62,626 nucleotides of DNA from Oscillospiraceae bacterium (lineage in GTDB: Bacteria; Bacillota; Clostridia; Oscillospirales; Oscillospiraceae), in NCBI GenBank assembly GCA_017458065.1, contig JAFTGD010000041.1:1-62626 (forward strand). Direction: 5' to 3'. The notes under the pieces are model-generated. The model was not told where the DNA came from. It ran no database searches and saw nothing but the letters and a program-made list of their open reading frames with translations. Below, in pieces: positions 1-62,626 of the stretch; the stretch's first letter is position 1; each line of letters starts with the position of its first letter. Made by a program: the position numbers and the translations under genes.

Positions 1-180
1 TGTCATTTTAGCGAAAGCGGGCAGGAATGCCCTTTACAGGATTAGTAGTAGCAGAAAAAGAGAAACAAACTTTTGTGGTTGCAGTTTTCCAAAAAAGTGG
101 CGGACGGAAGTGAGAGAAAGTTTGCAGTCACGGAGAGCAAGATTCTACCGCAGTACCAAAATTCGCTTATCGCTCATTTT

Positions 181-355
181 GCCCCTGCGGGAATCTTGTT
201 GGGGAGTGCCTTCCCCAAACCCTGCTTATGCGGCTTACGCCGCTGGAAAATCCCTCAAAATAATTTTTCGGATTTTTCAAAAACAGTTCCGCTTTACACC
301 CTGTTTTTCTCCTATTAGTGAGAGGACACCACGCACAGCCGAAGGAGGTTTTACC
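181..355. other. Putative oriT / non-coding leader upstream of mobC
   Basis: Bases 1-355 hold no convincing gene. Two hairpins lie just upstream of mobC: TTGGGGA (199-205) pairs perfectly with TCCCCAA (212-218), and GCGGC (230-234) pairs with GCCGC (239-243) around a TTAC loop. In mobilizable elements the transfer origin usually lies immediately upstream of the mobC/relaxase pair and contains such inverted repeats, so oriT is the likely role. The nic site cannot be fixed by eye. A Shine-Dalgarno GAAGGAGG precedes mobC. Confidence 0.45.
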
Positions 356-754
356 ATGCGAAAACGATATAACACGCCGCACCGCAGCCGGGTAGTCAAG
401 ACACGCATGACCGAGGAAGAATACGCCGAGTTTGCGGAAAGGCTTTCTGCTTACAACATGAGCCAAGCCGAGTTTATCCGGCAAGCCATAACCGGGGCAG
501 CCATACGCCCCATCATAACCGTTTCCCCCGTCAATGACGAGTTGCTTGCCGCTGTCGGGAAGCTGACCGCCGAATACGGCAGGATCGGCGGCAACTTAAA
601 CCAGATAGCCCGGACGCTGAACGAGTGGCACAGCCCCTACCCGCAGCTTGCCGGGGAGGTACGGGCGGCGGTTTCCGACCTTGCTGCCCTAAAGTTTGAA
701 GTCTTGCAGAAAGTGGGTGACGCTGTTGGCAACATTCAAACATATCAGCTCTAA
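356..754 (+). CDS. mobC: MobC-family relaxosome accessory protein
   Basis: A 132-residue protein predicted to bind oriT and help the relaxase nick DNA during mobilization. Residues about 12-48 look like a ribbon-helix-helix DNA-binding fold. Residues 75-90 carry the MobC hallmark GRIGGNLNQIARTLNE. The ATG at 356 is chosen because GAAGGAGG lies just upstream; the frame stays open further 5' but without an RBS. The 3' end overlaps the relaxase start, the usual translational coupling of mobC and relaxase genes. Confidence 0.9.
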   Translation: MRKRYNTPHRSRVVKTRMTEEEYAEFAERLSAYNMSQAEFIRQAITGAAIRPIITVSPVNDELLAAVGKLTAEYGRIGGNLNQIARTLNEWHSPYPQLAGEVRAAVSDLAALKFEVLQKVGDAVGNIQTYQL

Positions 755-2348
755 AAATGCGGACTATGGCGCAGCGGAAGCCTATCTCACATTTGAGCAT
801 GACGAGTTTACCATGAAGCCCACCCTTGATGAAAACGGGCGGCTGATACCGAGGGAGGATTACCGCATTTCTTCCCTCAACTGTGGGGGCGAGGATTTCG
901 CTGTTGCCTGTATGCGGGCTAATCTCCGCTATGAGAAAAACCAAAAACGGGAAGATGTGAAAAGCCACCACTATATCATCAGCTTTGACCCACGGGACGG
1001 GACAGACAACGGCTTGACCGTAGACCGGGCGCAGGAGCTGGGCGAGCAGTTCTGTAAAGAGCATTTCCCCGGACACCAAGCCTTAGTCTGCACCCACCCG
1101 GACGGGCATAACCACAGCGGCAATATCCATGTGCATATCGTCATCAACTCCCTGCGGATTTATGAAGTCCCGCTTCTGCCCTACATGGACAGACCAGCCG
1201 ACACACGGGAGGGCTGCAAGCACCGCTGCACCAACGCCGCTATGGAATATTTCAAGAGTGAAGTCATGGAGATGTGCCACCGGGAGGGGCTTTACCAAAT
1301 CGACCTCCTAAGCGGCAGCAAGGAACGGATAACCGAACGGGAATACTGGGCGGCAAAGAAAGGACAGCTTGCCCTTGATAAAGAGAACGCTGTCAGAGAA
1401 GCCGCAGGACAGCCGACCAAGCCCACCAAGTTTGAAACGGACAAGGCGAAGCTGCGCCGGACGATACGGCAGGCACTTTCCCAAGCTGGCAGCTTTGACG
1501 AATTTTCTTCCCTTTTGCTGCGGGAGGGTGTGACCGTCAAGGAGAGCCGGGGGCGGCTTTCCTACCTCACGCCGGACAGGACAAAGCCTATCACAGCCCG
1601 GAAGCTGGGGGACGATTTTGACAAGGCTGCTGTCCTTGTCCTGCTTACGCAGAACGCCCACAGAGCCGCCGAACAGAGCAAAGCCATACTCGAATACCCT
1701 GCCGCGGTTAAAAAGCTGTCACAAGGGGAAAAAACCACAAAAACCACCCCGGCAGACAACACCTTGCAGCGCATGGTTGACCGGGAAGCCAAGCGAGCCG
1801 AGGGCAAGGGCGTGGGCTATGACCGCTGGGCGGCAAAGCACAACCTAAAGCAAATGGCAGCTACCGTTACCGCCTATCAGCAGTACGGCTTTTCTTCCCC
1901 GGAGGAACTGGACGAAGCCTGTTCTGCCGCCTATACCGCCATGCGGGAAAGCCTTACAGAGCTGAAGCAGATGGAAAAGACGCTGAACGGGAAAAAGGAG
2001 CTGCAACGGCAGGTGCTTGCCTATTCCAAGACCCGCCCTGTCCGGGACGGGCTGAAACAGCAGAAAAACGCCAAAGCAAAAGCAGCCTACCGTCAGAAGT
2101 ACGAAAGCGACTTTATCATAGCAGACGCAGCCGCCCGCTATTTCAGGGAAAACGGCATTTCCAAGCTGCCGAGCTATAAAGCCCTGCAAGCAGAGATTGA
2201 AACCCTTATCCAAGAGAAAAACAGCGGCTACAACGATTACCGGGCAAAACGGGAGGAATACCGCCGCTTACAGACTGTCAAGGGCAATATCGACCAGATT
2301 TTACACCGGGAGCGCAAGCCTGTGAAAAGGCAGGAACAGGAACGATAA
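726..2348 (+). CDS. Relaxase / mobilization nuclease (TnpZ-like)
   Basis: About 540 residues. It is the strand-transfer nuclease that nicks oriT and pilots single-stranded DNA. The family's histidine cluster is seen near residues 119-141, in GHNHSGNIHVHIVINS, with an N-terminal Tyr-containing segment typical of the catalytic tyrosine. The C-terminal half is charged and helical. Start choice: TTG at 726 gives MATFKHISSKNADYG, the usual N-terminus of this family, and overlaps mobC by 29 bases; an in-frame ATG at 696 is the alternative. With mobC it forms the mobilization module of the element. Confidence 0.9.
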   Translation: MATFKHISSKNADYGAAEAYLTFEHDEFTMKPTLDENGRLIPREDYRISSLNCGGEDFAVACMRANLRYEKNQKREDVKSHHYIISFDPRDGTDNGLTVDRAQELGEQFCKEHFPGHQALVCTHPDGHNHSGNIHVHIVINSLRIYEVPLLPYMDRPADTREGCKHRCTNAAMEYFKSEVMEMCHREGLYQIDLLSGSKERITEREYWAAKKGQLALDKENAVREAAGQPTKPTKFETDKAKLRRTIRQALSQAGSFDEFSSLLLREGVTVKESRGRLSYLTPDRTKPITARKLGDDFDKAAVLVLLTQNAHRAAEQSKAILEYPAAVKKLSQGEKTTKTTPADNTLQRMVDREAKRAEGKGVGYDRWAAKHNLKQMAATVTAYQQYGFSSPEELDEACSAAYTAMRESLTELKQMEKTLNGKKELQRQVLAYSKTRPVRDGLKQQKNAKAKAAYRQKYESDFIIADAAARYFRENGISKLPSYKALQAEIETLIQEKNSGYNDYRAKREEYRRLQTVKGNIDQILHRERKPVKRQEQER

Positions 2349-2533
2349 AAACCGCCCCAAAATGTACCCGAACCTATACAGAACAAGGGGGCTGCCCCGT
2401 ACCCTATCCGCAAATACCAAAGGATTTTTTAACGGGCTTATAGGGCAGAAAAAACCCGAAAATGATACCGAGATGATACAGAATTACCGCCGATACCGCC
2501 ACACCAGCGGAAACGGCAGAAAGGAGCGCACCC

Positions 2534-2746
2534 ATGCCAAGAATGAGCAAGAAACGGCGGCTGGAATGGTCTTTTTTCCTGCGGCAAGTGAAAGTCGGGA
2601 ATTCCACCTGCGATCGTATCACATACAATGACCTCTGCCGGGGCTGTACCCATAGCTGCAAGCAGAGCTTCCGGGCGGTTATCATACTCTGCCCCCACTA
2701 CTACTCCAAACGCCGGAAAAAGGAGGACAGGGACAATGGCAGATAA
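2534..2746 (+). CDS. Small cysteine-containing conserved element protein
   Basis: 70 residues, very basic, with the pattern CRGCTHSCKQSFRAVI in the middle and a basic tail. Similar short proteins between relaxase and replication-initiator genes are, to my knowledge, common in elements of this type, which supports reality, but the function is unknown. The cysteines suggest a small metal-binding or nucleic-acid-binding protein (inference). The stop overlaps the next gene's start region (ATG at 2736), suggesting coupling. No strong RBS is seen. Confidence 0.6.
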   Translation: MPRMSKKRRLEWSFFLRQVKVGNSTCDRITYNDLCRGCTHSCKQSFRAVIILCPHYYSKRRKKEDRDNGR

Positions 2747-3485
2747 CCGCAAGTATTACTACCTCAAGCTGAAAGAGAACTTTTTTGACAGCGACTCCAT
2801 TGTGCTGCTGGAAGATATGAAAGACGGGATTTTATACTCCAATATCCTCTTGAAGCTGTACTTAAAATCGCTGAAAAACGGCGGGAAATTGCAGCTTGAC
2901 GAGCATATCCCCTACACAGCGCAGATGATAGCGACACTGACCCGCCACCAGATAGGGACGGTTGAGAGGGCTTTAGAGATTTTCCGGCAGTTGGGGCTTG
3001 TGGAGCAGCTTGACAGCGGGGCTTTCTATATGACCGACATTGAGCTGATGATAGGACAGTCCTCTACCGAAGCCGAGCGGAAACGGGCTGCAAGACTGGA
3101 AAACAAGGCACTTTTACCGCCCCGGACAAAAGGCGGACATTTGTCCGACATTCGTCCACCAGAGATAGAGATAGAGTTAGAGAAAGAGATAGAGATAGAA
3201 AAAGAGAGAGAGGGAGAAACGGGACACCCCGCCCCCGCCGCTTATGGCAGATACAACAATGTGATACTGACCGATACAGAGCTTTCCGGGCTAAAAACAG
3301 AGTTGCCCGACAAGTGGGAGTATTATATTGACCGGCTTTCCTGCCATATCGCTTCCACCGGGAAACAGTACCACAGCCATGCAGCCACCATTTACAAGTG
3401 GGCGCAGGAGGACGCTGCCAAAGGCAAGGCTGCCCCGAAACAGGGCATACCCGATTATTCATGCAAGGAGGGCGAGAGCTTATGA
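2736..3485 (+). CDS. Phage-type replisome organizer / replication initiator
   Basis: 249 residues. The N-terminal ~120 residues match the phage replisome-organizer type: KYYYLKLKENFF at the start, then a winged-helix-like segment. Such proteins bind an origin and recruit the helicase loader encoded next. A low-complexity Glu/Ile stretch (about residues 143-160) comes from a GAGATA-rich DNA repeat and links to the C-terminal domain. The start at 2736 is set by AAAGGAGG upstream. The stop overlaps the next start as ATGA. Together with the DnaC-like gene it suggests that the excised element can replicate. Confidence 0.8.
   Translation: MADNRKYYYLKLKENFFDSDSIVLLEDMKDGILYSNILLKLYLKSLKNGGKLQLDEHIPYTAQMIATLTRHQIGTVERALEIFRQLGLVEQLDSGAFYMTDIELMIGQSSTEAERKRAARLENKALLPPRTKGGHLSDIRPPEIEIELEKEIEIEKEREGETGHPAPAAYGRYNNVILTDTELSGLKTELPDKWEYYIDRLSCHIASTGKQYHSHAATIYKWAQEDAAKGKAAPKQGIPDYSCKEGESL
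3161..3215 (+). repeat. GAGATA-type microsatellite inside the initiator gene
   Basis: A purine-only run of imperfect GAGATA/GAGAAA units encodes alternating Glu-Ile/Glu-Lys in the interdomain linker of the replication initiator. Length changes in multiples of three would alter linker length and other changes would shift the frame. Seen directly in sequence. Confidence 0.7.
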
Positions 3486-4336
3486 AAAACGGAATTGAAG
3501 CTATGATTACGGACATTACAGCCACTACCGCCGAAGCGGAGGACTACACAGGCGAGGACGGGCTTTTATACTGCGGTAAGTGCCATACGCCCAAAGAAGC
3601 CTATTTTGCAGAGGGAAAGACTTGTTTCGGGCGTGACCGCCACCCGGCAGAGTGCGACTGCCAGCGGGCAGCCCGTGAAAAGCAGCAAGCCGCCGAAAGC
3701 CGACAGAAGCACCTTGAAAAAGTGGAGGACTTGAAACGCCGGGGCTTTACCGACCCTGCTATGCGGAACTGGACATTTGAGCATGACAACGGCAGAAACC
3801 CGCAGACCGAAACCGCCCGCTTTTATGTGGAGAGCTGGGAAACCATGCAGGCTGAAAATATCGGCTACCTGTTTTGGGGCGGCGTGGGGACGGGAAAAAG
3901 CTACCTTGCCGCCTGTATCGCCAACGCCCTTATGGAAAAAGAGGTTGCCGTCTGCATGACAAACTTTGCAACGATACTGGGTGACCTTGCCGCCAGCTTT
4001 GAGGGCAGGAACGAATATATTTCCCGCCTTTGCAGCTACCCTCTGCTGATACTTGATGATTTCGGTATGGAGCGAGGAACAGAATACGGGCTGGAACAGG
4101 TTTACAGCGTGATTGACAGCCGTTACCGAAGCGGCAAGCCGCTGATCGCCACGACCAACCTCACGCTGGAGGAATTGCAGCACCCGCAGGACACGCCCCA
4201 CGCCCGTATCTATGACAGGCTGACTTCCATGTGCGCCCCCGTCCGCTTCACGGGCAGCAACTTCCGAAAGGAAACCGCACAGGAAAAGCTGGAACGCTTA
4301 AAGCAACTGATGAAGCAGCGAAAGGAGAGCCTATGA
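3482..4336 (+). CDS. DnaC/IstB-like helicase-loader ATPase
   Basis: 284 residues from the ATG at 3482, which has AAGGAGGG upstream and overlaps the initiator stop. An N-terminal region has CGKCHTPKE and CDCQR cysteines, probably a zinc-binding module. It is followed by an AAA+ domain with Walker A GGVGTGKS and Walker B LLILDDFG, then ATTNLT (sensor) and an arginine-containing segment near RIYDRLTS. This arrangement is typical of DnaC-like helicase loaders of mobile elements, which load DnaB at the element origin. An upstream in-frame ATG at 3398 lies inside the previous gene and has no RBS. Confidence 0.88.
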   Translation: MKNGIEAMITDITATTAEAEDYTGEDGLLYCGKCHTPKEAYFAEGKTCFGRDRHPAECDCQRAAREKQQAAESRQKHLEKVEDLKRRGFTDPAMRNWTFEHDNGRNPQTETARFYVESWETMQAENIGYLFWGGVGTGKSYLAACIANALMEKEVAVCMTNFATILGDLAASFEGRNEYISRLCSYPLLILDDFGMERGTEYGLEQVYSVIDSRYRSGKPLIATTNLTLEELQHPQDTPHARIYDRLTSMCAPVRFTGSNFRKETAQEKLERLKQLMKQRKESL

Positions 4337-4521
4337 CAGAAACGAAACAGACAAGCACCACCAAAACAGACCGCCGCCCGGACTGTGTGACGGAAATCCG
4401 CATGGGCAACTCCGTCCTTACCGTTTCCGGCTTCTTCAAGCAGGGCGCAACCGACACCGCAGCCGACAAGATGATGAAAGTGCTGGAAGCGGAAGCTGCT
4501 ACACAAAAAACGGCGATTTGA
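4333..4521 (+). CDS. tnpW: TnpW-like transposon protein
   Basis: 62 residues, recognised as the TnpW family carried by Tn4451-type elements, function undetermined. The conserved block is TEIRMGNSVLTVSGFF followed by a short helix. The ATG at 4333 overlaps the ATPase stop (ATGA) and follows AAAGGAG. It is encoded just before the site-specific recombinase, the same order as in related elements. Confidence 0.8.
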   Translation: MTETKQTSTTKTDRRPDCVTEIRMGNSVLTVSGFFKQGATDTAADKMMKVLEAEAATQKTAI

Positions 4522-4563
4522 CCGACCATAAAGAAGCAGATTTGACGCTTTTGCCGCTATACA

Positions 4564-4616
4564 GACAGCCGCCCCATGTGGTACAATCAAGGTACGGAAT
4601 AGTGGGGCTGGCTGTC
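4564..4616 (+). promoter_or_regulatory. Long inverted repeat ahead of the recombinase
   Basis: GACAGCCGCCCCA (4564-4576) pairs with TGGGGCTGGCTGTC (4603-4616) with a single one-base bulge. The 26-base loop contains TACAAT (4582-4587), a good -10 hexamer, but I could not find a well-spaced -35. The recombinase RBS follows 9 bases later. It may be an operator, a transcript hairpin or a recombinase-binding site; the sequence alone does not decide. Confidence 0.5.
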
Positions 4617-4632
4617 GGAAACGGAGGATTTT

Positions 4633-6243
4633 ATGTTAAGACAGACCAACCAACAACCAATTACCGCCCTTTACCCAAGACTATCCCATGAGGACGAGCT
4701 GCAAGGCGAAAGCAATTCCATTTCCAATCAGAAGCGTATCCTTGAAACCTATGCAAAGCAGAACGGCTTTTCCAATCTGCGCTGGTACACGGACGACGGT
4801 TATTCTGGTGCGAACTTTCAAAGACCCGGTTTTCAAGCCATGCTTGCGGACATTGAAGCCGGAAAAGTCGGGACAGTTATCGTAAAGGATATGTCGAGGT
4901 TAGGGCGAAACTACCTGCAAGTGGGAATGTACACGGAAATGATTTTCCCACAGAAAGGTGTCCGCTTCATCGCTATCAATGACGGAGTGGACAGCGCACA
5001 GGGCGACAATGACTTTGCCCCGCTGCGGAATATCTTTAACGAATGGCTGGTGAGAGATACGAGCAAGAAAATCAAAGCAGTAAAACGCTCAAAAGGCATG
5101 AATGGCAAGCCCATCACAAGCAAGCCTGTGTATGGCTACCTCATGGACGAGGATGAAAATTTCATTATTGACGAGGAAGCTGCACCCGTAGTCAAGCAGA
5201 TATACAACCTCTGTCTTGCCGGGAATGGTCCGACCAAGATAGCCCGTATGCTCACAGAGCAGCAAATCCCCACGCCGGGAACGCTTGAATACCGCAGGAC
5301 GGGCAGCACCCGCCGCTACCACCCCGGCTATGAGTGCAAGTGGGCGACCAATACCGTAGTGCATATCCTTGAAAACCGGGAATACACAGGCTGTCTGGTA
5401 AATTTCAAGACAGAAAAACTTTCTTACAAAGTCAAGCACAGTGTAGAAAATCCCCCGGAAAAGCAAGTGATTTTCGAGAACCACCACGAGCCTATCATAG
5501 ACACCCAAACATGGGAACGGGTGCAGGAGCTTCGCAAACAGCGCAAACGCCCAAACCGCTATGATGAAGTGGGTTTGTTCTCCGGCATACTGTTCTGTGC
5601 GGACTGCGGCAGCGTGATGTATCAGCAGCGATACCAGACGGACAAGCGCAAGCAGGACTGTTATATCTGCGGCAACTACAAGAAACGCACCCATGACTGT
5701 ACGGCGCACTTTATCCGCACCGACCTCTTGACCGCTGGTGTACTCTCCAATCTGCGGAAAGTGACCAGCTATGCGGCAAAGCATGAAGCCCGGTTTATGA
5801 AACTCTTGATTGAGCAGAACGAGGACGGGGGCAAACGCAGGAACGCCGCCAAGAAAAAGGAACTGGAAGCCTCCGAGAAACGCATAGCCGAGTTATCCGC
5901 TATCTTCAAGCGGCTGTATGAGGACAGCGTGACCGGGCGCATATCAGACGAGCGTTTCACAGAGCTGTCGGCAGACTATGAAGCAGAGCAACGGGAGCTG
6001 AAAGAAAGAGCCGCTGCTATTCAAGCGGAGCTTTCCAAAGCACAGGAAGCCACCGTGAACGCAGAAAAGTTTATGAATGTTGTCCGGCGGCATACCAGCT
6101 TTGAAGAACTTACCCCTACTCTGCTGCGGGAGTTTGTAGAGAAAATCGTTGTGCATGAGTGCAGCTATGACGAGAACAAGACCCGCAGACAGGACATTGA
6201 GATTTATTATTCTTTTGTTGGCAAGGTGGACTTGCCCGAATAA
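4633..6243 (+). CDS. Large serine recombinase (TnpX/TndX-like integrase)
   Basis: 536 residues. It excises and integrates the element through a covalent serine intermediate. The N-terminal resolvase domain has ALYPRLSHEDE (catalytic Ser) and VKDMSRLGRNYLQVG; a Recombinase domain follows from about residue 165; a zinc ribbon FCADCGSVMYQQR...CYICGNYKKRTHDC lies near residues 325-360; a coiled coil follows (about 390-480). Full length for the family. ATG at 4633 follows ACGGAGG. Its position at the element end next to a disrupted tRNA fits an active or recently active integrase. Confidence 0.95.
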   Translation: MLRQTNQQPITALYPRLSHEDELQGESNSISNQKRILETYAKQNGFSNLRWYTDDGYSGANFQRPGFQAMLADIEAGKVGTVIVKDMSRLGRNYLQVGMYTEMIFPQKGVRFIAINDGVDSAQGDNDFAPLRNIFNEWLVRDTSKKIKAVKRSKGMNGKPITSKPVYGYLMDEDENFIIDEEAAPVVKQIYNLCLAGNGPTKIARMLTEQQIPTPGTLEYRRTGSTRRYHPGYECKWATNTVVHILENREYTGCLVNFKTEKLSYKVKHSVENPPEKQVIFENHHEPIIDTQTWERVQELRKQRKRPNRYDEVGLFSGILFCADCGSVMYQQRYQTDKRKQDCYICGNYKKRTHDCTAHFIRTDLLTAGVLSNLRKVTSYAAKHEARFMKLLIEQNEDGGKRRNAAKKKELEASEKRIAELSAIFKRLYEDSVTGRISDERFTELSADYEAEQRELKERAAAIQAELSKAQEATVNAEKFMNVVRRHTSFEELTPTLLREFVEKIVVHECSYDENKTRRQDIEIYYSFVGKVDLPE

Positions 6244-6251
6244 CCGCCCGA

Positions 6252-6300
6252 CCTATCCGACACAATGCGCAAGTGCCGGATAGGAACGGCAAAATTTTTT
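6252..6300 (+). terminator. Rho-independent terminator after the recombinase
   Basis: CCTATCCGACAC (6252-6263) pairs with GTGCCGGATAGG (6273-6284) with one mismatch around a 9-base loop. AAAATTTTTT follows at 6291-6300. Confidence 0.7.
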
Positions 6301-6577
6301 ACACTTCTATTACTTCTTTATCGCACATCAGTAAAATGGGCGGGGATCTTTCTGATACATGAAAAAAAGATTGATTATTTGAGCCTGTTGTGATAGGATA
6401 ATGGCACCGCAGAAAAACTCTACAAAAACTTTACGGGGTATATAAAAGACTTTACGGAGAGTTAAGAACAGTTAAGAAAGTTTAAGACGGCAAAAGCGGC
6501 GAGAGAGCTAAGAATTACGGAGATAGTTAAGATTATTCATTTCTGTTTAATTACAGATAAGAATAGTAAAAAAATAA
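6301..6577. repeat. Right end of the mobilizable element with short direct repeats
   Basis: AT-rich, no gene. It holds repeated short words: ACTTTACGG at about 6429 and 6450, and several GTTAAG/GTTTAAG copies between about 6460 and 6535. Such repeats sit where a large serine recombinase would bind its attachment site, but no binding site is defined. The boundary is placed where the sequence turns into the tRNA-Thr anticodon loop at 6578. Confidence 0.5.
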
Positions 6578-6622
6578 TTCGTAATCATGAGGTCGCGAGT
6601 TCGAATCTCGCATCCAGCTCCA
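6578..6622 (+). pseudogene. 3' half of tRNA-Thr(CGU), split by the element (attR)
   Basis: From TTCGTAA (anticodon loop, anticodon CGT) the sequence reads as a perfect tRNA 3' half: anticodon-stem strand TCATG, variable loop AGGTC, T arm GCGAG-TTCGAAT-CTCGC, acceptor strand ATCCAGC, discriminator T and encoded CCA. The 5' half (acceptor strand, D arm, CATGA anticodon strand) is absent upstream, where the mobile-element end lies instead. The element therefore appears integrated at the anticodon loop. The missing half should lie at the other element end, outside this window. The tRNA-Thr(UGU) at 17223 could read ACG by wobble. Confidence 0.8.
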
Positions 6623-6626
6623 AAAC

Positions 6627-6654
6627 AGCCGCGGGGAGAGCCTGCGGCTTTTTT
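6627..6654 (+). terminator. Terminator after the tRNA-Thr fragment
   Basis: AGCCGC (6627-6632) pairs with GCGGCT (6644-6649), followed by a T run to 6654. It would originally have ended the tRNA-Thr transcript. Confidence 0.75.
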
Positions 6655-6660
6655 CAAAAT

Positions 6661-6747
6661 GCCGGTGTGATGGAATGGTAGACGTGACGGACTCAAAATC
6701 CGTTGGGCTAATCCCCCGTGTGGGTTCGAGTCCCACCACCGGCACCA
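6661..6747 (+). tRNA. tRNA-Leu(CAA)
   Basis: 87 bases including encoded CCA. Acceptor GCCGGTG pairs with CACCGGC; the anticodon loop CTCAAAA gives anticodon CAA, reading UUG. The long variable arm (TGGGCTAATCCCCCGTG) and the T arm TGGG-TTCGAGT-CCCA are those of a class II leucine tRNA. Confidence 0.95.
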
Positions 6748-6786
6748 GAAAGAGGGCATCCTGTTGGATGCCCTCTTTCTGGTGCC
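6741..6786 (+). terminator. 21-bp perfect inverted repeat overlapping the tRNA-Leu 3' end
   Basis: The 21 bases from 6741 (starting GGCACCAGAAAG) are the exact reverse complement of 6766-6786 around a TGTT loop. The left arm includes the last 7 bases of tRNA-Leu, including CCA. It probably acts as terminator for the tRNA (the right arm contains CTCTTTCT) and would compete with the acceptor stem in the precursor. Confidence 0.65.
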
Positions 6787-6919
6787 AGGCCTTTGCGGGC
6801 AAAGATCCGCTTCGCTCAAATCCCCGGGAAGGATGAACAATCCCCTCCCAGGTCCGCCATGTGCAAAAGGGGTGGCCGGTTGACCGAACAGCATGTATGG
6901 AGAAGAAAAGAGGGAAATC

Positions 6920-7984
6920 ATGATGCAGGAACGCTACGATCTGATCTGTGTTGGGATGGCTCTGGTGGACTCAATCATCAAGGGCTTTGACCCGGAGCCG
7001 ATCTCCGCTTCGGGCTACCGGGCGGCTTCCGGCTCGCTGAATGTCGGAGGGGAAGCGGTCAACGAGGCGATGGCCGCCGCCAGACTGGGGCTGAAGACGG
7101 GTATCCTGTGTACGCTGGGCAGGGATGCCGCGGGAGAACTGGTCACAGAGACGCTTCGGAAGAGCGGGGTGGACACCGGGCTCATCGTCTATGACCGGGA
7201 CCACCAGACACCCGTGACCACCATGTTTGTCCACGACGACGGGACACGCCAGTCCATTACAAACTCCGCGCACCGTTATAACTTCCATCCCGAGAAATAT
7301 CAGGATCGCTTTCTGTGCGCGAAGGCGCTGATCCTCGGCTCGCTGTTCCGGGCGCCTTTCGACGACGCGGATGTGATCCGTGAAGTGCTGACTGCCGCCA
7401 GAGAACAGGGAATGCTGGTGATTGCCGATACCAAGCTGCCGAACTTCCGTTTTCTGAAGCTGGAGGACCTGAAAGACGTGCTGCCCCTGATCGACTATAT
7501 CACGCCGAATGAGGACGAGGCAAAGTACTATACCGGTCGGAACAGCCCGGAGGAGATGGCGGAGGTTTTTCTGGATTACGGGGTCAGGAACGTGATCGTC
7601 AAACTCGGGAGCCGCGGCTGCTATTTCAAGAACCGGGAGCGCGAGCTCCGGCTGCCTGCCTGCAGCATCAGGGCAGTGGATGCTACCGGAGCGGGCGACA
7701 ACTTCGTCGCAGGCTTCGCGTCAGAGCTGCTGTGCGGAAGCGATGCAGAACAGGCGCTTCGGTTTGCCAATGCCTGCGGGGCCATCTGCACCACGGCGGT
7801 GGGGGCGGGGACGGCTCTCCGGGATCGGGAACAGGTCCTGGCCTTTCTGGAAGAGGAAAAGAAAGCCGGGCATACACAGGAATTGACAAACGAAATTGAA
7901 TCAGATAGAATGGATACAGGCTGTAACGGGTACAGCGCGAACGAGGACGACGAGGCCGTCAGGCCTCACGCGGGGAAAGGATAA
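6920..7984 (+). CDS. PfkB-family carbohydrate kinase
   Basis: 354 residues, a ribokinase-fold sugar or nucleoside kinase; the substrate is not readable from sequence. Seen are the N-terminal GGEAVNEAMAAARLG signature, the DATGAGDNFVAGF C-terminal signature with the catalytic Asp in GAGD, and TPNEDEA. ATG at 6920 (or 6923) follows AGAGGGAAA. The catalytic domain seems to end near residue 320. The remaining ~34 residues are polar, poorly family-like, and encode a promoter for the next gene. It probably pairs with the DUF362 gene 5 bases downstream. Confidence 0.88.
   Translation: MMQERYDLICVGMALVDSIIKGFDPEPISASGYRAASGSLNVGGEAVNEAMAAARLGLKTGILCTLGRDAAGELVTETLRKSGVDTGLIVYDRDHQTPVTTMFVHDDGTRQSITNSAHRYNFHPEKYQDRFLCAKALILGSLFRAPFDDADVIREVLTAAREQGMLVIADTKLPNFRFLKLEDLKDVLPLIDYITPNEDEAKYYTGRNSPEEMAEVFLDYGVRNVIVKLGSRGCYFKNRERELRLPACSIRAVDATGAGDNFVAGFASELLCGSDAEQALRFANACGAICTTAVGAGTALRDREQVLAFLEEEKKAGHTQELTNEIESDRMDTGCNGYSANEDDEAVRPHAGKG
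7883..7911 (+). promoter_or_regulatory. Strong sigma-A-type promoter inside the kinase 3' end
   Basis: TTGACA (7883-7888), 17-base spacer, TAGAAT (7906-7911). This near-consensus promoter lies within the coding frame of the kinase and points at the DUF362 gene starting at 7990. Confidence 0.75.
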
Positions 7985-7989
7985 ACAAA

Positions 7990-8886
7990 ATGGCAAAACC
8001 AAAAGTATTCTTCAGTAAAGAGATCAGCCCGGAAGTTGTTGTGAAGATGTATGAGCAGCTCGGCATTCAGCTCCCGGGGAAAGTCGCGGTCAAGGTTCAT
8101 TCCGGGGAGAAGGGGAACCAGAACTTCCTGCGTCCGGACTTCTGGAAGCCCATGGTCGAAAAGGTGAACGGCACGATCGTTGAGTGCAACACGGCATACG
8201 GTACCAAGTTCAATAACGGTGTGCGTGACTATAGCGAGTCCCACCGCCAGCTGATTGAGTATCACGGGTGGAACAAGTATTTTGACGTGGACCTGATGGA
8301 CGCGGAAGGACCCGATGTGGTCTGGGATATTCCGAACGGCAAGATCCTGAAAAAGAATTATCTGGGGAAGAATATCGAGAATTACGACTCCATGCTGGTG
8401 CTGGCGCACTTCAAAGGCCACCCGATGGGCGGATTCGGCGGGGCGCTCAAACAGCTCTCCATCGGCTGCGCAAGCCGCGCGGGAAAGGCGCTGATTCACT
8501 CCGGCGGCAAGACCGACAGCAACCTGGACGCCTGGGATGTTCATGCGGACCATACGGTGTTTCCTGAATCCATGGCGGATGCGGCTTCTTCCGTCGTGAA
8601 GCATTTCGAGGGGAAGATCGCGTTCATTAACGTGATGAAGAACCTCTCGGTGGACTGTGACTGCGTCAATGTCGCAGAGCCTCCCTGCATGAAGGATATC
8701 GGCATTCTGGCGTCCCTCGACCCCGTGGCGATCGATCAGGCGTGTATCGATCTGATCTGGAAGTCCGACGATCCCGGCCGCGACCATTTTGTAGAACGTG
8801 TTGAGACACGCAATGGCCGCCACACCATCGAAGCGGCGGAAGAACTCGGTTTCGGCAGCAGAGACTACGAGCTGGTCGAGATCTGA
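7990..8886 (+). CDS. DUF362-domain protein
   Basis: 298 residues, DUF362 family, biochemical role unknown. The family-like block is VKVHSGEKGNQNFLRP near residue 35 and HFKGHPMGGFGGALKQLSIG near residue 141, followed by several conserved His, Asp and Cys residues (CDCVNVAEPPCMKDIG). Many relatives carry a 4Fe-4S ferredoxin domain; none is present here. ATG at 7990 follows GGGGAAAGG. It has its own strong promoter at 7883 and a terminator hairpin after it, so it can be expressed apart from the kinase. Confidence 0.85.
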   Translation: MAKPKVFFSKEISPEVVVKMYEQLGIQLPGKVAVKVHSGEKGNQNFLRPDFWKPMVEKVNGTIVECNTAYGTKFNNGVRDYSESHRQLIEYHGWNKYFDVDLMDAEGPDVVWDIPNGKILKKNYLGKNIENYDSMLVLAHFKGHPMGGFGGALKQLSIGCASRAGKALIHSGGKTDSNLDAWDVHADHTVFPESMADAASSVVKHFEGKIAFINVMKNLSVDCDCVNVAEPPCMKDIGILASLDPVAIDQACIDLIWKSDDPGRDHFVERVETRNGRHTIEAAEELGFGSRDYELVEI

Positions 8887-8912
8887 TCGACAAACAAAAC
8901 AGAATCAGGAAA

Positions 8913-8953
8913 CGGAAGTCCGGGCGGATCAATGCCCGGACTTCCGCATTTTG
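8913..8953 (+). terminator. Terminator hairpin after the DUF362 gene
   Basis: CGGAAGTCCGGGC (8913-8925) pairs perfectly with GCCCGGACTTCCG (8934-8946), followed by CATTTTG. The T run is short, so efficiency is uncertain. Confidence 0.65.
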
Positions 8954-9100
8954 TGGGGATTATTGACGGGTTTGTTGACGGTGAGCGCGGTATAATCAAG
9001 CAGATGAAGGCAGAAAACAAAAAATCGATGGTCAGAGCGAGAATGAGAGGGTAATCGGGCAAGAAAATTCAGCCAGACAGAGAAAAGAAGCTCATATTAC

Positions 9101-9129
9101 TTGATTAATAATGGCGATTTCTGTATAAT
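9101..9129 (+). promoter_or_regulatory. Promoter for the giant surface protein
   Basis: TTGATT (9101-9106), 17 bases, TATAAT (9124-9129), about 60 bases before the GTG start. A second TATAAT at 8991-8996 has TTGACG words upstream at 8963 and 8975 but at poor spacing (22 and 10). The rest of 8954-9190 shows no gene. Confidence 0.75.
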
Positions 9130-9190
9130 TATAATATTAACAGATTAGCACTTCCTGATGGTAGTGTGCCTGTAAGAGGGAGGAACACCA

Positions 9191-12100
9191 GTGAACGGAT
9201 CGACGGAACGTTTTTTGAATACCATTTTAAGGAGGCGTCAGAGGCATCGCCGGTTTATGGCAATGCTGCTGGTCTTCGCGCTGTTTGTTACCTCCGGCAC
9301 GGCATGGGTGCTGCGCAGTCCCGCAAAAGCGCTGACACGGACGGAGCGGGTTCTGGACTGCCCCTTCTCGGTGAAAAAAGGGGACGGTTATGCAGGCTTT
9401 GCCGTACATGAACACAATGAAGACTGCTATGACACGAATGGCAATCTTGTCTGCAAGCTGCCGGAAGTCAGGTTCCATGAGCATGATGAAAGCTGCTATG
9501 ATGAAAACGGCGAGTTGACCTGTGATAAGAGAGAGACGATTCTCCATAAGCATAGCGACAGCTGCTATGACGGAGACGGAAAGCTGATCTGCGGGAAGCT
9601 GGAACTGGAGGAGCATATCCACGGGCCCGGATGCTTCAGGGAAATAACCATAGAAGAACCGGATCCGGAATCCCCGGTTCCGGCAGAACCTGAACCGACA
9701 GCCGAGCCGGTACCCGAGACCGTGGAAGAACCGGCATGGGAGCCCGAAATCTACGATGAACTCATATGGGAGCAGGAGACGGAGGAAGAGCCGGGTTTTA
9801 ACCAGCGCGAAGATGACAGCACCGGCACAGCGGAACAACCTGCGCCACAGCAGAATCCAAATTCTTTCGGCAGTGAAGAGCCAGACCAAATTGAGACAGC
9901 TGTGCCTGTATCGACCGATCAGAATGAGCCTGCATATCCTGTCGCAGACCAGGAGGAGACGCAGCAGGAATCCGGGCCTGTGATCCCAACTGAGAGCCAG
10001 TTTTTCTTCCTGTTTGAAGAGGAGGAAGAGGAAACACAGGAGACACCGGACGAAGAAACAGAGCCCTGGGAAGATGAAGAGCCGGCAGAAGGCCAGTTCT
10101 TTTTCCTCTTTGACGAGGAGGAAGAGACTCAGGAGAGCGAAGACACAGAAGTACCAGCTGAGAATAGTGATGAGGCCGCGGAGAATGAGGAGGCATTGAC
10201 CGAAGAAGAGAACACCGCCGCAAAAGACGCTGTAAGCGACGAGGAGGCTCCCGAAGAGACAGAGGCTGGAGAGAGAGAAGAAACAGAGCAGCCCGAGGAA
10301 ACGGAAGAGACTGAGAAATCGGAAGAATCCGAAGAGCCGGAGGAGACCGAAGCGGCTTCGGAGGAAGAAGAGACTGTGCCGGCAGAGACCGAAGAAACCG
10401 AAGAGATCGCAAAAGAAGAAGGGCCCGACAAGGAGGAGAAAACAGAAGAGCCCGCAGAACCGGAAGAAGTCCCCATGCCAGCGGCGTCCTTCGAGGAGAC
10501 AACGGACGCTCTGACCGTCCGTGTGGAGGCGCCGGAAGGCGCTTTCCCTGAGGGGACGACCATGGCGGTGACTCCGGTCGAGGATGAAGAGATTCTGAAC
10601 GCCGTTGCGGAACCGGTCGAGGGTCAGGTCCTCCAGATCTTTGCTGTGGACATCAGCTTCTTCAATGCAGACGGAGAGGAAATCGAACCTCTGCTGCCGA
10701 TCCGTGTGGAGATGATCCCGCTGTCCGCCCCCGATGAAGAGCCGGAGACCGAAGCTTCTCCGGTCTCTGCAGAGCAGGCCGAAAACCAGATCCAGACGGT
10801 TGTCCATCTGGACGGGGAGGGCAACGCTTCCGTGATGGAGCAGGCAGAGGACGAGATTTCCGGGGAAGGCGCAGTTGGCTTTGAAGCGGACAGCTTCTCG
10901 GTGTACGCACTGATCTATTCCGTGATCGAGAAGACGGTCCTCGCCTCCGACGGCGAGACCTACCGCATCACGCTGAATTACAGCCCGGAAGCCGGCATCC
11001 CCTACAATGCGGAGCTGGAAGTAACGGAAATACTGCCCGGTACCGAAGCCTACATGGCTTATGCCCAGATGGCGGATGATTCGCTGGCTGACGAGATGGT
11101 TTCTTTTGCCCGCTTCTTTGATATCACCATTGTCGCCAACGGGGCGGAGATACAGCCTGCGGCTCCGGTGGAGGTCAGGATCGAATTGGCCGACGACCTG
11201 GACGAGAGCGTGAAAGCGCTTCACTTCGGCGAGGAAGTCGAAGTGCTTGACGCGGCTTCCGCCGAAGCGGAAACGCCGACGGAAACGGCCGGGAATACGG
11301 ATACTGACGAAACCGGGACACTCAACAGCGGGATCAGTTTTTCCGCGGAGGGCTTCTCGGTATACGGCGTTGTTCTCACTACACTGGAGAAAACCATCAG
11401 CGCTTCCGATGGCAACACTTATGATATCAGTGTGAATTACCGGGCGGATGCGAAACTCCCTCTGGGCGCAGAGCTCAGTGTTGAGGAGATCTTCCCATCC
11501 GAGAATCTTGAAGACGGCGAGACAGATGCCTATCAGGAATATGCTCTCATGATCAGAGACGCCCTGGGCTGGGAGAACGGAAGCGCCTCTTATCTCAGAC
11601 TGTTCGAGATCAAGATCCTGGATGAAAACGGTGAAAAGACAGATATTGCCGCTCCCGTAGAAGTAAAAATTGAGCTGGCAGATAAAGAAGACGACGAGGA
11701 TGCAGCGCCGGATACACAGGTGCTGCATATTGCAGACGGCGCAGCCGCCGCTGATGTGATCAGCGGTGTGGAAGTAAACGGAGGCACCGTCAGTTTTGCC
11801 GCGTCGGGATTCTCCGCATATGCGATTGTGGAGGGGCCGGAAGCACTCCCTATCGGCTGGCATAAGGTTTTATCCTTAGAGGATCTGATCAGCAGAGGAG
11901 ACCAAGGTCTTTATATCGGGCATCCCGATGGGTATTATTATATGAATACGACGACGGAAGATGCTAGCCGGACCGGGATCTCCAAGACAAAACCCGCAAA
12001 CAGCTATCCCGGTGAAAACGCAGCTCTGTATTACTTCGAGCCTGTGGAAAACTCGGAAAACCAGGTGTATGCCTACTGCTTTGCGGAAGATGGCGTGACC

Positions 12101-15100
12101 AGACAGTATGTCTATAACGGAGGAAACAACAGCCTGTCCTTCACTGAGGAAGAAAGCAAAACCGCCTTTACTGTGACGCAGAACAGCAACGGAACCTTCA
12201 AGCTGAATAACGGTGCCTGGTTCTGGAATATGCAGGGCGGTGCAAGCGGAAGCCGGTTCTGCTCATACAATTCCGCCAATGACGGAAACAACAACGTCAA
12301 TCTCTGGTATTATGTCGACGTTGACAGCGATCCCTATGAGCTGGATGGGCAGTCTTACGGTCTGATGAACTGGAGCGGCGGTGTGGCGGGCAAGGCGATG
12401 ATGGCGAGCTCAGCGACGGCGAACACCTTGGAGGCAAAGTCTCTGACGGTCATGAGCACAGCCGACAACGCCAGCCAGCTGTTCGTGCCAAACAGCAGTG
12501 AAATTTCCCTCTGGACCTTCCACTGGGTCAGTGAGGACAGGTATCACATGACGACCGTTGCCGACGGGAGTACAAAATATCTCAGGCTGGAGGAATCGGG
12601 TCTTTCACTCGTAAGTGCGGAAGAAGACGCGTCTGAGATTCAGGTGGTGCCGGGCACCGGGATCCACGCCGGTGAAATCTGTCTGCAGTCAGAGGGGTCT
12701 ACACTGACATATATGGGCACAGTCGATAGCGGCTTCTCAGTCGGAGGGAGCGTTGGCAGCGAATGGCTGAATCTGGTCGAGGTTTCCAATCTGACCAAGG
12801 ATTACTTCCTGACCTATTCCGCCCGCAAGGTCAGTGTATCCGACCAGGACATCTCCAACGGATCCCGGGTTATCGTCTATACGCGCAGTTGGAACGAAGC
12901 AAAATTAAAGTATGATTACTTCGCGATCAGCTCGGATGGCACACTTGTACCGGTCTATGAGAGCGGCGACTCCATCGAGTGGGTCAGCGGCCAGCTCAAC
13001 ACGCTGCTCTGGAACTTTGTCGAATACTACTGGGAGGGGACTACGGACCCGAACTACTATTATGAGCTCTACAATCAGTATTCGGAGAAATACATCGCGC
13101 CGCAGATTACAGATGGTCAGATCCTCTCGGACGAGACCATCGGCATCAATCTGAACGGCAGGCGGGACGGCCAGTATTATTCCCCGATCCTGGCCTGGGA
13201 TGAAGAGAACTACTCCTACGTTGGCCTCAAGGTGGAAAACGGCCGTATCGTCATCTGCCCGATGGCGGAGGCCATGGACTTCTACTTTGCCCTGATGCAG
13301 GATCTGAACGTGGACGATACGCTGACCAAAGTGAACACCGTGGATCATACTCAGTATGGCATCACGATGAAACTTAAAGATTTTACCACGCGAGAGCAGA
13401 TGAGCAGTTTCCTTGGCAATGACGAAGGCGGCGCTACGTTAAATCTTCAGCAGGGACTGTTGTCCAGCAGCCTGACAAACGGATACCCTTTGGCTGCGGG
13501 CGGGTCATTGGGCGATTTGTATGCAGGAGCGCAGGAAGTTAACCACCTGTTTATTCAGAGCACCTACGGTGAGACGGGGTATTTTGAATTCGACAGCGCG
13601 CAGAACTATGCCACACTGAAAGATGATGCGCAGGATGCTGACGGCATTCCGGACTTTGTAGTCTATAAGGAGCTGGGCTCTTATGACTCCGGCGGCAACA
13701 AAAATACACTCAAGCACGGTCAGTTTTTCCCGTACAACGATCTGAAGCCGGGCACATTTGCATCCACAAACGGAAAGAATCTCTATTCCTCTACGGGAGC
13801 ACCTCTTCCGGACAGCGATCCGCGCAAGTACGAGCAGCTGTACTCGGTGGAGTATGACGGCAAGAAGGCAAACTGCTATTTCGGCGTCGAGCTGGAGGCC
13901 AGCTTTACCCAGACGCCCAGCGGCCTGGACGCCTGGGGCCATGACATCATCTTTGAGTTCACCGGTGACGACGACTTCTGGCTCTATGTGGACGGCGAGC
14001 TGGTAATCGATCTGGGCGGCATCCACAGTGCGGTGCCGGGCAGTGTCAACTTCCGCACCGGTACGGTCAATGTCAACGGAATCTCCACCACCCTCCGGAC
14101 GCTCTTTGAAAGCAACTTCCGCGGGCGCAATCCGGGGGCTTCGGACGCTGACGTGGAAGCTTATCTGTCCAGCTACTTCGGTGAGGGAAGCACCGTCTTC
14201 AAAGACGGGACCACCCACACCATGAATATCTTCTACATGGAGCGCGGCGCAGGCGCCTCGAACCTGCATATGCGCTTTAACCTGGCCGCGGTCAAAAAGG
14301 GGACGGTACAGCTGTCCAAGACGCTGTCCGGCGTCGACGAGAGCAACGTTCTGGCGGAGTTCCCATACCAAATTTTATATAAGAAAGATGGTGAAACGGA
14401 ATACCGCCTGACAAACGCTCTCCCGGCCCCCACTCAGAACGTGGATTATGTGTTCTACAAGGACACCCTCAACCCGGTGAAGTATCAGCAGACACTGGAG
14501 ATTGACGGAATCGAATATCAGGATGTCTTCTTCCTGAAGCCGGGGGAGACGGCGGACATCAACTTCCCGGAGGGAATGACGAGCTATCGGATCGTTGAAT
14601 GCGCTGTGAACACGGAGGTCTACAGCGGCGTCAGAGTGAACGGAACCGAGATATCCGGAACCGAACCAGTCGGAAACGGCGTGTCCGGAGCGAACGAGCC
14701 CGAACTTGAAGGAGCTGCGGCCTCAGCCCGGAAGGACTATGGCATCGACTATGCCACCACCGATGCCCGGCCGAAGGTCGCTTATGAGAACATTGTGAAT
14801 CCGGATGCGCTGCGCACATTGACCGTCATAAAACGGCTGTATGCGGAAGACGGCGAGACGGAGATCACGAATAACAATACCGAGTTTACCCTCCGTCTGT
14901 ATCTGGCCACGGAATTCGGCGAGCTGGACACCGCCAACATGCATGTCTATCACGTGAAGGATTCCGACGGTGTTTACTGCAGCTGGGATACGGCCGGCAA
15001 ACAGTTCGTCCCGATCAAGGATGAAGACGACCACGGCATCAAGAACTATGCGGATCTGACCGACGAGCAGAAGGAAGCGGCCGTATTCACCACTTCGATA

Positions 15101-17017
15101 TACGGATCCATCGGGAGAATCCGGACCGGCTATACCGTCGAAATCCGGGATGTTCTGGCGGGGACCCGGTACCGCCTCGAAGAGCGCCCTTCAGAGATCC
15201 CGGACGGATTCTCGTTCCAGAAATATGATGACTATGACACACTGAATGCGAGCGTGGTGGAGCGGGGCAATTCCGGTGTTATGGGCGTGAACGGCACGGT
15301 CGTCTCCGGGAGAGACGCGTCGGTGACCGTCTGCAACCTGAAGGGCTGGGGCCTGCGTGTGAACAAGGTCTGGCGGGACGCAGATTACATGTCTGATCGC
15401 AAAGCGGCTTACTTTGCCCTGTTCACGGAAACGGATGGCGATCTGACTCTTGTTCCGGGCAGCGTACGCGAGATGCTTTACAGCGTCAACCCGCAGAGCA
15501 TCTACTGGTACTATGAGAAGCTACCTGTCCCGGATACGACAGGAGTGGAGGATTATCTGATCCGCGAGATAACGATTTCGACAGATGACCCGAATACCCC
15601 GGGGACAGTTACCCCGATCGGGGAGGGTGGAACAATTGCCCTGAGCGGTACACAGAAGGGCGAGAGCGGATTTTCGAACTTCGTCTATACCGTCCGGTAT
15701 GTGACGGGAGCGATCAGCCAGGAATCCAATGTCAGGGTGGATACCGTCACCAATGACCGTCCAGGCATCGTCCTGAAAAAACAGGACTGGGACGGAAATG
15801 ATCTGGCGGGTGCGACCTTTACTCTGGCTGTTGAGAACGGCAATATACTGGGAACCTATACCTCCAATGACAGCGGACTGATCACGACAGCCTACCTGAG
15901 CAACCATGTGAACTACATACTGACCGAGACGAGTACACCGCAGGGTTATCATGGACTGGAGACAGAACTGCTCATCAGGGATGATGACGGCACGGTGTCC
16001 GTCATCGGGCCAGGCGCGGAGTATTATACCCTGACGCAGGCCGAGGGAACAAACCCGGCAACTCTCGTTCTGAAAAACCACCCGTATACCTTCCAGGCTG
16101 TCAAGAAGGACGGAACTGCCCAGACGCCCCTGTCAGGAGTGACATTTGCACTGCATCGAGAGGTGACAGTGGATGATGTCACGACTATCGACCTGAATGC
16201 GATGCCGGGTTATGAAGAACTGGCAACGGATGATAACGGCGTAATTCCGAAGCTGGATAACACCCTGCCGGCCGGAACCTACGAATTGCGTGAACTGGAG
16301 GCGCCGGATGGATATGAACCGCTGACCGGTCATATCCGGTTTACAGTGAGCGGTACCGGCGCGATCACTCTGGGAGAGCATCCGGATGGTGTCACCTTAA
16401 CCGAAACAACCAATGATGCCGGCGCGATAGAGTATACGCTGACGGTTTTGAACGACAGCGTCATCAAAACACAGAAGCTGAGCTTCAAAAAAGTGGATCT
16501 CATCCGTTCGGACACAACCGGGCTGACAGGGGCGGAGTTTGATCTCTATCGGGTTACGAACGATGTACGGGACGACGATCCGCTGTACGCAGGCCTGGTC
16601 TCCGGCAGTGACGGAATCCTGTCGTATATGCCTGCGCCATCTCAGACGGAGCAGGACGAGAGCGCGGAGTCCACAGCGCAGGAACAGCTGATCACCGTCT
16701 TCGAGTTGGAAGAAGGAACGTATGACCTGGTTGAGACCAGAGCGCCGAACGGATATATCATAAAAATGGAGCCTGTGAGAATCACGATCTCTTCCACAGA
16801 AGTTACAAATTCCGAGAGCGATGTGATGCTCGAAGGCAGATCTGCGGTGATAGTGGAAGATGGAGTCATCATGCTCCTGGTCACCAACATCTCCGGAAAC
16901 GAGATGCCGGAGACCGGAGGAAGCGGCGTAGAAGCCTTCTACCTTGCGGGGACCATGCTGATGCTCACTGCGGGTGCAGCTCTTGTCTTGCACAGGAAAA
17001 AAGAGGAGACCGACTGA
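9191..17017 (+). CDS. Giant sortase-anchored surface protein (fibro-slime, SpaA/Cna-B)
   Basis: 2608 residues. GTG at 9191 follows AGGGAGGA. Order: signal peptide with an Arg-rich start (1-48); four HxH...C repeats (73-149); Glu/Pro/Thr-rich acidic stalk (about 155-427); three related ~150-residue modules each ending FSVYA-like (about 437-880); a large uncharacterised region (880-1380); a fibro-slime/PA14-like domain with DDDFWLYVDGELVIDLGG (about 1383-1700); Cna-B-like modules (from 1872 and 2053); SpaA prealbumin-like modules (from 2191, 2299 and 2429) with E..A..GY ends (RELEAPDGYEP, VETRAPNGYII) typical of isopeptide-bonded pilin domains; MPETGG (2572-2577), a membrane span and KKEETD. 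MPETGG is a variant of LPXTG, so cell-wall anchoring by sortase is expected. No sortase gene is in the window. Probably an adhesin or matrix-binding protein; ligand unknown. Confidence 0.93.
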   Translation: MNGSTERFLNTILRRRQRHRRFMAMLLVFALFVTSGTAWVLRSPAKALTRTERVLDCPFSVKKGDGYAGFAVHEHNEDCYDTNGNLVCKLPEVRFHEHDESCYDENGELTCDKRETILHKHSDSCYDGDGKLICGKLELEEHIHGPGCFREITIEEPDPESPVPAEPEPTAEPVPETVEEPAWEPEIYDELIWEQETEEEPGFNQREDDSTGTAEQPAPQQNPNSFGSEEPDQIETAVPVSTDQNEPAYPVADQEETQQESGPVIPTESQFFFLFEEEEEETQETPDEETEPWEDEEPAEGQFFFLFDEEEETQESEDTEVPAENSDEAAENEEALTEEENTAAKDAVSDEEAPEETEAGEREETEQPEETEETEKSEESEEPEETEAASEEEETVPAETEETEEIAKEEGPDKEEKTEEPAEPEEVPMPAASFEETTDALTVRVEAPEGAFPEGTTMAVTPVEDEEILNAVAEPVEGQVLQIFAVDISFFNADGEEIEPLLPIRVEMIPLSAPDEEPETEASPVSAEQAENQIQTVVHLDGEGNASVMEQAEDEISGEGAVGFEADSFSVYALIYSVIEKTVLASDGETYRITLNYSPEAGIPYNAELEVTEILPGTEAYMAYAQMADDSLADEMVSFARFFDITIVANGAEIQPAAPVEVRIELADDLDESVKALHFGEEVEVLDAASAEAETPTETAGNTDTDETGTLNSGISFSAEGFSVYGVVLTTLEKTISASDGNTYDISVNYRADAKLPLGAELSVEEIFPSENLEDGETDAYQEYALMIRDALGWENGSASYLRLFEIKILDENGEKTDIAAPVEVKIELADKEDDEDAAPDTQVLHIADGAAAADVISGVEVNGGTVSFAASGFSAYAIVEGPEALPIGWHKVLSLEDLISRGDQGLYIGHPDGYYYMNTTTEDASRTGISKTKPANSYPGENAALYYFEPVENSENQVYAYCFAEDGVTRQYVYNGGNNSLSFTEEESKTAFTVTQNSNGTFKLNNGAWFWNMQGGASGSRFCSYNSANDGNNNVNLWYYVDVDSDPYELDGQSYGLMNWSGGVAGKAMMASSATANTLEAKSLTVMSTADNASQLFVPNSSEISLWTFHWVSEDRYHMTTVADGSTKYLRLEESGLSLVSAEEDASEIQVVPGTGIHAGEICLQSEGSTLTYMGTVDSGFSVGGSVGSEWLNLVEVSNLTKDYFLTYSARKVSVSDQDISNGSRVIVYTRSWNEAKLKYDYFAISSDGTLVPVYESGDSIEWVSGQLNTLLWNFVEYYWEGTTDPNYYYELYNQYSEKYIAPQITDGQILSDETIGINLNGRRDGQYYSPILAWDEENYSYVGLKVENGRIVICPMAEAMDFYFALMQDLNVDDTLTKVNTVDHTQYGITMKLKDFTTREQMSSFLGNDEGGATLNLQQGLLSSSLTNGYPLAAGGSLGDLYAGAQEVNHLFIQSTYGETGYFEFDSAQNYATLKDDAQDADGIPDFVVYKELGSYDSGGNKNTLKHGQFFPYNDLKPGTFASTNGKNLYSSTGAPLPDSDPRKYEQLYSVEYDGKKANCYFGVELEASFTQTPSGLDAWGHDIIFEFTGDDDFWLYVDGELVIDLGGIHSAVPGSVNFRTGTVNVNGISTTLRTLFESNFRGRNPGASDADVEAYLSSYFGEGSTVFKDGTTHTMNIFYMERGAGASNLHMRFNLAAVKKGTVQLSKTLSGVDESNVLAEFPYQILYKKDGETEYRLTNALPAPTQNVDYVFYKDTLNPVKYQQTLEIDGIEYQDVFFLKPGETADINFPEGMTSYRIVECAVNTEVYSGVRVNGTEISGTEPVGNGVSGANEPELEGAAASARKDYGIDYATTDARPKVAYENIVNPDALRTLTVIKRLYAEDGETEITNNNTEFTLRLYLATEFGELDTANMHVYHVKDSDGVYCSWDTAGKQFVPIKDEDDHGIKNYADLTDEQKEAAVFTTSIYGSIGRIRTGYTVEIRDVLAGTRYRLEERPSEIPDGFSFQKYDDYDTLNASVVERGNSGVMGVNGTVVSGRDASVTVCNLKGWGLRVNKVWRDADYMSDRKAAYFALFTETDGDLTLVPGSVREMLYSVNPQSIYWYYEKLPVPDTTGVEDYLIREITISTDDPNTPGTVTPIGEGGTIALSGTQKGESGFSNFVYTVRYVTGAISQESNVRVDTVTNDRPGIVLKKQDWDGNDLAGATFTLAVENGNILGTYTSNDSGLITTAYLSNHVNYILTETSTPQGYHGLETELLIRDDDGTVSVIGPGAEYYTLTQAEGTNPATLVLKNHPYTFQAVKKDGTAQTPLSGVTFALHREVTVDDVTTIDLNAMPGYEELATDDNGVIPKLDNTLPAGTYELRELEAPDGYEPLTGHIRFTVSGTGAITLGEHPDGVTLTETTNDAGAIEYTLTVLNDSVIKTQKLSFKKVDLIRSDTTGLTGAEFDLYRVTNDVRDDDPLYAGLVSGSDGILSYMPAPSQTEQDESAESTAQEQLITVFELEEGTYDLVETRAPNGYIIKMEPVRITISSTEVTNSESDVMLEGRSAVIVEDGVIMLLVTNISGNEMPETGGSGVEAFYLAGTMLMLTAGAALVLHRKKEETD

Positions 17018-17081
17018 CCGGACGGGAAGTATACCTGGCTGGGAACTGATCTTTCTCAGCGTGCATATCCTTCGAATAGAT

Positions 17082-17109
17082 GGGGAAGCAGAGGAAACTC
17101 TGTTTCCCC
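17082..17109 (+). terminator. Hairpin after the surface-protein gene
   Basis: GGGGAAGCAGAG (17082-17093) pairs with CTCTGTTTCCCC (17098-17109), one G-T pair, GAAA tetraloop. There is no T run downstream, so it may be a weak terminator or a transcript-stabilising stem. Confidence 0.5.
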
Positions 17110-17156
17110 GTGAACTCTGTGGAAGCAGGAACGTGGAAAAACGAAAAAAATACCTG

Positions 17157-17185
17157 TTGACAAACTGAAGTTTTTTTGCTATTAT
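17157..17185 (+). promoter_or_regulatory. Promoter of the tRNA-Thr/tRNA-Tyr unit
   Basis: TTGACA (17157-17162), 17 bases, TATTAT (17180-17185), about 37 bases before tRNA-Thr. Confidence 0.75.
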
Positions 17186-17222
17186 ACTCGGGCGGCTGGA
17201 CGATGGAGAATTTTCTGAGCAT

Positions 17223-17298
17223 GCTGGTGTAGCTCAGTCGGTAGAGCAGCTGATTTGTAATCAGCAGGTCGGGGGTTCGAGTCCGTCCACCAGCTCCA
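17223..17298 (+). tRNA. tRNA-Thr(UGU)
   Basis: 76 bases with encoded CCA. Acceptor GCTGGTG/CACCAGC; anticodon stem GCTGA/TCAGC with loop TTTGTAA, anticodon TGT. The T stem GGGGG against CCGTC contains a G-G mismatch and a G-T pair, an unusual weakness. It would be the main threonine tRNA near the split tRNA-Thr(CGU) at 6578. Confidence 0.93.
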
Positions 17299-17311
17299 GC
17301 GAAAAGAATAT

Positions 17312-17396
17312 GGGGGAATTCCCGAGTGGCCAAAGGGGACAGACTGTAAATCTGCTGGCGATGCCTTCGGTGGTTCGAATCCACCTTCCCCCACCA
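17312..17396 (+). tRNA. tRNA-Tyr(GUA)
   Basis: 85 bases with encoded CCA. Acceptor GGGGGAA/TTCCCCC; anticodon loop CTGTAAA gives GTA; the long variable arm (TGGCGATGCCTTCG) is of the bacterial tyrosine type. Co-transcribed with tRNA-Thr, 13 bases apart. Confidence 0.95.
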
Positions 17397-17427
17397 AGCA
17401 CTGCCTTTCGGCAGTGCTTCTTTTTAT
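17397..17427 (+). terminator. Terminator of the tRNA-Thr/Tyr unit
   Basis: AGCACTGCC pairs with GGCAGTGCT around TTTC, followed by TCTTTTT. Confidence 0.9.
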
Positions 17428-17451
17428 AACAGATACCAAGACGGAAGAGAG

Positions 17452-18504
17452 GTGAGGATACTGATCATAGAGGGCGGATATCATAGATATAAAGAGGTGT
17501 CGTTTCTGCGGGGAGTTGCCATTACCACGGTCGTCCTGATGCACCTGATCCAGGTCTACTGGAACGGAGGGGACATTCCGATGTGGCTCCGCTTCGCTTC
17601 CTCGTTGGGTGGAACGGGCGGACATGTGTTCATCTTTTGCTCCGGCTTCGGTCTCTATCTGAGCTATCTGCGACAGCCGATCAACTTCGGGCAGTTTATC
17701 AGGAAGCGCTTTCTCAAGATCTATCTTCCGTTTCTGGTTTTTGTCCTGGTCCACTATAAATTGCCTCATTGGGGAGTGGCGGAAGCGGTCCGTCTTCGGC
17801 AGCTGCTGAGCAACATCTTTCTTTATAAGATGTTCTATGAGGAATATATCTGCTGCTTCGGACTGCAGCTCTGGTTCGTATCAACGATCATTGAGCTTTA
17901 TCTGCTCTTTCTCCCTCTTTGCAAACTGCGGGAGAAAACGCCTGCGACGGTTTTCCTCTGCATCGGGCTAATTGTGAGCGCGGCGTGGTGGATCGTGATG
18001 CATCTCACCGGCCTGGAAGCAAAACGGATCTGGGGAAGCTTTTGCCTGCAGTATCTCTGGGAGTTTATGCTGGGGATGATGGCGGCGGAAGTTCTCTTCC
18101 GGCATGAAAGGATCCATATCCCGATTTGGAAACTGCTGCTCGTCGCCGGCTGCGGACTCGGCCTGCAGGGGTTAATGGCTGTGAAAGGCGGGATGGCTGC
18201 CGCATTCAACGATGTCCCGGCGCTGCTGGGCTACAGCGCTGCGGTGCTGCTTCTGTATCGCATCGGACACTATATCCTGAGACCGGTTTTCCTCTGGGTG
18301 GACACCATCTCCTACGAGTGGTTCCTCGTCCATGTGGACGCCATTATGTGGGGGTATTTCTTTGCACGCCAGGCGACCGAAAATGAGTTTCTACGTGCGC
18401 TGGCCGCAACGGCAAACAGCCTCGCGGGAGCCTGGGTCTTCTCGCAGGTGATCCGGCTGCTGATGAAGCTGCTGGGCGTCGACCGGAGACCGGCAAACAG
18501 CTGA
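17452..18504 (+). CDS. Acyltransferase 3 family membrane protein
   Basis: 350 residues, an OafA/YrhL-type O-acyltransferase that would acylate a surface glycan or envelope sugar. About ten hydrophobic segments. The N-terminal FLRGVAITTVVLMHL carries the family's Arg and His within the first membrane span (residues about 18-32), followed by GGTGGHVFIFCSGF. A GTG at 17452 is taken as the start since GAAGAGAGG is close upstream; starts a few codons later are possible. Lies between the tRNA terminator and the ribosomal promoter, probably monocistronic. Confidence 0.85.
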   Translation: MRILIIEGGYHRYKEVSFLRGVAITTVVLMHLIQVYWNGGDIPMWLRFASSLGGTGGHVFIFCSGFGLYLSYLRQPINFGQFIRKRFLKIYLPFLVFVLVHYKLPHWGVAEAVRLRQLLSNIFLYKMFYEEYICCFGLQLWFVSTIIELYLLFLPLCKLREKTPATVFLCIGLIVSAAWWIVMHLTGLEAKRIWGSFCLQYLWEFMLGMMAAEVLFRHERIHIPIWKLLLVAGCGLGLQGLMAVKGGMAAAFNDVPALLGYSAAVLLLYRIGHYILRPVFLWVDTISYEWFLVHVDAIMWGYFFARQATENEFLRALAATANSLAGAWVFSQVIRLLMKLLGVDRRPANS

Positions 18505-18571
18505 AAAACAGCATTATAAAAAATGCACAAAAAGTCAGGTGAAATTTCTACGTTTTGCACGAAAATTTTGC

Positions 18572-18600
18572 TTGACTTTTTATGATGCGACTGGTATATT
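18572..18600 (+). promoter_or_regulatory. Promoter of the ribosomal protein cluster
   Basis: TTGACT (18572-18577), 17 bases, TATATT (18595-18600), about 300 bases before rpsJ. AT-rich upstream sequence (AAAATTTTG) could act as an UP element. Confidence 0.8.
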
Positions 18601-18606
18601 AATGAA

Positions 18607-18900
18607 GCGCGCGCGAGAGCGCACGTATGCGTTGAAGCGGGAGATTGCTCGCATGGCGAGGTAACTTCCGTGGAGTATGTCCGGTACCGGATCCCCGGTA
18701 CGCAATCGGGCGGCTGAAGCCTTTCGTTCCACGCGTATATCGCGCGGACGGGGAGCAGACCGGCTGGAATGCCGGTTTGTTTTTCGGACACGGCCTGATA
18801 CGCACGGATGTGTGTACGAACCGGCTTTATGCGTACGCATCCTTTTAATAAGGCGGTGCCCAATGCCGCCGGAAAGAACGTACGAAAAGGAGTAAACCCA
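18607..18900 (+). promoter_or_regulatory. Long structured S10-operon leader with attenuator-like terminator
   Basis: About 300 untranslated bases with several hairpins: CTCGC/GCGAG near 18650, GTACCGG/CCGGTAC near 18683-18701, ACCGGC (18759-18764) with GCCGGT (18771-18776) followed by TTGTTTTT (an intrinsic-terminator form), and GGCGG/CCGCC at 18852-18870. A leader of this length in front of rpsJ fits autoregulation by a ribosomal protein such as L4, as in E. coli. The exact mechanism here is inference. No good small reading frame with an RBS was seen. Confidence 0.6.
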
Positions 18901-19218
18901 ATGGCAAGCAACAGCAAGAACATGATCCGCATTCGCCTCAAGGCCTACGACCACCAGCTGATCGACAAGGCCGCGGAAACCATCGTCGAGGCAGCCAAGC
19001 GCACGGATGCAAAGGTCTCCGGGCCGATCCCTCTGCCCACCAAGACCGAGATCGTCACGATCCTGCGTGCCGTCCACAAGTACAAGGACAGCCGTGAGCA
19101 GTTCGAGCGCCGCACGCACAAGCGCCTCATCGACATCATGAGCCCCACCCAGAAGACCGTGGAAGCCCTGATGAGCGTTGAAGTTCCCGCCGGCGTCGAG
19201 ATCGAGATCAAGCTCTGA
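18901..19218 (+). CDS. rpsJ: Ribosomal protein S10
   Basis: 105 residues, a small-subunit head protein also used in antitermination as NusE. Family blocks [16 protein letters not shown] and GPIPLPTK followed by [10 protein letters not shown] are intact. ATG at 18901 follows AAAAGGAG. First gene of the S10-spc-alpha cluster, followed by an unusually long 142-base spacer before rplC. Confidence 0.98.
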
Positions 19219-19261
19219 TCTGACCGCGAGCGAATACCCCGGCAAACCCAGCAGACCCACT

Positions 19262-19342
19262 GTCCGCAGCTTGCGTATGCGGACGGGTTAAGTTGCCAGC
19301 CTCCGGACGGGGAAGACCCCGGGCCATGCGAGGCAACCAATA
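19262..19342 (+). promoter_or_regulatory. Structured spacer between rpsJ and rplC
   Basis: GTCCGCA (19262-19268) pairs with TGCGGAC (19278-19284), CGGGG pairs with CCCCG around AAGA, and GTTGCC pairs with GGCAAC enclosing the latter, all ahead of the rplC RBS. This folded spacer may set L3 expression or mRNA processing; no function is proven. Confidence 0.4.
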
Positions 19343-19360
19343 ACCGATAGGAGGAAAAAC

Positions 19361-20089
19361 ATGAAGAAAGCCATCATTGGCAAGAAGGTCGGCATGACGC
19401 AGATCTTCGACGAGATGGGGAAGGTCATCCCCGTCACCGTCATCGAGGCAGGCCCCTGTGTGGTCGTGCAGAAGATGACAACGGAAAAGGAAGGCTATAA
19501 TGCAGTTCAGCTCGGCTTTGAAGAAGTCGGCGAGAAGAAGCTTTCCAAGCCGGAGCAGGGCCACCTGAAGAAGGCTGGCGCCCATCCGGTCAAGCATCTG
19601 AAGGAATTCCGTCTGGAAGATGACAGCAAGCTGGAAGTCGGCGACGTTGTCAAGGCCGACCTGTTCGCCGAGGGCGACAAGGTTGATGTCACCGGTACCA
19701 GCAAGGGTCACGGCTACGCCGGCGTTGTGAAGCGCTTCGGCCAGGGCCGCACCCCGACCAGCCACGGCGGCGGCCCGGTTCACCGGCACGCCGGCTCCAT
19801 GGGCTCCAGCACCGATCCTTCCCGCATTTTCCCGGGAAAGAAGCAGGCCGGACACATGGGTGTGGATCAGGTCACTGTCCAGAATCTGGACATCGTGAAG
19901 GTTGACGCGGAGCTGAACCTCATTGCCATCCGCGGCGCCGTTCCCGGCCCGAAGGGCAGCATCGTTTATCTGAAGGATACCGTCAAGACCCAGCCCGTCA
20001 AGAAGGGTGCGGCCGCCGGTGTCAGCGTCAACCCGCAGAAGGCTTCCGCCCGTGTCAACCCGCAGAAGGCTTCCGCCCGTACAAAGTAA
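19361..20089 (+). CDS. rplC: Ribosomal protein L3
   Basis: 242 residues, about 30 longer than usual. The body is normal ([14 protein letters not shown] at the N-terminus, [26 protein letters not shown]). The Lys/Ala-rich tail after about residue 210 ends with VNPQKASAR twice in tandem. Starts with ATG after GATAGGAGG. Confidence 0.97.
20027..20080 (+). repeat. Perfect 27-bp tandem duplication in the rplC 3' end
   Basis: Two identical 27-base units (20027-20053 and 20054-20080) encode VNPQKASAR twice at the C-terminus of L3. Identity at DNA level implies a recent duplication or active slippage. Confidence 0.9.
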
Positions 20090-20108
20090 GGAAAGGAGAG
20101 CAGCATAA

Positions 20109-20732
20109 ATGCCTAAAGCAAATGTTTTTAACATGGCAGGCGAGAAGATCGGCGAGATCGAGCTCTCCGAAGCCATCTTCGGCATTCAGCCGAATGAGAG
20201 TGTGCTGCATGATTCCGTCAAGAATCACCTGGCCAACTGCCGTCAGGGTACGCAGAGCGCTCTGACCAAGGGTGAGGTGTCCTACACCACGAAGAAGCCC
20301 TGGCGTCAGAAGGGCACCGGCCGTGCCCGTGCCGGCTATGCCGGATCCCCGGTGTGGTATCACGGCGGCGTGGCCTTCGCGCCGAAGCCCCGCGACTACA
20401 GCTACACGCTGAACAAGAAGGTCAAGCGCCTCGCACTCAAGAGCGCGCTCAGCGCCAAGGCCGCAGAGGATGAGATCGTCGTGATCGACGGCCTGGCCGT
20501 CAATGAGATCAAGACCAAGCCCTTCAAGAGCTTCCTCGAGAAGGTTGGCGTCAGCGGCAAGGCTCTCGTCGTCACGGAGAATGTCGATGAGAAGGTTGTC
20601 AAGTCCGCGCGGAACCTGCCGGGCGTGACCACCACCACCGCCACGATCCTCAGCCCCTACATGATTCTCACGAGCGGCAAGCTGGTTCTGGACAAAGCCG
20701 CACTCGCCAAGATTGAGGAGGTGTTCGCCTGA
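20109..20732 (+). CDS. rplD: Ribosomal protein L4
   Basis: 207 residues, large-subunit exit-tunnel protein and potential autoregulator of the operon leader. It contains the tunnel-loop region KKPWRQKGTGRARAG. ATG after GGAAAGGAGAG. Its stop overlaps the rplW start (TGATG), coupling the two. Confidence 0.97.
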   Translation: MPKANVFNMAGEKIGEIELSEAIFGIQPNESVLHDSVKNHLANCRQGTQSALTKGEVSYTTKKPWRQKGTGRARAGYAGSPVWYHGGVAFAPKPRDYSYTLNKKVKRLALKSALSAKAAEDEIVVIDGLAVNEIKTKPFKSFLEKVGVSGKALVVTENVDEKVVKSARNLPGVTTTTATILSPYMILTSGKLVLDKAALAKIEEVFA

Positions 20733-21028
20733 TGAAAACCGCATATGATGTGATCATTCGCCCGATTATCACCGAACAGTCCATGGAAGATCTTGACATT
20801 AAGAAGTATGCCTTTGAAGTTGCAAAGGATGCCAACAAGATCGAGATCAAGAAGGCGATCGAGGAGATCTTCGACGTGACCGTCATCAAGGTCACCACCG
20901 AGAATATCCAGGGCAAGATGAAGCGCAACGGCGCCTATCCGATGGGGCGTCAGGCTTCCTGGAAGAAAGCCGTTGTCAAACTCAGCGCAGATTCGAAGAA
21001 CATCGAGCTCTTCGAAGGCATGGCATAA
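20732..21028 (+). CDS. rplW: Ribosomal protein L23
   Basis: 98 residues, the exit-site protein that docks trigger factor and SRP. DVIIRPIITEQSME and YAFEVAKDANKIEIKKAIE are the typical N-terminal blocks. Overlaps rplD by one base; RBS GAGGAGG lies inside rplD. Confidence 0.97.
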   Translation: MKTAYDVIIRPIITEQSMEDLDIKKYAFEVAKDANKIEIKKAIEEIFDVTVIKVTTENIQGKMKRNGAYPMGRQASWKKAVVKLSADSKNIELFEGMA

Positions 21029-21040
21029 GGGGGTACAGAC

Positions 21041-21877
21041 ATGTCGATTAAAACCTACAGACCTACTACCCCGGCCAGGAGACAGATGACCGTCTCCGGA
21101 TTCGACGGCGTTGACAAGCATGCCAAGCCTGAGAAATCCCTGCTTGAGGTACTGAAGAAGCACTCCGGCCGCAACAGCTACGGCCGCATCACCGTCCGCC
21201 ACCAGGGCGGCGGCAACCGGCAGAAGTACCGCGTGATCGACTTCAAGCGCAACAAGCTTGACGTCGCCGCGAAGGTCCTCCGCCTCGAGTACGACCCCAA
21301 CCGCAGCGCGTTTATCGCCCTGTGCGAGTATGAAGACGGCGAGCGCCGCTACATCCTCGCGCCGGTCGGCCTGAACCCCGGAGACACCGTCGTCTCCTCC
21401 GCCAACGCGGACATCAAGGCCGGCAATGCACTGCCTCTGGCGAACATCCCCGTGGGTACCGTTATCCACAACATCGAGCTCTATCCCGGCAAGGGTGCGC
21501 AGCTTGTCCGCAGCGCCGGCGTCGCCGCGCAGCTGATGGCCAAGGAAGCCGGCATGGCGACCGTGCGTCTGCCCTCCGGCGAGATGCGCAAGGTCCGCCT
21601 TGAGTGCATGGCCACCATCGGCCAGGTCGGCAACATCGACCACGCCAATGTCCACATCGGCAAGGCCGGACGCAAACGCCACATGGGCGTCCGCCCGACG
21701 GTCCGCGGTTCTGTCATGAACCCGGTTGACCACCCCCACGGCGGTGGCGAAGGCAAGTCCCCGGTCGGCCGTCCCGGCCCTGTAACTCCCTGGGGTAAGC
21801 CCGCGCTGGGTTACAAGACCCGCAAGACGAAGAACCGCACCGATAAGTTCATCGTCAAGCGCCGCAACGCGAAGTAA
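21041..21877 (+). CDS. rplB: Ribosomal protein L2
   Basis: 278 residues, normal length; binds 23S rRNA at the subunit interface near the peptidyl-transferase centre. The conserved C-terminal [18 protein letters not shown], with the functional His, is intact. Confidence 0.98.
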
Positions 21878-21891
21878 GGAGGGAAAACAGA

Positions 21892-22164
21892 ATGAGCAGA
21901 AGTATCAAGAAAGGCCCCTTCGCCGCTCCCGAGCTGCTGAAGAAGGTCGACCAGATGAACCAGAGCGGAAACAAGCAGGTCATCAAGACCTGGTCCCGCG
22001 CCTCTACCATTTTCCCGTCCTTTGTCGGACACACGATCGCCGTTCACGACGGCCGCCGTCATGTTCCCGTGTATGTTACCGAGGATATGGTCGGACACAA
22101 ACTCGGTGAGTTTGCCCCGACCCGCACCTTCCGCGGCCATGCCGGAAGCAAGACCGGTAAGTAA
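21892..22164 (+). CDS. rpsS: Ribosomal protein S19
   Basis: 90 residues, a head protein that pairs with S13. [10 protein letters not shown] start and [17 protein letters not shown] are diagnostic; a full-length C-terminus ending KTGK. GGAGGG upstream. Confidence 0.98.
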
Positions 22165-22176
22165 GGAGGAGAAGCA

Positions 22177-22524
22177 ATGGACGAGAAAAAGATTGCCCGT
22201 GCCGAGCATAAGTACGCGCGCATTTCTCCCCGCAAGGTCGAGATCGTCTGCAACATGATCCGCGGCAAGGACGCGAAGGTTGCGATGGCGATGATGCAGA
22301 ACACCCCGAAAGCCGGCTGCGAGCTGATGATCAAGGTCCTGAAGAGCGCTATGGCCAACGCCGAGAACAACTTTGAGATGGACCCCGAGAAGCTCTACGT
22401 CGCCGAGACCTATGTCGGCGCCGGCCCGATCCTGAAGCGAGGCATGCCCCGTGCCCAGGGTCGTATGTACCGCATCAACAAACGCACCAGCCACATCATG
22501 ATCGCCGTGGCTGAGAGAGACTGA
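22177..22524 (+). CDS. rplV: Ribosomal protein L22
   Basis: 115 residues, large-subunit protein lining the exit tunnel. [20 protein letters not shown] and the beta-hairpin region [15 protein letters not shown] are seen. Follows rpsS by 12 bases with TAAGGAGGAG as RBS. Confidence 0.98.
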
Positions 22525-22541
22525 GGGAAGGAGGCAGAATT

Positions 22542-23402
22542 ATGGGACAGAAAGTAAATCCGCACGGCCTGCGCGTCGGTGTTATTAAAGACTGGGATTC
22601 CAGATGGTACGCCAGAGAAGACAAGGTCGGCGATCTGATCGTTGAAGATTACAAGATCCGCGAGTATCTCAAGAAGGCCCTCTATTCCGCCGGTGTTCCC
22701 ACCATTGAGATCGAGCGCGATTCCTCCAAGGTCCGCATCTACATCCACTGCGCCAGACCCGGCGTCGTGATCGGTAAGGGCGGCGCGGAGATCGAGCGTC
22801 TGCGTCAGGAAGTCGAGAAGCTCATCGGCAAGCCGGTGGCCCTCTCCATCGTCGAAGTACGCACCCCAGACACGAACGCTCAGCTGGTTGCCGAGAACAT
22901 TGCTCAGCAGCTGGAGAAGCGCATCGGCTTCCGCCGTGCGATGAAGAACGCCATGGGCCGCGCCATGAGAATGGGCGCCCGCGGCATCAAGGTCAAGTGC
23001 GGCGGCCGTCTGGGCGGCGCCGAGATCGCGAGAAGCGAGTGCTATCACGAGGGTACCATTCCTCTGCAGACCATCCGCGCCGACATCGACTACGGCTTTG
23101 CCGAGGCTAACACGACCTACGGCCGCATCGGTGTCAAGGTTTGGATCTACAAAGGCGAGGTCCTCTCCCAGACCCTGCGTACTACCCCCCGCACCATGGA
23201 CCTCTCCAAGCCCCAGGGCGAGCGCAGACGCAGAGACGACCGCCGCGGCGACCGCCGCCAGGGCGGTTACAACCGTGACAACCGCGGTCAGGGCCAGGGC
23301 GGCGAGCGCCGTCAGGGCTACGGCAGCAGACCGGCAGGTCAGGGCGGCTACAACCGCGGACCCCGTCCCGCTGCTCCGGCTAAGGAAGGAGGCAACAACT
23401 AA
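22542..23402 (+). CDS. rpsC: Ribosomal protein S3 with Arg/Gly-rich tail
   Basis: 286 residues; the usual bacterial form is about 210-235. Residues 1-220 are standard: [15 protein letters not shown]-domain [24 protein letters not shown]. From about residue 225 there is a 60-residue Arg/Gly/Gln/Asn/Tyr tail with repeated GGYNR and QGG words, likely disordered and RNA-binding (RGG-like; inference). The stop overlaps the rplP start (TAATG). Confidence 0.97.
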
Positions 23403-23845
23403 TGTTAATGCCTAAGAGAGTCAAGTACCGCAGAGTACAGCGCGGCCGTATGAAGGGCAAAGCCACTCGCGGCAACTGCGTCACCTACGGTGAGTTCGGC
23501 CTCTCCGCTCAGGAGCCCGGCTGGATTACCTCCAACCAGATTGAAGCAGCCCGTATCGCCATGACCCGTTATACCAAGCGTGGCGGTCAGGTCTGGATCA
23601 AGATCTTCCCGGACAAGCCGGTCACCGCGAAGCCCGCAGAGACCCGTATGGGTTCCGGTAAGGGCGCTCCCGAGTACTGGGTCGCCGTTGTCAAGCCCGG
23701 CAGAGTGATGTTCGAGATCGCAGGCGTCCCCGAGGAAGTCGCGCGCGAAGCACTCCGTCTGGCCAGCCACAAGCTGCCGATCAAGACGAAGATCGTCACG
23801 AAAGAGGCAGAGACTGAGAATGGTGGTGAAGATGATGAAGGTTAA
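23402..23845 (+). CDS. rplP: Ribosomal protein L16
   Basis: 147 residues, near the A site. [19 protein letters not shown] matches the family start, so ATG at 23402, overlapping the rpsC stop by one base, is preferred over 23408. RBS GGAAGGAGG lies within rpsC. The acidic tail (GGEDDEG) overlaps the rpmC start. Confidence 0.97.
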
Positions 23846-24023
23846 TGAAATCCGTTCCAAGTCCGTTGAAGAGCTCGAAAAGACGCTCGTCGACCTGAAA
23901 AAGGATCTGTTCATGCTCCGCATGCAGCACGCCACCAATCATCTTGACAATCCCACAAGGATTTCCGCGACCCGCCGTGATATCGCTCGCGTCAAGACCG
24001 TCCTGCGAGAGAAGCAGAACTGA
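23835..24023 (+). CDS. rpmC: Ribosomal protein L29
   Basis: 62 residues from the ATG at 23835, the start that best fits the family ([18 protein letters not shown]). In-frame ATGs at 23820 and 23832 are alternatives. A two-helix protein near the tunnel exit. Overlaps rplP by 11 bases. The conserved [18 protein letters not shown] block is intact. Confidence 0.95.
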
Positions 24024-24037
24024 GGAGGTAAGGAAGA

Positions 24038-24301
24038 ATGAATACTGAGAGAACTACTTCCCGTAAGACCCGCGTCGGCAAGGTCGTATCTGACAAGATG
24101 GACAAGACGGTCGTTGTGATCGTGGAAGACCGCGTTGCTCACAAGACCTATAAGAAGATTATCGGCCGGACCTACCGTCTGAAGGCGCACGACGAGAACA
24201 ACGAGTGCGGCGTCGGCGATATCGTCCGCGTGATGGAGACCCGCCCCCTGTCCAGAGACAAGAGATGGCGCGTGGTCGAGATCGTAGAGAAGGCTAAGTA
24301 A
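24038..24301 (+). CDS. rpsQ: Ribosomal protein S17
   Basis: 87 residues; OB-fold primary 16S binder. [17 protein letters not shown] and the C-terminal [18 protein letters not shown] are typical. GAGGAGGTAAGG upstream. Confidence 0.98.
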
Positions 24302-24313
24302 GGAGGCACCGGA

Positions 24314-24685
24314 ATGATACAGCAGGAAACTTATCTGAAGGTCGCCGACAATACCGGCGCCAAGGAACTCAAGTGCATCCGCGTTCTGGGCGGCTCCAAG
24401 CGCAAGTATGCGAGCATCGGCGATGTCATCGTCTGCTCCGTGCGCAAGGCTGCACCGGGCGGCTCTGTGAAGAAGGGTGACGTCGTGAAGGCGGTTGTCG
24501 TTCGTACCGTGAAGCCGGTCCGCCGCGCTGACGGGACCTACGTCCGCTTCGATGAAAACGCTGCCGTTCTCATCAACACCGGCGACAAGAACCCCCGTGG
24601 AACCCGTATCTTTGGACCCGTTGCCCGTGAGCTGCGCGACAAGGAATACATGAAGATCCTGTCCCTGGCTCCCGAAGTGATCTGA
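24314..24685 (+). CDS. rplN: Ribosomal protein L14
   Basis: 123 residues; subunit-interface protein. [18 protein letters not shown] and [13 protein letters not shown] are diagnostic. Starts the spc part of the cluster with no internal promoter seen. Confidence 0.98.
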
Positions 24686-24700
24686 TGGAGGGCATAGAGA

Positions 24701-25006
24701 ATGAAGATTAAGAAAGACGATAAAGTCGTTGTTCTGTCCGGCAAGGACAAGGGCAAGCAGGGGAAAGTCCTCGTTGCCGATCCGAAGGGCGCCAAGGTCA
24801 TCGTCGAAGGCGTGAACGTTGCCACCAAGCATCAGAAGCCCCGCAAGCAGGGCGAAGAGGGCGGCATCATCAAGGTCGAGACCCCGATCTATGTGTCCAA
24901 GGTTCAGCTGGTCTGCCCCAAGTGCGGCAAGGCCACCCGCGTTGGCTTCAAGGTAGAGAACGGCAAAAAGAGCCGTGTCTGCAAGAAGTGCGGCGCAGAA
25001 ATCTGA
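24701..25006 (+). CDS. rplX: Ribosomal protein L24
   Basis: 101 residues, assembly-initiator protein. KOW motif [16 protein letters not shown] near the start; C-terminal CPKCGK...CKKCGAEI gives four cysteines for a zinc ribbon, common in this gene of Clostridia. Confidence 0.97.
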
Positions 25007-25026
25007 CAGAGAGGAGAAACTGAATT

Positions 25027-25566
25027 ATGACCAGAATGAAAGAAAAGTATCTGAATGAAGTTGCTCCTGCTCTGATGGAGAAATTTCAGTACAAGTCCGT
25101 GATGCAGATCCCCAAGATCGACAAGATCGTTGTCTCTGTCGGCTGCGGCGACTGCAAGGACAACGCCAAGGCGCTTGACGCGGTCATCAAGGACATCTCC
25201 GCGATCACCGGTCAGCACGCGGTTGCCACCACGGCAAGAAAGTCCGTTGCAAACTTCAAGCTGCGTGAAGGCATGAAGGTCGGCGTAAAAGTCACCCTTC
25301 GTCAGGACCGCATGTGGGAGTTCCTGGACAGACTGCTCAACGTGGCGCTGCCCCGTGTGCGTGACTTCCGCGGCATCTCCGCCGACGCGTTTGACGGACG
25401 CGGAAACTACAGCCTCGGTCTGAAGGAGCAGATCATCTTCCCTGAGATCGAGTACGACAAGATCGAGAAGCTGCGCGGTATGAACATTGCAATCACCACC
25501 ACCGCTCAGACTGACGAAGAGGCACGTGAGCTTCTGCGGCTCATGGGCGCCCCGTTTGTGAGCTAA
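25027..25566 (+). CDS. rplE: Ribosomal protein L5
   Basis: 179 residues, 5S rRNA-binding protein. [21 protein letters not shown] and the C-terminal [16 protein letters not shown] are typical. GAGAGGAG upstream. Confidence 0.98.
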
Positions 25567-25579
25567 GGAGGACGAAACA

Positions 25580-25765
25580 ATGGCAAAGAAATCCATGATT
25601 CTCAAGCAGCAGCGCGAGGCCAAGTTCTCGACCCGCAAGTACAACCGCTGCAAGATCTGCGGCCGTCCGCACGCCTACCTGCGCAACTACGGCATCTGCC
25701 GTATCTGCTTCCGTGAGCTGGCTTACAAGGGCCAGATCCCCGGAGTGCGCAAGGCAAGTTTCTGA
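25580..25765 (+). CDS. rpsN: Ribosomal protein S14, zinc type
   Basis: 61 residues. [20 protein letters not shown] holds the two CxxC pairs of the short zinc-binding S14 type common in Gram-positive bacteria. Followed by a 227-base gap before rpsH that contains an RNA motif repeated after rpmJ. Confidence 0.98.
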
Positions 25766-25782
25766 TTCATTTATGTACTTTC

Positions 25783-25890
25783 CCAAATCGAAGCCCGATT
25801 TCGCGGCTTCGATTTGGAGAGGAACCGCAGCGCAGTAAGAGAGCTTTCCTGTTGCCGCAGGGAAGTGATTGATACGGAGCTTGCGGTGAC
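25783..25890 (+). ncRNA. Structured motif, copy A (rpsN-rpsH gap)
   Basis: P1: CCAAATCGAAGCC (25783-25795) pairs perfectly with GGCTTCGATTTGG (25805-25817). P2: CTTTCCTG (25844-25851) pairs with CAGGGAAG (25858-25865). Conserved words shared with copy B at 31673: GATTTGGAGAGGA, GCAGCGCAG, GCTTTC, GAT(A/G)CGGAGCTTG, in the same order and spacing. The stem sequences differ between copies while pairing is kept, which supports a functional RNA or a structured mobile repeat. It does not match any riboswitch or ribosomal leader that I recognise. Confidence 0.6.
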
Positions 25891-25992
25891 AAGGGATGTT
25901 GAAAGGCCGTGACCAATCAAGCATTGGCTCGGAACCTCAACGCCAAAACCGATCGGCTGAGCCGACGGTAACTCTAAACAGGAGGATAAACC

Positions 25993-26391
25993 ATGCAAAT
26001 CACTGATCCCATTGCAGACATGCTGACCCGTATCCGCAACGCCGGTACCGCGAAGCATGAAACCGTCGACGTCCCGGCTTCGAAGATGAAGAAGTCCATT
26101 GCGGAGATTCTTCTGAACGAAGGCTACATCAAGAGCTATCAGGTTCTCGATGACGGCACCCAGGGCGTCATTCGCATTACTCTCAAGTATCTCCCCGGCA
26201 AGGAAAAGGCCATCCAGGGTCTCCGCCGCGTCTCCAAGCCCGGCCTGCGCGTGTATGCCGGCGCTGACGAGCTGCCCAGAGTCCTCAAGGGTCTCGGCAT
26301 TGCCATCATCTCAACATCCAAGGGCGTCATGACCGACAAGGAAGCGCGCAAACAGCATGTCGGCGGCGAAGTCCTTGCGTTCGTATGGTAA
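25993..26391 (+). CDS. rpsH: Ribosomal protein S8
   Basis: 132 residues, central-domain 16S binder. [13 protein letters not shown] start and [21 protein letters not shown] are diagnostic. RBS ACAGGAGG. Preceded by the structured 227-base spacer. Confidence 0.98.
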
Positions 26392-26403
26392 GGAGGTAGC
26401 AGA

Positions 26404-26946
26404 ATGTCCAGAATTGGTAGAGCACCCATTACCGTACCGGCAGGTGTTGAAATCAAGGTCGACGAGAACAACCACATCACCGTCAAGGGACCCAAGGGCA
26501 CGCTGGAGCGCGATCTTGTTCCCCAGATGAAGGTTGAAGTCGACGCAGGCGTCCTCCACGTGAAGCGCCCCGATGACACGAAGGAAAATCGTTCTCTCCA
26601 CGGCCTGACCAGAACCCTGGTCGACAACATGGTCGTCGGCGTGACCCAGGGCTTTGAGAAAAAGCTCGAGATCAACGGTGTCGGCTACCGTGCCGCGAAG
26701 GAAGGCAAGAATCTGGTTATGAACCTCGGTTATTCTCACCAGATCATCGTTCCGGAGACGGACGACATCCAGATCGATGTTCCCGATGCCAACCACATCG
26801 TCATCAAGGGAATCGACAAGCAGAAGGTCGGCCAGTTTGCAGCAGAAGTTCGTGGGAAGAGACCTCCCGAGCCTTACAAGGGCAAGGGCGTCAAGTATGA
26901 CTACGAAGTGGTCCGCCGCAAAGAAGGCAAGACCGGCGCCAAGTAA
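26404..26946 (+). CDS. rplF: Ribosomal protein L6
   Basis: 180 residues. MSRIGRAPITVPAGVE and the C-terminal KRPPEPYKGKGVKY are typical. 12 bases after rpsH with AAGGAGG. Confidence 0.98.
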   Translation: MSRIGRAPITVPAGVEIKVDENNHITVKGPKGTLERDLVPQMKVEVDAGVLHVKRPDDTKENRSLHGLTRTLVDNMVVGVTQGFEKKLEINGVGYRAAKEGKNLVMNLGYSHQIIVPETDDIQIDVPDANHIVIKGIDKQKVGQFAAEVRGKRPPEPYKGKGVKYDYEVVRRKEGKTGAK

Positions 26947-26962
26947 ACGGAGGTATGCCTGA

Positions 26963-27322
26963 ATGATTAAAAGACCCGATACGCGCGCACAGCGCATGAA
27001 GCGTCACGCGAGAGTACGCGGCAAGATCTCCGGTACCGCCGAGAGACCCCGCCTCAGCGTATTTCGCAGTGAGAACCACATCTACGCCCAGGTGATCGAC
27101 GACGTCGCCGGTGTCACGCTGGTCTCCGCCTCCACGGTCGAGAAGAGCTTTGAAGGCAACGGCAGCAACATCGAAGCTGCGAAGAAGATCGGCGCCCTGG
27201 TCGCAGAGCGCGCCCTGCAGAAGGGCATCGAAGAGGTCGTTTTCGACCGCGGCGGCTACATCTATCACGGCCGTGTCCAGGCTCTTGCCGAGGCCGCCCG
27301 TGAAGCCGGCCTGAAGTTCTGA
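26963..27322 (+). CDS. rplR: Ribosomal protein L18
   Basis: 119 residues, 5S rRNA-binding protein. [20 protein letters not shown] and [20 protein letters not shown] are the family blocks. Confidence 0.98.
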
Positions 27323-27339
27323 GGAAGGGGGAAATAACA

Positions 27340-27867
27340 ATGGCTTATAACAATGACAGAAGAGAGCGCCGCGGCAGAGAAGAGGCTCCCTCCGAATTTA
27401 TTGAAAAGGTAGTTTCCCTCAACCGTGTCAGCAAGACCGTCAAGGGCGGCCGTGTTGCCAAGTTCTCCGCCCTCTGTGTTGTCGGCGACGGCAAGGGCCG
27501 CGTCGGTTTCGGCATGGGCAAGGCGAGCGAGGTTTCCGAGGCCATCCGCAAGGGTCTTGAGGATGCCAAGAAGAACATCGTGACCATCACCCTCAGCGGA
27601 ACCACCATCCCGCACGAAGTGCTCGGCTGCTTCGGCGCCGGCCGCGTGCTGCTCAAGCCTGCACCCGAAGGCACCGGCGTTATCGCCGGCGGCGCTGTCC
27701 GTGCTGTCGTCGAGGCAGCCGGCATTAAGAACATCCGTACCAAGTGCCTGCGCACGAACAACCCCGCGAACGTCGTCGCAGCCACCATGGAAGGTCTCAA
27801 GTCCCTGCGCGATGCGGCCCAGGTCGCAGCCGTCAGAGGCAAGGCCCCGGAAGAAGTTCAGGGTTAA
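27340..27867 (+). CDS. rpsE: Ribosomal protein S5
   Basis: 175 residues. Double-stranded-RNA-binding-like N-terminal domain with [11 protein letters not shown]-type block (here [20 protein letters not shown]) and [20 protein letters not shown] short charged N-terminal extension ([10 protein letters not shown]) is seen. Confidence 0.98.
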
Positions 27868-27880
27868 GGGGGACGGAACA

Positions 27881-28060
27881 ATGGCGAATCTGAGAATCAA
27901 GCTGGTCAAGAGCCTCAACGGCCGTCTTGACAGCCACATTGCTACGGCACAGTCCCTCGGTCTGCATAAGATCGGCAACGAGACCGTACAGCCCGACAAT
28001 CCCCAGACCCGCGGCAAGATTGCCAAGATCGGCTATCTGCTGAAGGTTACCGAAGAATAA
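27881..28060 (+). CDS. rpmD: Ribosomal protein L30
   Basis: 59 residues. [14 protein letters not shown] and [15 protein letters not shown] are the family blocks. ATG at 27881 with AGGGGGA upstream; the open frame extends further 5' inside rpsE and is not used. Confidence 0.97.
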
Positions 28061-28073
28061 GGAGGGCGTAAGC

Positions 28074-28514
28074 ATGCAAATTCACGAACTTTCCCCGATG
28101 CCCGGCTCCACCCATGTGGACAAGCGCAAGGGCAGAGGACACGCCACCGGTAACGGCAAGACCGCAGGCCGCGGCCACAAGGGTCAGAAGGCCCGCAGCG
28201 GCGGCGGAGTCCGCATCGGCTTCGAAGGCGGCCAGATGCCTCTGGCCCGCCGCATCCCGAAGCGCGGTTTCAACAATATCTTCGCAAAGCCCCTGGAGGC
28301 AATCAATGTCTCCGTTCTGGAGCAGTTCAATGACGGCGATGTCGTTGATGCACAGGCTCTCCTCGCCAAGGGGATCATCTCCAAGTGCAGATACGGCGTC
28401 AAGTTCCTCGGTGAGGGCGAACTCACCAGGAAGCTCACGGTAAAGGCTGCTGCTTTCTCCGCAACCGCGAAAGAAAAGATCGAAGCGGCAGGCGGAAAGG
28501 CAGAGGTGATCTAA
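28074..28514 (+). CDS. rplO: Ribosomal protein L15
   Basis: 146 residues. The Gly-rich N-terminus [20 protein letters not shown] and [19 protein letters not shown] are typical. Its stop directly abuts the secY GTG. Confidence 0.98.
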
Positions 28515-29804
28515 GTGCTTCAGACGCTGAAAAATGCGTGGAGGATCGAGGAACTGCGGAAGAAGATTCTCTTCACAATTCTGATCATCCTTCTCTATCG
28601 GCTTGGCAATGCGGTTCCCGTACCCTATGTCAATGTCACTGCACTTCAGTACTACTTCCAGCAGCTGCAGAACACCGTTCTGGGCCTGTACAACGTCATG
28701 TCCGGCGGCGCCTTCTCCACAGCTACCATCTTCGCCCTGAGCATCCAGCCCTACATCAACGCCAGCATCATCATCCAGCTTCTTTGCATCGCGATTCCGG
28801 CTCTGGAGCGCATGAGCAAAGAAGAGGGTGAGGAAGGCCGCAAAAAGATCGCCTCCATCACGCGTTACGCGACGGTCGGCATCGGTCTTCTGATGGGCTT
28901 TGCCTACTACATGCTGATGCGCAACAACGGCCTTCTGGCCTCCGGCACGGAAAAGAACGTCTGGGTCGCCGTCGTCGTGATCCTGACCTTCACCTCCGGC
29001 TCTGCGCTGATCATGTGGCTCGGCGAGCAGATCACGGAGTTCGGTATCGGAAACGGCATCTCCATGATCCTGTTTGCGAGCATCGTTTCCCGTCTGCCCC
29101 GCAGCATCGTGACCTCCATTCAGAACGTGATCAACGGTTCTCTGAAGTGGTGGGCCGCGGTCCTGGTTTTCCTGGGCGCCCTCGCCCTGATCGTCCTGAT
29201 CGTCTTCGTCAACGACGCCGAGCGCCGTCTGCCCGTGCAGTACGCCAAGCGCGTTGTCGGCCGCAAGATGTACGGCGGCCAGAGCACCTACCTCCCGATG
29301 AAGGTCAACATGTCCGGCGTTATGCCGATCATCTTCGCCCAGAGCATCGCGATGCTCCCCGCGACGATTGCGGCCATGACCGGCGCCAAGTCCGACGGCT
29401 GGTTTATGAAGCTGTTTGACTCGACCTCCCTCACATACGCATTGATCTACTTCCTGCTGATCCTGTTCTTTGCGTATTTCTACTCCACCATCCAGTTCAA
29501 CCCCATCGAGGTCTCCAACAACCTCAAGAAGAACGGCGGTTACATTCCGGGCTTCCGTCCCGGCAAGCCGACCAGCGAGTTCATCCAGAAGGTCCTCAAC
29601 AAGATCACCCTCTTCGGCGCCATCTACCTGGGCATCATCGCCTGCGTGCCGATCATTGTCTCGCACTTCTCGAACGCGGAGTCCCTAACCGGTCTGAGCC
29701 TTGGCGGAACCTCCATTATCATCGCGGTCGGCGTTGCACTGGAGACGGTGCGTGCCCTCGAAGCCCAGATGATGATGCGCAACTACAAGGGCTTCCTGTC
29801 CTGA
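28515..29804 (+). CDS. secY: Protein translocase subunit SecY
   Basis: 429 residues, ten membrane spans; the channel of the Sec pathway. Hallmarks seen include ALSIQPYINASIIIQLL, EFGIGNGISMILFA, and PIEVSNNLKKNGGYIPGFRPG. Start is GTG at 28515, immediately after the rplO stop, so translation is probably coupled; no strong RBS is seen. Confidence 0.98.
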   Translation: MLQTLKNAWRIEELRKKILFTILIILLYRLGNAVPVPYVNVTALQYYFQQLQNTVLGLYNVMSGGAFSTATIFALSIQPYINASIIIQLLCIAIPALERMSKEEGEEGRKKIASITRYATVGIGLLMGFAYYMLMRNNGLLASGTEKNVWVAVVVILTFTSGSALIMWLGEQITEFGIGNGISMILFASIVSRLPRSIVTSIQNVINGSLKWWAAVLVFLGALALIVLIVFVNDAERRLPVQYAKRVVGRKMYGGQSTYLPMKVNMSGVMPIIFAQSIAMLPATIAAMTGAKSDGWFMKLFDSTSLTYALIYFLLILFFAYFYSTIQFNPIEVSNNLKKNGGYIPGFRPGKPTSEFIQKVLNKITLFGAIYLGIIACVPIIVSHFSNAESLTGLSLGGTSIIIAVGVALETVRALEAQMMMRNYKGFLS

Positions 29805-29822
29805 TCTCAGGAGGATGAGCGT

Positions 29823-30455
29823 ATGAAGCTGATTCTGCTCGGAGCCCCCGGAGCAGGGAAGGGTACCCAGGCGGATATCCTCTCGAAGCTCCTGAACATC
29901 CCTACCATCTCCACCGGTAACATCCTGCGGGCTGCCATGAAAAACGGCACGCCCGTGGGCCTGGAGGCCAAGGCCTATGTGGAAGCGGGCCAGCTCGTCC
30001 CCGATGCCGTCATCATCGGCATCATCCGCGAGCGCCTCGCCGAAGCGGACTGTGCAAACGGCTACATCCTCGACGGTGTGCCGCGCACCATTCCCCAGGC
30101 CGAAGCCATGGAAGAGCTTGGCATCGCAGTCGATGTTGCCCTCTCCATCGAGGTCGATGACGAGGTGATCGTCGAACGCATGTCCGGCCGGCGCACCTGC
30201 CCTGCCTGCGGCAGCACCTTCCACGTGGTGAACAACCCCCCGAAGACCGAAGGCGTCTGCGACAGCTGCGGCAGCGCGCTCACCATCCGCAAGGACGACG
30301 CGCCCGAGACTGTGAAAGCACGTCTTGCAACCTACCACAAAGAGACCGAGCCCCTGAAGGCATTCTACGATGCCCGCGGGAAGCTGGTCACGGTAGAAAA
30401 CCAGCCCACGATCGAAGCGACGACGGAAGTCATCCGTGCGTCCCTGGGGATCTGA
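29823..30455 (+). CDS. adk: Adenylate kinase
   Basis: 210 residues; interconverts ATP+AMP and 2 ADP. P-loop [10 protein letters not shown] near residues 7-16, YILDGVPRT substrate segment, and a zinc LID with CPAC...CDSC as in Gram-positive long-form enzymes. ATG at 29823 after CAGGAGG. Confidence 0.98.
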
Positions 30456-30456
30456 G

Positions 30457-31227
30457 ATGTCAGAAAGCATCACGATCAAGTCCCCCAGAGAGATCGAGAT
30501 CATGCGTCAGGCCGCGAAAATCGCGGCCGGCGCACGGTCGGCGGGACGGGAAGCTGTCAGGGCGGGATGCACGACACGTCAGATCGACCGCGCGGTTCAC
30601 GAGTACATCGTGAAGCACGGCGCCAAGCCGAGCTGTCTGGGTTACGAAGGTTTCCCGGCGGCGACCTGTGTCTCGGTGAACGAGGAAGTGATCCACGGCA
30701 TCCCGGGGAAACGGGTTGTAAAGGACGGAGACATCGTCTCCATCGATCTGTGTGCCACCTACAAAGGCTTTGTCGGTGACTGTGCCGGGACCTATCCGGT
30801 AGGCGAGGTCAGCGAAGAAGCCAGGCACCTGATCGAAGTGACGCGCCAGGCCTTCTTTGAGGGCATCAAGTTCGCCAAAGTCGGTTATCGGATCTATGAT
30901 ATTGGCGAGGCGGTTCAGGACTATGTCGAGAGCCACGGCTGCTCGGTGGTCCGGGACTTTGTCGGACACGGCATCGGACGGGGCATGCACGAAGCACCCG
31001 AGGTACCGAACTACCGTCCCGAACGCGGACGGCCGAATCCCCGGCTGGTTAAGGGCATGACCATCTGTATCGAACCGATGGTCTGTGCCGGCGACTGGCA
31101 GGTGGAGATACTCAAAGACGGCTGGACAGTTGTTTCAAAAGACCGTTCGCTGACCGCGCACTATGAGAACACCATTCTCATCACCGACGGCGAGCCGGAA
31201 ATCCTGACGATGGCAGACGATATCTGA
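30457..31227 (+). CDS. map: Methionine aminopeptidase, type I
   Basis: 256 residues; removes N-terminal Met after deformylation. Metal ligands are seen in [20 protein letters not shown] (two Asp), [16 protein letters not shown] (His), CIEPM (Glu) and HYENTILI (Glu). ATG one base after the adk stop. Confidence 0.97.
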
Positions 31228-31253
31228 CATACCGGTTTTGGAGGTTAAACACT

Positions 31254-31472
31254 TTGGCAAAAGACGATGTAATCGAACTCGAGGGCACGGTGGTAGAATC
31301 CCTGCCCAACACGATGTTCCAGGTGGATATCGGAAACGGACACATCATCCTCGCGCATATTTCCGGAAAGCTCCGGATGAACTTTATCCGTATTCTCCCC
31401 GGTGACAAGGTCACGGTCCAGATGAGTCCCTATGATCTGACCCGCGGCCGCATCACCTGGAGAAGCAAGTAA
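31254..31472 (+). CDS. infA: Translation initiation factor IF-1
   Basis: 72 residues, OB fold. [19 protein letters not shown] and [18 protein letters not shown] are diagnostic. The start codon is TTG at 31254, with TTGGAGG upstream. A non-ATG start for a translation initiation factor is worth noting. Confidence 0.98.
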
Positions 31473-31486
31473 ATAAGGAGGCAAAA

Positions 31487-31600
31487 ATGAAAGTAAGACC
31501 TTCCGTCAAGCCCATGTGCGAAAAGTGCAAGATCATCAAGCGCAAGGGCAAAGTCATGGTTATCTGCGAGAACCCCAAGCACAAGCAGAGACAAGGTTAA
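31487..31600 (+). CDS. rpmJ: Ribosomal protein L36
   Basis: 37 residues: [20 protein letters not shown] at the start, then a Cys and a His-containing [10 protein letters not shown] end, giving the usual Cys3-His zinc site. RBS AAGGAGG. Followed by a 241-base gap with the repeated RNA motif. Confidence 0.97.
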
Positions 31601-31672
31601 GAAACTGAGAAGCAGTTTCTTGATACAAAGTTCCTTCGCCAGTAATGGCTTTGGATATTGACGCCCTGAAAA

Positions 31673-31790
31673 CCAAATCGATGCCCAGTGCAAGGGGTTT
31701 GATTTGGAGAGGACGAGCAGCGCAGCGAGCGGGCTTTCTCGACGCTTCGAGGAAGCGCGACGATGCGGAGCTTGTGAGGACGTCGGCTCC
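31673..31790 (+). ncRNA. Structured motif, copy B (rpmJ-rpsM gap)
   Basis: P1: CCAAATCGATGCCC (31673-31686) against GGGGTTTGATTTGG (31694-31707), with two mismatches. P2: CTTTCTCGA (31734-31742) pairs perfectly with TCGAGGAAG (31747-31755). Same ordered conserved words as copy A. An extra hairpin GAAACTG/CAGTTTC lies at 31601-31619 just after the rpmJ stop. The two P2 stems differ at several positions by compensating changes. Confidence 0.6.
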
Positions 31791-31841
31791 CCTCCGGCGG
31801 GAATAAGCTAAAAAAGAAAAAACTGAAAGGAAGAAACACCT

Positions 31842-32210
31842 ATGGCACGTATAGCCGGCGTTGACCTGCCGAAAGACAAGAGAATCGAAATCGGTCTCAC
31901 CTACGTCTACGGCATCGGCAGAACCAGCGCAAAAAAGATTTTGGAAGCAACCGGGATCAACCCTGATACGCGCGTCAAGGATCTGACCGATGAGGAAGAA
32001 TCCAAGCTGCGTGAGTGCATTGACCACGGCTACATCGTAGAAGGCGACCTTCGCCGTCAGACCGCGCTGGACATCAAGCGCCTGACCGAGATCGGCTGCT
32101 ACCGCGGCCTGCGTCACCGCAGAGGTCTCCCCGTGCGCGGCCAGCGCAGCAAGACCAACGCGCGCACCCGCAAGGGACCGAAACGCACCATCGCCAACAA
32201 GAAGAAGTAA
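31842..32210 (+). CDS. rpsM: Ribosomal protein S13
   Basis: 122 residues. [20 protein letters not shown] and the basic C-terminus [16 protein letters not shown] are typical. GAAAGGAAG upstream; preceded by the structured gap. Confidence 0.98.
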
Positions 32211-32225
32211 AGGAGGGATATGCAC

Positions 32226-32627
32226 ATGGCAGCCGCCAATAACAAGAAGAAAGTCAGAACGCGCCGCAGAGAGCGCAAGAATATTGAAAAGGGCCAGGTT
32301 CATATCAGCTCCTCTTTCAATAACACCATGGTTACCGTGACCGATACAGCCGGAAACGCCATTTCCTGGGCATCCGCCGGCGGCCTCGGTTTCCGCGGCA
32401 GCAAGAAATCCACCCCCTTCGCCGCCCAGACAGCGGCGGAAACGGCAGCGAAAGCCGCTATGGAGCACGGTCTGAAGACGGTTGAAGTCTTCGTCAAGGG
32501 ACCCGGCTCCGGTCGTGAAGCAGCCATCCGCGCACTGCAGACGGCAGGACTTGAAGTGACGATGATCAAGGATGTAACGCCCATCCCGCACAACGGATGC
32601 CGTCCTCCGAAACGTCGCCGCGTATAA
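32226..32627 (+). CDS. rpsK: Ribosomal protein S11
   Basis: 133 residues from the ATG at 32226, which sits 8 bases from GGAGGG; the ATG at 32220 is too close to the [18 protein letters not shown] and the C-terminal [14 protein letters not shown] are diagnostic. Confidence 0.97.
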
Positions 32628-32646
32628 GAGAAGGAGGGAATACCTT

Positions 32647-33246
32647 ATGGCAAAGAATACGCAGCCGATTGCCAAGCGCTGCAAGGCACTCGGAATCAGC
32701 CCGGCAGTCATGGGCTATAACAAGAAGGTCACCACCCGCAACAGCACCCAGCAGAACAGACGCAAAAAGTCTGAGTATGCCACCCAGCTGCAGGAAAAGC
32801 AGAAGGTCAAGTTCATCTACGGTGTCCTGGAGAAGCAGTTCCTCGGCTACTATGAGAAGGCCGTCCGCATGCCCGGCAAGGCCGGCGACAACCTGCTCAT
32901 TCAGCTTGAGAGCCGTCTGGACAACGTCGTGTTCCGTCTCGGCTACGCCGCAACCCGCCGCGAAGCTCGCCAGCTGGTCAACCATGGCCACTTCACCGTC
33001 AACGGCAAGAAGGTCAACATCCCCAGCTACCAGGTCAAGCCCGGCATGGTCATCGAACTGAGAGAGTCCAGCCGCAAGATCGAGCGCTTCAAGGAGAACG
33101 TTGAGGCCAACAGCTCCGTGGTGATCCCCAAGTGGCTTGAGTTCGACGCAGCCAATTTGGTCGGCAAGGTCGTAGCGGCTCCGACCAGAGAGGATATTGA
33201 ATTCCCGATTGAAGAGCACCTCATCATCGAGTTGTATTCCAAGTAA
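32647..33246 (+). CDS. rpsD: Ribosomal protein S4
   Basis: 199 residues, 16S primary binder. The N-terminal part lacks the CxxC zinc cluster (C+/C- variation is known). S4-domain block RLDNVVFRLGYAATRREARQLVNHG is intact. Confidence 0.97.
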   Translation: MAKNTQPIAKRCKALGISPAVMGYNKKVTTRNSTQQNRRKKSEYATQLQEKQKVKFIYGVLEKQFLGYYEKAVRMPGKAGDNLLIQLESRLDNVVFRLGYAATRREARQLVNHGHFTVNGKKVNIPSYQVKPGMVIELRESSRKIERFKENVEANSSVVIPKWLEFDAANLVGKVVAAPTREDIEFPIEEHLIIELYSK

Positions 33247-33284
33247 TTCATAAGCCCTCGTTAACGCAGAAACAGCCAACGCGA

Positions 33285-33302
33285 TCGCCCGTACTGCGGG
33301 CG
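33285..33302 (+). promoter_or_regulatory. Small hairpin ahead of rpoA
   Basis: CGCCCG pairs with CGGGCG around TACTG in the 86-base gap between rpsD and rpoA. It could stabilise or regulate the rpoA message; no T run follows, so it is not a terminator. Confidence 0.35.
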
Positions 33303-33332
33303 CAAAGATAATAAGGAGGGTAACGGTACCAT

Positions 33333-34292
33333 ATGATTGAAATAAAGAAGCCGCGTATCGAATGCATCGAGACCCCGACGGATCCCGCCTATGGCAAGTA
33401 TATCGTTGAGCCTCTGGAGCGCGGCTACGGCACAACGCTTGGAAACTCTCTTCGCAGGGTTCTGCTCTCATCCCTCCCCGGCATCGCGGTCACCAGCATC
33501 AAGATCGCCGGTGTGCAGCATGAGTTCTCAACGATCCCTGGCGTCAAGGAAGACGTGACGGAGATCGTCCTGAATGTCAAGAGCATCATTGCCAAGCTCC
33601 ACTCCACCGGACCGAAGACCATCTATCTGGATGCCTCCGGCGAAGGTGTGGTAACCGCAGGCGATATCAAGCCCGACGCGGAGGTTGAGATCCTGAACCC
33701 GGACCAGGTCATTGCGACGCTGGGACCGGACGGTGCGCTGAATATGGAGCTCGTTGTGGACCACGGCCGCGGCTATGTCTCCGCCGACCGCAACAAGAAC
33801 CCCGCCATGCCGATCGGCACGATCCCGGTCGACTCGATCTTCACCCCGGTTGTCAAGGTCAACTACAGCGTAGAGAACACCCGTGTCGGCAACCAGACCG
33901 ACTTCGACAAGCTGACCCTGGAGGTCTGGACGGACAAGACGATGTCTTCGCGCGATGCCGTTTCGCTGGCGGCAAAGATCCTGGTCGATCACTTCACCCT
34001 GTTCACGGATCTGTCCGAGAACCTGACGGACGAGTCCGTCGTGGTGGAGAAGGAAGAGCAGGAGACCAACGACCTCATGAGCATCACGATTGAGGAACTG
34101 GATCTCTCTGTGCGCAGCTTTAACTGCCTCAAGCGTGCGAATATCAACACCGTGGAGGATCTGGTCAGCAAGACGCAGGAAGAGATGATCAAGGTCCGCA
34201 ACCTCGGCCGCAAGTCCCTCGAAGAGGTCGAGCACAAGCTCAACCAGATGGGCCTGCATCTGGCCGACGACAGCGAAACCAACAACGGATAA
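33333..34292 (+). CDS. rpoA: RNA polymerase alpha subunit
   Basis: 319 residues. N-terminal dimerisation domain with [19 protein letters not shown] and C-terminal alpha-CTD with [17 protein letters not shown] and [15 protein letters not shown], which contacts UP elements and activators. ATG after ATAAGGAGG. Confidence 0.98.
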
Positions 34293-34345
34293 CCCATCCA
34301 CCGGGAACACAATGCCCGAACCTACCATAAGGAGGAAATACAACA

Positions 34346-34687
34346 ATGCCTGGAACCAGAAAGCTCGGCAAGACGACTGCCCAGCGCATGGCGATGCTCC
34401 GTCAGCAGGTCACCGATCTGCTCGACAAGGGTAGAATGGAGACCACCGTCACTCGCGCAAAGGAGATCGCTCCTCTGGCCGAGAAAATGATCACCCTTGG
34501 CAAGGCAAAGGATCTGGCGTCCTACCGTCAGGCTCTGAGCTTCATCACCAGAGAAGATGTTGCCAAGAAGGTTTTTGACGAAGTCGCTCCCAAGTATGCC
34601 GACCGCAACGGCGGCTACACCCGCATCACCCGCATCGGCGCACGCCGCGGCGATGCTGCCGAGATGGCGGTTATCGAACTCGTCTGA
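34346..34687 (+). CDS. rplQ: Ribosomal protein L17
   Basis: 113 residues. [21 protein letters not shown] and the C-terminal [19 protein letters not shown] are typical. Last gene of the cluster, followed by a strong terminator. Confidence 0.98.
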
Positions 34688-34703
34688 TCTGACAGAACCA
34701 AAG

Positions 34704-34735
34704 CCCCCGGCCTTACGGCCGGGGGTATCTTATTA
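34704..34735 (+). terminator. Terminator of the ribosomal cluster
   Basis: CCCCCGGCC pairs with GGCCGGGGG around TTAC, followed by TATCTTATT. Confidence 0.85.
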
Positions 34736-34754
34736 AAAACGGAGAAAGCAGAAG

Positions 34755-35402
34755 ATGCAGAAGATCACAACCGTTCTCTTCGATTTTGACGGTACGGTGT
34801 TCGATACCGTGGAGGGAATCACCAAAAGCATCCAATACGCCATCCGCAAGCACGGCCTGGACGCCGGGCTGGATGAACTCCGCTGCTTTGCCGGGCCGCC
34901 CCTCGTGGACAAGTTCATGGAGGTCTACGGCGTCACGCAGCAGGAAGCCGAACAGCTTGTGACCGATTTCCGCGAGCGCTACGGCCCCATCGGGATTTAT
35001 GAGAGCAGCCCCTTCCCTGGCATCGGGGAACTGCTGGAAGCGCTGCGCGGGAAAGGGAAGAAGCTCGGCATCGCGACTTCCAAGCCCCAGGTCATGGCGG
35101 AGCTGCTGCTGGAGCGCTCCGGATTGAAGAGCTGCTTCGATGTCATCGTCGGCAGCGGGGCCGGGACCAACAACGATGCCAAGTGGCAGATCGTGCAGCG
35201 CGCCATGAAAGACTGTGGTTCCTCTCCGGAGGAGAGCGTCCTTGTGGGTGATACCAAATACGATGTCGCCGGTGCAAAGCAGTGCGGCATCCCCTGCATC
35301 GGCGTGCGCTGGGGCTACGCAGCTCCGGGCGAGCTCAAAGCTGCCGGCGCAGCAGCCATTGCCGATAACATGGAGGACCTGCTCCGCCTCCTCACAGAGT
35401 AA
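34755..35402 (+). CDS. HAD-superfamily hydrolase, phosphoglycolate phosphatase-like
   Basis: 215 residues, HAD subfamily IA. Motif I DFDGTVFDT (nucleophile Asp10, acid Asp12), an alpha-helical cap (about 15-85), motif II ATSKP, motif IV VGDTKYDVAGAK. Substrate is uncertain: phosphoglycolate, pyrophosphate or a sugar phosphate are possible. Starts 20 bases after the ribosomal terminator and ends in its own terminator. Confidence 0.85.
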   Translation: MQKITTVLFDFDGTVFDTVEGITKSIQYAIRKHGLDAGLDELRCFAGPPLVDKFMEVYGVTQQEAEQLVTDFRERYGPIGIYESSPFPGIGELLEALRGKGKKLGIATSKPQVMAELLLERSGLKSCFDVIVGSGAGTNNDAKWQIVQRAMKDCGSSPEESVLVGDTKYDVAGAKQCGIPCIGVRWGYAAPGELKAAGAAAIADNMEDLLRLLTE

Positions 35403-35404
35403 AA

Positions 35405-35436
35405 ATCTCCCCGTGGCGCCACCGTCACGGGGAGAT
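35405..35436 (+). terminator. Hairpin after the HAD gene
   Basis: ATCTCCCCGTG (35405-35415) pairs perfectly with CACGGGGAGAT (35426-35436). It has an A-rich left side and no T run on the right, so it could serve either strand. Confidence 0.65.
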
Positions 35437-35567
35437 ACTGCCTCTGCCGGTCAACGGAAGAACGACCAAAAAGACATTGAAAAATCAGCGATTTGCTCAA
35501 AAAACGGTGCGAGATTTTATCACACTTACCGAATCCTACAAAAAAACTGAAAAAAGCACTTTCATGA

Positions 35568-35596
35568 TTGACAGCGTGAAAGAGGAATGATAAGAT
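35568..35596 (+). promoter_or_regulatory. Promoter of the riboswitch-controlled ABC operon
   Basis: TTGACA (35568-35573), 17 bases, TAAGAT (35591-35596), directly upstream of the lysine riboswitch. Confidence 0.75.
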
Positions 35597-35614
35597 AAAG
35601 CCAAATTGAATCGC

Positions 35615-35780
35615 TTTAGATAGAGGCGCGGTGTTCATCAGTACGTTCCGGCAAGGCCAGGCAGCCGCCGGAGAGGAAAGGGACCACCGCCGAAGATTCG
35701 GAGGAATGCCTGTTCGTCCGTTTCTGGGCCGCTCGATAAGATCGTGCGGACTGTCACAAGACTTTGTGGAGCGCTATCGA
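35615..35780 (+). promoter_or_regulatory. Lysine riboswitch (L box)
   Basis: The conserved core is read in order: GATAGAGGCGCG, AGTA, GGAAAGGGA, CCGCCGAAG, CTGGGC, GACTGTCAC, TGGAGCGCTATC, with P1 formed by GATAG and CTATC at the ends. This is the known lysine-binding aptamer; bound lysine should favour the downstream terminator and shut off the importer. It is the main evidence that the following ABC system carries lysine. Confidence 0.93.
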
Positions 35781-35820
35781 TGATAACCGGAGAGCGAGAG
35801 CTTTTGCCGATTTTCCATGG

Positions 35821-35845
35821 ACCGCTTACAAAGCGGTTCATTTTT
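35821..35845 (+). terminator. Riboswitch expression-platform terminator
   Basis: ACCGCTT (35821-35827) pairs with AAGCGGT (35831-35837), followed by TCATTTTT. It lies between the L-box aptamer and the first gene. Confidence 0.85.
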
Positions 35846-35905
35846 CATTATCCCTGCCGGCGGGGAGAAACAGCCGGAGCGTGAAAAACGCAGAAAGGCA
35901 GAACC

Positions 35906-36775
35906 ATGAGAAGAACTATTGCAATGCTGCTGGCAGTCATGATGATCTTTGCCCTCGCAGCCACCCAGGCCTTCGCCGACGAACAGACCGTTCCCAGCGG
36001 TGTGGAGGACGGTGTCCTCACCATCGCTATGGAATGCGCCTACGCCCCCTACAACTGGACCCAGAGCGACGACTCCAACGGCGCCGTTCCCATCGCCAAT
36101 GTCCCCGGTTCCTATGCCAACGGCTATGATGTCATGATCGCAAAGCAGCTCTGCGAGGCCAACGGCTGGGAGCTGGAGGTCATCCAGTCCGACTGGGATT
36201 CGCTGGTCCCCGGCGTGCAGACCGGCACCTTTGACGCGGTTATCGCGGGTCAGTCCATGACGGCAGAGCGCGCCGAGCAGGTCGACTTTGCAGGGCCCTA
36301 CTTCTACGCCACCATCGTCTGCCTGACCAAGGCCGACAGCCCGCTGGCTTCCGCCACCGGCATCGCCGATCTGAGCGGCGCATCCTGCACAGCGCAGATC
36401 GCCACCATCTGGTACGACACCTGCCTGCCCCAGATCGAGGGCGCCAATGTGATGACCGCCGCTGAGACCGCCCCCGCCATGCTGATGGCGCTGGAGACCG
36501 GCATGGTCGACTTCGTCTGCACCGACATGCCCACTGCGCAGGGCGCTGTGGCAGCTTATCCGGACCTCGCGATCCTCGACTTCTCCGGCACGGACGGCGA
36601 CTTCCAGTTCACCGAGCAGGAGCGCGCGGAGAACGTCAACATCGGTGTCTCGATGATGAAGGGCAACACCGAGCTGCGGGAAGCGATCGACAGCGTCCTT
36701 TCCGAGATGACCACGGACGACTTCAACGACCTGATGGCCTATGCCATTTCCATCCAGCCGCTGAGCGAAGACTGA
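35906..36775 (+). CDS. Amino-acid (probably lysine) ABC substrate-binding protein
   Basis: 289 residues, solute-binding protein family 3. Signal peptide MRRTIAMLLAVMMIFALAAT with a signal-peptidase-I-like QAFA/DE end and no lipobox Cys, unusual for a Gram-positive binding protein, which is normally lipid-anchored. Mature domain has ECAYAPYNWT, NGYDVMIAKQLCE and AVIAGQSMTAERAEQVDFAGPYF, typical of amino-acid binders. First gene of the riboswitch-controlled operon, so lysine or a close relative is the inferred ligand. Confidence 0.9.
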   Translation: MRRTIAMLLAVMMIFALAATQAFADEQTVPSGVEDGVLTIAMECAYAPYNWTQSDDSNGAVPIANVPGSYANGYDVMIAKQLCEANGWELEVIQSDWDSLVPGVQTGTFDAVIAGQSMTAERAEQVDFAGPYFYATIVCLTKADSPLASATGIADLSGASCTAQIATIWYDTCLPQIEGANVMTAAETAPAMLMALETGMVDFVCTDMPTAQGAVAAYPDLAILDFSGTDGDFQFTEQERAENVNIGVSMMKGNTELREAIDSVLSEMTTDDFNDLMAYAISIQPLSED

Positions 36776-36794
36776 TCATCCCTGAAAACCAACC

Positions 36795-36821
36795 GGGCGG
36801 GAGCAACACTCCCGCCCTTTT
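36795..36821 (+). terminator. Intercistronic hairpin after the binding-protein gene
   Basis: GGGCGGGAG (36795-36803) pairs with CTCCCGCCC (36809-36817), followed by TTTT. Such partial terminators commonly give more binding protein than permease. Confidence 0.8.
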
Positions 36822-36854
36822 AGTGACAGTTACAGACACAAAGGAGCAGACCTT

Positions 36855-37703
36855 ATGAACAAGTTTGCACAGTTGGGAGCGGATATTGCCAAGCTCTGGA
36901 CCAAGTACTCCGGCGCCTATATCAGCGGCATTGAGAATACCCTGATCCTCGCCCTGATCGGCACGGTGATCGGCTGCCTGATCGGCTTCATCTGCGGTGT
37001 CCTCAACACCATCCCCTACAGCAGGAGCGATCACCCTGTGAAGCGCTTCTTCCTCAAGCTGATCCGTGTGATCATCCGCATCTATGTGGAAGTCTTCCGC
37101 GGGACCCCGATGGTGCTGCAGGCGGTGTTCCTGTTCTACGGCCTGCCCTACTTTACGGACAACGCGGTGAAGTTCACTTCCGTCTGGGCGGCGGCCATAG
37201 TGGTCGTCTCCATCAACACCGGCGCCTATATGGCGGAGTCGGTACGCGGCGGCATCATCTCGGTCGACCCGGGTCAGACCGAGGGGGCCAAGGCCATCGG
37301 CATGACCCACGTGCAGACGATGACCAGCGTCATCCTCCCGCAGGCGCTGCGCAACATCATGCCCCAGATCGGGAACAACTTTATCATTAACGTCAAGGAC
37401 ACCTCCGTGATGTTCATCATCGGCTTCCCCGACTTTTTCGCGGCGCACCGCGCGACGGTCGGCGCGAGCTACCTGTACTTCCCCTCGGCGACGGTTGAGA
37501 TGGTCGGCTATCTCACGATGACGCTGCTGGCCTCCTTCCTGCTGCGCTGGGTGGAGAAGCGCCTGGACGGCGCGGGGAGCTACGAACTGGTGCAGACCGA
37601 TCAGCTGACCATGACGGCTGGGACCTATAACCACCCGGATCGCGGGACGCCCTTCGACGAGAGAAGCAAGGAATACGGTCAAACCGGAAAGGAGGAGCGC
37701 TGA
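36855..37703 (+). CDS. Amino-acid ABC transporter permease
   Basis: 282 residues, HisM/GlnP type. Three or more clear membrane segments; [20 protein letters not shown] and the EAA loop [20 protein letters not shown] that docks the ATPase. An unusually long hydrophilic C-terminal tail (~45 residues). AAGGAG upstream. Confidence 0.92.
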
Positions 37704-37704
37704 G

Positions 37705-38442
37705 ATGGCGGAGCAGATCCTGCAGATCAATCATCTGTCCAAGTCCTTCGGAAGCAACCCGGTCCTGAGAGACATCGACTTTACCGTGAGCAAAGGCGAT
37801 GTGATCAGCATCATCGGCGCTTCCGGCTCGGGTAAATCGACCCTCCTGCGCTGCGTCAACCTCCTGGAGACGCCGAGCTCAGGCGAGATCCTCTACCACG
37901 GGAAGAATGTGCTCGGCCGCGGGACGAACCCGGCGGAGTACCGGGCACATGTGGGCATGGTGTTCCAGTCCTTCAACCTCTTCAACAACATGACCGTGCT
38001 GGAGAACTGCGTCGTCGGTCAGGTCAAGGTCCTGAAGCGGGACCGCGAGGCCGCAAGGGTCCATGCGATGGAGTATCTGGAGAAGGTCGGCATGGCGCCC
38101 TATATCAAAGCCAAGCCCCGTCAGATCTCCGGCGGACAGAAGCAGCGCGTCGCGATCGCCCGCGCCATGGCGATGGACCCGGAAGTGCTGCTGTTTGACG
38201 AGCCGACTTCCGCGCTCGACCCCGAGATGGTCGGCGAGGTGCTGAACGTCATGCGGAATCTGGCCGAGAGCGGGATGACGATGCTGGTCGTCACGCATGA
38301 GATGGCCTTCGCCAGAGACGTGAGCAAGCAGGTGGTCTACATGAACAACGGCGTCATCTGCGAGCAGGGGAGCCCGGCTGAGCTCTTCGGCAACCCGCAG
38401 AAGCAGGAGACAAAGGATTTTCTTTCCCGGTTCAGAGGATAA
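37705..38442 (+). CDS. Amino-acid ABC transporter ATPase
   Basis: 245 residues. Walker [11 protein letters not shown] loop VFQSFN, signature [14 protein letters not shown], Walker [14 protein letters not shown], and the switch His in VVTHEM. It powers the importer. ATG at 37705 lies one base after the permease stop, with GGAGGAGCG inside the permease end. Confidence 0.95.
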
Positions 38443-38463
38443 AACAGCCTCCAACCGGAGCAT

Positions 38464-38502
38464 ATGCAGAGCCGGCGGCTATTGATTCCGCCGGCTCTGC
38501 AT
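38464..38502 (+). terminator. 15-bp hairpin after the ABC operon
   Basis: ATGCAGAGCCGGCGG (38464-38478) pairs perfectly with CCGCCGGCTCTGCAT (38488-38502) around a 9-base loop. The loop contains the -35 of the next promoter. Confidence 0.75.
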
Positions 38503-38510
38503 GTTATAAT
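38482..38510 (+). promoter_or_regulatory. Promoter nested in the terminator hairpin
   Basis: TTGATT (38482-38487) in the hairpin loop, 17 bases (the right stem arm), TATAAT (38505-38510). Drives the RyR-domain gene at 38542. Confidence 0.7.
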
Positions 38511-38541
38511 CGGAGACAATGATCGGAAGGGAGACCTTTGC

Positions 38542-40431
38542 ATGATCTCTGTTACAGCGGTGCTTCTGTCAGCGACGGTCCTGTTCGCAATGGCGCTGAG
38601 CCTGATCCTGTCGCCGACGGCTTCCAAGAGAATATCGACAGCGGCCATGGCGATCGCGGTGATCGGCGGGCTTCTCTATTACGGCATCGGCTTTACGCAG
38701 ATCCCGGGCGGGAGTCTGGGCCTGAGCCTGCTCCGGACGCCCATGTGCGTAATCCGCATGTTCATCGGCGTCAACGAGCTGGCTGCGCTCAAGGGCTTCT
38801 CATGGGTGGAGTCGAGAGCGGGGCTCTATGTCTTCTGGCTGGTCCATGTGCTTGCGTTCTACTCCATGGCGAGCGCGGTGATGTTTTCGCTGGGCGCCGC
38901 CGCCCTGCGGCAGCTGCGCATGTTGCTCGCAAAGCGCGGAGACCTCACCCTGATTTACGGCATCAACGAGCAGAGCGTCAGCCTCGGCAAAGAGTGCCGC
39001 GGAGCGCGGAAGCAGGCCGTGGTCTTCGTCGCCGAGAGCGCCGATGAAAACACCGTGAGAGACCTCAACAGTGCCGGCATGACCGTCATGACCGGGGCGG
39101 ACGCGGTCTCATCCGAGAAGTCTGTCCTGAAGAAGCTGAAGCTCAAAAAACGGAAGCTCACGGTCTATGCCCTCGACGAGACGGAGGACCGGAATCTGTT
39201 CTACGCGCTGCAGCTGAAGGACGCCCTGGAGAAGGCGGGGGTTCCCGCGGAGCGGACAAGGCTGACACTGCCCGGGGCGGAGGATATCCTGATGCCGATG
39301 CTGCAGGTCTCGGAGAAGAACTACGGCTTTGGTTACGTCTATGTGTTCGACCCGGCGGATGTCACGGCGAGAGCGATGATCCGCACCTGCCCGCCCTGGG
39401 ATTTCATGTATTTTGACAAGGCGGGACGGAGCACGGGGGATTTCGAGTGCGTCGTGGCGGGCTTTGGCAGGCACGGTCAGGCCGTGCTCAAGGCGCTGGT
39501 GATGAACGGGCAGTTTGAGGGCAGCACGTTCAGGGCTGCGGTCTTCTCTCCCACGGTATGGAACGAGTCGGGCTATCTGATGGTTGAGAGCCCGGAGATC
39601 TGGAAAAACTACGACATCCGGTGCTTCGCCGAGGATGCGCGAAGCAGGGCCTTTTATGAATACATCGACAATAGACTTTCGACGCTGAAAATGATCGTCA
39701 TCTGCACCGGCAGCGACGAGATGAACAGCGAGGTCTCAGACGGCCTGATGCTCTTCCTCAAACGCCGTCACGCGGAGCAGATCTGCGTGGTGCAGTGCGG
39801 TACGAACGGCGTGCGCTACCAGGAGACCGTCGGCAACCCGATTGTCCGGACGGATATCTATACCCAGGCCCTGCTCTCGGCGGAAGAGACCGACCGCCGG
39901 GCGATCCTGCTCAACAGCACATACGACAGCTCGGACAAAAGCAACTGGGAGAAGTGGGTGTCCTGCGACAGTTTCAGCAAGATGTCCTCCAGGGCATCGG
40001 CGGACTTTGCCCCGGCGTTCATCCGCATCTCCGGTAGCTCCGAGGAGGAGATCCTCTCCGGAAACTGGAAGCCGGATGCGGCCATGCAGGAGGTGCTGGG
40101 GAAGACCGAGCATCTGCGCTGGTGCGCGTTCCACTATGTGATGGGCTATACGGGGATGAGCCGGGAGGAATTCGACGCCAACGCGGCGGCGTATGTCCGG
40201 CTTCGAGCGGAGGGAAAGCCCCCAATCAAGATCGCCAAGAACGCGCATGAGAGGACCCATGCCTGTCTGGTTCCCTGGGAAGAGCTGGACGAACTCTCCG
40301 AGAGAGAGAACCGCGTCACCGGGAAGAACGTCGACTACAAGCAGATCGACATCAACAATGTCCTCGCCATGCCGCGCCTGCTGCAGTCGGAACTGGAGAA
40401 GGGGAGAAAGAGAAAAAAGGAACGGACTTAA
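38542..40431 (+). CDS. Membrane protein with TrkA-like Rossmann and RyR-like domains
   Basis: 629 residues. Three to four membrane spans in the first ~125 residues; a first Rossmann-like nucleotide-binding segment at LIYGINEQSVSLG (~138); a second at CVVAGFGRHGQAVLKAL (~303); a C-terminal region with EHLRWCAFHYVMGY (~523) and HACLVPWEELDEL (~573), the pattern of the RyR (ryanodine-receptor) domain found in some bacterial proteins. The layout suggests a membrane channel or transporter gated by a nucleotide or other ligand (inference). ATG at 38542 follows GGAAGGGAGA; an upstream in-frame ATG at 38464 lies within the promoter hairpin. Own promoter and terminator, so monocistronic. Confidence 0.7.
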   Translation: MISVTAVLLSATVLFAMALSLILSPTASKRISTAAMAIAVIGGLLYYGIGFTQIPGGSLGLSLLRTPMCVIRMFIGVNELAALKGFSWVESRAGLYVFWLVHVLAFYSMASAVMFSLGAAALRQLRMLLAKRGDLTLIYGINEQSVSLGKECRGARKQAVVFVAESADENTVRDLNSAGMTVMTGADAVSSEKSVLKKLKLKKRKLTVYALDETEDRNLFYALQLKDALEKAGVPAERTRLTLPGAEDILMPMLQVSEKNYGFGYVYVFDPADVTARAMIRTCPPWDFMYFDKAGRSTGDFECVVAGFGRHGQAVLKALVMNGQFEGSTFRAAVFSPTVWNESGYLMVESPEIWKNYDIRCFAEDARSRAFYEYIDNRLSTLKMIVICTGSDEMNSEVSDGLMLFLKRRHAEQICVVQCGTNGVRYQETVGNPIVRTDIYTQALLSAEETDRRAILLNSTYDSSDKSNWEKWVSCDSFSKMSSRASADFAPAFIRISGSSEEEILSGNWKPDAAMQEVLGKTEHLRWCAFHYVMGYTGMSREEFDANAAAYVRLRAEGKPPIKIAKNAHERTHACLVPWEELDELSERENRVTGKNVDYKQIDINNVLAMPRLLQSELEKGRKRKKERT

Positions 40432-40477
40432 CCGCCCGTCTGCCCGGCAGGACGGACAGGGTGCGGCAGCCGTTTTG

Positions 40478-40504
40478 AAAAACATCGAGATTCTCGGTGT
40501 TTTT
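40478..40504 (+). terminator. Terminator after the RyR-domain gene
   Basis: AAAAACATCGAG (40478-40489) pairs with CTCGGTGTTTTT (40493-40504), one G-T pair; U-rich right arm. Confidence 0.85.
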
Positions 40505-40537
40505 CGCGTTTCAGAGGGGTAATTTACAGACTCTTTA

Positions 40538-40566
40538 TTGAAACTCCAGGCAAAAGAGTGTATAAT
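40538..40566 (+). promoter_or_regulatory. uvrA promoter
   Basis: TTGAAA (40538-40543), 17 bases, TATAAT (40561-40566). No LexA/DinR box was clearly seen next to it. Confidence 0.8.
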
Positions 40567-40605
40567 AACACGGTTACAGAATACGCAGTTAAGGAATCTT
40601 ACTCC

Positions 40606-43440
40606 ATGCAGGAAAACATTGTTATCAAGGGCGCAAGAGAGAACAACCTCCGCAACATCGACGTTGAGATCCCGCGGGACAAGCTGACGGTCGTCACCGG
40701 CCTCTCCGGCAGCGGCAAGTCCAGCCTGGCCTTCGACACGGTCTATGCCGAAGGGCAGAGGCGCTATGTGGAAAGCCTCAGCTCCTATGCGAGGATGTTC
40801 CTCGGCCAGATGGACAAGCCCGATGTGGACTCCATCGACGGCCTCTCTCCGGCCATTTCCATCGATCAGAAAACAACCTCCAAGAACCCTAGATCCACCG
40901 TGGGAACCGTGACGGAGATCTATGACTATCTCCGTCTGCTCTATGCCCGGATCGGCATTCCGCACTGCCCCAACTGCGGCAGGGAGATCCGCCAGCAGAC
41001 GGTGGATCAGATGGTGGACCGGATGATGCAGCTGCCGGCCGGGACAAAGCTTTCGCTGCTCGCGCCCGTCATCCGCGGCAAAAAGGGCGAACACCGCAAG
41101 ATCCTCGAGGACGCCAAGCGCTCCGGCTATGTGCGCGCCCGCGTCGACGGCCTGGTCTACGACCTGGCGGAAGAGATCCCGCTGGAGAAGAACAAGAAGC
41201 ACACCATCGAGATCATCGTGGACCGCATCGCCGTCAAGGACAGCATCCGCAGACGACTGACCGACTCTTCCGAGACGGCGCTGAGCCTCTCAGGAGGGCT
41301 TCTGACTGCGGCGCTCGCCGATACGGGGGAAGAAATCACCTTCTCGCAGAACTACGCCTGCCCGGATTGCGGCATCTCCCTTGAGGAGATCACTCCGCGG
41401 CTCTTCTCCTTCAACAACCCGCACGGCGCCTGCCCGACCTGCTCCGGCCTCGGCATCCAGATGCTGATCGATCCGGACCTCATCATGCCGAACAAAAAGC
41501 TCAGCATCGAAAACGGCGGCATCAACGCCTCCGGCTGGGGCAACGTCAAGTCCGACGGCATCTCCAAGATGTATTTTGACGCGCTGGCGAAGAGATACCG
41601 CTTCAAGCTCTCCGACCCCATCGAGATGCTCTCCTCTGAGGCCGTCGACGCGATCCTCTACGGCACGAAGGGCGAAGCCCTCCAGCTGAAGTATGAGAAA
41701 GCGGACGGACACGGCGTGATCAGGAGAGAGTTTGAAGGGATCGTGCCCAATCTGGAGCGGCGCTACCGGGAGACCCAGAGCCCGGCCATGCGGGCCGAGA
41801 TCGAAGCCTGCATGGCCGAGACGCCGTGCCCCGCCTGCGGCGGACAGCGGCTGAAGAAAACCGCGCTTGCCGTGACGGTCGGAGGGAAGAACATCGCCGA
41901 GCTCACAGCGCTCTCGGTCATGGCTGCGGCCGAGTTTCTGAACCGTCTCAATATGACCCGGAAGGAACAGCTGATCGCCGAACAGATCGTCAAGGAGATC
42001 CGCAGCCGGCTGGACTTCCTGAGCAGCGTCGGCCTCGGCTATCTCACGCTGTCCCGCTCGTCCGGGACGCTCTCGGGCGGTGAGAGCCAGCGTATCCGGC
42101 TCGCGACCCAGATCGGGTCCAGCCTGATGGGCGTGCTGTACATCCTCGACGAGCCCAGCATCGGTCTGCACCAGAGGGATAACGCCAAGCTTCTGCGCAC
42201 GCTGTACCGGCTGCGTGATCTGGGGAATACCCTGGTGGTCGTGGAGCACGATGAGGAGACCATGCGGGCGGCCGACCACGTCATCGATATCGGACCGGGC
42301 GCCGGGGTCAACGGCGGACGCGTGGTCTGCGCCGGGACCGTGGACGACATCTGCGCCTGCCCGGAGTCTGTCACCGGACAGTATCTGAGCGGGAAGAAAA
42401 AGATCCCCGTTCCGACGGTGCGGCGCAAGGGGATCGGAAAGGTCCTCACCATCCGCGGCGCGGCGGAGCACAACCTCAAGGGGATCGACGTGAGCTTCCC
42501 CCTCGGAGAACTGATCTGTGTGACCGGTGTCTCCGGCAGCGGAAAGTCCTCCCTGATTCAGGAGATCCTCTACAAAATCCTCGCCTCGGAGAAGAACCGC
42601 TCCAAGGTCCGGCCGGGCAAATTCGACAGCATCGAAGGCCTGGAGTATGTGGACAAGGTCATTGCCCTGGACCAGAGCCCCATCGGCCGCACCCCGCGCT
42701 CGAATCCCGCGACCTACACGGGCGTGTTTGACGATATCCGCAATCTGTTCGCCTCGACGCAGGACGCGCGCATGCGCGGCTACAACCAGGGCCGGTTTTC
42801 CTTCAACACCAAGGGCGGCCGCTGCGAGGCCTGCTCGGGCGACGGCCTGGTGCGGATCGAGATGCACTTTCTGCCGGACGTGTATGTCCCCTGCGAGGTC
42901 TGCGGCGGGCGCCGCTACAACCGGGAGACGCTGGAAGTGCGCTACAAGGGCAAGAACATCTCCGAGGTGCTGGACATGACGGTGGAAGAGGCGGTCGGCT
43001 TCTTTGCCAATCAGGAGAAGATCCACGACCGGCTCCAGACGCTCTACGATGTCGGCCTCGGTTACATCAAGCTCGGGCAGTCCAGCACGACGCTCTCGGG
43101 CGGCGAAGCCCAGCGCGTGAAGCTGGCGACGGAACTTTCGAAGCGGGCTACCGGCAGAACGGTGTATATCCTGGATGAGCCGACCACCGGCCTGCACGTG
43201 GCGGATGTCCACCGCCTGACGGATATTCTTTCGAGACTGACCGATGCCGGGAACACCGTCATTGTCATTGAGCACAATCTGGACGTCATCAAGGTTGCAG
43301 ACCACATCATCGACCTCGGCCCCGAAGGGGGAGACGCGGGCGGAGAACTGGTCTTTGCCGGGACGCCGGAGGACTGCGCCCGCTGTGAAGAGAGCTTTAC
43401 CGGGCAATACCTGAAACCTGTTTTGGAACTGGAGAAGTGA
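40606..43440 (+). CDS. uvrA: Excinuclease ABC subunit A
   Basis: 944 residues; damage-recognition ATPase of nucleotide excision repair. Two ABC units: Walker [10 protein letters not shown] (~32) and GVSGSGKSS (~641), signatures [13 protein letters not shown] (~489) and [13 protein letters not shown] (~829). Zinc sites CPNCG, CPDCG/CPTCSG in the first half and CEACSGDG...CEVCGG in the second. ATG at 40606 chosen by the family start ([18 protein letters not shown]). uvrB and uvrC are not in the window; recD2 follows 10 bases after the stop. Confidence 0.98.
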
Positions 43441-43450
43441 GCAGCCTGCC

Positions 43451-45688
43451 GTGGATATGGTACAACGAGAACCGAATAGCGAAGAGGAGATCGATGTCCT
43501 GAGCTGTACGGTCAGAAGCGTGATATTCACCAACGAGGAAAACGGATACACGGTGCTGAGCGTCGAGGACACCGAAGGCGCGGAGCAGAAGATGACCGGC
43601 ATCTTCCCCTACGCCTGGCCCGGTGAGAGCATCACGGCCTACGGCCGCTGGATCACACACGGGACCTACGGACGCCAGTTTGAGGCCGAGTCCTCCGAGC
43701 GCAGCACGCCCGAGGACGAGCGGTCCGTCTTCTCCTATCTCGCTTCCGGTGCGGTCAAGGGCATCGGCCCTGTGACCGCCGGACAGATCGTGGAGAAGTT
43801 CGGCAGCCGCGCCCTGACCGTGCTGGAACAGGAGCCGCACCGGCTTGCGGAGATCCGAGGCATCAGCCTCTCCAAGGCGGAGAAGATCGCCAGAGAGTAT
43901 AGGCGCCAGCTCGGCCTGAAGAAGCTGGTCCTGCTGCTCAGCGGTTCCGGGATCGCACCGGAGTATGCGGTGCGGATGTACCGCTTCTTCGGCGACGACG
44001 CGCTGGACCTGCTGAGGGCCAACCCCTATCTGCTGACCGCGGACGGGATCGGCGCGCCCTTCGGCGCTGCGGACCGGCTTGCGGAGGAGCTCGGCATTGA
44101 GGACACGGACCCGAACCGGATCCGCGCGGGAGTGCTCTTTGTGCTGCGCCACAACGAGCGCAACGGCCACTGCTTCATCCCCTACGGAAAGCTCTGCGCG
44201 GCCTCGGCGGAACAGCTGAGTCTCACGGCGGAGGATGTCACGCCGGTGATGGAGGAGATGGCGGAGCAGGGCGACCTGGTCCGGGAACAGATCGCCGGGC
44301 AGGACGCCTGCTATCTGGAGGACATGTACCGCGCCGAGCGTGAGACCGCCGAGCGGATCGCCGCGATGGTGCAGAAGCTTCCGAACACGACGCTCAACCT
44401 TGAAAAACTGATTGATGAGTGCGAAGCGGAACAGGGGATGCATTTTGCCGAGCTGCAGAAGCAGATCCTGCGCTACGCGGCACAGAACCGGATCCTCGCG
44501 GTGACGGGCGGACCCGGCACCGGAAAGACCACCTCGCTCCGCGCGGTGCTGAAGCTCTATGAGCGCATGGGGCTGAAGACACTGCTGGCCGCCCCGACAG
44601 GGCGGGCCGCGAAGCGGATGGCGGAGCTGACCGGTACGGAAGCGGCGACCATCCACCGTATGCTTGGCGCCAAGCTCTCCGAAGAGAGCATGGATCTGGT
44701 CTTTACCAAGAACCGCGAGGACCCGCTGAACTGCGACGCGCTGATCGTCGACGAGTGCTCGATGGTGGATATCCGGCTGATGCACGCGCTGCTGGAGGCG
44801 CTGCCGCTTTCGGCGCGGCTGGTGCTGGTGGGAGACGCCGCGCAGCTGCCCGCCGTCGGACCGGGAGATGTGTTCTCGGCCATCCTGCGGAGCGAGGCGG
44901 TACCCACGGTGATGCTGACGGAGATCTTCCGCCAGCAGGAGAGCAGCCGCATCGTGCGCAACGCCCATATGATCCACAGCGGCGAGCATCCCAACCTCTC
45001 GGAGAACACGGGGGACTTCTTCCGGCTGCAGAGGCTGCAGGCGGGCTCCGTGGCCGATACCGTCGTGGAGCTCTGCAGCACCCGGCTGCCGCAGAAGATG
45101 CATATCCCGGCAGCGGAGATCCAGGTCCTCTCGCCCACGAGGAAGGGCGAATGCGGCACAAGGGAGCTCAACCGTCTGCTGCAGGCGGCGCTGAACCCGC
45201 CTGCGGCGGAGAAGAAGGAACGGGCCGTCGGGGAGGTCGTCTTCCGTGAGGGAGACCGGCTGATCCAGACAAGGAACGACTACAACGTCCTCTGGGAGTG
45301 CGCGGACGGGAGCAGCGGACTCGGCGTCTTCAACGGGGACATCGGGATCCTGAAAAGCATCAACCCCGAGGAAAAGAACCTGACGGTGGACTTTGACGGC
45401 CGGTTGGCCACCTACGACTTTGAAGCGCTCAGCGACCTCGAGCACGCCTGGGCTCTCACCGTCCACAAGGCGCAGGGCTGCGAGTACCGGGCGGTGGTCC
45501 TGGCACTGTCGGATTCCTCCCGGAGACTGCTGACCAGGACCGTGCTCTACACGGCGGTGACCCGGGCAAAGGAACTGCTGATCATGGTGGGCAACGAGAA
45601 CACCGCCTTCCGCATGATCGACAATGTGGCGCCCAGCAGGCGGTATAACGCCCTGCGCATCCGCATCCGCGAGGCCTGTGGGAAATGA
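43451..45688 (+). CDS. recD2: RecD2-type ATP-dependent DNA helicase
   Basis: 745 residues. OB-like N-terminus, helix-hairpin-helix region GVKG-IGPVTAGQIVEKFG (here AVKGIGPVTAGQIVEKFG, ~95-150), Walker A GGPGTGKTT (~354), Walker B VDECSMVD (~432), then QLPAVGPGD and the C-terminal TVHKAQGCEY and YTAVTRAKE motifs of superfamily 1B helicases. 5'-3' helicase for repair and recombination independent of RecBC. GTG at 43451 or ATG at 43457; no strong RBS. The stop overlaps the comF-like start (ATGA). Confidence 0.95.
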   Translation: MDMVQREPNSEEEIDVLSCTVRSVIFTNEENGYTVLSVEDTEGAEQKMTGIFPYAWPGESITAYGRWITHGTYGRQFEAESSERSTPEDERSVFSYLASGAVKGIGPVTAGQIVEKFGSRALTVLEQEPHRLAEIRGISLSKAEKIAREYRRQLGLKKLVLLLSGSGIAPEYAVRMYRFFGDDALDLLRANPYLLTADGIGAPFGAADRLAEELGIEDTDPNRIRAGVLFVLRHNERNGHCFIPYGKLCAASAEQLSLTAEDVTPVMEEMAEQGDLVREQIAGQDACYLEDMYRAERETAERIAAMVQKLPNTTLNLEKLIDECEAEQGMHFAELQKQILRYAAQNRILAVTGGPGTGKTTSLRAVLKLYERMGLKTLLAAPTGRAAKRMAELTGTEAATIHRMLGAKLSEESMDLVFTKNREDPLNCDALIVDECSMVDIRLMHALLEALPLSARLVLVGDAAQLPAVGPGDVFSAILRSEAVPTVMLTEIFRQQESSRIVRNAHMIHSGEHPNLSENTGDFFRLQRLQAGSVADTVVELCSTRLPQKMHIPAAEIQVLSPTRKGECGTRELNRLLQAALNPPAAEKKERAVGEVVFREGDRLIQTRNDYNVLWECADGSSGLGVFNGDIGILKSINPEEKNLTVDFDGRLATYDFEALSDLEHAWALTVHKAQGCEYRAVVLALSDSSRRLLTRTVLYTAVTRAKELLIMVGNENTAFRMIDNVAPSRRYNALRIRIREACGK

Positions 45689-46344
45689 GCCGCCTGACAG
45701 AGGGGCTGCTGGACCTGCTCTATCCGCCGAAGTGCGCCTTCTGCCGGAAACTGGTCCGAGACAGAAGAATGCTGTGCCCGGCGTGCGAGCGAAGCCTCCC
45801 TTACCCGACAAAGGAAGGGCAGCGGCAGGAGATCTCCAATCTTGCGCTTTGTCTCTCGCCGCTGTATTATACAGAAGATGTGCGCCGGTCTCTGCACCGG
45901 TACAAGTTCCGTAGCGCGGCGGCCTATTACCGCATTTACGCCGAGCTGATGGCGGCCTGCCTGCGCGAACAGGGTGTGACGGCGGAGCTTGTGACCTGGG
46001 TACCGCTCAGCCGGAAACGGCTCAGAAAGCGCGGCTACGACCAGGCGCGGCTGCTCGCGGAAGAAGTAGCCCGGCTGACGGGGCTGCCCTGCGAGCAAAC
46101 CTTGGAGAAGCCGGTCCACAACCCCGCGCAGTCCGGTGCCCGGAGCGCGGAGGAGAGAAGAAAGAACGTGCAGGGCGTTTACCGCGCGGTGACGTCTTTC
46201 TGCGGGGAACAGATCCTGCTGGTAGATGATATTGTGACGACAGGGGCCACGCTCAGCGCCGCAGCGGAGGTGCTGCTGAACGCGGGCGCGGGTGAGATCA
46301 CCGGCCTGACCCTGGCGAAAACGCCCAGGGACGGCATGGGATAA
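45685..46344 (+). CDS. comF: ComF-family phosphoribosyltransferase-like protein
   Basis: 219 residues. N-terminal zinc site with CAFC and CPAC, and a C-terminal PRTase fold with ILLVDDIVTTGATL. ComF proteins assist DNA uptake in transformation, bridging helicase and recombination factors. Overlaps recD2 by four bases. With comEC downstream, a competence role is plausible, though other late competence genes are not in view. Confidence 0.9.
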   Translation: MSRLTEGLLDLLYPPKCAFCRKLVRDRRMLCPACERSLPYPTKEGQRQEISNLALCLSPLYYTEDVRRSLHRYKFRSAAAYYRIYAELMAACLREQGVTAELVTWVPLSRKRLRKRGYDQARLLAEEVARLTGLPCEQTLEKPVHNPAQSGARSAEERRKNVQGVYRAVTSFCGEQILLVDDIVTTGATLSAAAEVLLNAGAGEITGLTLAKTPRDGMG

Positions 46345-46371
46345 GAACAGAATCGAACGGAGACAGCTGAT

Positions 46372-47400
46372 ATGCAGATTTTTGAAAAAGACATCGCCAT
46401 TGACATGGGTACCTCCACTACGCTCCTGTTTGAACAGGGGAAGGGGATCGTTGCCCGCGAGCCGACGGTCGTTGCCGTGGATCGCTTCAGCGGCAAGATC
46501 CAGAAGGTCGGGCAGGACGCCCAGCGCATGCTGGGGCGGACGCCTGCCAACATCGTTGCGATCCATCCGATCAGCGCCGGGGTCATCTCGGATTACGAGA
46601 TGGCGGCGCAGATGCAGAGAGAGCTTGTCAGCCGGATCACGTCCTTCAGCCTCTTCAAGCCCTGTGTGCTGTGCTGCGTACCCAGCAGCATCAGCGGCGT
46701 GGAGGAGCGCGCGGTCATCGATGCCGCCATTGAGGCCGGCGCGCGAAAGGTGTTTCTGCTCGAGCAGGGCGTCGCCACGGCGCTGGGCGCCGGTGTGGAC
46801 ATCAGCAAGCCGGACGGCCACATGGTCATCGACATCGGCGGCGGGACCACCGAGATCGCGATGATCTCGGCAGGCGGCGTGGTGGAGTGCGAGTCCATCA
46901 AGACCGCCGGCGGCAGCTTTGACGAGGCCATCGTCAAGTATATCCGCAAGAAGTACAACATGCTGATCGGCCTCTCAGCGGCCGAGGAGCTCAAAAAGAA
47001 CATCGGCTGCGTCATGCAGCGCCCGGATATGGGCGTGGAGGAGGTCAAGGGCCGCAACCTGGTCAACGGTCTGCCCAAGACCATCCGGATCAGTTCCAAC
47101 GAGCTGATCGAGGCCTTCGTCGAGCCCATGAACGATATCCTCGAGGCGATCCATGCAGTGCTGGAGCGCACCCCGCCCCAGCTGGTGGGCGACCTGGATC
47201 AGAACGGCATCATCATCTCCGGCGGCGGCAGCCTGGTCTACGGCATGGACCGCCTGATCGAGCGCAGCACGGGGATCCGGACGCTCCCGGTGGACGATCC
47301 CGTCTCCTGCGCCACCTACGGCGCCGGCAAGATGCTGAAGCATCTGGACGAGATGAAGGACGGCATGATGAATTTCTACCGGATGCGCCAGCTGAGATAA
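46372..47400 (+). CDS. mreB: Cell-shape protein MreB
   Basis: 342 residues, bacterial actin that organises lateral cell-wall synthesis. Phosphate loops DMGTSTTLLFEQG and DIGGGTTEIAMIS, and adenosine motif GGGSLVYGMD. A single MreB/Mbl-type gene without mreC/mreD beside it, which fits the Mbl-like paralogue class. Confidence 0.95.
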   Translation: MQIFEKDIAIDMGTSTTLLFEQGKGIVAREPTVVAVDRFSGKIQKVGQDAQRMLGRTPANIVAIHPISAGVISDYEMAAQMQRELVSRITSFSLFKPCVLCCVPSSISGVEERAVIDAAIEAGARKVFLLEQGVATALGAGVDISKPDGHMVIDIGGGTTEIAMISAGGVVECESIKTAGGSFDEAIVKYIRKKYNMLIGLSAAEELKKNIGCVMQRPDMGVEEVKGRNLVNGLPKTIRISSNELIEAFVEPMNDILEAIHAVLERTPPQLVGDLDQNGIIISGGGSLVYGMDRLIERSTGIRTLPVDDPVSCATYGAGKMLKHLDEMKDGMMNFYRMRQLR

Positions 47401-47432
47401 GCGCCGGCGCTTTTCGGAGATGGGAGAAGAAA

Positions 47433-48173
47433 ATGGATCTTGTAGCTCTGTATAAACGCCTGAAAAAGGAAGAACCGCCCCTCACCTGTGCTGCGGTGGT
47501 GCTTGGCGCCGGCAGCGCGCAGCGGATGGGCTTCGACAAGATGGGCGCGATGCTGGACGGACGGCCGGTACTGGTGCGGGCGATCGACGCCTTTGAACAG
47601 TCGCCCCTCATCGAAGAGATCGTGGTTGTGACGAAGGAAGAGCACCTGGAAGAGGTGGCGTCGTTCTGCCGGACCTACGGGCTCAGCAAAGTCTCCTCCG
47701 TGGTGCTGGGCGGCAAGACCCGCACGGAGTCCGCGCTCGCCGGCGTCATGGCGCTGAAGAAGGACTGCCGTCTGACGGCCATCCACGACGGCGCGAGACC
47801 CTTTGTTTCTGAGCGGGTGATCGAGGACTGCATCCGGAGAGCCAGCGTCCAGTATGCGGCGATCCCGGTTGTGAAGAGCACCGATACGCTGCGCGCGGTG
47901 GATGAAAACGGCAAGCTGATCGGCACTTATGACCGGGAGCGCGTGGTCCGGGTACAGACGCCGCAGGTGTTCCTGAGCGAGATCGTCAAAGGCGCGCTCA
48001 GCGACGCGGTCAAGAAGGGGATGACCTTCACGGACGATGCCAGCGCTGTGGAGCGCATGGGTGTTGCGATTCAGGCTGTGGAGGGCGAGGAGGAGAACAT
48101 CAAGCTCACCACTCCGGAGGACATGATCATCGCCCAGGGAATCCTGGAGCGGAGGAAGGCAGAGACCGCATGA
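47433..48173 (+). CDS. ispD: 2-C-methyl-D-erythritol 4-phosphate cytidylyltransferase
   Basis: 246 residues; third step of the MEP isoprenoid pathway. Nucleotide-binding loop [15 protein letters not shown] (~22-36), preceded by a ~17-residue N-terminal extension, and [29 protein letters not shown]. The usual AAGxGxRM is altered to GAGSAQRM. Overlaps ispF by four bases. Confidence 0.96.
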
Positions 48174-48637
48174 GGATCGGGCACGGATATGACGTCCACC
48201 GGCTGGTGGAGGGGAGAAAGCTCATACTCGGCGGGGTGGAGATCCCGTATGAGAAAGGTCTGCTCGGGCACTCGGACGCGGATGTGCTGACCCACGCGCT
48301 GATGGATGCGCTCCTCGGTGCGGCAGGTCTGGGAGACATCGGGAAGCACTTCCCGGACAACGACGATCGGTTTCTGGGCGCGGACAGCATCGAACTGCTG
48401 AAGCAGGTCTGCCGCCTGCTCGCTGAGAAAAACTACCGGGTCGGGAACGTGGATGTGACGGTGATCGCGCAGCGGCCGAAGCTGGCGCCGTTTATCCCCG
48501 CGATGCGCAGCCGCCTCGCAGCCGCGATGCTGGTTCCGGAGGACGCGGTCAACGTGAAGGCGACGACGGAGGAGAAGCTTGGCTTCACGGGCGAGGGACT
48601 CGGGATCGCGGCCCACGCCGTAGCCCTGATCGAGTAA
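48170..48637 (+). CDS. ispF: 2-C-methyl-D-erythritol 2,4-cyclodiphosphate synthase
   Basis: 155 residues; fifth step of the MEP pathway. [12 protein letters not shown] holds the Asp and His metal ligands; [19 protein letters not shown] and DIGKHFPD are diagnostic. Coupled to ispD by ATGA overlap. Confidence 0.97.
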
Positions 48638-48700
48638 GAGAGAAGAAAGAGAACGGAAGTGGCGGGAGATACCGCACAGGTGTCAGATGAGGAGAGCAAA

Positions 48701-49426
48701 ATGGATATTCAGGGTATCAAAACATTAAACGACTGGATCCGCGACAGCGACAACGTCGTCTTCTTCGGCGGCGCGGGCGTCAGCACCGAGAGCGGGATCC
48801 CGGATTTCCGGAGCGTGGACGGGCTGTACCATCAGAAGTGGAGCTACCCCCCGGAGGAGATCCTGAGCCACAGCTTCTTTGAGCGGGATCCGGCGGAGTA
48901 TTACCGTTTCCACCGGGAGAAGCTGGTCCTCGACGGCGTACAGCCGAACCGGGCGCACCGGAAGCTGGCCGAGCTGGAAGAAGCCGGGAAGCTGCGCGCT
49001 GTCATCACCCAGAACATTGACGGGCTGCACCAGGCGGCTGGCAGCAAGAAAGTTCTGGAGCTGCACGGCAGCATCCTGCGCGCCTACTGCTCCAGATGCC
49101 GGAAGCCCTGGCCCGAGGAAGCCATCAACCACGGGACCGGCATTCCCCGCTGCGACTGCGGCGGTGTGATCCGTCCGGACATCGTGCTCTATGAAGAGCC
49201 TCTGGATCAGGACATTATGGAAGAGGCGGTCCGCTATATCCGCAACGCCGAGATCCTGATCATCGGCGGGACAAGCCTGAACGTCTATCCGGCTGCCGGG
49301 CTGATCCGCTATTACCGGGGGAACAAGCTGGTGCTTGTCAATCTGAGCGAGACACCCTACGACTCCTACGCCAATCTCGTGATCCACGAGAAAATCGGAG
49401 AGGTCTTTTCTCAGATCACCGTATAA
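48701..49426 (+). CDS. cobB: Sir2-family NAD-dependent protein deacylase
   Basis: 241 residues. NAD site [14 protein letters not shown] (~24-37), [12 protein letters not shown], catalytic His in ELHGS, zinc cysteines CSRC and CDCGG, and [12 protein letters not shown]. Removes acyl groups from lysines, linking metabolism to protein activity. ATG at 48701 with GAGGAGAG upstream; an in-frame GTG at 48659 has a poor context. Confidence 0.95.
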
Positions 49427-49465
49427 GCCCCGGCAAAGACCTCAGCAGAAAGGGGAGGTGGATTC

Positions 49466-50782
49466 ATGTCGAAGGACACCGACGCCATCGACCAGGTATT
49501 TCAATTGCATGAAGAAGCCAAGCGTGAGCGCACCCAGTCCCAGAAGCTGGATCAGATCCGGGTCGGAACCAGCCGCCTGACCAGAGAAGAGCAGGCCTGG
49601 GCCGATGAAGAGGAGGCGGAAGCCCAGGACGGCCCCATGACCGCCTACCACCCGATCCAGCGCCGCGAAGACAGCGGCACCGGCTGCCTCGGCAGCATGC
49701 TCTACACGGCGTTTGTGGTCTGTGTGAGCATCATCCTCGCCTGTCTCGGCTGGATGGCTGCGAGCGACATGCTTGCCCTGAATAAAGACAACTACACCGC
49801 GACCATCGTGCTTCCGGACAGCATCTTCGAGACCGAAGTGGTCGATGTTACCGACGAGGAGGGGAGCGTCACCGGACACACCACGGTCCGCCGCGCGGAC
49901 GTATCCTATCTCAGCAGCACACTGAAGCAGGCCGGCCTGATCGAATACCGCTGGCTGTTTGAGTTCTACTGCAGGATTGCCCACGCCGACGAGAAGGTGC
50001 GGCCCGGGGAATATCACCTCCAGTCCACCTACGACTATCGTGCGCTGATCCAGAACATGCGGCCGAACGCGGGCTCCGCCACCACGGTCAATGTGACGCT
50101 GATCGAAGGCATGACCATGCACGAGATGTTTGTCACGCTCGAGCGCAGCGGCGTCAGCAGCTATGAGGATCTGATGGAGGCGGCGAAGAACTACCACTTC
50201 AACTACAGCTTTATCGCGAACAACGACGACGATGAGGAGAACGATCCTCTCCGTCTCGAGGGCTTTCTCTTCCCGGATACCTACAACTTCTACACCAACA
50301 TGCAGGCCTCCAGCGCCATCAACAAGTTCCTGGAGCAGTTCAACAACAACCTGACCGACGATACGCTGACCCGCATCCAGGAGAGCGGCAGAAGCCTGCG
50401 GGACATCGTAAACATTGCCTCCATGATCGAGAAGGAAGCGGCGGACGATGAGGAGCGGGCGGATATCGCCTCGGTCATCTATAACCGCCTGCGGGCGGAT
50501 ATGGTGCTCGGCATCGACGCGACCATCCTCTACATCCATCCGGAGCACGAGGGGGCGCCGAACGAGGAGATGCTCAAGGAAAAGAGCCCCTACAACACCC
50601 GCCGCAGCGCGGGGCTGCCCCCGACGCCGATCTGCAACCCGGGGCTTGCGAGCCTCCGTGCGGCGCTGAGCCCGAACCAGACCGATTATTACTACTATGC
50701 GCTGGACACCGATACCGGACGCCACCGCTTCTTTACCAACGAGGACGAGTTCAACGCCTTTGTCGCAACGCAGAACTATTAA
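49466..50782 (+). CDS. mltG: Endolytic murein transglycosylase MltG (YceG-like)
   Basis: 438 residues. A ~70-residue charged cytoplasmic N-terminus, one membrane span (about 76-98), then an extracellular YceG domain with IASMIEKEA (catalytic Glu near 322), VIYNRL, and YNTRRSAGLPPTPICNPG. It cleaves nascent glycan strands near MreB-directed synthesis. Confidence 0.93.
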   Translation: MSKDTDAIDQVFQLHEEAKRERTQSQKLDQIRVGTSRLTREEQAWADEEEAEAQDGPMTAYHPIQRREDSGTGCLGSMLYTAFVVCVSIILACLGWMAASDMLALNKDNYTATIVLPDSIFETEVVDVTDEEGSVTGHTTVRRADVSYLSSTLKQAGLIEYRWLFEFYCRIAHADEKVRPGEYHLQSTYDYRALIQNMRPNAGSATTVNVTLIEGMTMHEMFVTLERSGVSSYEDLMEAAKNYHFNYSFIANNDDDEENDPLRLEGFLFPDTYNFYTNMQASSAINKFLEQFNNNLTDDTLTRIQESGRSLRDIVNIASMIEKEAADDEERADIASVIYNRLRADMVLGIDATILYIHPEHEGAPNEEMLKEKSPYNTRRSAGLPPTPICNPGLASLRAALSPNQTDYYYYALDTDTGRHRFFTNEDEFNAFVATQNY

Positions 50783-50820
50783 GCAGTCAATGAATTCTTA
50801 GGATAAAAAGAGGGATAACG

Positions 50821-53463
<2,643 letters not shown>

Positions 53464-53570
53464 AAGTCTGCCCCGTCCGCGACCAAGAAGCGCCGACCGG
53501 TATTATGAAGCCTGCGCCGGTACGCACACCGATGCGCTGTGACTGTATATCATTTGAAAGGAGCATTCCC

Positions 53571-53912
53571 ATGAACGATTGCCTGTTTTGCAAGATTATC
53601 GCCGGGGAGATCCCCAGCAGCAAGGTCTATGAGGACGACAAGGTCTTCGCCTTCCGGGATATCAATCCCCAGGCCCCGGTGCATGTCCTCGTCGTGCCGA
53701 AGGAGCACATTGCTTCCGCCAACGAACTCAATGACGCGAACGCCGGCGCTGTCTCTGCCTGCTTCACCGCCATCCCGAAGATTGCCGAGGCTGAGGGGCT
53801 GAAAGACGGCTACCGCGTCATCAACAACTGCGGCGCCGCTGCCGGACAGACCGTGATGCATATTCACTTCCACCTGATCGGCGGACGCGAACTCGGAGAG
53901 CACATCGTATAA
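53571..53912 (+). CDS. HIT-family nucleotide hydrolase (HinT-like)
   Basis: 113 residues. CLFCKIIAGEIPSSKVYEDD at the start and the histidine triad VMHIHFHLIGGRE at the end; purine nucleoside phosphoramidase type. ATG at 53571 with GAAAGGAG; the 107 bases after alaS hold nothing else that I recognise. Confidence 0.96.
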   Translation: MNDCLFCKIIAGEIPSSKVYEDDKVFAFRDINPQAPVHVLVVPKEHIASANELNDANAGAVSACFTAIPKIAEAEGLKDGYRVINNCGAAAGQTVMHIHFHLIGGRELGEHIV

Positions 53913-53949
53913 TCGGTTTCACCGGAAACCAAACAAAGGAGAGGGAGAG

Positions 53950-56217
53950 ATGCGTAAGCTTGCCATAGCCTGTGTATCAGTCGCGGCAGCGGTCTTCCTC
54001 TCTTTTTATTTCCTTCCGCTCCGGCTGGTGACAGGGTTTGCCATCGGCTGCGGTGTCGGAGCGCTGACGCTGCTGCTGTTCCGGCGGCGCGGGGACCTGG
54101 CCGAGCGATGCTTCCTCTGCGTTCTCGGCGCTGCTGTCGGCTTTGCCGCTTATGCCCTGCACTGGAACGCCACGCTGCGCTATGCCGAGCTCTGGGACGA
54201 TACGGAACAGACCATGACGGTGCGCGTGATGGAGATGCCCACGGACGGGGACTACTATACGCGGATCCATGTGCAGCGGACCGAAGCGCCGAAGCTCGAC
54301 ATGATGCTCTATGACTATGAGGAGGAAACGCCGGAACTCCGGCCGGGGGAACTGCTGCAGGTCCGGGCAAAGCTGCGCCGGGCGGATCTCTTCCACGGCG
54401 AGCAGAACAACAACTATATCTCCAAGGACATCTATCTGACCGGAACAGTCAAGAGTATGGAGCCGCTCGGGAGTTCCCGCCCGACCATCCGGACGGTGGC
54501 CTCAGCCTGCAGCGGATATCTCTCGGCCTCCGTCTCACGCCTTTTCCCGGAAGACACGGCTGTCTTCATGCGCGCTCTGATGCTGGGGGACAAGACCGAC
54601 TTCTACAAGGATACCGCGCTGTACGCGAGGATGCGGGGTGCGGGCTTTATGCACATCGTGGCGGTCTCGGGGATGCACATTGCCTTTCTGGTCGGGATGA
54701 TCCAGCTGCTTTTCGGGGCGAGACCGGCTTCCTCCGCAGCGGGGATCCTGCTGATCTGGTTCTTCGTTTTCATGACGGGGGCTTCGCCCTCGGCGGTGCG
54801 TGCCGGCATCATGCAGACGATCCTCATCATGGCGCCTGTTTTTCGCCGGGAGAACGACGGGCCGACGTCGCTGGCGGCGGCGCTCGCGCTGATCTTGCTG
54901 CTCAATCCCTTCAGCTGCGCCAGCATCAGCCTGCAGATGTCTTTCTCCGCCATGGCGGGGATGATCCTGCTGGCGGAGCCTCTGACAAACACCATGCTGA
55001 GCGCCTTCCGCCTGCGGGAGGACGGAGCAATGCGGGCACCCGTCGCGGTCGTCGCATCCTCCCTCGCGGTGCTGATCGTCTCGGCGCCCGTCACGGTCTG
55101 GCACTTCGGCACGCTGGCGCTGTACTCGCCGCTGACCAACCTGCTGGGGCTCTGGGCGGTGTCGCTCTGCTTCTGCGGCGGATGGCTGAGCTGTCTGGGC
55201 GGTCTCGTCTGGCTGCCGCTGGGCCGGCTCCTGGCGGTCCCGGCAGCGATGCTCGCGCGGTATCTGATCGCCTTGGCCGGGGTCGTCTGCCGGCTACCGC
55301 ATCATCTTATCGCAATGCGCGGCCCGGAGATGCTTCTCTGGATGTTTCTCTGTTACCTGCTGGCGGGTGTTGCCTGGCGCTGCCGCGGGAACAGCCGCTT
55401 CCGAGTGCTGATGCCGATCTGCCTGTGCGCGCTCAGTCTGGCGGCCGGGCTCTGGTCGGCCGAACACCGCTATCGCGATGCCGACGCGGTCATCGCCGCA
55501 CTGGACGTGGGGCAGGGAGAGTGCGTCTGTGTGCTCTCGGGGGATCAGACGCTGATGTTCGACTGCGGCGGACTCGGGACCTTGGATAATGCGGGCGAGA
55601 CGGCGGCGAACTGGCTGGAGGCCGCCGGAAGGCGGCAGGTGGATACGTTGGTGCTGTCCCATCTCCATGAGGACCACTGCAACGGCGTCGAGATGCTGCT
55701 GGAGCTGCTGCCGGTGAGCGAGATCATCCTCTCTCCGAATGCGGACAGGGATGAAGGGCTTTACGATCAGCTGGCAGAGGCGGCGAGGAGACATGGTACG
55801 GCGGTCACGCTGCTTGCGGAGGACACAGAGTGCGAGTACGGGGACGTACGGCTGAGGATGTTCGCTCCGCCCGATACGGGCACGGAGAACGAGCGCTGCA
55901 TTATCAGTCTGGTGTCGATCGGAGATTACGACATGATCTTTACCGGAGACTCGCCGAAAAAGGCGGAGGTACAGCTTGTTGAGAGCTATGACCTGCCGGA
56001 TGCGGAGCTTCTGATCGTCGGGCACCATGGCTCGCAGAGCTCTTCGGATGAGAGCTTCCTCCGGGCCATTCAGGCGGAGGATGCCATCATCAGCGTCGGA
56101 TACAACAACTACGGGCATCCCACCCGGGAAGTGCTGGCGCGCCTTCAGGTGAACGGATATCACGTCTACCGGACGGATCGGAACGGCACGGTGGAGATAC
56201 GGGTGAACGGACGATGA
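53950..56217 (+). CDS. comEC: ComEC/Rec2 DNA-uptake channel
   Basis: 755 residues. N-terminal DUF4131-like segment with two hydrophobic helices, a central multi-span Competence domain with MHIVAVSGMHIAFLVGM and GASPSAVRAGIMQ, and a C-terminal metallo-beta-lactamase-like domain with LSHLHEDHCNG (~570) and IVGHHGSQSSS (~690). Transports single-stranded DNA in natural transformation; the C-terminal domain may be the nuclease. Last gene of the plus-strand housekeeping run. Confidence 0.95.
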   Translation: MRKLAIACVSVAAAVFLSFYFLPLRLVTGFAIGCGVGALTLLLFRRRGDLAERCFLCVLGAAVGFAAYALHWNATLRYAELWDDTEQTMTVRVMEMPTDGDYYTRIHVQRTEAPKLDMMLYDYEEETPELRPGELLQVRAKLRRADLFHGEQNNNYISKDIYLTGTVKSMEPLGSSRPTIRTVASACSGYLSASVSRLFPEDTAVFMRALMLGDKTDFYKDTALYARMRGAGFMHIVAVSGMHIAFLVGMIQLLFGARPASSAAGILLIWFFVFMTGASPSAVRAGIMQTILIMAPVFRRENDGPTSLAAALALILLLNPFSCASISLQMSFSAMAGMILLAEPLTNTMLSAFRLREDGAMRAPVAVVASSLAVLIVSAPVTVWHFGTLALYSPLTNLLGLWAVSLCFCGGWLSCLGGLVWLPLGRLLAVPAAMLARYLIALAGVVCRLPHHLIAMRGPEMLLWMFLCYLLAGVAWRCRGNSRFRVLMPICLCALSLAAGLWSAEHRYRDADAVIAALDVGQGECVCVLSGDQTLMFDCGGLGTLDNAGETAANWLEAAGRRQVDTLVLSHLHEDHCNGVEMLLELLPVSEIILSPNADRDEGLYDQLAEAARRHGTAVTLLAEDTECEYGDVRLRMFAPPDTGTENERCIISLVSIGDYDMIFTGDSPKKAEVQLVESYDLPDAELLIVGHHGSQSSSDESFLRAIQAEDAIISVGYNNYGHPTREVLARLQVNGYHVYRTDRNGTVEIRVNGR

Positions 56218-56426
56218 CGAAACAAAAGCAAGATCTTGTTGTAATGGACATGGAAATCTATGAGTCGCTGGTTGACACAGCGATTATAGACCATGCAATC
56301 AGAACAGCTGAATTGGAGATTGCCGCCGGTGCTGAATTGCTGGATGCGCAAGATGCACTGACAGTCCTGAGGAGAAAACAAAGGGGTTATCGGTTGCGGA
56401 AAGAGACAGTTTTATTCTCCAACTAA
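56214..56426 (+). CDS. Small acidic helical protein overlapping comEC
   Basis: 70 residues, not recognised. MDMEIYESLVDTAIIDHAIR and a second helix EIAAGAELLDAQDALTVL suggest a small helical protein, in size like an antitoxin, but no toxin gene is beside it. ATG overlaps the comEC stop (ATGA). The last ~10 residues overlap, in another frame, the start of a recombinase or transposase fragment, so the C-terminus may be altered by a frameshift or insertion. Confidence 0.5.
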   Translation: MTKQKQDLVVMDMEIYESLVDTAIIDHAIRTAELEIAAGAELLDAQDALTVLRRKQRGYRLRKETVLFSN

Positions 56427-56503
56427 AAAAGGCCGGACTGTCTATCATGCAAATCTGTCGACATACCGGCACAGCGTATTACTTTATTCAAAGGGTAGAA
56501 TGA
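56393..56503 (+). pseudogene. C-terminal HTH fragment of a transposase/recombinase
   Basis: The frame from 56393 reads VAERDSFILQLKKAG, then LSIMQICRHTGTAYYFIQRVE and a stop. An LKKAGLSI..IC..TG helix-turn-helix end is typical of IS200-related (Y1) transposases and of some recombinases. No start or upstream body is present, so it is a remnant. Family assignment is tentative. Confidence 0.45.
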
Positions 56504-56547
56504 TTAAGATCAATCAGAGAACCAGCCCCTGATCGCCTCATGGGGGA

Positions 56548-56796
56548 GCAAACTGCACGGTTAAGTTCCCAATCCTGAAAACCGGAGCTGTGGGCAATGT
56601 GGGGGAAAACCGCATAGGCACTCCTGACACGTCACAGATATGCCAGCGATGGTCGTATTATTGCTGGCCAGGAAAAACCTGATGGAGAATTCGGACCGAT
56701 GACAGAGAAAGCTGTGAAAGCCTTCCAGAGCCTGAAAAAAAGAAGGCTGACGGCGAGTTTGACGCAGATACTTGGGCGGTGCTGGTAACAACATAA
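56548..56796 (+). pseudogene. Frameshifted peptidoglycan-binding domain remnant
   Basis: VKFPILKTGAVGNV (from about 56551), then, in a shifted frame, PDGEFGPMTEKAVKAFQSLK (from 56678), then, shifted again, KADGEFDADTWAVLVTT and a stop at 56796. These are successive pieces of a PG_binding_1-type repeat, probably the tail of a lost cell-wall hydrolase or phage endolysin. At least two frameshifts are needed. Confidence 0.65.
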
Positions 56797-56824
56797 AAAG
56801 GGGAGAGGCGTAATTACCTCTCCC
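56795..56824 (-). terminator. Terminator of the minus-strand secreted-protein gene
   Basis: On the minus strand GGGAGAGG pairs with CCTCTCCC around TAATTACG, followed by TTTTTATG. Confidence 0.8.
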
Positions 56825-56862
56825 TATATTGCTTCTAAAGCACTCTCTTAGAAATTCAAAAA

Positions 56863-57966
56863 TTATTCGTAATACTCGAGCGAGGAAACTATTCGGACAA
56901 AGTCAGAATACATCGGATCTCCTTCTTGACCTGCAAATAGGAAAGTGACCATATAAGAGTGGTCCAAAGCTAACAAAAAAGTCAAAATGGGGTTTATCTC
57001 CGAATCACTTTTTGAGACAAAGCGGTAAAAATCATGGTTACCATATGTGACAAGATCATAATCAGATGCACCAGACATAGAAGCCATCATACAGACATCA
57101 GAAGATTTAAATACACTGGTATCTATATCAGCACGAGTCTTTCCCACTTTATCAGCGGAAGACAGCTGACCCCACGCATCATCGCATGTATAAATAATGC
57201 ATAGATCATCTTCTTTAACATAGTTGAATCGCATCCCAGATTCGCTGCTTGGATTGTAGTCTGGCTCTTGAAACCAGCCAGCGGGGATTAAAAACGAGAA
57301 TCCTGAAACAGAATCATAATATTCAAAAGACCATGGAGTTTCTAAATTAAGGGAAGTAAGTACAGAGGTATCGATTGTAACACTATTTATTACTTGTTCA
57401 ACCATAGAAAGATCTGCATCTCTCAAATCATCGTGAAAGCGATAAAAGCTGATAGTTATGTCCTTGCCCAAAAAAGTTGTATTGTATTCTATGAATCCCA
57501 TTATGGAATTTTCACCGGAATAGATTTTTTGCTCACAAATATACTTTGTAATACCAGTATCAAAAATAGTTGTGGAAACTACTTCAATTTCTTCGTCCTT
57601 TGAGTTAAGTCTTCTCCCTGCAGCAATTCCGATTAACATTGGATCACTATAAGAACTGAAATCATCATAGTAACTGCCAGTAACAGATATTTCAAACTCG
57701 GAAGTGTTATCTATGGAATAAGCAAATAAGTATTTATTATAGGAAGTGAATTCTTCCATGAGGGATTCCTCAGTGTAACCATAATCAACTACTAAAGGAC
57801 TACTCATATCCATGTCACGGGTATAGACATCATAGTGATCAGGGAGCTCAATAGACATTCCTATTTCGCTGATCTGATACGGAAGGGACTTTGCATACGC
57901 TGTTGACGCGAAAATGGGAAGAACAAGAATCACACAAAGAATGAAACTAAGGATTCGCTTTAACAC
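56863..57966 (-). CDS. Secreted protein of unknown function
   Basis: 367 residues. Signal peptide with a hydrophobic core (ILSFILCVILVLPIFASTAYA) and a likely A-Y-A cleavage site; no lipobox. The mature part is acidic and aromatic-rich and appears to hold two related halves: each has a lipoprotein-like SIELPDHYDVYTRD / SFLIPAGWFQEPDYN segment and ends with INSVTID / IVSSLEYYE. Function not recognised. GTG at 57966 lies 7 bases from TAGGAGG; an ATG at 57984 overlaps the RBS. It begins only 46 bases downstream of tRNA-Ser, with no terminator between, so both may share a transcript. Distinctly AT-rich compared with the housekeeping genes. Confidence 0.75.
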   Translation of the reverse strand: MLKRILSFILCVILVLPIFASTAYAKSLPYQISEIGMSIELPDHYDVYTRDMDMSSPLVVDYGYTEESLMEEFTSYNKYLFAYSIDNTSEFEISVTGSYYDDFSSYSDPMLIGIAAGRRLNSKDEEIEVVSTTIFDTGITKYICEQKIYSGENSIMGFIEYNTTFLGKDITISFYRFHDDLRDADLSMVEQVINSVTIDTSVLTSLNLETPWSFEYYDSVSGFSFLIPAGWFQEPDYNPSSESGMRFNYVKEDDLCIIYTCDDAWGQLSSADKVGKTRADIDTSVFKSSDVCMMASMSGASDYDLVTYGNHDFYRFVSKSDSEINPILTFLLALDHSYMVTFLFAGQEGDPMYSDFVRIVSSLEYYE

Positions 57967-58012
57967 AAGTACTCCTCCTAACATGTTTTGATCTAGACTT
58001 TGCATAGGTAAA

Positions 58013-58103
58013 TGGCGGCGCTGGTGCGATTCGAACACACGCACAGGTTTCCCTGCCTGTCGGATTTCAAGTCCGCTCCCTTCGACCTCTTGGGTACAGC
58101 GCC
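58013..58103 (-). tRNA. tRNA-Ser(UGA)
   Basis: 91 bases on the minus strand with encoded CCA. Acceptor GGCGCTG/CAGCGCC; anticodon stem CGGA/TCCG with loop CTTGAAA, anticodon TGA reading UCA; long variable arm with ACAGG/CCTGT stem; T arm GTGTG-TTCGAAT-CGCAC. It sits immediately after a terminator and a UCA-rich leader peptide. Confidence 0.95.
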
Positions 58104-58105
58104 AT

Positions 58106-58138
58106 AAAAAAACGCTTGCCCAACATAAGACAAGCGCT
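58106..58138 (-). terminator. Attenuator-type terminator abutting tRNA-Ser
   Basis: Minus strand: CGCTTGTC (58136-58129) pairs with GGCAAGCG (58120-58113), followed by seven T (58112-58106) that end two bases before the tRNA 5' end. AGCGCT at 58157-58152 could pair instead with AGCGCT at 58138-58133, which overlaps the left arm of the terminator, so a mutually exclusive antiterminator is possible. Confidence 0.75.
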
Positions 58139-58182
58139 ACAGCACTAAAAAAGCGCTATATTTTCTTCGCCTTAAATGAGCA

Positions 58183-58242
58183 TCACAAATAAGCCGGGGA
58201 TGATGATCCGACTGATGATGCTGATGAAGCAAAGACAAACAT
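58183..58242 (-). CDS. Serine-codon-rich leader peptide
   Basis: 19-codon minus-strand frame reading MFVFASSASSVGSSSPAYL. Seven of 19 residues are Ser, six of them UCA, the codon read by the tRNA-Ser(UGA) 80 bases downstream. AAGGAG (58257-58252) lies 9 bases before the ATG and a promoter 33 bases before it. The codon bias and placement suggest a regulatory leader peptide whose translation senses charged tRNA-Ser. No protein function is claimed. Confidence 0.6.
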   Translation of the reverse strand: MFVFASSASSVGSSSPAYL

Positions 58243-58274
58243 ACGACAATACTCCTTGAGTTATGATCGTGATT

Positions 58275-58303
58275 ATTATAACAGACATGATCCTGCTTGT
58301 AAA
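58275..58303 (-). promoter_or_regulatory. Promoter of the leader peptide/tRNA-Ser unit
   Basis: Minus strand: TTTACA (58303-58298), 17 bases, TATAAT (58280-58275). Confidence 0.8.
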
Positions 58304-58439
58304 TACTATTTTAGCTCAGACAGTTCGAATCGCTGCCTGATTGTTTTAGCCCTGCATGTTGAAGAAAATAGTTGTGAGGTTCAATAGTATCAAATTGCGA
58401 TCTTCGACAAGTAGAGGTAATATGCCAATAAATAGAAGG

Positions 58440-58995
58440 AGAAACAAGCGATAATACATATAATTGAACCAAAGAAGAAACTTATCCGGCACCTTTGAGT
58501 ATGAGCTTGCTGCTGCGTTTCAACACAAGAAGACGAATGGGCAAACTCTCTGGAAAACTAGATAAAGCATTACGAGAATGAAACTCGGGCTAATCCTCGC
58601 ATTTGAGTTTTTGCAGACATCTACTACGATTTCGGAATCTCTGGCCTTAAAGAGAACCGACTGGGTTTTCAAGCGATGCTGCAAGCAGCAAGAAATCAAG
58701 AGAGTGATCTCGTCATAACAAAATCCGTTTCAAGGTTTTGCTGTAATACCTACATTCTTCTGGAAGCAGCGTGCAAGCTGAAGGAGCTGGGGGCGGGTGT
58801 CATTTTTGAACAGCAACACTTCAGCACCTAAGAGAATCGAGCGAGATTATGCTTACGGTACTTGCTGCATTCGTACAGGTGGGAGTGAAAATAGAGCGCC
58901 CTTAGGAAAATGGGCTATGCAAGAAAGCGGCGGGAATCACAGTGCGATACTTAGAGCGGTCTTTAGGATATACCCGAAGAGCAGCAGGAAATCTT
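58440..58995 (+). pseudogene. Decayed serine recombinase
   Basis: Broken frames read in family order: IEPKKKL; VSTQEDEWANSLEN, stop, IKHYENETRANPRI; ISGLKENRLGFQAMLQAA; ESDLVITKSVSRF; ELGAGVIFEQQHFST; ESSEIMLTVLAAFVQ; KMGYARKRRES. These are the successive blocks of the N-terminal half of a large serine recombinase, interrupted by stops and frameshifts. GAAGGAG lies at the expected start. The rest of 58304-58439 shows nothing recognisable. Confidence 0.8.
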
Positions 58996-59097
58996 CTACT
59001 TGATCCAGCAGTAACATCATGTGTAAAGAAAGTCTATTAGCTCTGCGTGGACGGGTACCGGCTGGTGCAGAGATTGCACATTTCCTGAAAGAAAAAC

Positions 59098-59175
59098 ACG
59101 CGTTGCTACTTACTGTCGGGTTTCCACAGAGTAGGAGAATCCTTTCAAAAGCCAGGTGGACTACTACACTGCCGT
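59098..59175 (+). pseudogene. N-terminal fragment of a second serine recombinase
   Basis: TRVATYCRVSTE, stop, ENPFKSQVDYYTA: the catalytic-serine block of a resolvase-type domain, with an in-frame stop and no continuation. It suggests two successive insertions beside tRNA-Ser, or a rearranged single one. 58996-59097 has no recognisable gene. Confidence 0.7.
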
Positions 59176-59182
59176 CTTTTTG

Positions 59183-59211
59183 TTGAGCTCAGTCCGCTTT
59201 TGTGATATGAT
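59183..59211 (+). promoter_or_regulatory. Promoter of the RecQ-PRTase operon
   Basis: TTGAGC (59183-59188), 17 bases, TATGAT (59206-59211) with an extended -10 TGA just before it. Confidence 0.7.
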
Positions 59212-59294
59212 AAATAACAATAAAAGACTTGGATAGATAGAATCGAATAAAGAGTGGTCAACTCTATGTATTCAGTTGTTTAGAGGGGCTTAAG

Positions 59295-61364
59295 ATGGCA
59301 GAATATGATCTCTATAGAAGAGCAGAGGCAGTTCTGAAGAGAATGTACGGAGAAAAAGCGTCTTTTCGGGAAGGACAATTTGAGGCTATTGAAGCCACAA
59401 TGAATAATAGACGTTCTCTGATTGTCCAGAAAACTGGGTGGGGAAAAAGCCTGGTATACTTTATTTGCTGCACACTGCTGAAAGAAGACAATAAAGGGGC
59501 TACAATTGTTGTCAGTCCGTTGCTTGCCCTTATGGATAATCAGGTAGAAGCCGCTGAAAGGGCTGGTATACGCTGTGATTGCCTGAACAGTACAAAGAGA
59601 AGCAGGGAAAGACGAACTGCGATACTTGAGGAACTTGAAAACGGGGAGTTGGATCTGGTACTGGTTACCCCGGAAGGAGTTTTTAAAGACGATTTTCAAC
59701 AAACTCTCGCTAACACCGTAGTAGGATTATTTGTAATTGATGAGGCCCACTGCATTTCAGACTGGGGACACGACTTTCGTCTCGAATATGGAAGACTTAA
59801 TCAGGTAATATCTGCATTGCCGAGCAACGTCCGGCTACTTGGGACTACTGCAACTGCAAATGACAGAGTAGTGGAAGATCTGAAGAAACAGTTCGGAAAT
59901 AACGTGTATGTCTCTAGAGGTCCTCTTCTCAGGGACAACCTGTATATTCAGGTTCTCCAGATGCCGGACAGAGCTTCCCGATATGCATGGATGGTTGAAA
60001 ACATCCCAAAGCTGGAAGGTACCGGTATTGTATATTGCCTTACTTCTCGTGACTGCGATTATATAGCATCATATCTGAAAAAATATGGCATCAGTGCAGA
60101 GACGTATTATTCGGACATGGGTGACAAAGCCGATGAATCACTGGTGAAATTTCAGAGCAATGAGATAAAGGTTCTCGTGGCAACCATTAAGCTGGGGATG
60201 GGATATGACAAAGGTGATGTATCCTTTATTATCCATTACCAGATGCCTCAAAATATAGTTTCCTATTATCAGCAGATTGGCCGAGCCGGGAGAAATGTTG
60301 AAAAGGCATATACTTTTTTGATGATGGGGCAGGAAGATCAGAATATTATCGAATATTTTATCCGGACTGCCTTCCCCACAGAGAAAGAATTAATTGAAGT
60401 CAGGAAAACTGTTACAGAGCATAGCGGTATAAAAGCAAATCGCATGAGTCAGTATATCAATGCGCTGAAAACACGTGTTGATAAAGCTTTAAATTTCTTG
60501 GAACACGAAGGTTATATTCGCTATGACAATGGTTACTACAGTACTCCGAAACAGTTTGTTTATCAAAGAGAATACTACGAGCAGATCAAGACCATCCGTT
60601 ATCATGAAATGAGGCAAATGCAGGAATTGCAGGATCTGAAAAGCTGTTACAACCGATTCATTATTAATGCATTGGATGACAATACGGTGGGAGACTGTGG
60701 CTTCTGTGCATATTGTAGCGGAGAACAATTTTCTGGCGACGTGCAGCTGAATGACTTGAAAGAAGCACAAAAGTATCTTGAAAGCCTCCAAATGAAAATA
60801 GACCCAAGAAAAAGATGGCCTAAGATAGATGGTTTTTCTCATAGCAATAAGAATATACAGTTTAAAAATGATGAAGGGATCTGCCTCTGCAAGTATGGTG
60901 ATCCGGGCTATGGCATGCTTGTTAAAGAAGGAAAGTATCCGCCATTGTTACAGAAGCCGCACTTTTCAGATCGGCTTGTCGCGAAAAGTGCTCGGATACT
61001 GAAACCGGTCATTGAAGAGAAAGAAATAAAATATGTGACAGGAGTTCCATCCTTAAATTCCGATATCGTTCAGGATTTTGCACAGAGACTCGACTTAAGA
61101 TTGGGACTGCAGTACGTTCCAGTACTGGGAAAAATAAAGGCCTCTCCACAGAAGAGAATGGAAAACAGCAGCTTTCAGTGTTCCAATGCTCTGGAATCGT
61201 TTTATGTACTTGAAGGTGCTGTAATCCCAGATCGCGTGCTGTTGGTTGATGACATTGTGGATTCCAAGTGGACGCTTACGGTTTGTGGGTACCTTATAAT
61301 GTCGGAAGGCTGTGAAGAAGTATTCCCTTATGCCCTGGCGGACAGCAGCCAGAAGGAGGATTGA
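59295..61364 (+). CDS. RecQ-like helicase fused to a phosphoribosyltransferase domain
   Basis: 689 residues. Helicase core: Walker A KTGWGKSLVY (GKS at 50-52), VIDEAHCISDWGHDFR (DEAH ~149), LLGTTATAN, IVYCLTSRDCDYIASYLKKY, ATIKLGMGYDKGDV, and SYYQQIGRAGRN; then a RecQ-type zinc site with CGFCAYC after a helical region. The C-terminal part, from about 590, ends with RVLLVDDIVDSKWTLT (~648), a PRPP-loop motif of phosphoribosyltransferases (ComF/Apt-like). The typical RecQ HRDC domain is missing. Own promoter; the stop overlaps the RBS region of the DprA-like gene. Likely a mobile DNA-processing or defence gene rather than housekeeping RecQ. Confidence 0.88.
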   Translation: MAEYDLYRRAEAVLKRMYGEKASFREGQFEAIEATMNNRRSLIVQKTGWGKSLVYFICCTLLKEDNKGATIVVSPLLALMDNQVEAAERAGIRCDCLNSTKRSRERRTAILEELENGELDLVLVTPEGVFKDDFQQTLANTVVGLFVIDEAHCISDWGHDFRLEYGRLNQVISALPSNVRLLGTTATANDRVVEDLKKQFGNNVYVSRGPLLRDNLYIQVLQMPDRASRYAWMVENIPKLEGTGIVYCLTSRDCDYIASYLKKYGISAETYYSDMGDKADESLVKFQSNEIKVLVATIKLGMGYDKGDVSFIIHYQMPQNIVSYYQQIGRAGRNVEKAYTFLMMGQEDQNIIEYFIRTAFPTEKELIEVRKTVTEHSGIKANRMSQYINALKTRVDKALNFLEHEGYIRYDNGYYSTPKQFVYQREYYEQIKTIRYHEMRQMQELQDLKSCYNRFIINALDDNTVGDCGFCAYCSGEQFSGDVQLNDLKEAQKYLESLQMKIDPRKRWPKIDGFSHSNKNIQFKNDEGICLCKYGDPGYGMLVKEGKYPPLLQKPHFSDRLVAKSARILKPVIEEKEIKYVTGVPSLNSDIVQDFAQRLDLRLGLQYVPVLGKIKASPQKRMENSSFQCSNALESFYVLEGAVIPDRVLLVDDIVDSKWTLTVCGYLIMSEGCEEVFPYALADSSQKED

Positions 61365-61365
61365 C

Positions 61366-62361
61366 ATGACGGATAATTCGAAAGCCATTGCTGTTTTTTG
61401 TAGCGCCTTGGCAGTTGGAAATGAGGTAAAACCACTGGAACCAAGGAAGTGGAGCGAAATTGCGGCTAAATTGCTGGAGCAGAATCGGCAACCGGCAGAT
61501 CTGCTGAACAGCACAAAACAGGACTTTATAGAAGAACTTGGCGTTTCAGCGCGACAGGCTGAACAGATGGAAAAACTGCTTTGCAGAAGTGTTGCGCTTG
61601 CCTTTGAGATCAGCAAATATGAAAACGAGGGTATTGAGATCGTTACCCGTGCAGATAAAACCTATCCCCTAAAATTGAAAAAGAAACTAGGAAATCATTG
61701 CCCACCCATGTTTTATTGTGCCGGTAATCTGGAACTTTTGCATCGCCCGGTGTTTGGTTTTGTGGGATCAAGAAATATCAGCTTTGACGATGAGGATTAT
61801 ACAAGAAAAGCAGTACATATGATTTCTCAAAATCAAAAATTTGGTGTCGTTACTGGTGGGGCAAAAGGTGTCGACAGCGTTTCAGCAAGTGAAGCACTTA
61901 ATCTTGGACTTCCGGTCGTTGAATACATTTCTGATTCGATGCTCAGAAAAATGCGAAATGCAAAAATGATTTCATCCCTGCAGAACGGTAATATGCTAAT
62001 ACTTTCCGAAGTGAAACCGGATGCAGGCTTTAACGCCGGAATGGCTATGGCCAGAAACAAATATATTTACGTCCAATCTGAGGCGACTATTGTTGTCAGG
62101 TCGGATCTTAATCATGGCGGTACCTGGAGCGGGGCTACAGAATGTCTGAAAAAACAATGGGTGCCAGTACTTTGTCGAAAAAGAGAAGATTATCCTGGGA
62201 ATATGGCATTGATTGAAAAAGGAGCTGTGCCAATTGGCGAGGCATGGGACGGAACAATTCCTGCACTTGAATTGAAAGAGAAAAACGCTCTTCACCCGGA
62301 TAATAAAGAGAAGCAGGAAGAAAGTCTTGCTACGGAACAGATTAGCCTGTTTGACGTGTAA
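61366..62361 (+). CDS. DprA-like (SLOG-fold) protein
   Basis: 331 residues. A helical N-terminal region with LGVSARQAEQMEKLL (HhH-like), then a DprA/Smf-type Rossmann fold: FGFVGSRNISF (~131), VVTGGAKGVDSVSASEAL (~162), a later GGTWSGATE (~250), and a C-terminal tail. No winged-helix C-terminus of canonical DprA is seen. ATG at 61366 with GGAGGA upstream, one base after the helicase stop, so co-translated with it. In conflict systems SLOG proteins often bind nucleotides; in transformation DprA loads RecA. Which applies here is unknown. Confidence 0.85.
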   Translation: MTDNSKAIAVFCSALAVGNEVKPLEPRKWSEIAAKLLEQNRQPADLLNSTKQDFIEELGVSARQAEQMEKLLCRSVALAFEISKYENEGIEIVTRADKTYPLKLKKKLGNHCPPMFYCAGNLELLHRPVFGFVGSRNISFDDEDYTRKAVHMISQNQKFGVVTGGAKGVDSVSASEALNLGLPVVEYISDSMLRKMRNAKMISSLQNGNMLILSEVKPDAGFNAGMAMARNKYIYVQSEATIVVRSDLNHGGTWSGATECLKKQWVPVLCRKREDYPGNMALIEKGAVPIGEAWDGTIPALELKEKNALHPDNKEKQEESLATEQISLFDV

Positions 62362-62597
62362 GATAGTATATTGCTAGTCTATTACTATGTTTACAAATAA
62401 GAGATTCAATATTTCAATACATATAATGAGGACATATTAGGATTACCGAGAAATATGATGAATTTTACGGAAATACATGGATAAAAAGAGTCATCTGCAC
62501 CCATGGTGGGTGAGAATAATTAACAACGGAATATAGAAAAGCCACTGCGAATCTCCTAATATACTGAGTTGCGACACAACAGCGAAGGAGAAGAGCA
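62362..62597. other. AT-rich intergenic stretch
   Basis: No gene is seen. CACCCA-TGG-TGGGTG forms a small hairpin at 62498-62512. No properly spaced promoter was found. Confidence 0.4.
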
Positions 62598-62618
62598 ATG
62601 GCTTCGCAACTCAGTATA
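62560..62618 (+). repeat. 15-bp perfect inverted repeat enclosing an RBS and start codon
   Basis: TATACTGAGTTGCGA (62560-62574) and TCGCAACTCAGTATA (62604-62618) are exact reverse complements. The 29-base loop contains AAGGAG (62585-62590) and ATG (62598). Confidence 0.85.
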
Positions 62619-62626
62619 CTAAAAAA
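62598..62626 (+). CDS. Start of a gene running off the window
   Basis: ATG at 62598 follows AAGGAG by 7 bases and reads MASQLSILK to the window end. Too short to identify. Its first codons form the right arm of the inverted repeat, so the message could fold over its own start site. Confidence 0.4.

Follow-up and report, generated by a model that had tools for sequence, protein, structure and literature searches.

A Possible Leader-Peptide Attenuator with UCA Control Codons Upstream of an Accessory tRNA-Ser(UGA) Gene in an Oscillospiraceae Genome

We describe a minus-strand unit in which a short open reading frame rich in the serine codon UCA and an intrinsic terminator directly precede a gene for tRNA-Ser(UGA), the tRNA that reads UCA. 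Taking the sequence features together with modeling of the growing transcript, we somewhat favor the interpretation that this arrangement is a leader-peptide attenuator, which would control an island-borne, accessory tRNA-Ser(UGA) gene and the secreted-protein gene that follows it. The mechanism is a known one; its target here, the tRNA that reads the control codon itself, is apparently undescribed. Bacterial tRNA genes are usually viewed as being controlled in bulk by growth rate. If the proposed control is real, codon reading as measured by the ribosome would act as direct feedback on one tRNA, and a mobile element could bring along a spare tRNA and keep it off until required.

The window analyzed is a stretch of 62,626 bases, which is contig C18 of a 3.6 Mb genome assembled in 83 contigs (96.4% complete, 2.9% contaminated). 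The features of interest are collected in Table 1.

Results and Discussion

Organization of the tRNA-Ser(UGA) Unit

On the minus strand, the unit runs from a promoter through a ribosome-binding site, the UCA-rich frame, a terminator, the tRNA gene and the secreted-protein gene to a closing terminator. The original prediction of a promoter, an AAGGAG, a 19-codon frame with six UCA codons and a seven-U terminator ending two bases before the tRNA held up when the coordinates were re-read (the bases AT separate the last U from the tRNA 5' end). An intrinsic terminator thus lies between the leader frame and its putative target. The tRNA gene had been named as that target, and while the terminator does stand directly before it, the unit also holds the secreted-protein gene, which may be a second target.

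Table 1. Features of the tRNA-Ser(UGA) unit and its surroundings, in window coordinates
Feature	Position	Strand	Details
Sigma-70-type promoter TTTACA-17-TATAAT	-35 58303-58298; -10 58280-58275	minus	11/12 consensus; TG before -10
Shine-Dalgarno AAGGAG	58257-58252	minus	9 nt before ATG
Leader frame MFVFASSASSVGSSSPAYL, then stop	58242-58183	minus	19 codons, six UCA
Protector helix 1:2	58235-58215 with 58186-58164	minus	predicted when the frame is ribosome-free
Antiterminator	58182-58165 with 58134-58117	minus	15 bp; predicted with the ribosome in codons 5-7
Hairpin A UAUAGCGCUUUUUUAGUGCUGUA	58160-58138	minus	common to both predicted states; nested inside the antiterminator
Intrinsic terminator	58137-58104	minus	stem 58137-58112, 10 pairs, -14.5 kcal/mol; seven U 58112-58106
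tRNA-Ser(UGA)	58103-58013	minus	ARAGORN; Rfam tRNA 51 bits; CCA encoded
Secreted-protein gene, 367 residues	57966-56863	minus	signal peptide by eye; GTG start behind AGGAGG
Closing intrinsic terminator of the unit	56824-56795	minus	-17.3 kcal/mol
PsyrT/PsyrA defence-type toxin-antitoxin pair	59295-61364; 61312-62361	+	PADLOC models 9.1e-226, 3.8e-91
Relaxase and large serine recombinase genes	696-6747		Pfam 1.3e-14, Pfam 4.2e-27

The promoter is the top match within the 260 nt upstream of the tRNA, and shuffling the 397 nt that precede the tRNA gave a match of 11/12 or better in only 23 of 3000 cases. Its -10 element ends 171 nt before the tRNA with a terminator intervening, compared to 12-47 nt upstream for the other four tRNA-Ser genes of this genome.

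Behind this promoter, the leader frame has its own ribosome-binding site, these being features of the sequence from which translation is predicted. Codons 6, 7, 9, 10, 13 and 14 are UCA, and there is one UCC. UCA therefore accounts for 6/7 of the serine codons in the leader, compared with 24/690 across 22 host ORFs and 12/112 across three ORFs of the island (both sets were hand-picked from the ORF list of the window, and are not annotated genes), an enrichment of the control codon above local usage. When the 200-nt leader was dinucleotide-shuffled, 8 of 20000 sequences contained a short frame with at least six UCA codons. Such shuffles do not model simple repeats, however, and the three TCATCA blocks may derive from one that has been interrupted. 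The proposal that stalling on UCA would let transcription reach the tRNA is supported by UCA being the rarest serine codon in the host set, and by our finding no frame of 60 or more codons between promoter and terminator on the minus strand. On the latter ground, we also rejected the idea that the terminator is simply the end of an upstream gene, shorter frames being present there.

Predicted Folds of the Leader and the Effect of Ribosome Position

In the mechanism that we propose, ribosomes passing freely would leave region 1 (in the frame) to pair with region 2 (after the stop codon), and the terminator would form. A ribosome waiting on UCA codon 6 or 7 would instead cover region 1, so that region 2 could pair with the 5' arm and loop of the terminator while the latter is being synthesized, and the polymerase would pass. 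Regions 1 to 4 would be arranged as in classical attenuators. The signal would be a shortage of the charged form of tRNA-Ser(UGA), which reads UCA. Such a shortage might arise if the host tRNA is cleaved or damaged, if demand exceeds supply, or if charging fails, and the tRNA produced would restore UCA reading, closing a negative feedback loop.

The 147-nt leader folds with z = -5.95, and none of 200 shuffles folded as well. To follow the transcript as it is made, growing transcripts were folded with a ribosome footprint placed at each codon (15 nt upstream, and 12 nt from the first A-site base). At a transcript length of 155, the probability of the terminator was 0.79 in the ribosome-free state and 0.76 when a ribosome stood at the stop codon, and fell to 0.00 and 0.03 with UCA6 and UCA7, respectively, in the A site. 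The 5' arm of the terminator was then paired upstream with probabilities of 0.68 (UCA6) and 0.66 (UCA7), its predicted partner being the 18 nt directly after the leader stop codon. The corresponding values were 0.37 for UCA9, 0.27 for UCA10, 0.20 for UCA13, 0.05 for UCA14, 0.69 for codon 5 (Ala) and 0.41-0.55 for codons 2-4. The UCA codons at 9-10 and 13-14 are thus weakly effective, and the alanine codon 5 equals codons 6-7. At a length of 157 nt, an effect above 0.05 was left only at codons 5-7, where it was reduced to 0.27, 0.30 and 0.08.

As a measure for shuffling, we took the weaker of the codon 6 and codon 7 effects against the less favorable of the free and stop states. None of 2000 shuffles of the segment from stop codon to terminator reached the switch, whether scored on the terminator or on the antiterminator, and the counts rose to 5 (terminator) and 7 (antiterminator) of 2000 when frame and segment were shuffled together, and to 23 and 14 of 2000 when the frame codons were permuted. 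An earlier measure based on codon 6 only gave 1 and 0 of 400 segment shuffles. That the predicted switch is largely restricted to codons 5-7, and is rare in shuffles, lends further support to the stalling idea. Across five footprint sizes, the effect of codon 6 was kept in all five and that of codon 7 in three; with the two largest (14-15 nt from the first A-site base), the codon 7 effect was lost and one at codon 4 was gained.

Three attenuators of E. coli K-12 served as controls. For pheM, the scan switches at Phe 10, Phe 12 and the intervening Tyr 11; for trpL, there is a weak and early switch around Trp 11 and its neighbors; and for hisL, a true attenuator, no switch was seen. The stall scan therefore misses true attenuators. 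The signal in the window is comparable to that of pheM, being stronger at the control codons when two bases of the stem are still missing, whereas with the stem complete the Tyr codon of pheM, at 0.49, exceeds the best value of 0.30 in the window.

The exclusive antiterminator released by stalling is predicted in growing transcripts, and is absent at equilibrium on the full leader. With the leader complete and a ribosome at codon 6, the terminator is still favored (P = 0.81), and the whole-leader equilibrium fold has the terminator for every ribosome position. With the tRNA included, the cloverleaf combined with the terminator (-73.8 kcal/mol) beats its combination with the antiterminator (-70.7 kcal/mol) by 3.1 kcal/mol, and if the antiterminator is imposed without constraining the tRNA, the cloverleaf is open in the best fold. 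As the full-length fold favors the terminator, the switch must be kinetic, acting while the terminator is being made. Other attenuators likewise act during terminator synthesis. The original prediction had assigned the breaking of the terminator to an AGCGCT-AGCGCT pairing. This complementarity exists in the sequence, but as an antiterminator it comprises only 6 bp, and it was never the favored fold in the predictions examined.

An Accessory tRNA on a Foreign-Looking Island

The window tRNA is intact and has an unusual acceptor, GGCGCUG/CAGCGCC, forming a 7-bp stem. There are 40 tRNA matches in the genome, among which the serine tRNAs are GGA, CGA, GCU, a UGA copy on contig C28, and the UGA copy of the window. 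The two UGA copies are identical in 66 of 94 aligned columns and share the seven-base anticodon loop CUUGAAA, an identity that gives no hint of nuclease resistance. The 1.9-kb neighborhood of the C28 copy is matched in 49 of 61 genus genomes (own included), the match usually covering the tRNA itself, with an identity mostly of 80-98%, and tRNA-Ser(UGA) is held by all ten genus loci inspected, nine of which were chosen for a second partial match. Judged by these comparisons, the C28 gene is the ordinary housekeeping copy and that of the window a divergent, accessory second copy. The tRNA made here had been described as the one needed to read UCA, but it is not the only UCA reader of the cell. 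Since the housekeeping gene is present, the window copy can afford being off.

In nine of the ten genus loci (L362-L370 among the ten), a 5' copy of tRNA-Ser(UGA), of about 45 nt and reaching to the anticodon stem, ends about 150 nt upstream of the intact gene. The spacers between partial and intact genes in L362-L370 resemble a short repeated element, of which L363 seems to hold more than one unit, and similar tRNA halves precede tRNA-Ser(CGA) in two other loci (L004, L045). These repeats may be small elements that, on inserting into a tRNA-Ser gene, restore it. That the window tRNA is itself an integration scar was considered and rejected: with up to 3 mismatches allowed, its 3' end has a single occurrence in the window.

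The GC content around the window tRNA is 0.42-0.44, down from 0.60-0.65 alongside, and the unit apparently sits on a foreign-looking, low-GC island. The surroundings of the unit look decayed: short frames lie at 58.5-59.2 kb, one of which gives a sub-threshold Resolvase match (E 0.0097). Adjoining the tRNA unit, and divergent from it, is the PsyrT/PsyrA pair, comprising a RecQ-like helicase and a DprA-like partner. A search of the genome for VapC-like toxins gave one PIN match, the frame of which holds one stop codon. At the far end of the window, the relaxase and recombinase genes belong to a mobilisable element, the recombinase gene ending about 400 nt before a tRNA-Leu(CAA), and an Rfam search places an S10 leader of the Clostridia type elsewhere in the window, pointing to a host among the Clostridia.

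A replacement tRNA would be just such an additional copy of a host tRNA, carried on foreign DNA, and the island setting suits an accessory tRNA that is off until needed and then supplements a scarce host tRNA or takes its place. We put forward, tentatively and with more doubt than confidence, that this is a mobile rescue tRNA, which would be kept silent by the UCA attenuator and released when UCA is no longer read fast enough, for example after loss of the host tRNA-Ser(UGA) to a toxin or defence nuclease. To our knowledge, this would be the first known tRNA gene under leader-peptide attenuation. Weighing on the other side, mycobacteriophages are said in PMC10264068 to avoid tRNA-Ser(UGA), because the anticodon is where it is cut, and to carry tRNA-Ser(gct) instead; this weakens the rescue interpretation and speaks against the window tRNA being a nuclease-proof spare.

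The Secreted-Protein Gene and Alternative Targets

Between the tRNA and the start of the secreted-protein gene lie 46 nt, in which neither a terminator nor a promoter was matched. This continuity argues for an alternative in which the attenuator is real but serves the secreted protein, or responds to general serine starvation or to inhibition of seryl-tRNA synthetase, with the tRNA being a passenger in the operon. The protein, for which neither Pfam nor NCBIfam gives a match, is rich in serine (12.8%, 47/366 codons), and UCN codons of B. subtilis are reported in PMC3862929 to be responsive to serine starvation, a theory of codon choice being given in PMC1183508. However, UCA makes up only 4 of the 47 serine codons, and an extra tRNA would be of no help were serine itself missing. 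Homologues of the protein occur in 7 of 300 family genomes including its own, the six others at 24-28% identity, and none of these six has a tRNA within the fetched flanks, indicating that elsewhere the protein needs no such leader. We consider a passenger tRNA unlikely, but it comes first among the alternatives to the attenuation of the accessory tRNA.

Search for Relatives of the Leader

No relative with the leader was found when leader and tRNA were searched together among 102 genus, 300 family and 391 class genomes. Non-self matches were obtained in 1/102 genus genomes, 3/61 of an overlapping genus draw, 5/300 family genomes and 7/391 class genomes, all of them falling in the tRNA and extending no further than 8 bases into the leader; of the five family matches, three are arrays of tRNA-Cys/Gly/Phe, and not tRNA-Ser. 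At E <= 0.001, the same query gave no phage match and one plasmid match, confined to the tRNA, and the leader by itself gave no plasmid match and five phage matches of 24-29 bases at E 0.7. Exact patterns of the tRNA 5' end had no hits in either viral or genome contigs.

We also searched by architecture. The composite pattern of UCA UCA, a gap, T5 and tRNA-Ser matched 41 loci in the genome collection, with tRNA-Ser(UGA) in four of them (L059, L061, L078, L098). None of the 41 holds a frame with more than four UCA codons, the best of the four tRNA-Ser(UGA) loci having four in a 47-codon frame (L059), and no hairpin ending at the T run was seen by eye in these four. In viral contigs, T6 followed by a strict tRNA-Ser(UGA) pattern gave a single locus, within a tRNA cluster. 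With T5 and a looser tRNA pattern, at least 119 new loci were found, 29 of them with tRNA-Ser(UGA) among the matches listed; a hairpin of -12 kcal/mol or better stands at the T run in 3 of these 29 (L114, L139, L203), and no frame with more than two UCA codons lies upstream of any of them. Among the matches listed for the composite pattern in viral contigs (at least 119 new loci), no tRNA-Ser stands behind the pattern.

Hairpins before other tRNA genes were observed in the same searches. One viral contig (L122) has, immediately in front of a tRNA-Asp(GUC) at about 12112, a terminator hairpin (-16.8 kcal/mol) that follows a 33-codon frame containing five Asp codons; this is a possible but weak parallel to the UCA leader. 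Four further viral loci (L125, L187, L198, L209), out of nine tRNA-Cys places among the 119 viral loci listed, have hairpins of -14.6 to -19.4 kcal/mol at the T run directly before tRNA-Cys(GCA). In Methylophilus, nine loci (L063, L066, L067, L079, L081, L085, L088, L092, L099) carry the hairpin CCGCGATAATCGCGG directly upstream of tRNA-Tyr, with one base different in L079. We do not count these as parallels, as by eye they appear to overlap the -10 element of that gene's own promoter.

The proposed attenuator is weakened chiefly by the leader being a lone example, which is compatible with function in a single mobile element. The failure to find relatives also speaks for the next alternative, namely that nothing here is regulated, and that a TCA simple repeat, the ordinary terminator of a decayed element, and a foreign tRNA that is off or decaying have come together by chance. 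The decayed look of the island points in this direction as well, as does the whole leader, which terminates at equilibrium. Against chance stand the intact tRNA, the lack of an upstream minus-strand frame of 60 or more codons that would need the terminator, and the UCA frame, promoter and fold switch, each of which is rare in shuffles. Chance ranks just behind the passenger tRNA, and we likewise find it improbable. Finally, attenuation through another frame or sensor, such as a small RNA ending before the tRNA or a His-rich +1 frame (TTG 58238 to 58137) that reads the repeat as His codons and to which the folding calculations are blind, is very improbable, since its TTG lies 13 nt from the AAGGAG compared to 9 nt for the ATG, the +1 frame extends to the first base of the terminator stem so that its ribosomes would disturb the fold, and, the tRNA aside, no Rfam family reaches its gathering score in the leader.

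Comparison with Known Systems

Among the titles and opening lines of abstracts in PMC, a scope outside which most subscription papers fall, we found no leader-peptide attenuation of a tRNA gene. The closest system in form is E. coli pheM-pheST, which shares with the window a short frame rich in control codons, mutually exclusive antiterminator and terminator structures, and comparable behavior in the stall scan. It controls a component of tRNA charging, the synthetase operon, where the window has a tRNA gene. The function of the pheM-pheST attenuator is established.

In Firmicutes, T-boxes are the usual solution, with read-through set by tRNA charging. A T-box senses uncharged tRNA directly, and the T-box covariance model has no match in the leader. 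Ordinary leader-peptide attenuation does occur in Firmicutes, as for the His leader peptides of Bacillus hisS paralogues described in PMC2965389. These leaders differ in using His codons and preceding synthetase genes, and are backed by similar 5' regions in two paralogue groups. The same text cites repeats attenuating a tRNA reporter, and the phrase "tRNA gene" is absent from it.

As regards the cargo, the nearest likeness is to phage tRNAs that replace nuclease-cut host tRNAs, which are also accessory tRNAs on foreign DNA (PMC10264068 and PMC11555353). The former lists tRNA-Ser(tga) among the serine tRNAs cut by known nucleases and proposes that cut host tRNAs are replaced by phage tRNAs, and toxins acting on serine tRNAs are reported in PMC10945364 and PMC11541572. 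In PMC11555353, a retron is defeated by a phage tRNA-Tyr, for which a strong promoter is reported and stressed, whereas the tRNA of the window would be off until UCA decoding fails.
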